Below, in pieces: positions 1 to 32,072 of a stretch of DNA of 32,072 nt. The notes under the pieces were generated by a model. That model saw only the letters and a list, made by a program, of their open reading frames with translations, was not told the DNA's origin and made no database searches. The first letter of the stretch is position 1. Each line of letters starts with the position of its first letter. The stretch is from the NCBI GenBank assembly GCA_013002225.1, contig JABDKL010000012.1, forward strand, positions 1 through 32,072, in the 5' to 3' direction. Both the position numbers and the translations under genes were made by a program. This DNA is from Winogradskyella sp. Its GTDB lineage: Bacteria; Bacteroidota; Bacteroidia; Flavobacteriales; Flavobacteriaceae.

Positions 1-20
1 AGGTAATTCAAAATATTGTA

Positions 21-35
21 TCACATTTAATGTGA
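21..35. repeat. 15-bp palindrome upstream of the pheA promoter
   Basis: TCACATT-T-AATGTGA is a perfect 7+1+7 palindrome about 50 bases upstream of the predicted -33 box of the aromatic operon. It could be an operator for a dimeric regulator, or the tail of an upstream terminator, though no clear T-run follows it. The rest of 1-81 shows nothing recognisable. Confidence 0.35.
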
Positions 36-81
36 ATTCTTTAAAACTTCGATGTAATATTCAAAAAAGGTTTTTAACAAT

Positions 82-111
82 TTTGAATTGTAAAAATATT
101 AGTTACATTAG
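82..111 (+). promoter_or_regulatory. Bacteroidota-type promoter of the aromatic operon
   Basis: TTTG at 82-85, an 18-base spacer, then TACATTAG at 104-111. This matches the Bacteroidota primary-sigma consensus (TTTG, about 19-21 bases, TAnnTTTG) at seven of eight positions in the -7 box. Transcription would start near 116-118, just ahead of the leader peptide ATG at 128. The start site is inferred, not observed. Confidence 0.6.
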
Positions 112-127
112 CCACATAATTGTAACA

Positions 128-178
128 ATGAATACATCTAGAACATATTTTAACTGGTTTTATTTCTTTTTTAGCTAA
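128..178 (+). CDS. Phe/Tyr/Trp-rich leader peptide (attenuator)
   Basis: A 16-codon ORF encodes MNTSRTYFNWFYFFFS and then TAA. Within residues 7-15 there are five Phe (codons at 149, 158, 164, 167, 170), two Tyr (146, 161) and one Trp (155), so eight of nine residues are aromatic. It lies about 10 bases after the predicted start site and 44 bases before an intrinsic terminator that precedes prephenate dehydratase. This is the layout of classical pheL-type leaders: ribosome stalling at Phe codons would decide which RNA hairpin forms. The stop codon is 5 bases before CGAGACT (184-190), so a ribosome releasing at the stop would cover that arm, while one stalled in the Phe run would largely leave it free. 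Too short for usual gene finders. The peptide itself probably has no function. Translation is inferred. Confidence 0.75.
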   Translation: MNTSRTYFNWFYFFFS

Positions 179-183
179 AAGAA

Positions 184-228
184 CGAGACTGAGTATGTTT
201 TATTTAAAATATAAATTATAAAGTCTCG
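184..228 (+). promoter_or_regulatory. Predicted antiterminator helix
   Basis: CGAGACT at 184-190 is perfectly complementary to AGTCTCG at 222-228, which is the 5' arm of the terminator hairpin. The two structures are therefore mutually exclusive, as the 2:3 and 3:4 pairings are in trp/phe attenuators. AACATA at 142-147 in the leader ORF can pair with TATGTT at 194-199 and may act as an early pause or competing hairpin; that last pairing is weaker evidence. Confidence 0.6.
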
Positions 229-248
229 ATGCAATCGAGGCTTTTTTT
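221..248 (+). terminator. Intrinsic terminator / attenuator before pheA
   Basis: AAGTCTCGAT (221-230), loop GCA, ATCGAGGCTT (234-243): ten base pairs with one G-U, running into seven consecutive T. The T-run ends three bases before the pheA ATG at 252. A terminator this close to the start codon, downstream of a promoter and leader ORF, is best read as a conditional attenuator. It could instead end transcription from a gene upstream of the window, but the aromatic leader and the complementary arm at 184-190 argue for attenuation. Confidence 0.75.
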
Positions 249-251
249 ATT

Positions 252-1079
252 ATGACAAAACCAATTGCCATACAAGGAATTAAAGGGTCATTTCATCACG
301 AAGTGGCTCAAAAATACTTTAGTGATAATAGTGAAGTCGTTGAGTGTTTGTCTTTTGATAACGCTGTAGAGCGTTTAATGCTGGCAGAAGCGGACTATAC
401 TGTAATGGCGTTAGAGAATTCTATTGCTGGATCTATAATACCTAATTATGCACTTATTGACGCGCATAATCTTAAAATTATAGGCGAATATTATCTGGAC
501 GTTCAACATAATTTAATGGCGCTTCCAGAACAATCAATTAAAGATATTACAGAAGTGCGCTCACATCCGATGGCTTTATTACAATGTAAAACCTTCTTTA
601 AGAATAACCCAGACATAAAGCTTATTGAAACAAAGGATACAGCAGAAGTTGCTAAACAAATATACGATCAAAAAATAAAGGGTATTGCTGCCATAGCAAG
701 CAAAACTGCAGCAAATATGTACAAGCTAAATGTTTTAGCAGAAAGTATTCAATCAATTAAAAACAATGAAACGCGCTTTGTTATTGTTAAGCGTAAAAAA
801 CATAAGATTGAACGAAAAGCACTTAATAAGGCGTCACTAAAATTTGAATTAGATCATAAACGTGGTAGTTTAGCTACAACACTCAATGTAATGAGTGATT
901 GTAAATTAAACCTAACCAAAATTCAATCTTTACCAAAAATAGATACACCTTGGAAGTATGCCTTTTTTGTTGATGTGACCTTTGATAGCTATGAGGATTA
1001 CAAAAAGGCAATATCAATTATTCAGTTAATGGCAGAGAATTTTAAAGTGTTAGGCGAATATAAAAATGCAAGATTATGA
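252..1079 (+). CDS. pheA: Prephenate dehydratase
   Basis: Converts prephenate to phenylpyruvate, the last dedicated step of Phe synthesis, in the cytoplasm. The N-terminal dehydratase domain (about residues 1-185) opens with the GIKGSF motif and carries the catalytic ETRF stretch near residue 171. A C-terminal ACT domain (about 193-275) follows. This is the monofunctional form at normal length, with no chorismate mutase domain; that activity is fused to DAHP synthase three genes downstream. The ACT motif that is ESRP in many Phe-sensitive enzymes reads QSLP here, so allosteric Phe binding may differ. First gene of a four-gene operon; its TGA overlaps the next ATG (ATGA). Likely regulated by the leader and terminator directly upstream. 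Confidence 0.95.
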   Translation: MTKPIAIQGIKGSFHHEVAQKYFSDNSEVVECLSFDNAVERLMLAEADYTVMALENSIAGSIIPNYALIDAHNLKIIGEYYLDVQHNLMALPEQSIKDITEVRSHPMALLQCKTFFKNNPDIKLIETKDTAEVAKQIYDQKIKGIAAIASKTAANMYKLNVLAESIQSIKNNETRFVIVKRKKHKIERKALNKASLKFELDHKRGSLATTLNVMSDCKLNLTKIQSLPKIDTPWKYAFFVDVTFDSYEDYKKAISIIQLMAENFKVLGEYKNARL

Positions 1080-2221
1080 TTCAAGTAGCCGACCGTCTAA
1101 AACAGGTTGAAGAATATTATTTTTCTAGAAAATTAAGAGAAGTAGCATTCCTTAAATCACAGGGTAAACCAATAATTAATCTAGGTGTTGGTAGTCCGGA
1201 TTTAGCACCTCCGTTTAAAGCATCCATGCTCTTAAGGGATAGTTTGGAAGATGAAGGGGCAAATAAATATCAGAGTTATCAAGGTTTACCAGAACTTAGA
1301 GATGAAGTAGCGAATTTTTATAAATCACATTATAATGTGAGTCTTAGCGGGCAAACTGAAGTTTTGCCTTTATTAGGTAGTAAAGAGGGTATAATGCATA
1401 TATCAATGGCATTTCTCAATAAGGGCGATGAAGTACTTGTGCCTAATCCTGGATATCCTACTTATGGCGCTGTGGCAAAACTGGTTGAAGCCCAACCAGT
1501 GCTATATGATCTTACAGAAGATAATAATTGGCTGCCAGACTTTATTGCTTTAGAGCGACTGGATCTTTCTAAGGTAAAAATTATGTGGGTTAATTATCCG
1601 CACATGCCAACAGGTACCAATGCCCCAAATAAATTTTACGATGAGGTAATTGCGTTTGGGAAAAGGCATAACATTCTTATAGTTAATGATAATCCGTATA
1701 GTTTTATTTTAAACGATAAACCTATTAGTATTATGCGCTATAACAATGCTAAGGACGTTTGTTTAGAACTAAACTCACTTAGTAAAACCTTTAATATGGC
1801 AGGATGGAGAGTCGGTATGTTAATAGGTAATTACGAGTATATCAGTGCGGTCTTAAAAGTAAAAAGCAATATGGATTCAGGAATGTTTTATGGTATACAA
1901 AAAGGAGCCATCGAAGCATTACAATGTTCGGCAATGTGGTTTGTAAGCTTAAATAGTGTATACGAAGTAAGGAGAGCGTTAATTTGGCAGTTGGCAGATG
2001 CGCTTAATTGTACTTACGACAGGGATGCCACAGGGTTATTTGTATGGGCAAAATTACCACCACATCTAAAATCAGAGGAATTTACGGATTTAGTACTCAA
2101 AGAACATTCAATTTTTATAGCACCTGGAACGGTATTTGGATCCAATGGTGAAGGTTATGTTCGTTTTTCGTTATGTGAGCCCGAAGAAGTAATTGAAGAA
2201 GCAATAGCAAGAGTGAAATAA
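1076..2221 (+). CDS. Class I/II PLP aminotransferase, aromatic pathway
   Basis: Fold-type I aminotransferase of normal length (381 residues). Visible landmarks are GVGSPDL (37-43), PNPGYPTY (123-130), YPHMPTG (174-180), NDNPYS (204-209) and the PLP lysine K237 in SLSKTFNMAGWR. The carboxylate-binding Arg is in the VRFSL stretch near the C-terminus. The position between pheA and tyrA, with a 4-base overlap with pheA and two bases before tyrA, indicates it transaminates phenylpyruvate and 4-hydroxyphenylpyruvate (or prephenate) to finish Phe and Tyr. The family also contains aspartate and LL-diaminopimelate aminotransferases, so substrate is inferred from context only. Confidence 0.9.
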   Translation: MIQVADRLKQVEEYYFSRKLREVAFLKSQGKPIINLGVGSPDLAPPFKASMLLRDSLEDEGANKYQSYQGLPELRDEVANFYKSHYNVSLSGQTEVLPLLGSKEGIMHISMAFLNKGDEVLVPNPGYPTYGAVAKLVEAQPVLYDLTEDNNWLPDFIALERLDLSKVKIMWVNYPHMPTGTNAPNKFYDEVIAFGKRHNILIVNDNPYSFILNDKPISIMRYNNAKDVCLELNSLSKTFNMAGWRVGMLIGNYEYISAVLKVKSNMDSGMFYGIQKGAIEALQCSAMWFVSLNSVYEVRRALIWQLADALNCTYDRDATGLFVWAKLPPHLKSEEFTDLVLKEHSIFIAPGTVFGSNGEGYVRFSLCEPEEVIEEAIARVK

Positions 2222-2223
2222 CT

Positions 2224-3075
2224 ATGAATACTATTTTTATTATAGGAGTTGGGTTAATTGGAGGGAGTTTTGCTTTAGATATTAAGAAAATTTACCCGGA
2301 GTCAGCCATTTACGGCATAGATAATAGAGAAGCCCATTTAAATGAAGCCATTAAATTAGGAATTATAGATCAAAAAGCTGTTCTCAAAGATGTGGCCAAT
2401 GCAGACCTGGTAATTGTTGCAGTTCCTGTAGATGCAACGCTAAGTGTCTTGCCCGATGTCCTGGATAATGTGTCAGACCAAACGATTGTTTTTGATGCAG
2501 GTTCAACAAAAGAAGATATATGTTTAACAGTAAAACAGCACCCTAAAAGAAGAAATTTTTTAGCTGCCCATCCAATAGCAGGCACGGAGTTTTCCGGGCC
2601 TGGTGCAGCCATTTGTGGACTTTTTAACAATAAAACTAATATTATTTGTGAGGTCGAGGATACCGCCTTTAAGCTTCAGGAAAAAGCCTTGAAATTGTTT
2701 TCAGAATTGGGGATGCGTATTAGATATATGAATCCCAAGGCGCACGACAAGCATATTGCCTATGTGTCGCATCTCTCGCATATTAGTTCGTTTATGCTTG
2801 GCAAAACGGTTATTGAAAAAGAGAAAAATGAACGCGATATTTTTGATATGGCAGGTAGTGGATTCGAAAGTACTGTGCGGTTAGCAAAGAGTTCTCCTGC
2901 AATGTGGGCGCCAATTTTTGAGCAAAACAAATCTAATGTAATTGAAACTTTAGAAGAGTATATTAATAACTTAAAAGATTTTAAAAAATTGATGGAGAAT
3001 GAAGATTTTGAAGCAGTTTATAAAGAAATGCAAGCAACCAATCACATAGCCGACATATTAAACGGGATACAATAA
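2224..3075 (+). CDS. tyrA: Prephenate dehydrogenase
   Basis: Oxidatively decarboxylates prephenate to 4-hydroxyphenylpyruvate for Tyr synthesis. The N-terminal Rossmann domain begins with GVGLIGGS (residues 8-15) and contains VAVPVDAT and DAGSTK. The AHPIAGTE segment near residue 116 carries the expected catalytic His. The helical dimerisation domain follows, with HLSHISS. At 283 residues it lacks a C-terminal ACT domain, so no Tyr-sensing domain is evident. It starts two bases after the aminotransferase stop and is followed after 28 bases by DAHP synthase-chorismate mutase. Confidence 0.94.
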   Translation: MNTIFIIGVGLIGGSFALDIKKIYPESAIYGIDNREAHLNEAIKLGIIDQKAVLKDVANADLVIVAVPVDATLSVLPDVLDNVSDQTIVFDAGSTKEDICLTVKQHPKRRNFLAAHPIAGTEFSGPGAAICGLFNNKTNIICEVEDTAFKLQEKALKLFSELGMRIRYMNPKAHDKHIAYVSHLSHISSFMLGKTVIEKEKNERDIFDMAGSGFESTVRLAKSSPAMWAPIFEQNKSNVIETLEEYINNLKDFKKLMENEDFEAVYKEMQATNHIADILNGIQ

Positions 3076-3103
3076 AAATTGAAGAAAAAAGATTAATAGC
3101 AAA

Positions 3104-4186
3104 ATGGAAAATAAAAAAGAATTAAGAAACTGGTTAGATGCATTTAACTTAAACCATCCATTGGTAATAGCTGGACCTTGTAGTGCAGAAACGGAAGAGC
3201 AGGTTTTGAAAATTGCGCATCAGCTTAAGGATAGTGATGCAACTGTATTTAGAGCAGGTATATGGAAACCAAGAACCCGACCTGGCAATTTTGAAGGTGT
3301 TGGAGCCTTAGGGTTAAAATGGTTACAAAAGGCAAAGGAAGAAACAGGAATGATGATTACCACAGAAGTGGCTAATGCTAATCATGTGGAATTGGCCTTA
3401 AAACATGATGTCGATATCCTTTGGATTGGAGCTAGAACTACAGTAAGTCCGTTTATAGTTCAGGATATTGCAGATGCCTTAAAAGGAACGAATAAACCTG
3501 TCCTAATTAAAAATCCAATTAATCCAGACTTGTCATTATGGCTTGGTGCTGTAGAGCGTTTCTACACTAATGATATTAAAAATTTAGGTGTTATACATAG
3601 AGGATTTTCAACTTACGAAAAAACCCGTTACAGAAATAATCCGGAATGGCAGATTGCCGTAGATCTGCAAAATCGTTTTCCTGATCTACCCTTAATATTA
3701 GACCCATCACATATTGCAGGAAAACGGGATATTATTTTCGATTTAAGTCAGACTGCATTAGATTTAAATTACGACGGATTAATGATAGAGACACACCATG
3801 ATCCTGATAATGCATGGAGTGACGCGGCCCAGCAAATAACACCTGCAGAATTAATAAAATATACCGAAGATTTAAAAATCAGAAAAGAAGTAGGTGACGA
3901 TGTTAGATTTAAAAATAAAATTAATACGTTAAGAACCCAAATCGATGTTATTGATCACCAATTAATAGAGATGATGGGTAAGCGCATGAATGTTGCTGAT
4001 GATATTGGGAAGCTAAAAAAGGAGCATAACGTAGCAGTTTTACAATCTAAACGTTGGAATGAGATTTTGGGAAAAATGATCTTACAAGGCGAAGAGAAAA
4101 ACCTGAGTGAAGAATTTATACTTAGAGTATTTAAAGCCATTCACCAAGAATCGATTAATCATCAGGAGAAAATAATTAATCACTAA
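3104..4186 (+). CDS. Bifunctional DAHP synthase / chorismate mutase
   Basis: A fusion of 360 residues. Residues about 1-262 form a type I-beta (KDO8P-synthase-like) 3-deoxy-7-phosphoheptulonate synthase, with GPCSAE, WKPRTRPGNFEG, IKNPINPD, HRGFST and DPSHIAGKR motifs. Residues about 265-350 form an AroQ-type all-helical chorismate mutase, beginning around KINTLRTQIDVIDHQL. It catalyses the first committed shikimate step and chorismate to prephenate, the shared precursor of PheA and TyrA. In this fusion class the mutase domain is generally the feedback-sensing module. Last gene of the operon; an intrinsic terminator follows at 4201. The gene is often called aroF/aroG in related genomes; no single symbol is firm. 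Confidence 0.94.
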   Translation: MENKKELRNWLDAFNLNHPLVIAGPCSAETEEQVLKIAHQLKDSDATVFRAGIWKPRTRPGNFEGVGALGLKWLQKAKEETGMMITTEVANANHVELALKHDVDILWIGARTTVSPFIVQDIADALKGTNKPVLIKNPINPDLSLWLGAVERFYTNDIKNLGVIHRGFSTYEKTRYRNNPEWQIAVDLQNRFPDLPLILDPSHIAGKRDIIFDLSQTALDLNYDGLMIETHHDPDNAWSDAAQQITPAELIKYTEDLKIRKEVGDDVRFKNKINTLRTQIDVIDHQLIEMMGKRMNVADDIGKLKKEHNVAVLQSKRWNEILGKMILQGEEKNLSEEFILRVFKAIHQESINHQEKIINH

Positions 4187-4200
4187 TAGATTTTAATAGA

Positions 4201-4228
4201 AAAAGGCTCGCGAAATGCGAGCCTTTTT
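4201..4228 (+). terminator. Intrinsic terminator of the aromatic operon
   Basis: AAAAGGCTCGC (4201-4211), loop GAAAT, GCGAGCCTTTT (4217-4227): an 11-bp perfect stem followed by T. Its T-run also supplies the -33 box of the next promoter. Confidence 0.9.
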
Positions 4229-4257
4229 GTTTCATTAAACAATATTAACCATCTTTG
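4226..4257 (+). promoter_or_regulatory. Promoter of rsgA, possibly leaderless
   Basis: TTTG (4226-4229), 20-base spacer, CATCTTTG (4250-4257), one mismatch to TAnnTTTG. The rsgA ATG lies only five bases after the -7 box, so transcription would begin at or next to the start codon. Confidence 0.6.
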
Positions 4258-4262
4258 TACTA

Positions 4263-5213
4263 ATGACAGGCACAGTATATAAATCTACCGGAAGTTGGTA
4301 TACCGTAAAAACAATGAATGGTAAATTCTACGAATGTAGAATTAAAGGCCGATTTAGGTTGGCAGGTATAAAAAGTACTAATCCAATTGCAGTTGGAGAT
4401 AAGGTTGAGTTTCAATTAGAGACAAAAAATAATACGGAGACTGGTGTTATTAATAGAATTGAAGAACGTAAGAACTATATCGTTCGAAAGTCTGTAAATT
4501 TATCGAAGCAAACCCATATAATTGCTGCCAATATAGACCAGGTCTTTTTGCTGGTAACAATTGATAATCCACCTACATTCACAAGTTTTATAGATCGATT
4601 TTTGGTTACAGCTGAAGCGTATGCCATTAAAACAGTTTTGTTGTTCAATAAGATCGATACCTATAGCGATGAAAACTTGCTTGAAGTAAAATACATGTCT
4701 AGTATTTATAGACAAATAGGCTATGACTGTATAGAGATCTCCGCTACTACTGGTGAGAATATCGATAAGGTGAAAACTCTAATGACAGGTAAGGTTAGTA
4801 TGTTTGCAGGCCATTCGGGTGTGGGTAAATCTACCTTGGTAAACGCAATTGAGCCCTCATTAGAACTTAAAACAAAAGCTATTTCTGAGCAACATATGCA
4901 GGGACAGCATACAACTACATTTGCAGAGATGTTCGATCTAAGTTTCGATGCTAAAATAATCGATACTCCAGGTATTAAAGGTTTTGGTGTCGTAGATATG
5001 GAAAGAGAAGAGGTTGGTGATTACTTTCCTGAGTTTTTTGCTTTAAAACATAATTGTAAATTTAATAATTGTTTGCATTTAAAAGAACCCAAATGTGCGG
5101 TTAAAGAAGCCTTGGAAAACGATGAGGTATCTTATTCTAGATACAGGAGTTATATTCAAATTTTAGAAGGTGAAGATGAACATTACAGGACCGACAATTG
5201 GGATAACATGTAG
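4263..5213 (+). CDS. rsgA: Ribosome small subunit-dependent GTPase RsgA
   Basis: Circularly permuted GTPase that assists late 30S maturation. N-terminal OB-fold (about 1-75). The GTPase motifs come in permuted order: G4 NKID (129-132), then P-loop GHSGVGKST (183-191), then G3 DTPG (234-237). A C-terminal zinc finger follows with C265, C270, H272 and C278. Length 316 is normal. It stands alone between a terminator and dtd, with its own promoter upstream. Confidence 0.96.
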   Translation: MTGTVYKSTGSWYTVKTMNGKFYECRIKGRFRLAGIKSTNPIAVGDKVEFQLETKNNTETGVINRIEERKNYIVRKSVNLSKQTHIIAANIDQVFLLVTIDNPPTFTSFIDRFLVTAEAYAIKTVLLFNKIDTYSDENLLEVKYMSSIYRQIGYDCIEISATTGENIDKVKTLMTGKVSMFAGHSGVGKSTLVNAIEPSLELKTKAISEQHMQGQHTTTFAEMFDLSFDAKIIDTPGIKGFGVVDMEREEVGDYFPEFFALKHNCKFNNCLHLKEPKCAVKEALENDEVSYSRYRSYIQILEGEDEHYRTDNWDNM

Positions 5214-5271
5214 TGCATATGTTCTATTCCTTTAATAAATATTATACTATTATTTTCTTACATTCAAGGTC

Positions 5272-5724
5272 ATGAAAGTTGTTATTCAAAGAGTCTCCGA
5301 GGCTAGTGTTACGATAGAAAATAGACGGGTAGCAGCAATTTCTAATGGAATACTAGTTCTATTGGGAATTATTGATGAAGATTCAAAAGATGATATTGAT
5401 TGGCTTTGCAACAAAATAGCGAATCTGCGCATATTTCCAGATGATAATCAGGTCATGAACAAATCTTTGTTAGACGTAAACGGCGACGTTATTGTGGTTA
5501 GTCAATTTACCCTTTATGCAAGCACGAAAAAAGGTAATAGACCAAGTTATATTAAAGCGGCTAAACCAGATAAAGCTATACCACTCTACGAAAATTTTAA
5601 TAAAGTACTGCAGACTGTTTTGGGGAAGCCTATACAAACAGGAGAATTTGGTGCAGATATGAAAGTGCAACTAATTAATGATGGTCCTGTCACCATTGTA
5701 ATCGACTCTAACAACAGAGTCTAG
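5272..5724 (+). CDS. dtd: D-aminoacyl-tRNA deacylase
   Basis: Hydrolyses D-aminoacyl-tRNA, chiefly D-Tyr-tRNA, and also mischarged Gly-tRNA-Ala, in the cytoplasm. The start MKVVIQRVSEASV is typical, and both signature motifs are present: SQFTLY (about residues 78-83) and the cross-subunit GPVTI-like loop (NDGPVTIVID) near the C-terminus. Length 150 is normal. It follows rsgA by 58 bases on the same strand, so the two may be cotranscribed. Confidence 0.96.
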   Translation: MKVVIQRVSEASVTIENRRVAAISNGILVLLGIIDEDSKDDIDWLCNKIANLRIFPDDNQVMNKSLLDVNGDVIVVSQFTLYASTKKGNRPSYIKAAKPDKAIPLYENFNKVLQTVLGKPIQTGEFGADMKVQLINDGPVTIVIDSNNRV

Positions 5725-5803
5725 AATTAAAATCTTCAGGCGTTACATTTTATGATTTTGTTTTTTGATTATTTGTGTTCATTACGGTTTGTCGTATTAA
5801 ATT

Positions 5804-5852
5804 GAAAATCAAATAGCCGTAAGGTAATTATTACAATTTTTATTTGATTTTC
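5804..5852. repeat. Nested inverted repeats over the 5900 gene promoter
   Basis: GAAAATCAAAT (5804-5814) and ATTTGATTTTC (5842-5852) are a perfect 11-bp inverted repeat. A second palindrome, GTAATTATTAC (5824-5834), sits inside it. The right arm covers the predicted -33 TTTG at 5843-5846, so the element could be an operator, or a stem if transcribed from upstream. Confidence 0.45.
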
Positions 5853-5873
5853 TCTTAATCGTTTTTATATTGT
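5843..5873 (+). promoter_or_regulatory. Promoter for the DUF3857 gene at 5900
   Basis: TTTG (5843-5846), 19-base spacer, then TATATTGT (5866-5873), a fair match to TAnnTTTG. It places the transcript start near 5880. A TTG at 5870 that would extend the downstream reading frame by ten codons lies inside this -7 box, so the ATG at 5900 is preferred. Confidence 0.5.
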
Positions 5874-5899
5874 GCTTGCAAAATTCTAAAAATATCTTA

Positions 5900-7804
5900 A
5901 TGCCAAGATTAAAACTAGCCATTTCATTTGTCTTGGTGTGTGTCTCTTTGTTGTCCTTTTCACAAACCGATAGTCAATATATTTCACTGTTAATACCAGA
6001 CGAACTTAAGTCTAAAGCAAATGCAGTGGTAAGATATGAGAGTCAAATTGTAGAAATTCTAGATTATAATGAGATAAATATTAAAACCAGGCGCATTGTG
6101 ACGGTTTTTAACAAATATGGCGAAAACCGGGTAAATGCCATCGAAAGATATGATGGAAACAAGAAAATTATAGCGATTAATGCTCGGGTTTTTAATGAAT
6201 TTGGCAAAGAAATTAGAAAATTTAAAGAGAGAGATTTTGTAGATGTTAGTGCCGTGAGTGATTTTTCCATATACGAAGACGATCGTATTAAGTACATGGA
6301 TTATACGCCACTAAAATACCCATACACTGTTGAATATACATCTGAAGTAACGACAAGCACAACAGCCTTTTTTCCAGACTGGACACCGATTGATAGTTAT
6401 TTTGTGGGTATAGAACATTCAGAATATCAAATAATAAATACATTGGGAGTTGAGCTAAAAACTAAAAAAAAGAACTTTCAGGATTTTAATATAGAGGAGG
6501 TTTCAACTAATCATTTTATTGCAAAAAATATTGAAGGTCTAAAATATGAAGTTTATACGCCAGATCTATTTGAAATTGTTCCGCGCTTTAAAGTTGCGCT
6601 AAAGCGTTTTAATATGATGGGAGTCGATGGTTACAACGACGACTGGAAGACTTTTGGCAAATGGATGTATGATAAATTATTAATTAATACCGATATAATA
6701 CCACAATCTACAATAGATAAAGTTAAAGACTTAACCGTAGGTGTAGATGATAAAGTGGAGCGCGCTAAAATCGTATACAACTTTATGCAAGAGCGTACCA
6801 GATACATCAGTATTCAAGTTGGCATTGGCGGCTGGAAACCTATGCTTGCAAATGATGTAGATAGGCTGGGTTATGGCGATTGTAAGGGCCTTACTAATTA
6901 TACCAAAGCGCTTCTGGAAGCTGTAGATGTACCTTCTTATTATACCGTAGTATATGGTGGTAGCGGTATAAGATCATTAGATGCCGACTTTTCTTCCATA
7001 CAAGGTAACCATGTTATTTTGTGTGTGCCAAATGAAGAAGAACGTATATTTTTAGAATGCACCAGCCAGACGAACCCGTTCGGATTTACCGCTGGATTTA
7101 CAGACGACAGAGATGTGCTGCTTGTAAAACCAGAAGGTGGCGAAATTGTACACACAAAAATTTATGAGGCAGATGACAGCGTGCAAAATACCATTGCAAA
7201 AGTAGTATTAGATGATAATGGAGGAATTGATGCAGAAGTGAGTATAGAAACTACAGGGTTTCAGTATAATCTACACAAGGGCATTGAGAATAAGACAGAA
7301 AGAGATCAGCAATTACATTATAAAGATTATTGGGATAATATTAATAATATATCAATCGACGCTATTAAAATTGAGAACGATAAGGATAGAGTCGTTTATA
7401 AAGAAAGTGTAGAACTGTCTTGTAATAATTACGCTTCTAAAGCAGGGAACAGATTAATCTTGCAGCCCAATTTATTTAGTAAGGTAAGTAATTTACCTCC
7501 CAGATATCCAAGTAGAAATTTGGATTTTAAAATTGATCGTGCTTTTAAAGATGTCGATGAGTTTATAATAGAGTATCCTGCAACATTGAAAGTAGAGGCC
7601 ATGTCTACTGGCGAAGAGTTAACCACGAAATTTGGAAGCTATCAATTTAAGATTGAAGTTTTAGGCGGCAACAAAATAAAATATACCAGAACATATATGC
7701 TTAATAAGGGGCATTATGAAAAGTCAGACTATGAGGCATTTAGAACTTTTAGTAAAAAAATTGTAAAAAACGATAAAACTAAAATTGTACTTGTAAAAGT
7801 TTAA
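5900..7804 (+). CDS. Exported DUF3857 / transglutaminase-like protein, intact triad
   Basis: Predicted 634-residue protein starting MPRLKLAISF, with a signal peptide (hydrophobic core, then a likely cut after LLSFSQ, about residue 22), so exported to the periplasm or surface. An N-terminal DUF3857 domain (about 40-230) is followed by a transglutaminase-like core with Cys328 in GYGDC, His371 in GNHVI and Glu386 in LECTS (numbered from the ATG), then a C-terminal beta-rich region. The Cys-His pair suggests a cysteine protease or amidase-type catalyst. Substrate is unknown. Paralogous to the next gene: both end in similar segments (YEAFRTF... IVLVKV versus YKDFKAF... IVLVKA). Function not established. 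Confidence 0.85.
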   Translation: MPRLKLAISFVLVCVSLLSFSQTDSQYISLLIPDELKSKANAVVRYESQIVEILDYNEINIKTRRIVTVFNKYGENRVNAIERYDGNKKIIAINARVFNEFGKEIRKFKERDFVDVSAVSDFSIYEDDRIKYMDYTPLKYPYTVEYTSEVTTSTTAFFPDWTPIDSYFVGIEHSEYQIINTLGVELKTKKKNFQDFNIEEVSTNHFIAKNIEGLKYEVYTPDLFEIVPRFKVALKRFNMMGVDGYNDDWKTFGKWMYDKLLINTDIIPQSTIDKVKDLTVGVDDKVERAKIVYNFMQERTRYISIQVGIGGWKPMLANDVDRLGYGDCKGLTNYTKALLEAVDVPSYYTVVYGGSGIRSLDADFSSIQGNHVILCVPNEEERIFLECTSQTNPFGFTAGFTDDRDVLLVKPEGGEIVHTKIYEADDSVQNTIAKVVLDDNGGIDAEVSIETTGFQYNLHKGIENKTERDQQLHYKDYWDNINNISIDAIKIENDKDRVVYKESVELSCNNYASKAGNRLILQPNLFSKVSNLPPRYPSRNLDFKIDRAFKDVDEFIIEYPATLKVEAMSTGEELTTKFGSYQFKIEVLGGNKIKYTRTYMLNKGHYEKSDYEAFRTFSKKIVKNDKTKIVLVKV

Positions 7805-7866
7805 AAGGCTAATTAAAATTTTTAAAATATTTCTATAAATCAACCCAATCAATACTAACTATTTTT

Positions 7867-9900
7867 ATGAAAAAACTATTTATTATCTCCGCTTTTGTAT
7901 TAGGTCTTTTTAATCTCAGTGCTCAAGATTATGATTTTGGTGATGTGTCAAAATCCGAACTTCAGGAAAAATATCATCCTACAGATTCTTCTGCTAACGC
8001 AGCAATATTGTATAGAAATGTAGATATCTCATTTAATTATAGCGAAAATTTAGGTTTTGTACAGCAGAGAGAGGTACATGTGAGACTAAAAATTTATAAT
8101 AAAAATGGCTTCGATTGGGCTAATGAAAAAGTGTATTTATATAAAGGAAACGCTAATATTAGAGAAAACATTAAAGGAATAAAAGGTTTTACATATAACC
8201 TGGAGGGTAATAAAATTAAAAAAGATAAATTAAAAGGAAATGCGGTTTTTGAAGAAGAAGCCTCAGAAATGTACACCGTTAATTCCTTCGTTCTACCCAA
8301 TGTAAAAGAAGGTTCGGTGATAGAGTATACTTATACTGTAACTTCAACATCTCCTTTTATTGATGACCTGGAACTACAATTTAACATACCGGTAAATAAA
8401 TTGGTTGTAAATGTGGCGACACCTCAATTCTATAGATATAATAGATTTTTAAATCCAAAGGCAAAATTTTTGCCTAAAATTAACGAGAGGTCTAATGATA
8501 AACGAATAACAAGTACGACCAGAAACGTGGCAAAATTAGGTAGTGGTCGTGGCGGTGGTTTTCTTTCTTCTAGTTATGATATGAACGATACTGATTACAA
8601 GGAAATAATCCTCTTTCTTGATGAAGAAAATATACCAGCTTTAAAATCAGAATCATTTTCGGGTAACTTAGATAATTATAAAGCGAAACTTAGTTTAGAA
8701 TTATCAGCTATCCTAGATAATCGAAATATTGTAAGAAAATCATTCACTTCTACTTGGGATAAAGTGTCTAAAGCAATATTTGATAATGAAAATTTTGGAG
8801 GACAATTAAATAAACGCAGCTTCTTTAAGGAGGACTTAGAATCCCTATCTTCTGGCGTAGAGGACGATTTTCAGAAAGCATTTTTAGTAGAGAACTTTGT
8901 GAAGTCAAAAGTTAAATGGAATGGGATGTATGGTAAATATGCTCAAAAAGGGATAAGATCTGCATATAAAGAAGGTGAAGGTAATGTTGCCGATGTTAAT
9001 CTGCTGGTAGTCGCAATGCTACGTTCACTTGGCGTAAATGCAAATCCGGTTTTAGTAAGTACCAGAAATAATGGTATTCCTCTATTCCCGACTAGAGATG
9101 GATTTAACTATGTAATCTGTAGCGTAGAAAGTGATGGGGACTATGCCTTAATAGATGCCACAGAACCTTTTAGCACCAATAATGTATTACCACTTCGAGT
9201 GCTTAACTGGAAAGGACGTGTTTTTAAAGAAAACGGCTCGTCGAATTGGGTTAATTTAAAGCCAAATTCAAAATCTTCAGAAAGTACAATGCTTAATGTT
9301 ACACTTAATAATGACTTTACGGCTACTGGTAAAGTAAGACAAAATATTACGACCTACTCAGCACTTAAGTATAGACAGAAGTATACTGGTGTAAGTAAAG
9401 AAGACCATATAAAAGCTCTAGAAGCTGATAAAGGGGACTTAGTAATAAGCGAACTTAAATACGAAAACGACAAGGACATTACGCAATCTGTAAGAGTATC
9501 TTATGACTATAAAATGTCTGATGCTATTGATGAAATAGGAGAAAACATGTATTTTAATCCTATGTTGTTTATGGAGGCAAAGGAAAACCCATTTAAACTC
9601 GATGAACGTAAATATCCTATCGATTTTATTGTACCCTTTAAAGAAAACTACTTGGTTAACATTGCGTTACCAGAAGGCTATACTGTGGCCTCACTGCCAG
9701 AGCCACTGGCAATAGAATTTAAAGGAGGTGAGTCTAAATTTGTGTACTTTGCAAAAGTGAATGGCAAATATTTACAGTTAAAAGTAGAATTAGAGGTCAA
9801 CAATTCATTAATTCAACCTGTTGACTATAAAGATTTTAAAGCCTTTTTTGAAAAAACTGTAGAGAAGCAGGCCGAACAAATAGTCCTTGTAAAAGCATAA
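7867..9900 (+). CDS. Exported DUF3857 / transglutaminase-like protein, triad lost
   Basis: A 677-residue protein with a clear signal peptide (cut after NLSAQ, residue 20). The N-terminal DUF3857 domain (about 45-250) is followed by a transglutaminase-like fold. Where the preceding gene has GDC, this one reads GNVADVNLL (372-380); the His position is Tyr415 (FNYVI); the acidic residue D430 (LIDATEP) is kept. A catalytic thiol is therefore absent, and the protein is more likely a binding or structural paralog. It lies 62 bases after its paralog, probably in one transcript, and two bases before the MazG-like gene. Confidence 0.85.
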   Translation: MKKLFIISAFVLGLFNLSAQDYDFGDVSKSELQEKYHPTDSSANAAILYRNVDISFNYSENLGFVQQREVHVRLKIYNKNGFDWANEKVYLYKGNANIRENIKGIKGFTYNLEGNKIKKDKLKGNAVFEEEASEMYTVNSFVLPNVKEGSVIEYTYTVTSTSPFIDDLELQFNIPVNKLVVNVATPQFYRYNRFLNPKAKFLPKINERSNDKRITSTTRNVAKLGSGRGGGFLSSSYDMNDTDYKEIILFLDEENIPALKSESFSGNLDNYKAKLSLELSAILDNRNIVRKSFTSTWDKVSKAIFDNENFGGQLNKRSFFKEDLESLSSGVEDDFQKAFLVENFVKSKVKWNGMYGKYAQKGIRSAYKEGEGNVADVNLLVVAMLRSLGVNANPVLVSTRNNGIPLFPTRDGFNYVICSVESDGDYALIDATEPFSTNNVLPLRVLNWKGRVFKENGSSNWVNLKPNSKSSESTMLNVTLNNDFTATGKVRQNITTYSALKYRQKYTGVSKEDHIKALEADKGDLVISELKYENDKDITQSVRVSYDYKMSDAIDEIGENMYFNPMLFMEAKENPFKLDERKYPIDFIVPFKENYLVNIALPEGYTVASLPEPLAIEFKGGESKFVYFAKVNGKYLQLKVELEVNNSLIQPVDYKDFKAFFEKTVEKQAEQIVLVKA

Positions 9901-9902
9901 TT

Positions 9903-10229
9903 ATGGATATAAAAAACGCCCAGATAATAGTAGACAATTGGATAAATGAACATGGTGTTCGCTATTTTAATGAATTAACCAATATGGCGCAACTAACAGA
10001 AGAGGTTGGAGAAGTAGCTCGTATTATTGCTCGGCGTTATGGGGAACAAAGTGAAAAGGAAAGCGACAAGAATAAGGATCTTGGAGAAGAATTGGCAGAT
10101 GTTATGTTTGTAGTGTTATGTCTGGCTAATCAAACAGGTATAGATCTGCAAAAAGCTTTTGATAAAAAAATGGAGTTAAAAACAAAACGCGATCACGACA
10201 GACACCATAATAATGAGAAATTAAAGTAG
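9903..10229 (+). CDS. MazG-like nucleotide pyrophosphohydrolase
   Basis: Small all-alpha NTP pyrophosphatase-like protein (108 residues). The metal-binding acidic clusters are visible: EEVGE (about 33-37) and EELADVMF (about 62-69), as in the MazG/dUTPase superfamily. Such proteins cleave (deoxy)NTPs to NMP and pyrophosphate for pool sanitation. This single-domain form is much shorter than E. coli MazG (two domains). It starts two bases after the DUF3857 gene stop; the link is probably transcriptional only. The C-terminus is rich in His and Lys. Substrate is not deducible. Confidence 0.85.
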   Translation: MDIKNAQIIVDNWINEHGVRYFNELTNMAQLTEEVGEVARIIARRYGEQSEKESDKNKDLGEELADVMFVVLCLANQTGIDLQKAFDKKMELKTKRDHDRHHNNEKLK

Positions 10230-10234
10230 TTTTG
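10227..10234 (+). promoter_or_regulatory. -7 box candidate for aroA
   Basis: TAGTTTTG matches TAnnTTTG exactly and overlaps the stop codon of the MazG-like gene, 31 bases before the aroA ATG. No clear -33 TTTG is seen at the expected distance. Confidence 0.35.
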
Positions 10235-10265
10235 TAGCCTAATTTTATTTCAAAGCAATTGCTGC

Positions 10266-11492
10266 ATGGACATTAGTTTCCAAAAATCTAAGGTTATTTC
10301 GGGTAAAACGATTGAAATTACGGGCTCTAAAAGTGAGTCTAATCGCCTACTTTTATTACAGGCCTTGTATCCTCAGCTACGTATTAATAATATATCTAAC
10401 TCAGATGATTCACAGTTAATGCAAAAAGCACTAACCTCGAGTGGAGAGGTCATTGATATTCATCATGCTGGGACAGCAATGCGATTTTTAACCGCTTATT
10501 TTTCGATCCAACAAGACAGGGAGGTAGTGTTAACTGGATCTTCCAGAATGAAGGAACGTCCAATCCAAATACTGGTCGAGGCACTGAGTACATTGGGTGC
10601 TAAAATTTCTTACTTAGAGAATAATGGTTTTCCTCCTCTAAAAATAATAGGGAATAGCCTTACAGAAAAAAAGGTCGCTTTAAAGGCTAATGTGAGCAGT
10701 CAATATATTTCTGCATTACTGCTAATTGCACCTCAACTAAAACACGGTCTCGAGTTAACTTTAGATGGTAATATCACCTCAGTCCCTTATATAAATATGA
10801 CGCTTGCATTACTAAACGAAATTGGTGTAGAAACGCAATTTGATAATAATAGTATAACTGTAAAGCCTTTTAGAGAAACACTTCAAAACATCACCTTAAC
10901 CGTAGAAAGCGACTGGTCTTCAGCTTCGTACTGGTATAGTGTTATAGCATTAAGTGCCGTAGGCACAGAAGTATCCTTAAAATCTTATAAAGAGAATTCA
11001 CTGCAAGGCGATTCTATTTTAGCTAATACCTATAGAGAGTTCGGAGTAGAAACACGGTTCAGTGATAATACAATTACACTTAAAAAAACAAACCAACCTG
11101 AAGATCAAACCATTATTAACTTAGATCTATCTAACGCACCAGATATCGCACAAACAATTGCGGTAACCGCTTTTGGATTAGGATTAAAATGTTTTATGAA
11201 TGGTTTGCATACGCTTAAAATAAAGGAGACCGATAGACTTGTTGCACTTAAAACAGAATTAGAAAAGTTAGGTGCTAAAGTTAATATTACCGATAATTCT
11301 CTTAGACTTTTAAATGATAGTGAAATCAATTCCAATATTACAATTGAAACCTATAATGATCATAGGATGGCAATGGCTTTTGCGCCATTAGCATTAAAAG
11401 TGCCATTAGTTATCAAGGACGCCAACGTTGTTTCGAAGTCATATCCACAATTTTGGGACGATATAGAAAGCGTAGGTTTCAAAATAAAATAA
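10266..11492 (+). CDS. aroA: 3-phosphoshikimate 1-carboxyvinyltransferase (EPSP synthase)
   Basis: Joins shikimate-3-phosphate and PEP to make EPSP, the sixth shikimate step. Landmarks are SKSESNR (21-27), GTAMRF (69-74), RMKERPI (94-100), SDWSSASYW, the APDIAQT segment, KETDR and NDHRMAM near residue 365. At 408 residues it is slightly shorter than the E. coli enzyme (427). The Pro that follows GTAMR in the E. coli enzyme (P101, a known glyphosate-tolerance site) is Phe74 here, and the usual GEPRM loop reads GSSRM. It is separated from the Phe/Tyr operon and not linked to other shikimate genes here. Confidence 0.95.
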   Translation: MDISFQKSKVISGKTIEITGSKSESNRLLLLQALYPQLRINNISNSDDSQLMQKALTSSGEVIDIHHAGTAMRFLTAYFSIQQDREVVLTGSSRMKERPIQILVEALSTLGAKISYLENNGFPPLKIIGNSLTEKKVALKANVSSQYISALLLIAPQLKHGLELTLDGNITSVPYINMTLALLNEIGVETQFDNNSITVKPFRETLQNITLTVESDWSSASYWYSVIALSAVGTEVSLKSYKENSLQGDSILANTYREFGVETRFSDNTITLKKTNQPEDQTIINLDLSNAPDIAQTIAVTAFGLGLKCFMNGLHTLKIKETDRLVALKTELEKLGAKVNITDNSLRLLNDSEINSNITIETYNDHRMAMAFAPLALKVPLVIKDANVVSKSYPQFWDDIESVGFKIK

Positions 11493-11503
11493 ACATCTAT
11501 TTA

Positions 11504-11536
11504 CTTGACAAGGCCTATGTTAGGATTGTATATTTG
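11504..11536 (+). promoter_or_regulatory. Promoter of queA
   Basis: CTTG (11504-11507), 21-base spacer, then a perfect -7 box TATATTTG (11529-11536). A TTGACA at 11505-11510 also resembles a proteobacterial -35, which I take as coincidence. Transcript start is expected near 11542, about 24 bases before the ATG. Confidence 0.6.
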
Positions 11537-11565
11537 CACCTTCTAAAATTAATTAAAATTCACAC

Positions 11566-12615
11566 ATGAAATTATCACACTTTAGCTTTGACCTACCAGA
11601 TGAATTATTAGCCGAACATCCTGCAGAACACAGGGACGAAGCAAGATTAATGGTTCTTGATAGGGAAAAACAAACTATAGAGCATAAAATGTTTAAAGAT
11701 GTCATCGATTATTTTGATGAAGGTGACGTGATGATTTTAAATAATACAAAGGTATTTCCGGCAAGACTATATGGTAACAAGGAAAAGACAGGAGCACGTA
11801 TCGAAGTATTCTTATTACGCGAACTCAACCAGGATCAACGCTTGTGGGATGTTCTTGTAGATCCTGCCCGAAAAATAAGAATCGGAAATAAATTATACTT
11901 TGGTGAAGACGAAACGTTGGTAGCAGAGGTTATTGATAATACCACCTCTAGAGGACGTACTCTACGTTTTTTATATGATGGATCTTATCATGATTTTAGA
12001 ACAAAATTAACGGAGTTGGGAGAAACGCCTTTGCCAAAATACATTAAGCGAGATGTAGAACCAGAAGATGAAGAGCGTTACCAAACCATATTTGCTAAAA
12101 ATGAAGGTGCTGTTGCAGCTCCAACTGCAGGATTACATTTTTCTAAACACCTATTAAAACGTTTAGAGATTAAAGGTGTAGAGATGGCTGAGGTAACTCT
12201 GCATGTAGGATTAGGAACATTTAATCCTGTGGAGGTCGAAGATTTATCTAAGCATAAGATGGATAGCGAAGAAATAGTTATCACAGAGAAAGCTGCAAAT
12301 ACTGTAAATAAAGGGATTGAAGAACGCAGAAGAGTTTGTGCTGTTGGTACAACATCTATGCGTACAATTGAAAGTTCAGTGTCTTCTAACGGGAGATTAA
12401 ATGCTTATGATGGATGGACAAATAAATTTATATTCCCTCCTTACGATTTTAGTATTGCCAATTGTATGATTACAAATTTTCATACGCCTAAGTCTACTTT
12501 ATTAATGATGACCTCTGCTTTTGCAGGTCATGACTTTATGAAAAAGGCTTATGAAGAAGCTGTAAAAGAAAAATATAAATTCTACTCTTATGGTGATGCT
12601 ATGCTTATCATCTAA
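11566..12615 (+). CDS. queA: S-adenosylmethionine:tRNA ribosyltransferase-isomerase
   Basis: Transfers the ribosyl moiety of SAM to preQ1-modified tRNA to form epoxyqueuosine at the wobble position. The 349-residue protein is full-length and collinear with the family: start [31 protein letters not shown] near residue 58, PLPKYI near 145, [10 protein letters not shown] near 185, HVGLGTF near 213, [11 protein letters not shown] near 264, and [11 protein letters not shown] near the C-terminus. It has its own promoter and its own terminator, so it is probably monocistronic. Confidence 0.97.
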
Positions 12616-12636
12616 TTAGGAATTATTAATTGATAC

Positions 12637-12663
12637 AAAGCCTCTTAATTGAGGCTTTTTTTT
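12637..12663 (+). terminator. Intrinsic terminator after queA
   Basis: AAAGCCTC (12637-12644), loop TTAATT, GAGGCTTT (12651-12658), within a nine-base T-run (12655 onwards is C then T). Confidence 0.88.
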
Positions 12664-12692
12664 ATGTATTCACTAGCCTTAAACATTTTAAG

Positions 12693-12700
12693 TACTTTTG
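12693..12700 (+). promoter_or_regulatory. -7 box of rlmN
   Basis: TACTTTTG is a perfect TAnnTTTG. It ends six bases before the ATG at 12707, which would put the transcript start on or beside the start codon. No good -33 TTTG is visible. The TTG at 12698, which could extend the frame by three codons, is part of this box and is rejected as a start. Confidence 0.5.
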
Positions 12701-12706
12701 CAAAGA

Positions 12707-13747
12707 ATGGAAGTTAAGAAAAAAGACATACGCGCATTAACTAAAGACCAATTAAGAGAGTTCTTCACAACACAAGGAGATAAAGCTTTTAGAGGTAATC
12801 AGGTTTACGAATGGTTATGGCAAAAATCTGCTCATAGTTTTGAAGATATGACCAACATTTCTTTAGAAACGCGCCAGATGCTAAAGGATAATTTTGTGAT
12901 CAACCATATTAAGGTAGATCAAATGCAACGCAGTACGGACGGAACGATTAAAAACGCTGTAAGACTCCATGACGACTTAATAGTAGAGTCGGTTTTAATA
13001 CCTACGGCTACGCGGACTACAGCCTGTGTGTCTTCTCAGGTAGGTTGTAGTTTAGATTGTAAGTTTTGTGCTACAGCACGATTAAAACGGATGCGAAATC
13101 TTAATCCGGACGAAATTTATGATCAGGTGGTTGCTATCGATAATGAAAGTCGCTTATATCACAATAGACCTTTGAGTAATATCGTATTTATGGGAATGGG
13201 AGAACCACTCATGAATTATAATAATGTGCTAAAAGCTATTGATAAAATAACGTCTCCGGAAGGATTAGGTATGTCCCCAAAACGTATTGTTGTCTCTACA
13301 TCGGGAGTGCCAAAAATGATTAAGAAAATGGCAGACGATGATGTTAAGTTTAAGTTGGCCGTATCACTTCATTCTGCAATAGATGAGGTGCGTACTTCCA
13401 TTATGCCTTTCAATACCACATTTCCTTTGGCAGATTTAAGAGAAGCATTACAATACTGGTATGCTAAAACTAAAAACAGGATAACTTATGAATATGTTAT
13501 TTGGGATGGTATTAATGATAAACAAAAGGATGTAGATGCATTAGTAGACTTTTGCAAGTTTGCACCAAGTAAAGTAAATCTTATAGAATATAATCCTATT
13601 GATGATGGCCAATTTCAGCAGGCAGACTCAAGGGCTATAGATATGTATGTAAAAACGCTTGAGGCGAACAATATTACTGTGACGGTAAGACGTAGTCGAG
13701 GTAAGGACATTGATGCCGCCTGTGGCCAATTAGCAAATAAGAGTTAA
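12707..13747 (+). CDS. rlmN: 23S rRNA (adenine2503-C2)/tRNA methyltransferase RlmN
   Basis: Radical-SAM enzyme that methylates A2503 of 23S rRNA and A37 of some tRNAs. The 346-residue protein from ATG 12707 carries the radical-SAM triad C114, C118, C121 (GCSLDCKFC), the GMGEPL motif near residue 165, and the C-terminal catalytic Cys339 in AACGQLANKS, which forms the methyl-Cys partner. An alternative TTG start three codons upstream falls in the -7 box. Monocistronic between two terminators. Confidence 0.96.
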   Translation: MEVKKKDIRALTKDQLREFFTTQGDKAFRGNQVYEWLWQKSAHSFEDMTNISLETRQMLKDNFVINHIKVDQMQRSTDGTIKNAVRLHDDLIVESVLIPTATRTTACVSSQVGCSLDCKFCATARLKRMRNLNPDEIYDQVVAIDNESRLYHNRPLSNIVFMGMGEPLMNYNNVLKAIDKITSPEGLGMSPKRIVVSTSGVPKMIKKMADDDVKFKLAVSLHSAIDEVRTSIMPFNTTFPLADLREALQYWYAKTKNRITYEYVIWDGINDKQKDVDALVDFCKFAPSKVNLIEYNPIDDGQFQQADSRAIDMYVKTLEANNITVTVRRSRGKDIDAACGQLANKS

Positions 13748-13749
13748 AA

Positions 13750-13776
13750 AAAAAGCGGCTTTTTAGCCGCTTTTTG
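13750..13776 (+). terminator. Intrinsic terminator after rlmN
   Basis: AAAAAGCGGCT (13750-13760), loop TTTT, AGCCGCTTTTT (13765-13775): an 11-bp perfect stem with T on one side and A on the other. Confidence 0.92.
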
Positions 13777-13814
13777 TTCTAGTCATTGTTAGAGCCTAAA
13801 ATATCAATTTTCAA

Positions 13815-13845
13815 TAATTTTGGTAAGTCTTTATTCGTAATTTTG
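13815..13845 (+). promoter_or_regulatory. Duplicated -7 boxes before the prenyltransferase gene
   Basis: TAATTTTG occurs twice, at 13815-13822 and 13838-13845, each a perfect TAnnTTTG. Neither has an ideal -33 at 19-21 bases. The second is 18 bases before the ATG at 13864. Confidence 0.45.
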
Positions 13846-13863
13846 CATTGCTTCATGGCATAA

Positions 13864-14841
13864 ATGAAAATAACAGAACAAATAAAACAGCCCATTGCTT
13901 ACGAAATGGAACTTTTCGAACAAAAGTTTCAGCTTTCTATGGCAAGTAAGGTTGCTCTTCTCAATAGAATTACACATTACATAGTAAATCGTAAAGGCAA
14001 ACAAATGCGTCCAATGTTTGTCTTCTTAGTGGCTAAAATGATGAATAATGGTGAGGTTAGTGAACGAACCTACAGAGGAGCATCTGTTATAGAATTAATC
14101 CATACAGCTACCTTAGTTCACGACGATGTTGTAGACGATAGCAATAGAAGACGCGGATTCTTTTCTATTAATGCACTTTGGAAAAATAAAATTGCGGTAC
14201 TAATAGGGGATTATCTGTTGTCAAAAGGCCTTCTAATGTCCATCGATAATAATGATTTTGATCTACTTAAAATTATTTCAGTTGCTGTAAGAGAAATGAG
14301 TGAGGGCGAATTACTTCAAATTGAAAAAGCCAGGCAACTAGATATCACTGAAGCTATTTATTATGATATTATTAGACAAAAGACGGCAACTCTAATTGCC
14401 GCCTGTTGTAGTTTAGGAGCAGCTTCTGTTAAACCTAATTCAAAAGAAGTAGAAACAATGCGAAAATTTGGAGAACTCATAGGAATGGCTTTTCAGATCA
14501 AAGATGATCTATTCGATTATGGAGAAGAGGCTATAGGAAAACCAACAGGAATAGATATTAAAGAACAGAAAATGACTTTACCTTTAATTTATGTATTAAA
14601 TAACTGTTCCAAAAAAGAAAAATCATGGCTTATTAACTCTGTAAAAAACCATAATAAGGACAAAAAACGAGTTAAGGAAGTTATTGCATTTGTAAAGGCT
14701 AATAATGGTTTAGATTACGCAATATCCCAAATGAAAGCTTTTCAGGAAGAAGCCTTAAACTTATTACTACCTTATCCCGAATCACCATACAAATCTTCAT
14801 TAAAACTTATGGTTGATTATGTTATTGACAGAAAAAAGTAA
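13864..14841 (+). CDS. Trans-polyprenyl diphosphate synthase
   Basis: Condenses isopentenyl diphosphate units on an allylic primer to make a long-chain prenyl diphosphate, most likely for the menaquinone side chain. The first Asp-rich motif is DDVVDD (87-92) and the second is KDDLFD (213-218), with KGKQMRP (44-50) binding IPP. Length 325 fits octaprenyl/heptaprenyl-type synthases (IspB/HepB class) rather than FPP synthase, and residues just before the first Asp motif are small, which also fits long chains. Product length cannot be read exactly. Confidence 0.9.
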   Translation: MKITEQIKQPIAYEMELFEQKFQLSMASKVALLNRITHYIVNRKGKQMRPMFVFLVAKMMNNGEVSERTYRGASVIELIHTATLVHDDVVDDSNRRRGFFSINALWKNKIAVLIGDYLLSKGLLMSIDNNDFDLLKIISVAVREMSEGELLQIEKARQLDITEAIYYDIIRQKTATLIAACCSLGAASVKPNSKEVETMRKFGELIGMAFQIKDDLFDYGEEAIGKPTGIDIKEQKMTLPLIYVLNNCSKKEKSWLINSVKNHNKDKKRVKEVIAFVKANNGLDYAISQMKAFQEEALNLLLPYPESPYKSSLKLMVDYVIDRKK

Positions 14842-14900
14842 AGTGTAATAAGCACTTGGTCAATAGAATACATATTATTTTTAATTTTTTAAATGATCCA

Positions 14901-14927
14901 GGCAACCCTTGGTAACAAAATTGCGTC
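14901..14927 (+). promoter_or_regulatory. ECF-type promoter of the sigma factor gene
   Basis: GGCAACC (14901-14907), 16-base spacer, CGTC (14924-14927), 34 bases upstream of the ATG at 14962. An AAC element at -35 and a CGTC element at -10 is the general form recognised by many ECF sigma factors and differs from the TAnnTTTG boxes elsewhere in the window. This suggests autoregulation. An imperfect inverted repeat (ATTGC-GTCT / AGAC-GT-GCAAT, 14920-14947) overlaps the -10. Confidence 0.6.
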
Positions 14928-14961
14928 TTTATAAATAGACGTGCAATCGTAATTGATGTAA

Positions 14962-15525
14962 ATGAAAGTTATCCAGCTTCATAAGAACGAATCAAAACTT
15001 ATACAAAGAGCAGCGAAACATAATCGCGAAGCACAGCATCTGTTGTACGAGTTACATGCACCAAAAATGCTGAGTGTTTGTAGATATTATATTAAGGATG
15101 TTCATCAGGCAGAAGAAGTAATGTTGAATGGATTTTTTAAAGTATTCAAAAATTTGAAATCGTTTAGAAGCGAAGGTAGTTTTGAAGGTTGGATAAGACG
15201 AATAATGGTTAGAGAGGCAATATCATATTTAAGACAAAAAATGTCTATTGAATTTGCAACTGAAACAGCATTCTTGGACCAAGATTACTCTAATAATATC
15301 AAATCAAACATTGAAGTTGCAGAAATACAGCAACTTATAGACAGCTTGCCGGAAGGGTACAAAATGGTATTTGTGATGTATGCTATGGAAGGTTATAAAC
15401 ATCATGAAATAGCAGAGCTTCTTAATATTTCTGAAGGCACTTCAAAATCTCAATTATTTAAAGCTCGAAAAATGCTTCAAGGAATGATAAATGAATTAAA
15501 TAATAATAGTTATGGCACCAAATAA
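14962..15525 (+). CDS. ECF-family RNA polymerase sigma factor
   Basis: Alternative sigma factor of 187 residues with region 2 (about 25-95, including FEGWIRRIMVREAISYLR) and region 4 (about 120-178, with an HTH around HEIAELLNISEGTSKSQLFKARK). No sigma-1.1 or region 3, as expected for ECF types. Its 3' end overlaps the next gene by 14 bases (ATG at 15512 within the last codons), which signals translational coupling to a membrane protein that looks like its anti-sigma factor. The promoter upstream looks ECF-specific, so positive autoregulation is likely. The inducing signal is unknown. Confidence 0.93.
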   Translation: MKVIQLHKNESKLIQRAAKHNREAQHLLYELHAPKMLSVCRYYIKDVHQAEEVMLNGFFKVFKNLKSFRSEGSFEGWIRRIMVREAISYLRQKMSIEFATETAFLDQDYSNNIKSNIEVAEIQQLIDSLPEGYKMVFVMYAMEGYKHHEIAELLNISEGTSKSQLFKARKMLQGMINELNNNSYGTK

Positions 15526-16297
15526 ATTTGAGGAGCAAATAAAAGAGAAGTTGGAGCAGCGATCATTGACTCCATCAACAGAAGGTTGGTCTAAACTATC
15601 CGAACGTTTGGACAAAGAAAACAAAAGCTCAAAAAACGCTATGTATTGGTGGCTTGGAATTGCTGCAGGTTTAGTGATTTTTTTGGCCGTATCGCTTCAA
15701 TTTTTCAATAATGATAATTCAGAATCTGTAATGCCGCAAATAGTAAACGAGCAGAAGGAGGAAGTGAAACAAGAAGAGCCTCAAACGGAAATCCATACGA
15801 TTAAGATCAATGATTTGGCAATAGAAGATGATAAAGTTGAAGGCGAAAAAGAAAAAGCCAAGAGCATAAACAAAAGCAATATTCAACCTTACAAAAATGT
15901 CTCTGAACAACTGCAAGAAAAGAAAATCCAAGTCGCCGAAATTAATAAATCGATTAAAGAAAAAACGAAACCAAAAAATAGCGAAGCGTCTAATGATATA
16001 ATGCAAGAAAAAGCCAATACGCTATTAATGAAAGATGCAATGACAACAACAATGCAAGATTTAAAGACTCAAAATTCACAAGTGACGAACAGAGAAATAG
16101 ATTCGTTATTAAAAGTGGCGAACAAGGAACTTTTGAAAATTAAACTGCAAAAGGAAACCACCAAAATGGTAGAAGCCGAAGCGCTTTTGCGAAGTGTCGA
16201 AGATGATATGGGACAATCCTTTAGAAGCAAGGTTTTCGAAGCCTTAAAAGATAGTTACGAATCTGTAAAAACAGCTGTTGCAGAGCGCAATAACTAG
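15512..16297 (+). CDS. Putative membrane-anchored anti-sigma factor
   Basis: 261 residues with no strong family recognised. Residues 1-43 are charged and would be cytoplasmic. One transmembrane helix spans about 44-65 (from YWWLGIAAG into LAVSLQF). The rest (66-261) is Lys/Glu/Gln-rich, probably coiled-coil or disordered, and would face the periplasm. Overlap with the sigma gene, single-pass topology and short cytoplasmic part fit an anti-sigma factor, but no zinc-binding or named anti-sigma motif is visible; function is inferred from context. Lys/Glu content is unusually high compared with neighbouring proteins. Confidence 0.6.
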   Translation: MAPNKFEEQIKEKLEQRSLTPSTEGWSKLSERLDKENKSSKNAMYWWLGIAAGLVIFLAVSLQFFNNDNSESVMPQIVNEQKEEVKQEEPQTEIHTIKINDLAIEDDKVEGEKEKAKSINKSNIQPYKNVSEQLQEKKIQVAEINKSIKEKTKPKNSEASNDIMQEKANTLLMKDAMTTTMQDLKTQNSQVTNREIDSLLKVANKELLKIKLQKETTKMVEAEALLRSVEDDMGQSFRSKVFEALKDSYESVKTAVAERNN

Positions 16298-16348
16298 AAC
16301 GCAACATCAATCGAAATATAAAAATAAATCATTAAAAAACGAACAGTT

Positions 16349-17446
16349 ATGAACACCATTACAAGATTATTAGTTTATCTGATTATTACAGTATCAGTAA
16401 CGACATTACAATCGCAAGAAGCAAAGGTTGATAGTTTAAACAAATCAACAAACGCTGTTAAAATAGAAGCGCTTAAAAACCATAAGGTAAAGATCGAGAA
16501 GGAAGAAAGAGAATTTCTTAAACAAGAAATCGAGGCGATTAATCGACGTCTGGATTCAGGAGCTATTTCGGCGGCTAGAGCAGAAGAATTGAAAAAGGAA
16601 GCCGCAAAAAAAAGAGCTGCTAATATTGAAAATAGAGTTGCGATTATTGATAATAAAATTGCTTTAATACAGCGTAATCCTTCATATAAATCAGTGGACG
16701 AGGAGGAAGGTGACAGCTTTGTTTTTAGAATAGGTAACGATAAAGATAAGCGTGGAAGTTTTATTTATATCGGCGAGAAATCTCAAGATAAACCAAAAAG
16801 GTATGATCGGCGTACTACCACTGACGTTGTATTTGGTATTGGGTTTAATAATGCTATTATAGATGGGCAATCAATTGATGATTCGCCGTATAAAATAGCT
16901 GGTTCTGGTTTTGTAGAATTAGGTTATGCCTGGAAAACTCGAATCTTTGATAATACTAACTTTTGGAGATTGAAATATGGTTTTTCTTTCCAGTGGAACA
17001 AATTAGATATAAAGGATAATAACTACCTGGTCAATAATAACGGCAATATCACATTAGAGCAGTTTCCTAAAGATCTAAATAAAGCAAAATTTAGAACAAC
17101 CAACTTAGTTTTTCCTGTGCATTTAGAATTTGGACCTTCTAAAAAAATTGAAAAAGAGGATTACTTTAGGTATTCCACCCATAAAAAACTGAAAATAGGC
17201 TTAGGTGGTTACGTAGGTTTAAATATTGGGAGTAAGCAAAAGCTTAAATATAAAGACAGTGGTGAACGTGTAAAGGATAAGCAACGCGATGGTTTTGAGG
17301 TAAGTGATTTTGTTTATGGCCTTAGTGGATATGTGGCACTGGGCGAAGTAGCTTTGTATGTTAAGTACGATCTTAATCCACTTTTTAAAGACCAAGCGGT
17401 AGAACAAAATAACATCTCTGTTGGAGTACGTTTTGATATGGATTAA
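16349..17446 (+). CDS. Outer-membrane beta-barrel-like protein with coiled-coil linker
   Basis: 365 residues. A signal peptide (MNTITRLLVYLIITVSVTTLQSQ) is followed by a charged helical, probably coiled-coil segment (about 25-110, Glu/Lys/Arg-rich) and then a C-terminal part (about 130-365) of alternating aromatic/polar strands typical of an outer-membrane barrel. The coiled coil could reach through the periplasm toward the putative anti-sigma factor just upstream. It is the third gene in the sigma/anti-sigma cluster (51-base gap) and the last before a strong terminator. Role as envelope sensor or regulon member is inference. Confidence 0.7.
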   Translation: MNTITRLLVYLIITVSVTTLQSQEAKVDSLNKSTNAVKIEALKNHKVKIEKEEREFLKQEIEAINRRLDSGAISAARAEELKKEAAKKRAANIENRVAIIDNKIALIQRNPSYKSVDEEEGDSFVFRIGNDKDKRGSFIYIGEKSQDKPKRYDRRTTTDVVFGIGFNNAIIDGQSIDDSPYKIAGSGFVELGYAWKTRIFDNTNFWRLKYGFSFQWNKLDIKDNNYLVNNNGNITLEQFPKDLNKAKFRTTNLVFPVHLEFGPSKKIEKEDYFRYSTHKKLKIGLGGYVGLNIGSKQKLKYKDSGERVKDKQRDGFEVSDFVYGLSGYVALGEVALYVKYDLNPLFKDQAVEQNNISVGVRFDMD

Positions 17447-17463
17447 TCGAATAATATAGTTTT

Positions 17464-17500
17464 AAAAGCCTTAAACAATGCTTTGTTTAAGGCTTTATTT
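17464..17500 (+). terminator. Intrinsic terminator of the ECF cluster
   Basis: AAAGCCTTAAACAA (17465-17478), loop TGCT, TTGTTTAAGGCTTT (17483-17496): a perfect 14-bp stem followed by an AT-rich, T-heavy tract. Confidence 0.9.
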
Positions 17501-17607
17501 ATTTTAATTAAGCATACTAGTAACAATAAATAAATTACCATACGCGATATATTTTTTAAACAGATTGTTTGTCTTAAATTTACAAACTTGTTAAAATTTA
17601 TAATGCT

Positions 17608-19575
17608 TTGATCTCGCAAAATTCCATAGCTCAAGTTTTTGAAACCGCTCGTGTAGAAGAGGTGATTGGTGATTTTGTTCAACTTAAAAAAGCGGGTAGT
17701 AATTTTAAGGGACTTAGTCCTTTTAGTGATGAGCGAACACCTAGTTTTATGGTTTCTCCTGTAAAACAAATCTGGAAAGATTTTTCTACTGGTAAAGGTG
17801 GTAATGCAGTTACTTTTTTAATGGAACATGAGCATTTTACTTATCCAGAAGCTATAAAATATTTAGCTAAGAAATACAATATTGACATAGAAGAAACCGA
17901 ACGCTCAGACGAGGAAAAAGCGCAGCAAAACACCAAAGAAAGTTTATATCTGGTCAGTGAGTATGCCAATGAATACTTTCAAAAAATATTGCATAAAACT
18001 GATAAAGGGAAAGCTATTGGTTTAAGTTATTTTAAAGAAAGAGGTTTTGCCGAGGCAACAATTAAAAAATTTCAATTAGGCTACGCTTTAGATGAGTGGC
18101 AGGCTTTTACAGATGAAGCTTTAGGTAAAGGTTATAAATTAGAGTTTCTGGAACAAACTGGTCTGACTATTGTTAAAGATCAAAAACGTTTTGATCGTTT
18201 TAAAGGACGCGTTATGTTTCCTATACATAGTATGAGCGGTCGTGTTTTGGGTTTCGGCGGGCGTATTCTCACCAATGATAAAAAAGCAGCTAAATATCTC
18301 AATTCTCCAGAAAGTGAGATCTATCATAAAAGCAAGGTGCTTTACGGTTTATTCTTTGCTAAGCAAACTATTGCTAAAGAAGATAACTGTTATTTGGTTG
18401 AAGGATACACGGATGTTATTCAATTTTACCAAAAAGGGGTCACCAACGTAGTGTCGTCATCTGGAACGGCACTTACCTCAGATCAAATACGCTTAATCAA
18501 TAGGTTAACAAATAATATAACAGTGCTTTTTGATGGTGATGCAGCGGGTATAAGAGCTTCTATTAGAGGGATAGATCTTATATTAGAACAGGGAATGAAT
18601 GTTAAAGTGTGCTCCTTTCCCGATGGTGAAGATCCGGATAGCTTTGCAAAAACTAATAGCCTAGAGGAGATCACTAACTACCTGAAAGAAAACGCAAAAG
18701 ATTTTATTCAGTTTAAAGCATCGCTATTAGTTAAAGATGCTAATAACGACCCAATAAAAAAAGCTGAGACTATAAGGGAAATTGTGAATAGTATTGCAAA
18801 AATACCCGATGCTATTAAGCGTGAAGTGTATGTGCAAGAATGCGCAAGTATTATGGACATAAGTGAATCGGTACTATTTAGTACCCTTGCACAGATCAGT
18901 AAAAAAGAATTTCAAGACAGCAGCAAAAAGTTTAAACAACAGCAGCAGAAGGCCTTTGAAGTTGTTAAAAATGCAGAGCAGTCTAAACGAAAGATAGATG
19001 TTCAATATGAATTGGAACGTAAAATTATTGAAATCTTGATGTTATATGGCGATAGAAAAGAGCAATTTGAGGATTTAATTTTAAAGGAAGACGAAGCTAC
19101 AGGAGATTTAATATTAGAGCCGACCAAGCATGAGGCACGCGTTTTTGAGAAGATTTATTTAGACCTTCAGGAAGATGAAATGATGTTTACAAACGATAAG
19201 TTTAGAGAGCTGTATTATGCTATCGTAGAAAAACTTCATCAGGAGGAGGATTTTTCAACCAAGAATTTCATTAACCAGCTAGATCAGGACTCGGCAAGTG
19301 AGGTGACCAGTATTTTAATGGAAGATGAAAAATATAATCTTCATGATTGGGAAAGAAATCATATCATTCCTAAAGAAAAGGAACATTCGGTGTCACAACT
19401 TGTAAGCCAAACTATTCTAAGTTTACGTTGTTACTTAATCGATTTAAAGGTGGCGGAATATAAAAATGCAACCCTAAATGAAAATTCAGATTCTCAAGCG
19501 ATAATAGAAGATGTTAAGGATTATGTAGGCCTTAAAATGTTATTGTCGCGTAAGTTAGGAAAGGTGATTGGCTAA
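17608..19575 (+). CDS. dnaG: DNA primase DnaG lacking the zinc-finger ligands
   Basis: Synthesises RNA primers at the replication fork. The 655-residue protein reads from a TTG at 17608. The nearby ATG at 17603 is out of frame and stops after two codons, so TTG is the likely start. N-terminal zinc-finger domain fold (1-95) is recognisable, but the CHC2 ligands are replaced: Ser37, Ser40, Asp58 and Thr61 stand where Cys, His, Cys and Cys are usual. The TOPRIM core has EGYTD (265-269), DGDAAG (309-314) and EDPDSF (341-346). A C-terminal helicase-binding region follows. The 3' end comes within four bases of the convergent response regulator with no terminator between. Confidence 0.95.
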   Translation: MISQNSIAQVFETARVEEVIGDFVQLKKAGSNFKGLSPFSDERTPSFMVSPVKQIWKDFSTGKGGNAVTFLMEHEHFTYPEAIKYLAKKYNIDIEETERSDEEKAQQNTKESLYLVSEYANEYFQKILHKTDKGKAIGLSYFKERGFAEATIKKFQLGYALDEWQAFTDEALGKGYKLEFLEQTGLTIVKDQKRFDRFKGRVMFPIHSMSGRVLGFGGRILTNDKKAAKYLNSPESEIYHKSKVLYGLFFAKQTIAKEDNCYLVEGYTDVIQFYQKGVTNVVSSSGTALTSDQIRLINRLTNNITVLFDGDAAGIRASIRGIDLILEQGMNVKVCSFPDGEDPDSFAKTNSLEEITNYLKENAKDFIQFKASLLVKDANNDPIKKAETIREIVNSIAKIPDAIKREVYVQECASIMDISESVLFSTLAQISKKEFQDSSKKFKQQQQKAFEVVKNAEQSKRKIDVQYELERKIIEILMLYGDRKEQFEDLILKEDEATGDLILEPTKHEARVFEKIYLDLQEDEMMFTNDKFRELYYAIVEKLHQEEDFSTKNFINQLDQDSASEVTSILMEDEKYNLHDWERNHIIPKEKEHSVSQLVSQTILSLRCYLIDLKVAEYKNATLNENSDSQAIIEDVKDYVGLKMLLSRKLGKVIG

Positions 19576-19579
19576 GATA

Positions 19580-20209
19580 TTAAGTGAGATTGTGATGCTT
19601 AGCTTGATGAATCAGGTCTACAATATTAGTCACATTTAATTTTTTAAAAAGCCTGGCTTTATAAGTGCTAACTGTTTTTTCATTGATGTCTAGTTCCTGA
19701 GCAATTTCTTTGTTTTTACGTCCAATTGATAATAGTTTTAAAACTTCCACTTCTCTGGTAGATAATTTTTTAAACATACGACTTCTACTTCTTCGTGTAT
19801 CTTCATAGCGTAGATGCTTATCCATTTTCTCACTTAAATAAACTTCGCCTTGATTTATTTTCCGAATAGCTTTCTCAATAGTTTCAACATCTGCCGTTTT
19901 ATTTAAGTAACCAGATGCGCCAGCTTTTAAGGTGCTAATAGCATATATTTCTTCTGGCTGATGGCTAAGCATTAAAACATTCACAGATTTATTCTCTTTT
20001 TTAATAGCGCGTAAAGCTGTAATGCCATTTAACTCGGGTAAATCAATTTCACAAATTATGACATCGACATTTTGACGTCTTACAAATTCAAAAATTTCAA
20101 TTCCACTACCTAATTTACCTACAATTTTAAGATCTGGCTTGCTGCTTAAAAATAATTCTAACCCAGTTCTTACAATAGGGTGGCTGTCAACAATCAAAAT
20201 ATTTATCAT
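19580..20209 (-). CDS. LuxR-type response regulator with Glu at the phosphosite
   Basis: 209 residues: receiver domain (1-120), linker, and C-terminal LuxR/NarL HTH (about 145-205, LSTREVEVLKLLSIG... NEKTVSTYKARLFKKL). The receiver is atypical. The phosphoacceptor Asp position, four residues before the conserved Pro58, is Glu54 (CEIDLPEL), and the usual Asp-Asp pair at the first strand is Asp8-Ser9. Lys104 is kept. No histidine kinase is adjacent. Glu can mimic phospho-Asp, so the protein may be constitutively active or regulated by something other than phosphorylation. An inverted repeat lies upstream at 20242-20259. Asp56 could be an alternative acceptor, though its spacing is unusual. Confidence 0.88.
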   Translation of the reverse strand: MINILIVDSHPIVRTGLELFLSSKPDLKIVGKLGSGIEIFEFVRRQNVDVIICEIDLPELNGITALRAIKKENKSVNVLMLSHQPEEIYAISTLKAGASGYLNKTADVETIEKAIRKINQGEVYLSEKMDKHLRYEDTRRSRSRMFKKLSTREVEVLKLLSIGRKNKEIAQELDINEKTVSTYKARLFKKLNVTNIVDLIHQAKHHNLT

Positions 20210-20241
20210 GATATTTGATGTTTTTTTAGTTTAGTTAGGAT

Positions 20242-20259
20242 TATAACTTGTCGGTTATA
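20242..20259. repeat. Inverted repeat upstream of the response regulator
   Basis: TATAAC-N6-GTTATA, 33-50 bases upstream of the minus-strand ATG at 20209. The size and dyad suit a LuxR-type dimer site, so autoregulation is possible. The rest of 20210-20334 shows a TATTTTTG -7-like box on the minus strand further upstream. Confidence 0.35.
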
Positions 20260-20334
20260 GCAAATAAGGAGGTTACTTACAAAAATAACTAAAAATTAAC
20301 CATTTGGTGCAATATATTCGACAAACTACACGTA

Positions 20335-21123
20335 TTATCTTAAATTATTAGGAATTTCGCAAATAGGAATAGGGATCATCTTGTGCTTATTAGATCTGTT
20401 GTAGCGTAAGTAAATCTCAAAAGCTTCTTTTTTTCTGCCTTCAAAGTCATTAGGCGTTTTTCCTGCATCGTCCATTTTCATGGCCCACTCTAATTCTGGA
20501 TATGAGGCGCCAATTTGGTCCTCATCACTACGAGCATCTCCAAAAAGGCCATCACTTGGCGCTGCTTTCATAATAGCCTCTGGGACCTCTAGAAAGCTGC
20601 CCAGTTCATACACTTCAGATTTTAGTAAGTCTGCTATTGGACTTAAATCAACACCGCCATCACCATATTTAGTAAAAAATCCAACACCAAAATCTTCGAC
20701 TTTATTACCAGTTCCAGCTACTAATAATCCTAACAAACCAGCGTGATAGTATAAGGTGGTCATCCTTAGGCGAGCTCTGGTGTTAGCAAGCGCCATGTCT
20801 ACCGTGGTTTGCTTCCCATCTAAATTCACTTCTGTTTTAAATTCTTCAAATACAGGTGTTAAATCTACACGTGCGTCGCTCACATTTGGAAAACGTTTTT
20901 TAAGCTGTGATATATGTTCTTGAGCTCTTGTAACATGACTTTCTGCCTGGTGAATAGGCATCTCAATACATAATAGATTTAAACCCGTTTTGGCGCAAAG
21001 TGTAGAGGTTACTGCAGAGTCAATACCGCCAGAAATACCAATTACAAAACCATTTACCTTTGCATTAGTGGCATAATTTTTTAGCCAATTTACAATATGA
21101 TTTACAACCTTTTCTGTTTGCAT
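20335..21123 (-). CDS. nadE: NH3-dependent NAD synthetase
   Basis: Makes NAD from deamido-NAD, ATP and ammonia. The 262-residue protein has the PP-loop SGGIDSA (31-37), GTGNKVEDFGVGFFTKYGDG in the middle, and DLSPIADLLKSEVYEL, all typical. No glutaminase domain is present, so free ammonia is the nitrogen donor. Divergent from gldB with 72 bases between the nadE ATG and the favoured gldB start. The nadE-gldB-gldC neighbourhood is known from gliding flavobacteria. Confidence 0.95.
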   Translation of the reverse strand: MQTEKVVNHIVNWLKNYATNAKVNGFVIGISGGIDSAVTSTLCAKTGLNLLCIEMPIHQAESHVTRAQEHISQLKKRFPNVSDARVDLTPVFEEFKTEVNLDGKQTTVDMALANTRARLRMTTLYYHAGLLGLLVAGTGNKVEDFGVGFFTKYGDGGVDLSPIADLLKSEVYELGSFLEVPEAIMKAAPSDGLFGDARSDEDQIGASYPELEWAMKMDDAGKTPNDFEGRKKEAFEIYLRYNRSNKHKMIPIPICEIPNNLR

Positions 21124-21151
21124 AATTTTTAAGATTTAATGTAAAGAAGTG

Positions 21152-21159
21152 TACCTTTG
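21152..21159 (+). promoter_or_regulatory. -7 box of gldB
   Basis: TACCTTTG is a perfect TAnnTTTG in the nadE-gldB divergent region; the transcript would start near 21165. A TTG at 21157, which could open the reading frame further upstream, lies within the box and cannot be the start of this transcript. No clear -33 is seen. Confidence 0.5.
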
Positions 21160-21195
21160 CACAACAAAAATAACGGAATAGTGTTAGGATTAAAA

Positions 21196-22176
21196 ATGTT
21201 TTACAAAATGGTAATGAGAAACTACCTCGTTTTAATTTGGGTACTTTGCTTTTTGTCTTGTAATGATGATTCTAAGCTTATAAATGAAATCGAAAATATC
21301 AGTATTGATTTTGAGATCGATAGATTTGATAGTCTATTTAAAAACGCCACATCCAAAGATCTACCAAAGCTTAAGAAATCGTACCCGTTTTTGTTTTCTG
21401 CTAAAGTGCCAGATTCTATTTATATAAATAGAATGACGGATTCTCTTCAAAACGTAGTGCTAAACGAAGTTGAGTCTGAATTTACTAATAGCGATAAGCT
21501 ACATTCTGAAATTTCTCTATTATTTAAGTACCTAAAATATTACGATAAATCGTTTACTGTTCCGAGGGTTATAACCCTGACAAATAATGTTGCATACCGA
21601 GATAGAACTATAGTTACTGATACCTTGGTGCTTATTGCATTAGATAATTATCTAGGTGATTCACATAGATTTTATACTGAAAGTGATATTCCTATGTATT
21701 TAGCGAAAAATTTTAAAAGTGAACAGATTGTTTCTGATCTTGCTGGTGATTATGCCGAAAAATATAACTATCAAAAGAATCGAAAAACGCTGCTTGATGA
21801 AATGATCTATTTTGGTAAATTACTATATTTTAAGGATGTTGTGCTTCCTTTTAAGACAGATGCTGAAAAAATAGGTTATACCGAAGATGAGCTCAAATGG
21901 GCAGAGGCAAACGAAAGTCCTATTTGGAGTTATTTTATAGAAAAAGAAATGCTGTATAGCACAGACAGTACATTACCTAATCGCTTTATTGCAGATGCAC
22001 CTTTTACCAAATTTTATTTGGAATTAGATAACGAATCTCCTGGGCGATTGGGTCAATATATAGGATGGCAGATTGTTAGAGCCTATGCAGAAACAACAGA
22101 CAAAGGTGTATTAAATATAATGCAAACTGAAGCTGAAGAAATTTTTAGAAAATCAAAATTTAAACCAAAAAAGTAA
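21196..22176 (+). CDS. gldB: Gliding motility lipoprotein GldB
   Basis: Lipoprotein required for gliding motility in Flavobacterium and found across the phylum. Hydrophobic leader ends in a lipobox-like FLSC, with the Cys followed by NDD. In-frame ATGs at 21196, 21208 and 21214 are all workable starts; the last gives the shortest leader (Cys16). I list 21196. The body has the conserved features of the family (FEIDRFDSLF near the mature N-terminus, PMYLAKNF and YGKLLYF-type segments, and GQYIGWQIVRAY near the C-terminus). Its TAA overlaps the gldC ATG by one base, so the two are coupled. The lipid anchor is inferred to hold it at a membrane. Confidence 0.92.
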   Translation: MFYKMVMRNYLVLIWVLCFLSCNDDSKLINEIENISIDFEIDRFDSLFKNATSKDLPKLKKSYPFLFSAKVPDSIYINRMTDSLQNVVLNEVESEFTNSDKLHSEISLLFKYLKYYDKSFTVPRVITLTNNVAYRDRTIVTDTLVLIALDNYLGDSHRFYTESDIPMYLAKNFKSEQIVSDLAGDYAEKYNYQKNRKTLLDEMIYFGKLLYFKDVVLPFKTDAEKIGYTEDELKWAEANESPIWSYFIEKEMLYSTDSTLPNRFIADAPFTKFYLELDNESPGRLGQYIGWQIVRAYAETTDKGVLNIMQTEAEEIFRKSKFKPKK

Positions 22177-22514
22177 TGGCAGAAACTATAAAGTCTAAGA
22201 TAGAATTAAACGTAGAATTGGATGAAAATCGTGTGCCAGAGAAATTACGCTGGTCTGCACAAGATGGCGGAATTAAGAACGAAGAGGCCAAAGCGGTTAT
22301 GCTATCTGTTTGGGATAGTAATGCTCAGGAAACCTTGAAGATCGATTTATGGACAAAGGATATGCCAGTAGATGAAATGAAACTGTTTTTTCATCAAACT
22401 TTAGTAACTATGAGTGATACCTTTTTACGTGCCACACAAGATGAAAAAATGACAGCAACAATGAAAGATTTTTGCGATTATTTTGCTGAAAAATTAGAGC
22501 TAAAGAAATCTTAA
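22176..22514 (+). CDS. gldC: Gliding motility protein GldC
   Basis: Small soluble protein (112 residues) that in Flavobacterium is accessory to gliding and accompanies gldB. The sequence begins MAETIKSKIELNVELDENRVPEKLRWSA, as is usual for the family, with no signal peptide or membrane segment. It starts in the last base of the gldB stop codon. Its own stop codon abuts the stop codon of the convergent gene at 22515 with no spacer, so no separate terminator exists on the plus strand here. Confidence 0.94.
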   Translation: MAETIKSKIELNVELDENRVPEKLRWSAQDGGIKNEEAKAVMLSVWDSNAQETLKIDLWTKDMPVDEMKLFFHQTLVTMSDTFLRATQDEKMTATMKDFCDYFAEKLELKKS

Positions 22515-23291
22515 TTAAACTTTAGTTTTCTCTAAATTCTTGTTTTTTGGCGTTGTGTAAATTGGATTTACATTAAAAAAATCAGATTCCGTTTCCTCTG
22601 CGTAGTTAGCATTTAATCTTTTAAATCTAAAAAATTTACCAGTATCGTAAACTTCCCAGATTGTTAGCGTATTAAATTTACCAGCTTTAGTCCTTAGGTC
22701 TAATTCGTTTTTAGCGATCATTAAGTCAACAACTTCCTTGTCTCCCATTCTCGTTATTTTTCGAGATCGGTGTCCATTGCTAATTTCATGTATGATCCAG
22801 TAACCTGTTATAATTTTTTCTTCGGGTTCTTTTAATTTTGCATTTGCTGGTGAGACCCTTTGGTTTTCCTGAAAGCTTATTCCTGTATTAACGGTGTTGT
22901 TTATAACAGTCTCTTCTAATTCTTCATGAGATTGCTCTACAACCTTATTTTGTGGTAGGATATCCTTCAAGTCTTCATGTCTTAATAGGGTCAAAATAAT
23001 AAGCTTATCGGCTACTTTTACTTCGGCAACATAGCGACCTACAGGAATGTCAATCAAAGGGATTTTTGATGAATGATCTTTGACTTCGAAGGTTTTTTCA
23101 AAATCAGAATTAAATATCACGACTTTTTCTATACGACGTTCACCATGAAGTAGAAGGCTATCACCAGATGTATTAAGTTGATGCTTCAACTCGGCAGCCC
23201 TAAAATTAATATTTTGAAATAGTGTGGAGTTTTGACCATAAATTAAAGTAGTCAATAACAATAATAAAATTGTGCTTGTTCTTTTCATCAT
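22515..23291 (-). CDS. Exported protein of unknown family, paralog A
   Basis: 258 residues. Signal peptide (LLLLLTTLIYGQ, cut about residue 20). Residues about 25-110 form a beta-rich module (FRAAELKHQLN, SGDSLLL, VVIFNSDFEK, IPVGRYVAEVK, TLLRHE). Residues about 165-250 form a second conserved module (GYWIIHEISNGHRSRKI, AGKFNTLTIWEVYDTGKFFRFKRLN, FFNVNP). A variable linker joins them. Strongly similar in both modules to the gene at 26059-26946. The first module resembles the T9SS type-A sorting domain pattern but sits at the N-terminus. Function unknown; convergent to gldC with abutting stop codons. Confidence 0.75.
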   Translation of the reverse strand: MMKRTSTILLLLLTTLIYGQNSTLFQNINFRAAELKHQLNTSGDSLLLHGERRIEKVVIFNSDFEKTFEVKDHSSKIPLIDIPVGRYVAEVKVADKLIILTLLRHEDLKDILPQNKVVEQSHEELEETVINNTVNTGISFQENQRVSPANAKLKEPEEKIITGYWIIHEISNGHRSRKITRMGDKEVVDLMIAKNELDLRTKAGKFNTLTIWEVYDTGKFFRFKRLNANYAEETESDFFNVNPIYTTPKNKNLEKTKV

Positions 23292-23577
23292 AAGTAGGTT
23301 TTTTGTTTTTGGGAAACAAATGGAATATCTTTTCTATGTAAGTATTCTATATCAAATGTATATTAACCATCATCTAAAGTTCAATAATTTAGATGTTTAG
23401 CTCATTTTATAGGTGATGGACACCTCCTCACGATGTAGTGTTTAAAAAGTCTGTTAAAGTAAAAGACTTGCCACTTTATTTAATTTTGTAGAGATATTGG
23501 TACAAACTAAAAAATAGTTAGGCCGTCACTTGAGATGGATAGCTATTGCTTTTTTATATTTATAAGGCTATTAATTA
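23292..23577. other. Gene-free spacer, small hairpins only
   Basis: This 286-base gap separates the 3' end of the amidohydrolase from the start of paralog A (both minus). I see AGGTG-ATGGA-CACCT (23411-23425) and AAGTCT-N11-AGACTT (23447-23469) as small inverted repeats, and no convincing promoter, ORF or terminator. Confidence 0.4.
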
Positions 23578-25302
23578 TTATTGTTGAGAGTAAACAATGT
23601 TGCCATTGAATATAGTCATTACAACACTAGTATCAAGAATGCGCTTCTCATCAACAGTCATCAAATCTTGATCAAAAATTGTAAAGTCTGCCAATTTTCC
23701 AGGAGTTATTGAGCCTTTGATATCGTCTTCAAAAGCGCCATATGCTGCATCCAAAGTGTACGATTTTAGAGCTTGAGCTCTGGTCATTTTCTGCTCAGGC
23801 TCGTAACCTCCTTCTGGTATTCCTTTTAAAGTTTTTCTACTCACACTGGCATAGAAACTTGCAATTGGATTAACAGGTTCTACCGGCACATCAGTACCAT
23901 TAACAATGGGAACACCACTCTGTAATAAGTCTTGCCACATATAAGCCCCTTCTTTAATACGCTTTTCACCTAAGCGGTCTATAGCCCAAGGTCTGTCTGA
24001 AGACATATGCACGGCTTGCATCGCAGGAATAACATTTAATTCTGCAAAACGAGGAATGTCTTCGGGATGTAAATGTTGTGCATGCTCAATTCTAAATCTG
24101 TGATTATTCGCCATATCAGGATATTCGTTAAAAGCCATTTCGTACCTATCTAAAATTTCTCTATTTGCTCTATCACCAATGGCATGAGCGCATACTTGAA
24201 AACCGTTTTTAAGTCCATTTAACGCTGTCTCTTTTACAAATTTCATAGGTAAGGTTTCATGTCCAAAATGGTCAGGCCTATCCGAGTAAGGTTCTAAAAG
24301 CCATGCGCCACGTGATCCCAGTGCGCCATCACAGTTTAATTTTACAGATCTAATTGTAAATAGATGATCATCGTCTACCATAATTCCTTTTTGGTACCAG
24401 TTATTTAATAGCTCTTTATCCCAGCCTGTAAGCATTGCATATATACGCGTACGCATTTTACCCTCAGATTTCATTTTCTCATAGAGTGCTATCGTTTCTT
24501 TTGGTATTCCTGCATCATGAAAACTGGTTATACCATTTCGGTGACATGCTTCAACAGCTAGCTCAAAAGCTTTTATGTCTGATTCTGATGTTTTTTCAGG
24601 GATGTGTTTAGTAATTAAGGTTTGGGCACGTTCATTAAAAACACCTGTTGGTTTTCCGGAAGCGTCTACCAATACTTCACCACCTTCAACTTCGTAATTT
24701 TTTACGCCATCTAAAGCGATTTTTTGTAATCCAGCTATCTCCATAGCTTTTGCGTTTGCAAAACCTGCATGTCCACTCGCATGTTTTAAATACACCGGGT
24801 TTTCTGGAGAAACTTCGCTTAACAAATGATGGGTTTGAAACCCATGAACTGTCTCTGCTGGCATACTATCCCATTTGCTTTGATGCCAACCACGACCAAC
24901 AATCCACTCACCAGGTTCTAAGTTTTTTACACGTTCTGCTACTGCATCTATAATGGCTTGATAGCTGGTTGTGTTCATAAGATCCAGATTTAACTCATTA
25001 TAACCTAAGCCCATAAAATGACCATGGCCTTCTATGAGTCCTGGCGTCATGGTTTTACCTTTTAAATCTAAATTTTGAGTTTTATCATTTTCATAAGTTC
25101 TGGCTTCTTCTAAGTTGCCGGCAAACAAAATTTTATTATTTCTTATTGCCACAGCCTCGACTTTAGATGCTGAAGAATCTACTGTATATATAGGACCTCC
25201 GTAAATAAGCATTGTTGCATATTCTTTTTTCGAATCTGAACACGCTAAAATAAAAAGTGAGATAATTAGAGTGCTTAAAAATGGTAAAAGTCTAAATTTC
25301 AT
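23578..25302 (-). CDS. Amidohydrolase lipoprotein (YtcJ/amidohydrolase-3 type)
   Basis: 574-residue metal-dependent amidohydrolase. Lipoprotein signal ends LACSDS (Cys21), so it is anchored in an envelope membrane. Composite beta-sandwich/TIM-barrel family of the urease-like superfamily. Metal and catalytic stretches are visible: EGHGHF (HxH, about 90-95), the HAIGDRAN motif, EHAQHLHP and GTDVPVEPVNP. Substrate cannot be told. YtcJ-like enzymes act on N-acyl or formamide-type bonds. It is flanked by two paralogous exported proteins (22515 and 26059) and a small lipoprotein, all on the minus strand; whether they cooperate is unknown. Confidence 0.88.
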   Translation of the reverse strand: MKFRLLPFLSTLIISLFILACSDSKKEYATMLIYGGPIYTVDSSASKVEAVAIRNNKILFAGNLEEARTYENDKTQNLDLKGKTMTPGLIEGHGHFMGLGYNELNLDLMNTTSYQAIIDAVAERVKNLEPGEWIVGRGWHQSKWDSMPAETVHGFQTHHLLSEVSPENPVYLKHASGHAGFANAKAMEIAGLQKIALDGVKNYEVEGGEVLVDASGKPTGVFNERAQTLITKHIPEKTSESDIKAFELAVEACHRNGITSFHDAGIPKETIALYEKMKSEGKMRTRIYAMLTGWDKELLNNWYQKGIMVDDDHLFTIRSVKLNCDGALGSRGAWLLEPYSDRPDHFGHETLPMKFVKETALNGLKNGFQVCAHAIGDRANREILDRYEMAFNEYPDMANNHRFRIEHAQHLHPEDIPRFAELNVIPAMQAVHMSSDRPWAIDRLGEKRIKEGAYMWQDLLQSGVPIVNGTDVPVEPVNPIASFYASVSRKTLKGIPEGGYEPEQKMTRAQALKSYTLDAAYGAFEDDIKGSITPGKLADFTIFDQDLMTVDEKRILDTSVVMTIFNGNIVYSQQ

Positions 25303-25464
25303 GGTGGATTGTTTTAGATTATAAAGTTAAGATTATTGTTAAAAGCTCATTACTATAATTGAGAAAATCGACTTTTTTAATTTGTCTTAAAATTGATTAT
25401 ATTTTAATGACAAAGGAGGCTTATTATAATTGCGGCTTATAGATAAAAGACAATTTGTTTAGTT

Positions 25465-25974
25465 TTAGTCTTTGACAGGTTTATTTGTAGAGGTAACACA
25501 ATCTATTTTCCATTCGTTGCCATATTTCTTGTATATGGCCGTCCAGGCGAAATGTGTTTTGTCCTTCGATAGACTCCCTTCAATAGCTTTGTTTGAAACT
25601 TCGACAATTTTATCGACAATGGTATATGCCATACTGCCATCATTAGAAAAACGTATTACAGGATCTGATATATCGTCCCATTTTAAAAACTCTACACTCG
25701 AGAAATAGTTATGGTATCTCGAAATAGTATGGCTTCGCTCAGGCTTTTTTATTTCACCCTTATTAACAGAGATAAATTGGTTGGATAACTGATTTGCGAA
25801 TGCGATGGAATCTTTATCAAAATGATAATCTCGTTGTGCCTTATGAAGTTTTAAAATGGCTTGCTTTTCCTTATCAAAGTCTATCTCATTGCTCTCTTTG
25901 CAGGCCAAGACAGCCAGTAATAAAACAGTTGAAAGCATGAATTTTATACTTATAGTTTTTATGTTAAAAATCAT
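25465..25974 (-). CDS. Small NTF2-like lipoprotein
   Basis: 169 residues. A lipoprotein signal with LLAVLACKES puts the acylated Cys near residue 25. A second ATG at residue 13 could be the true start. The mature part begins with a helix (EKQAILKLHKAQRDYHFDKDSIAFANQLSNQF) and continues with beta-rich strands (MAYTIVDKIVEVS, FAWTAIYKKYGNEWKIDCVTS), the pattern of SnoaL/DUF4440-type NTF2-like folds. No catalytic residues can be assigned. It sits between the amidohydrolase and paralog B on the same strand. Confidence 0.7.
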   Translation of the reverse strand: MIFNIKTISIKFMLSTVLLLAVLACKESNEIDFDKEKQAILKLHKAQRDYHFDKDSIAFANQLSNQFISVNKGEIKKPERSHTISRYHNYFSSVEFLKWDDISDPVIRFSNDGSMAYTIVDKIVEVSNKAIEGSLSKDKTHFAWTAIYKKYGNEWKIDCVTSTNKPVKD

Positions 25975-26009
25975 TTGAATATTTGCCTTATTTGTTTAAC
26001 CCCTAAAAT

Positions 26010-26028
26010 AAGCTATTCCTTATAGCTT
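26010..26028 (-). terminator. Weak terminator-like hairpin after paralog B
   Basis: AAGCTAT (26010-26016), loop TCCTT, ATAGCTT (26022-26028): 7-bp perfect stem. On the minus strand it follows the gene at 26059 and is followed by ATTTTAGGGG, a poor T-run, so termination would be partial. Confidence 0.4.
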
Positions 26029-26058
26029 TAAAATTGTGGTAACTCTAATTGTTTTACT

Positions 26059-26946
26059 TTAATTGTCCGCCAGGAAGTTTTCAGTAATAAAATAGGGAAT
26101 TACATTAAATAGTTCAGATGAAGTGGCATTTAACAGTTCGGGATTATTTAATTGAAGTTTCATAAATTGTGTTTTGTCGTAAACTTCCCAAACAATTAAA
26201 GTATTTAATTTGCCTTCTGTTGTTGTAGTTTCTAATTTGTTAATATCTATCATTTTTAAAGCAGTTGCTTCATTAACTAATTTCATGGTTTTATATGTTC
26301 GGGTACCATTATTAACTACTCTCAGAGTCCAGTAAAACGTTTGATTAGTTATCGAATTTTGTTTTAATCTCGAATTTAATAATGATGCTACAGTATTGGC
26401 GTTGGAATTAATTTTGATACGGTCTTTAGTATAATTAGTATAAGTAAAATTGCGGAAATTAAGCTTTGCGTTTATCGCCCTTTTAATCGATAATTGTGTT
26501 GTTGCTTTTTTTGCAATAAGGGTTGGTAAAATTAATGTTTTCGATCTTGGAGCCAGGGCAGGCAACAGCTTGACAATTTTTGATGTTTTTAAAGTAGATT
26601 CGGGTGCTAATAGTTTATTGTGATAGGGTTCATGTCGCAATAATGTCATTAAAATGCGTTTATCTACCATTTTGGCTTGTACAACAAGTCTTCCGACAGG
26701 AGTATCTTCTAAAGGAATTTTCACCTCGGTACCTTCGACTCTAACGGTTTTGTCATAATCTTGATTAAAAATATCAACGCTATAAATTGTTCTGTCACTT
26801 TGTAGTAATAAACTATCACCACTTGAGTTTAACGAGTGCTTTAGTTCTTTGGCTCTAAAGTTTACATTCGGTAAAAGTGTTGACTTTTGTGCGTGACCAA
26901 CAGAGACAAAACTTATCAGAACAAATATGTATAAGATTTTATACAA
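26059..26946 (-). CDS. Exported protein of unknown family, paralog B (TTG start)
   Basis: 295 residues from a TTG at 26946; an in-frame TAG is two codons upstream and no in-frame ATG precedes the signal peptide, so TTG is likely. Signal peptide MYKILYIFVLISFVSVGHAQ. N-terminal module (about 22-110) and C-terminal module (about 200-290) match paralog A closely (RAKELKHSLNSSGDSLLL; EGKLNTLIVWEVYDKTQFMKLQLN), while the middle (about 115-195) is basic, Thr/Asn-rich and unrelated. The pair probably arose by duplication and then moved apart. Function unknown. Confidence 0.72.
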   Translation of the reverse strand: MYKILYIFVLISFVSVGHAQKSTLLPNVNFRAKELKHSLNSSGDSLLLQSDRTIYSVDIFNQDYDKTVRVEGTEVKIPLEDTPVGRLVVQAKMVDKRILMTLLRHEPYHNKLLAPESTLKTSKIVKLLPALAPRSKTLILPTLIAKKATTQLSIKRAINAKLNFRNFTYTNYTKDRIKINSNANTVASLLNSRLKQNSITNQTFYWTLRVVNNGTRTYKTMKLVNEATALKMIDINKLETTTTEGKLNTLIVWEVYDKTQFMKLQLNNPELLNATSSELFNVIPYFITENFLADN

Positions 26947-27250
26947 AAGCTATAATTCGGATTAATACGATGCCACCTTTTTTTAAAAAATATTACGAGG
27001 GTTTATGGCATTATCTTACATCAAGTTATTTAACAAATCTTAAATAGAAATTTAAGTGTGTTACTTTACTGATATTTCAGATAAGTGGCTTTTCAATTCG
27101 TTGTAATACCAAAAAGCAAGATTTATTGTAGCAGTTTTGTTCTAGAGCAGCGTTATTTAAAATGGCGTCCAATGCAACTATTAGTGTTTTAAAATATTTA
27201 AACTGGTTGGTTTTTACGGCAATATTTATTCGAGAATGTTACCTGTAAAA
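26947..27250. other. 304-base gap without a clear gene
   Basis: AT-rich spacer between the start of paralog B (minus) and the 3' end of the rhodanese gene (minus). A 28-codon plus-strand ORF (27162-27248) has a hydrophobic middle (VLKYLNWLVFTAIFI) but no promoter or family support. No tRNA, terminator with T-run or repeat stands out. Confidence 0.4.
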
Positions 27251-27556
27251 TTATAGTTTATGCTTTAAGGAAACCCAACCACCACCATTAATAGCATCTA
27301 TATTTTTGAGATTTAAGAATTTGGCAGCTTTTGCAGATCGTACTCCGCTGGCACAGCACGCTATAATGGGCTTATTGAGTTTCTTAATTTCATCAACACG
27401 TTCATTCAATTCATTTAATGGAATATGCACTGAATTATCAATATGTCCGGCGTCCCATTCACGTTGTGATCTTACATCTAGAATAATGGCATCATTTTTC
27501 AAATAGTCCTCAACACGACGTTGTTTAGCTCCAAAGATAAAGTCTAAAATTCCCAT
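27251..27556 (-). CDS. Single-domain rhodanese-like protein
   Basis: 101-residue sulfurtransferase domain. The active-site loop is ACCASGVRS, with Cys68 in the canonical CxxGxRS position and Arg73 following. DVRSQREWDAGHI (27-39) is the usual entry motif. No signal peptide, so cytoplasmic. Diverges from the TetR gene with 48 bases between starts. Physiological sulfur acceptor is not evident, and a link to the paa genes is not implied. Confidence 0.92.
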   Translation of the reverse strand: MGILDFIFGAKQRRVEDYLKNDAIILDVRSQREWDAGHIDNSVHIPLNELNERVDEIKKLNKPIIACCASGVRSAKAAKFLNLKNIDAINGGGWVSLKHKL

Positions 27557-27604
27557 AGATTCAATTTGATTAAATTTACAAAATATTAAATAGTCTAAAA
27601 AATA

Positions 27605-28174
27605 TTGAAACCAATAACACGTAAGGAGGAAATTATTAGGACAGCCGCAAAACTTTTTAAAGACAAAGGGTATAGTGCGGTAACAATGAGAGATTTGGCG
27701 ACCTCAATGGGTATTAAAGCCTCCAGTCTTTACAATCACATAAATTCAAAGCAAGATATTTTAAAAGCTATCATAATTTCATTGGCAGAAGAATTTACGG
27801 CAGGCATGAAGTTGATTCAATCTTCTAATGATTCTTGTATGTCAAAACTCAAAGCGATTATTGAATTGCATGTCAGAATTTCGAGCGAAAATATCTATGG
27901 CATGGCCTCATTAAATAATGACTGGATGCATTTGGAAGATCAATTAGAATATTATCTGAAATTGCGCCAAGGTTATGAAGATGATTTTCTTAAAATTATT
28001 GAAAATGGTAAAAGCAATGCCGAAATTAAGGCTGCTAATCCAGAAATCATTATGTTTTCAATGCTTACCACATTGCGGTCGCTTTACCTTTGGATACCCA
28101 AAAAGGAAGATTTAAATGCGAAAGACTTAGCCATAAATTTAAGCGAGGTGCTCATTCACGGAATTAACAAATAG
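27605..28174 (+). CDS. TetR-family regulator of the paa operon (TTG start)
   Basis: 189 residues from a TTG at 27605; an in-frame TAA is three codons upstream and the next Met is inside the HTH, so TTG is the best start. N-terminal HTH (RKEEIIRTAAKLFKDKGYSAVTM, then LATSMGIKASSLYNHINSK) is typical of TetR; the C-terminal ligand domain (about 60-189) is helical. It lies 68 bases upstream of paaE on the same strand, with a palindromic operator at the paaE promoter. By analogy with PaaR proteins it probably represses the paa genes until phenylacetyl-CoA binds. No copy of the palindrome precedes its own gene, so autorepression is not evident. Confidence 0.88.
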   Translation: MKPITRKEEIIRTAAKLFKDKGYSAVTMRDLATSMGIKASSLYNHINSKQDILKAIIISLAEEFTAGMKLIQSSNDSCMSKLKAIIELHVRISSENIYGMASLNNDWMHLEDQLEYYLKLRQGYEDDFLKIIENGKSNAEIKAANPEIIMFSMLTTLRSLYLWIPKKEDLNAKDLAINLSEVLIHGINK

Positions 28175-28190
28175 TTAGCAAAAAATTTCT

Positions 28191-28198
28191 TAACTTTG
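28191..28198 (+). promoter_or_regulatory. -7 box of paaE
   Basis: TAACTTTG is a perfect TAnnTTTG. It sits just after the regulator gene stop (28174) and eight bases before the palindrome at 28206. Transcription would start near 28204, leaving a leader of about 39 bases. No clear -33 TTTG. Confidence 0.55.
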
Positions 28199-28205
28199 TC
28201 ATACT

Positions 28206-28223
28206 AACTAACAAGTGTTAGTT
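28206..28223. promoter_or_regulatory. TetR/PaaR operator, 18-bp perfect palindrome
   Basis: AACTAACA-AG-TGTTAGTT is a perfect 8+2+8 dyad covering the predicted transcription start of paaE. TetR-family dimers bind dyads of this kind, and blocking the start site is a simple repression mechanism. The neighbouring regulator gene makes it the natural ligand. Binding is inferred. Confidence 0.75.
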
Positions 28224-28242
28224 TCAAAATTAAGAATGAAAA

Positions 28243-29316
28243 ATGGCTCAGTTTTACAAGCTAAAAATCCAAGATATATATAAGGAAACCGACGATTGTT
28301 CGGTGGTTTCTTTTGCAGTGCCAGACGAATTAGAAGACGAATTTGCCTTTAATTCTGGTCAGCATTTAACCTTAAAAGCAGAAATTAATGGCGAGGATGT
28401 TCGTCGCTCCTATTCGCTGTGTTCCAGTCCTCAGGATGGACAATGGAAGGTTGCTGTTAAATTAATACCAGGTGGTAAGTTTTCTACTTATATTAATGAT
28501 CATTTGCAAAAAGGGGATGAGCTAGAAGTTATGGCTCCGAGTGGGACCTTTGGTGTATCCATACAGCCAGAAAAAGCGAAGAACTACTTGTTTTTTGCTG
28601 CAGGCAGCGGTATAACGCCAGTTTTGTCCATGATAAAATCGCACTTGGCTGCAGAGCCAAATGCAACTTGCAAGTTGTTTTATGTGAATAAAACCGCAAA
28701 ATCCATTATCTTTAAAGAGGAGCTTGAGCAATTGCGCAACACCTATTTTGGGCGACTAGAAATATATTATTTCCTTACCAAGGAACGTAGAGATATTGAG
28801 CTGTTTAATGGTAGGTTTGATGATGAAAAAATGCAGATGCTTACTAAGACCTTTATCGATATTCCAGATACCAGCGAAGTATTTCTCTGCGGACCGGAAA
28901 AAATGGTAAACTATGTTAGTGAGTATTTAATTAACGCAGGATTGCCAAAAGAACTAGTGCATTTTGAATTATTTGTAAAAGGACTTTCAGACGAGGATAT
29001 TAAGCGCGCAGAACGCCTAGCACAGCAAAAGATAGAAGGCGTAGAAGTTACCATTGTAGATGGAGGTAAAGAGTTTGAGTTTACAATGACCAAAGAATAT
29101 GATAATATTCTTGATGCCGCTCTTGGAGCTGGTGCGGATTTGCCTTTTGCATGCAAGGGTGGCGTATGTAGTACATGTAAATGCGAAGTGAAAGAAGGTA
29201 GTGTAGAAATGAAAATTAACTATGCTTTAGATGATAAGGAAGTGTCGCAAAACTTGGTGTTAAGTTGCCAGGCTGTGCCGACTTCAGATAAAGTTGTAGT
29301 CGATTTCGACGTGTAA
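28243..29316 (+). CDS. paaE: Phenylacetyl-CoA epoxidase reductase subunit PaaE
   Basis: Reductase of the ring-1,2-phenylacetyl-CoA epoxidase. It passes electrons from NAD(P)H through FAD and a 2Fe-2S centre to the PaaA diiron site. N-terminal FAD-binding domain with RRSYSLCS (54-61), NAD(P) domain with GSGITP (121-126) and CGP (216-218), C-terminal plant-type ferredoxin with Cys304, Cys309, Cys312 and Cys342. Length 357 is normal. First gene after the operator. 191 bases separate it from paaA, a spacer containing an interspersed-repeat-like element. Confidence 0.95.
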   Translation: MAQFYKLKIQDIYKETDDCSVVSFAVPDELEDEFAFNSGQHLTLKAEINGEDVRRSYSLCSSPQDGQWKVAVKLIPGGKFSTYINDHLQKGDELEVMAPSGTFGVSIQPEKAKNYLFFAAGSGITPVLSMIKSHLAAEPNATCKLFYVNKTAKSIIFKEELEQLRNTYFGRLEIYYFLTKERRDIELFNGRFDDEKMQMLTKTFIDIPDTSEVFLCGPEKMVNYVSEYLINAGLPKELVHFELFVKGLSDEDIKRAERLAQQKIEGVEVTIVDGGKEFEFTMTKEYDNILDAALGAGADLPFACKGGVCSTCKCEVKEGSVEMKINYALDDKEVSQNLVLSCQAVPTSDKVVVDFDV

Positions 29317-29338
29317 AATAAGTATAGCGTTACCTAAA

Positions 29339-29404
29339 GGTCGGGCTTTCCGCTGTATCTTTTTTGAGAAAAATAAAAAAGGATGCCGCTTCAATCCCTA
29401 ACGC
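29339..29404 (+). repeat. Interspersed-repeat-like element in the paaE-paaA spacer
   Basis: GGTCGGGCTTTCCGCTG is followed by an imperfect hairpin, GTATCTTTTTT against AAAAAAGGATGC around 29354-29386, and CAATCCCTAACGC. I recall near-identical elements (CGGGCTTT...CAATCCCTAACGC) scattered through flavobacterial genomes. That is memory, not a search. It may act as a weak terminator or processing site within the paa transcript. Confidence 0.5.
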
Positions 29405-29409
29405 GCAAA

Positions 29410-29500
29410 GAGCTAAAGGCCAAGAGCCAAAAGCTAAATTATATTGAAAAAGAAAAATTAAGTTCAACAGCTAAAGGTGCAAAGCCAATAGCTTAAAGCC
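29410..29500 (+). repeat. Degenerate short tandem repeat before paaA
   Basis: Variants of AGCTAAAGGCCAA / AGCCAAAAGCTAAA recur at about 29411-29438 and again at 29468-29500 (CAGCTAAAGG, AAAGCCAATAGC, TTAAAGCC). The unit is roughly a purine-rich AGCYAAA. No ORF or promoter box is visible within it. Confidence 0.45.
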
Positions 29501-29507
29501 ATTAAAG

Positions 29508-30464
29508 ATGAGTGAAGAACATATTAAAAATTTAGAAGAACAATTTGAAGCACGTATTGCGCGTGACGAAAAAATTGAACCTAAAGATTGGATGCCAGAA
29601 AAATATCGTAAAACGCATATAAGACAAATGTCTCAACATGCACATTCTGAAATAGTTGGAATGTTACCCGAAGGAAACTGGATTACCAGAGCACCTTCTC
29701 TACGTCGAAAGGTTGCACTATTAGCAAAGGTTCAGGACGAAGCAGGACATGGTTTATATCTTTATTCTGCAACAGAAACTTTAGGGATTTCCAGAGACGA
29801 AATGTATGAACAACTCCACACAGGCAAAGCAAAATATTCGTCCATATTTAACTACCCAACAATTACTTGGGCAGATATGGGAGCCATAGGTTGGTTGGTA
29901 GATGGTGCTGCTATTATTAATCAGGTGCCATTATGTAATACTTCTTACGGGCCATATGCTAGAGCAATGATTCGTGTGTGTAAAGAAGAAAGTTTTCACC
30001 AGCGTCAAGGTTACGAAATCATGATAAAGTTGGCAAACGGTACACCAGAACAAAAAGAGATGGCACAAGATGCCCTAAACCGTTGGTGGTGGCCAAGTTT
30101 AATGATGTTAGGGCCTACAGACGATGTTTCTGTACACACAGAGCAATCTATGAAATGGAAACTAAAGCGAAAGTCTAATGATGATTTGCGTCAGCAATTT
30201 ATTGATCAAACTGTGCCTCAGGCAGATTTAATAGGATTAACTATTCCAGATCCAGATCTAAAATGGAACGAAGAGCGCGGAAGCTATGATTTTGGTGAAA
30301 TTGATTGGGATGAATTTTGGCAAGTTGTTAAAGGTCATGGCCCTATGAATAAAGAAAGAATGAAGGCTAGAGTTGGAGCTTGGGAGCGTGGAGAATGGGT
30401 GAGAGATGCAGCTATGGCTTATGCTGAAAAGAATAAAAATAGAAAAGATAAACAAGCAGTTTAA
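29508..30464 (+). CDS. paaA: Phenylacetyl-CoA epoxidase catalytic subunit PaaA
   Basis: Diiron oxygenase subunit that epoxidises the aromatic ring of phenylacetyl-CoA. Ferritin-like four-helix fold with metal ligands visible: Glu48 (HSEIVG), Glu78 and His81 (DEAGH), and Glu161 with His164 (ESFHQ). 318 residues, normal length. Works with PaaC in a heterodimeric core, with PaaB as a bridging subunit and PaaE as reductase. The paaB ATG is 13 bases downstream. Confidence 0.97.
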
Positions 30465-30476
30465 AACAATATAATT

Positions 30477-30767
30477 ATGTCCGATAAAAAAAACTGGCCA
30501 CTTTGGGAAATCTTCGTAAGAAGTAAGAACGGATTAGAGCATAGGCACTGTGGAAGTCTACATGCTACAGATGCAGAAATGGCATTAGAAAACGCTCGCG
30601 ATGTATATACAAGACGAAATGAAGGTGTAAGTATTTGGGTTGTGGAATCTAAAAATATCACAGCCTCAAATCCTGAGCATAATGGTGAGTTATTTGAACC
30701 CGCTCAAGATAAAGTGTATCGTCATCCTACGTTTTATGATTTGCCAGATGAGGTAAAGCATATGTAA
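30477..30767 (+). CDS. paaB: Phenylacetyl-CoA epoxidase subunit PaaB
   Basis: Small non-catalytic subunit (96 residues) that organises the PaaAC core. The start WPLWEIFVRSKNGLEHRHCGSL and the conserved ALENARDVYTRRNEG stretch are typical. No signal or membrane segment. Directly follows paaA with a short spacer and is followed by a GC-rich hairpin before paaC. Confidence 0.96.
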   Translation: MSDKKNWPLWEIFVRSKNGLEHRHCGSLHATDAEMALENARDVYTRRNEGVSIWVVESKNITASNPEHNGELFEPAQDKVYRHPTFYDLPDEVKHM

Positions 30768-30769
30768 AT

Positions 30770-30795
30770 TTCCTGCGCAGGCAGGAATCTCATTA
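30770..30795 (+). repeat. Hairpin with ATCTCAT tail between paaB and paaC
   Basis: TTCCTGC-GCAG-GCAGGAA (30770-30787), 7-bp stem, then TCTCATTAAAA. The core CCTGCGCAGG is itself a palindrome. The ATCTCAT tail also follows the hairpin downstream of paaC, so both look like members of one dispersed repeat family. Confidence 0.55.
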
Positions 30796-30804
30796 AAAGT
30801 AAAC

Positions 30805-31560
30805 ATGAAAAACGAAAATTTATACAAATACATTTTAGGAATAGCAGATAACTCTCTTATTCTTGGTCAACGGTTAGGTGAATTAACAGGTCATGGACCA
30901 ACTTTAGAAACTGACATTGCATGTACCAATATTTCTTTAGACTTATTCGGTCAGGTGCGCAGTTACTATCAATATGCCGCGAAAATAGCAGGTGATGACA
31001 GAACGGAAGATGATATCGCTATGCTGCGCAAGGAGCGCGAATATCTCAATGTGTTATTGGTAGAACAACCCAATACAGATTTTGCATACACTATTGGACG
31101 TCAGTTTTTATTCGATGTCTATCACTTAGCATTTTTAAAAGAATTACAGAAAAGTACCGATTTAAATCTGGCAGCCATTGCAAATAAAAGTGTGAAGGAA
31201 GTTAGTTATCACGAACGCTTTTCATCAGATTGGGTAAAGCGCTTAGGTGATGGTACCGAAGAAAGTAACTCTAAAATGCAAGAAGCTATTAATGATTTAT
31301 GGACGTATACCGATGAATTATTCCATCAAACTGAAGCTGATAAAGCTATGGTTAAAGCTGGTATTGGTGTAGATGTTACTAAATTAAAGGATGGATATTA
31401 TAAGCAGGTTAATGAGCTTTTAGAGGAGGCTGCACTTAAAATTCCAGAATCTAAGTACTTTCAAAAAGGAGGAAAAGAAGGAATTCATACCGAACATCTA
31501 GGGTATTTGTTAAGCGATTTACAATACATGCAGCGTACCTATCCTAATATGGAATGGTAA
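30805..31560 (+). CDS. paaC: Phenylacetyl-CoA epoxidase structural subunit PaaC
   Basis: Ferritin-like partner of PaaA without a working metal site in characterised systems. 251 residues with LGIADNSLILGQRLGELTGHGPTLE near the N-terminus, DIACTNISLDLFGQ, and HTEHLGYLLSDLQYMQRTYP at the C-terminus, all typical of PaaC. Substrate binds at the PaaA side of the A-C pair. Fourth gene of the operon. Confidence 0.96.
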   Translation: MKNENLYKYILGIADNSLILGQRLGELTGHGPTLETDIACTNISLDLFGQVRSYYQYAAKIAGDDRTEDDIAMLRKEREYLNVLLVEQPNTDFAYTIGRQFLFDVYHLAFLKELQKSTDLNLAAIANKSVKEVSYHERFSSDWVKRLGDGTEESNSKMQEAINDLWTYTDELFHQTEADKAMVKAGIGVDVTKLKDGYYKQVNELLEEAALKIPESKYFQKGGKEGIHTEHLGYLLSDLQYMQRTYPNMEW

Positions 31561-31604
31561 CAAATCTCTGATTTGTCATCCTGAACGTGTTTCAGGATCT
31601 CATA
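31561..31604 (+). repeat. Two tandem hairpins between paaC and paaD
   Basis: CAAATC-TCT-GATTTG (31561-31575) directly after the paaC stop codon, then ATCCTGAA-CGTGT-TTCAGGAT (31578-31598), followed by CTCATAAAA. Both stems are perfect. No T-run, so these are not ordinary terminators; mRNA processing or stability sites or a repeat insert are possible. Confidence 0.6.
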
Positions 31605-31614
31605 AAACAATAAA

Positions 31615-32072
31615 GTGACAGCAACAGAACAAAATATAGATCAAATCTTAATACCAATACTGGAGCAGGTGTCAGACCCTGAAATCCCGGTACTATCCAT
31701 AATGGATATGGGTGTTGTACGTTCTGCTGTTATAGAAAACAATAAAGTAAAAGTAGAAATCACACCAACTTACAGTGGTTGTCCCGCAATGGATGTTATT
31801 GGTGACGATATAAAAGCAGCATTAAAGGAAGCAGGTTACGAGTCTAAAATAGAATTAATCCTACACCCAGCTTGGACAACCGATTGGATAACACCAAGAG
31901 GGCGTAAAGCATTAGAAGATTATGGCATTGCTGCACCTTTAGATGCCGAGGCAGATAAGGATGTATTATTAAATGGTAAACGCATTGTTAAGTGTACCAA
32001 TTGTGGTTCAACCAACACGAGATTAGTAAGTCAGTTTGGTTCTACAGCATGTAAAGCACAATTTCAATGTGA
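31615..32072 (+). CDS. paaD: Phenylacetyl-CoA epoxidase assembly protein PaaD (partial)
   Basis: Starts with a GTG at 31615 and runs off the window after 152 codons. The family is about 165 residues, so only the tail is missing. MIP18/DUF59 domain (about 1-90) with SDPEIP and TYSGCPAMD, HPAWTTDW near residue 85, then a Cys cluster at 127, 130, 146 and 152, likely an Fe-S or zinc site. PaaD is required for full epoxidase activity, probably in maturation of the metal or Fe-S centre. The GTG is the first usable start after the hairpins. Confidence 0.9.
   Translation, partial: MTATEQNIDQILIPILEQVSDPEIPVLSIMDMGVVRSAVIENNKVKVEITPTYSGCPAMDVIGDDIKAALKEAGYESKIELILHPAWTTDWITPRGRKALEDYGIAAPLDAEADKDVLLNGKRIVKCTNCGSTNTRLVSQFGSTACKAQFQC

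Follow-up and report, generated by a model that had tools for sequence, protein, structure and literature searches.

The closest described system is the pheL–pheA attenuator of enterobacteria (Rfam RF01859), whose anatomy is a Phe-rich leader peptide followed by competing antiterminator and terminator structures upstream of pheA; the E. coli pheL peptide contains Phe and is not known to contain Tyr. More generally, trpL-type attenuators (trp, his, thr and ilv) have a run of cognate codons and three possible hairpins, referred to as 1:2, 2:3 and 3:4. The locus described here resembles both. It differs from pheL–pheA in that leaders of its type contain Tyr as constantly as Phe, and in that its operon also includes an aminotransferase, tyrA and DAHP synthase. 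It differs from trpL-type attenuators in general in being found in its own bacterial class, in having Shine-Dalgarno-like 4-mers upstream of the leader start in only 6/125 class-wide leaders, and in a stop codon whose position relative to the antiterminator arm spans 38 nt.

The literature that we found, as far as it was covered, only hints at such a switch in this group. For Flavobacterium psychrophilum, Guerin et al. (2021) report a structured pheA 5′ element that is present in other Flavobacteriaceae genera and has no Rfam hit, together with 'strong clues' for leader-peptide attenuation upstream of amino-acid operons; the sections of that text available to us describe for pheA neither a leader peptide, nor arms, nor a mechanism, nor a range beyond the family (PMC9723704). 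This is presumably the element described here. Leader-like ORFs in Bacteroides thetaiotaomicron are mentioned in general terms in the available part of another paper (PMC7366714), and a 2010 paper, again as far as available, states that before its own case no leader-peptide system had been shown outside Proteobacteria and Actinobacteria (PMC2965389). In the part of the literature covered we found neither the Phe/Tyr leader nor its arms described, nor any account of how far it extends through the class; the comparative studies of Vitreschak et al. (2004) and Lopatovskaya et al. (2010) may hold Bacteroidetes predictions. An earlier note on this DNA, made from the sequence alone, had suggested that such an attenuator might be new to Flavobacteriaceae. 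This needs narrowing, as the pheA 5′ element and the clues for attenuation were already reported, and what we did not find described in the sources covered are the Phe/Tyr leader and the arms.

The window is a stretch of 32,072 nucleotides from a Winogradskyella genome (G000; 2.99 Mb in 214 contigs, 95% complete, 4.3% contamination). The features of the leader region and of the operon are listed in Table 1.

Table 1. Features of the pheA leader region and operon in the window.
Feature	Position	Strand	Basis
Promoter-like pair TTTTG (81–85) and TACATTAG (104–111), 18-nt spacer	81–111	+	Direct reading
Leader ORF MNTSRTYFNWFYFFFS, stop TAA at 176–178, aromatic run at 146–172	128–178	+	Direct reading
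1:2 hairpin (139–150/191–202, 156–161/185–190, 164–170/177–183)	139–202	+	Folding, alignment of relatives
Segment 2, antiterminator arm CGAGACT	184–190	+	Direct reading, relatives
Segment 3, AGTCTCG, common to antiterminator and terminator	222–228	+	Reading, folding, relatives
Intrinsic terminator (3:4), stem 220–244, T run 242–248	220–248	+	Terminator scan, folding
pheA, prephenate dehydratase (PF00800)	252–1079	+	Domain match
Class I/II aminotransferase (PF00155)	1076–2221	+	Domain match
tyrA, prephenate dehydrogenase (PF02153, PF20463)	2224–3075	+	Domain matches
DAHP synthase fused to chorismate mutase (PF00793, PF01817)	3104–4186	+	Domain matches
Probable end-of-operon terminator, 13-pair stem	4200–4228	+	Terminator scan

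The leader ORF has 16 codons (ATG AAT ACA TCT AGA ACA TAT TTT AAC TGG TTT TAT TTC TTT TTT AGC TAA), and eight of the nine codons in its aromatic run, which encodes YFNWFYFFF, are aromatic. The arm starts 14 nt from the last Phe codon, and the terminator has 11 pairs and a 3-nt loop followed by seven T; the T run ends three bases, and the stem seven bases, upstream of the pheA ATG. On direct reading, the leader ORF, arm, complement and terminator of the earlier note proved correct base for base. We take the promoter-like pair to be a predicted promoter of the Bacteroidetes −33/−7 type.

Folding of the leader region (112–251) gave −29.9 kcal/mol (z −3.9), with none of 200 shuffles equally stable. 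The terminator (215–248) folds at −12.4 kcal/mol (z −4.7) and the 2:3 arm hairpin (179–228) at −11.7 kcal/mol (z −4.0; 1 of 200 shuffles equally stable), and as these two energies are nearly equal, the outcome rests on kinetics. Besides the terminator, the fold of 112–251 contains a long hairpin in which leader bases 139–170 pair with 177–202, and which takes in most of the arm. The arm has two partners, the leader codons or segment 3, and segment 3 has two partners, the arm or 236–242; since segment 3 is used in both 2:3 and 3:4, these two pairings exclude each other. The earlier note had recognized both pairings and their mutual exclusion and had missed the 1:2 hairpin, with which the pairings make up the full trpL-type attenuator set. 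Both G of the window's Trp codon sit in the 1:2 helix, so that this codon may be kept for pairing.

Generic scans of the window are not informative by themselves: at positions 1–8000 there are four terminator-like sites against 4.3 expected, which is not above chance, and a sigma-70 promoter scan did not list 82–111. The case for the element therefore rests on conservation in relatives. The closest PheA relatives, mostly from Winogradskyella, are at most 79% identical to the window's protein, and a near set of 80 was drawn from the 115 matching family relatives, mainly from the more divergent among them, with the rest chosen by hand for spread. In 78 of these 80, pheA is preceded by an aromatic-rich leader ORF, and the remaining two loci (L032 and L041) are cut by a contig end, with arm and terminator visible by eye. 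Among the 79 near sequences, including the window, the run YYNWFYFFF is very constant, 75 have an identical spacing between run and arm, and a loose promoter motif, TANNTTN[GC], lies upstream of the leader ATG in 77; class-wide, TANNTT[TAC]G is present within 60 nt in 99/125 sequences as compared with 11% of shuffles. Ten loci (L020, L023, L026, L027, L031, L035, L038, L050, L055 and L059) have, by eye, 38–40 bases between the promoter motif and the leader ATG as against the usual ~16, and a small inverted repeat, e.g. TTCCAC..GTGGAA, between the two.

In an alignment of the 79 near sequences, 90.3% of cells are paired in the combined 1:2 and 3:4 structure. Changes on both sides of a pair occur in 84 cells as compared with 41 for shuffles, which take no account of kinship. 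For the 2:3 helix the paired share is 93.2%, and the helix is nearly invariant; it shows no double changes in these near relatives and a score not above shuffles, because the arm hardly varies there.

We then considered a wider range of genomes. PheA was searched in 197 genomes of the class (57 matched), 129 of the family (116 matched) and 98 of the order (56 matched), where we take the family to be Flavobacteriaceae and the class Bacteroidia. From the class search we used 29 loci besides the window's own and 20 of the other 27 (G119, G030, G005, G150, G024, G138 and G020 were left out), and from the order search 20 of the 56 matching genomes; upstream DNA was read for 149 pheA genes, 91 from the family and 58 from outside it. 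A leader was defined as an ORF with at least five aromatic residues in eight, within 300 nt of pheA, a limit that altered the choice of ORF at L127 and L128. Such a leader is present in 87/91 genes of the family and 40/58 outside (127/149 in total), as compared with 3.1% and 2.6% of dinucleotide shuffles, and with 4/91 and 3/58 reverse strands, respectively. It is absent in 4/91 family and 18/58 outside genomes; the 22 leaderless genes include four with PheA only 30–33% identical, two in 600-kb genomes, and some of the others seem, as an impression only, to directly follow another gene. Of the 127 genes with a leader, 125 have a terminator in the stretch from leader to pheA according to a scripted scan that demands a T run; at the other two, L114 and L122, inspection by eye shows a terminator-like hairpin. 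The leader peptides differ widely between groups, e.g. MTRNYFWNGFYFYFFFERGTGLF and MNRFSFTYYFYYFYFSRVKAGVCM, with the amino-acid class kept.

A search across the phylum matched 102/118 genomes, of which 20 were taken, one of them in the window's class. Among the 19 sampled from other classes, an aromatic leader was found only at L292 and L293. With identities of 45% and 43% to the window's protein, PheA at these two loci is nearer than at the other 17 (at most 37%), which suggests that gene and leader may have been transferred together.

The class-wide genes with both a leader and a scripted terminator form 125 rows (87 family, 38 outside), in which tests of strand swapping and of class switching stand in for the 2:3 covariation of near relatives. 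The best helix between spacer and terminator strand has a mean score of 18.7 with a genome's own strand, falling to 13.8 when the strand comes from another genome and to 11.4 when the spacer is shuffled; 96/125 spacers are at or below 5% of their own shuffles and 29/125 fail to beat 95%. When strands with a different start were swapped in, those of other genomes paired at least as well as the own strand in a mean of 17% of cases (median 10%). Arm and partner also switch class together: a GTCTC partner occurs with a GAGRC arm in 29 rows and a TCCC partner with a GGGR arm in 56, with two and zero exceptions, respectively (56/0/2/29; Fisher p 5e-21, uncorrected for kinship), in a table of 87/125 rows from which 38 without a clear arm class on one side were left out. 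The pairing of arm and leader codons, which underlies 1:2, has a mean of 0.70 as compared with 0.61 after synonymous recoding (using pooled, not per-genome, codon choices) and 0.48 after shuffling, and the own pairing is above the recoded one in 101/125 leaders, 78/87 within the family and 23/38 outside, where support for 1:2 is thus weaker.

The attenuator interpretation of the earlier note, which it had tied to conservation in relatives, is borne out, since leader codons, arm pairing and terminator are conserved there. Its proposed alignment of Flavobacteriaceae pheA upstream regions gave the conserved leader ORF and paired changes in 1:2 and 3:4, but not covariation of 2:3 in near relatives. 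A conserved ORF in near relatives would also be seen if the leader encoded a stable small protein that happens to lie beside an unrelated constitutive terminator. Such an ORF would not account for arm and terminator changing together, nor for an ORF that in the 79 near sequences is 16 to 28 codons long and whose stop codon ranges from 8 nt before the arm start to 22 nt after it (7–8 nt before the arm in 29, at its end in 16, 9 nt past its end in 33, and further off in one), and we give this explanation hardly any weight.

The distances within the leader are consistent with attenuation by a stalled ribosome. Counted from the first base of the final aromatic codon, the arm starts after 6–18 nt in every one of the 125 rows (median 13; 10–18 nt in the 38 rows from outside the family), even though the spacers are 35–76 nt long. 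Since ribosomes protect some 12 nt past the first base of the A-site codon, one stalled in the aromatic run would leave the arm entirely or almost entirely free. The stop codon is placed anywhere from 7 nt before the arm start to 31 nt after it, and is 24–56 nt upstream of segment 3 in 125/125 rows (median 30). If a ribosome positioned at the stop codon is taken to span −15 to +12, it would cover at least 3 nt of the arm in 109/125 leaders, sit downstream of the arm in 16, and never reach the partner strand. The idea that a ribosome at the stop has to cover the arm was dropped as a general rule, being true of the 109 and not of the 16; in these 16 leaders the ribosome at the stop would have to act by sitting between the arms.

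Phe and Tyr codons each occur in 125/125 leaders and Trp codons in 71, with means of 5.3, 3.4 and 0.6 codons per leader, respectively. The earlier note expected the operon to be sensed mainly through Phe, with Tyr and Trp adding weight; Phe is indeed in every leader, but Tyr is equally constant. Since the operon contains both the Phe and the Tyr branches and all leaders contain both codons, a joint Phe/Tyr sensor fits leader and operon. Aminotransferase and tyrA accompany pheA in 80/80 near-relative loci, and the aminotransferase lies directly 3′ of it in 79/80 (with a 150-base limit). Of the 29 class loci, 21 have the aminotransferase as the first gene of the set 3′ of pheA, seven have DAHP synthase/chorismate mutase and one has tyrA. 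The window's pheA ATG is replaced by TTG in several relatives (L003, L006, L018, L025, L028 and others).

Codon-sensing attenuation predicts a cognate codon run for each operon, and this is seen at other operons. In the same genome, hisG is preceded by the His-rich MVFIQLHHHFHKIAQAR and a terminator-like hairpin (L232, G000:C73, hisG match at 20158), and trpE by the Trp-rich MKTILNHTWWWNFANLRS and a terminator-like hairpin (L233, G000:C33, minus strand). Among the 30 best-scoring family loci for each gene (of 37 matching genomes for hisG and 39 for trpE), at least three His in eight residues were found upstream of 29/30 hisG genes, no trpE and 0/91 pheA, and at least three Trp in eight upstream of 28/30 trpE genes, no hisG and no pheA; WWW leaders precede trpE in 28/30. 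Lowering the threshold to at least two Trp in eight gave one hisG and one pheA, and at least five aromatic residues in eight were found at 87/91 pheA, no hisG and one trpE. A scripted terminator follows all 29 hisG and 28 trpE leaders, and spacer–terminator pairing has means of 18.5 versus 13.4 for shuffled spacers at hisG and 17.0 versus 12.6 at trpE. The distance from codon run to arm is 9–20 nt at hisG and 19–22 nt at trpE, and the idea of a single distance for all operons was rejected on this account. A search with ILVD_EDD (dihydroxy-acid dehydratase) for a branched-chain operon gave no match in G000 at E 0.001, in a genome that is 95% complete, reflecting either an auxotroph or an assembly gap.

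These codon runs are unexplained by the rival readings, and bear in particular on nascent-peptide arrest, in which the aromatic peptide would stall the ribosome on a ligand, as in TnaC, independently of tRNA charging. The great constancy of YYNWFYFFF in near relatives is what such a peptide would show. Part of this local constancy fits 1:2 pairing, however, and class-wide the peptide differs while its amino-acid class stays, and hisG and trpE have cognate runs of their own; we regard arrest of this kind as very improbable.

We conclude that the element is very probably a ribosome-mediated transcription attenuator that senses the charging of tRNA-Phe and tRNA-Tyr, and Trp to a lesser degree, for the pheA–aminotransferase–tyrA–DAHP synthase operon, and we put the probability of this reading, which is drawn from sequence, at about 93%. 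It is based on the sequence and the pairings it allows, on conservation and paired changes, and on codon specificity and distances, and from these we infer a transcription start, translation of the leader, stalling and a change in termination. When aromatic amino acids are plentiful the ribosome would pass the aromatic codons and either cover the arm or sit between arm and segment 3, such that the terminator forms. When Phe or Tyr is short, the ribosome would stall within the run and break the 1:2 hairpin; the freed arm could then pair with segment 3, block the terminator and let RNA polymerase enter pheA. If the leader is untranslated, the 1:2 hairpin would hold the arm and the terminator would form. 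The sequence features of the trpL/pheL kind of attenuator are all found: a leader ORF with cognate codons, a terminator between it and the first gene, an exclusive 2:3 pairing kept by paired changes class-wide (with no covariation in near relatives), and a 1:2 protector hairpin that uses the leader coding region (weaker outside the family). The observation is real and well supported, and the switch is of a known kind; set against the literature covered, what is new is how widely it occurs, the double run of Phe and Tyr codons and the conserved distances.

The 3:4 hairpin could instead hide the pheA start region and so control translation and not transcription. The window's own stem, being so close to the start codon, would suit this, as would the 16/125 genes in which the stem is at most 10 bases away; the distance from stem to pheA varies, however, from 4 to 130 bases (median 21) in the 125 genes, and a hairpin that hides the start would stay close. 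The T run is not independent evidence here, as the terminator scan requires one. We consider translation control very improbable.

Amino-acid operons behind a terminator are typical T-box targets in Firmicutes, and the leader might accordingly be a T-box or riboswitch that binds tRNA or a metabolite, with the ORF incidental. In searches of the window, neither a T-box nor any other Rfam family reached its gathering score in the leader; a permissive search gave Phe_leader at 30 of 55 bits, the rest being weaker, and a T-box or riboswitch would leave the codon specificity unexplained, such that we judge it scarcely credible. Membership of RF01859 itself was also rejected on this score, obtained at 182–250. 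The one family to reach its gathering score lies elsewhere in the window, a Flavo-1 RNA (RF01705) at 29335–29418 on the minus strand, with 59.4 bits against 42.

A broader reading, which we favor with some reserve, is that across Bacteroidia aromatic and His biosynthesis is by default under leader-peptide attenuation, with a bispecific Phe/Tyr leader and two kept distances: about 13 nt from the last aromatic codon to the arm, and at least 24 nt from the stop codon to the terminator strand. Peptide and arm-to-stop distance would not be kept. The class-wide evidence covers pheA, with hisG and trpE sampled within the family. A leader-peptide switch works only if the ribosome is coupled to, and follows close behind, RNA polymerase, and these leaders thus offer ready-made coupling reporters for the group; the broader reading, if true, predicts tight transcription–translation coupling in organisms that start leaders almost without a Shine-Dalgarno sequence. 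The leaders also give a simple annotation rule for aromatic-amino-acid control in a large group that has received less study, and they illustrate that a stop codon can shift position without a change in the spacing between codons and arm.

A second pheA start was seen at a contig end of the same assembly (L002, G000:C163:3674–3913), with a protein 96% identical over 80 residues. Its attenuator is similar but different: by eye, TTG serves as the start and the stop immediately follows the arm. The locus perhaps comes from a related strain in the assembly.
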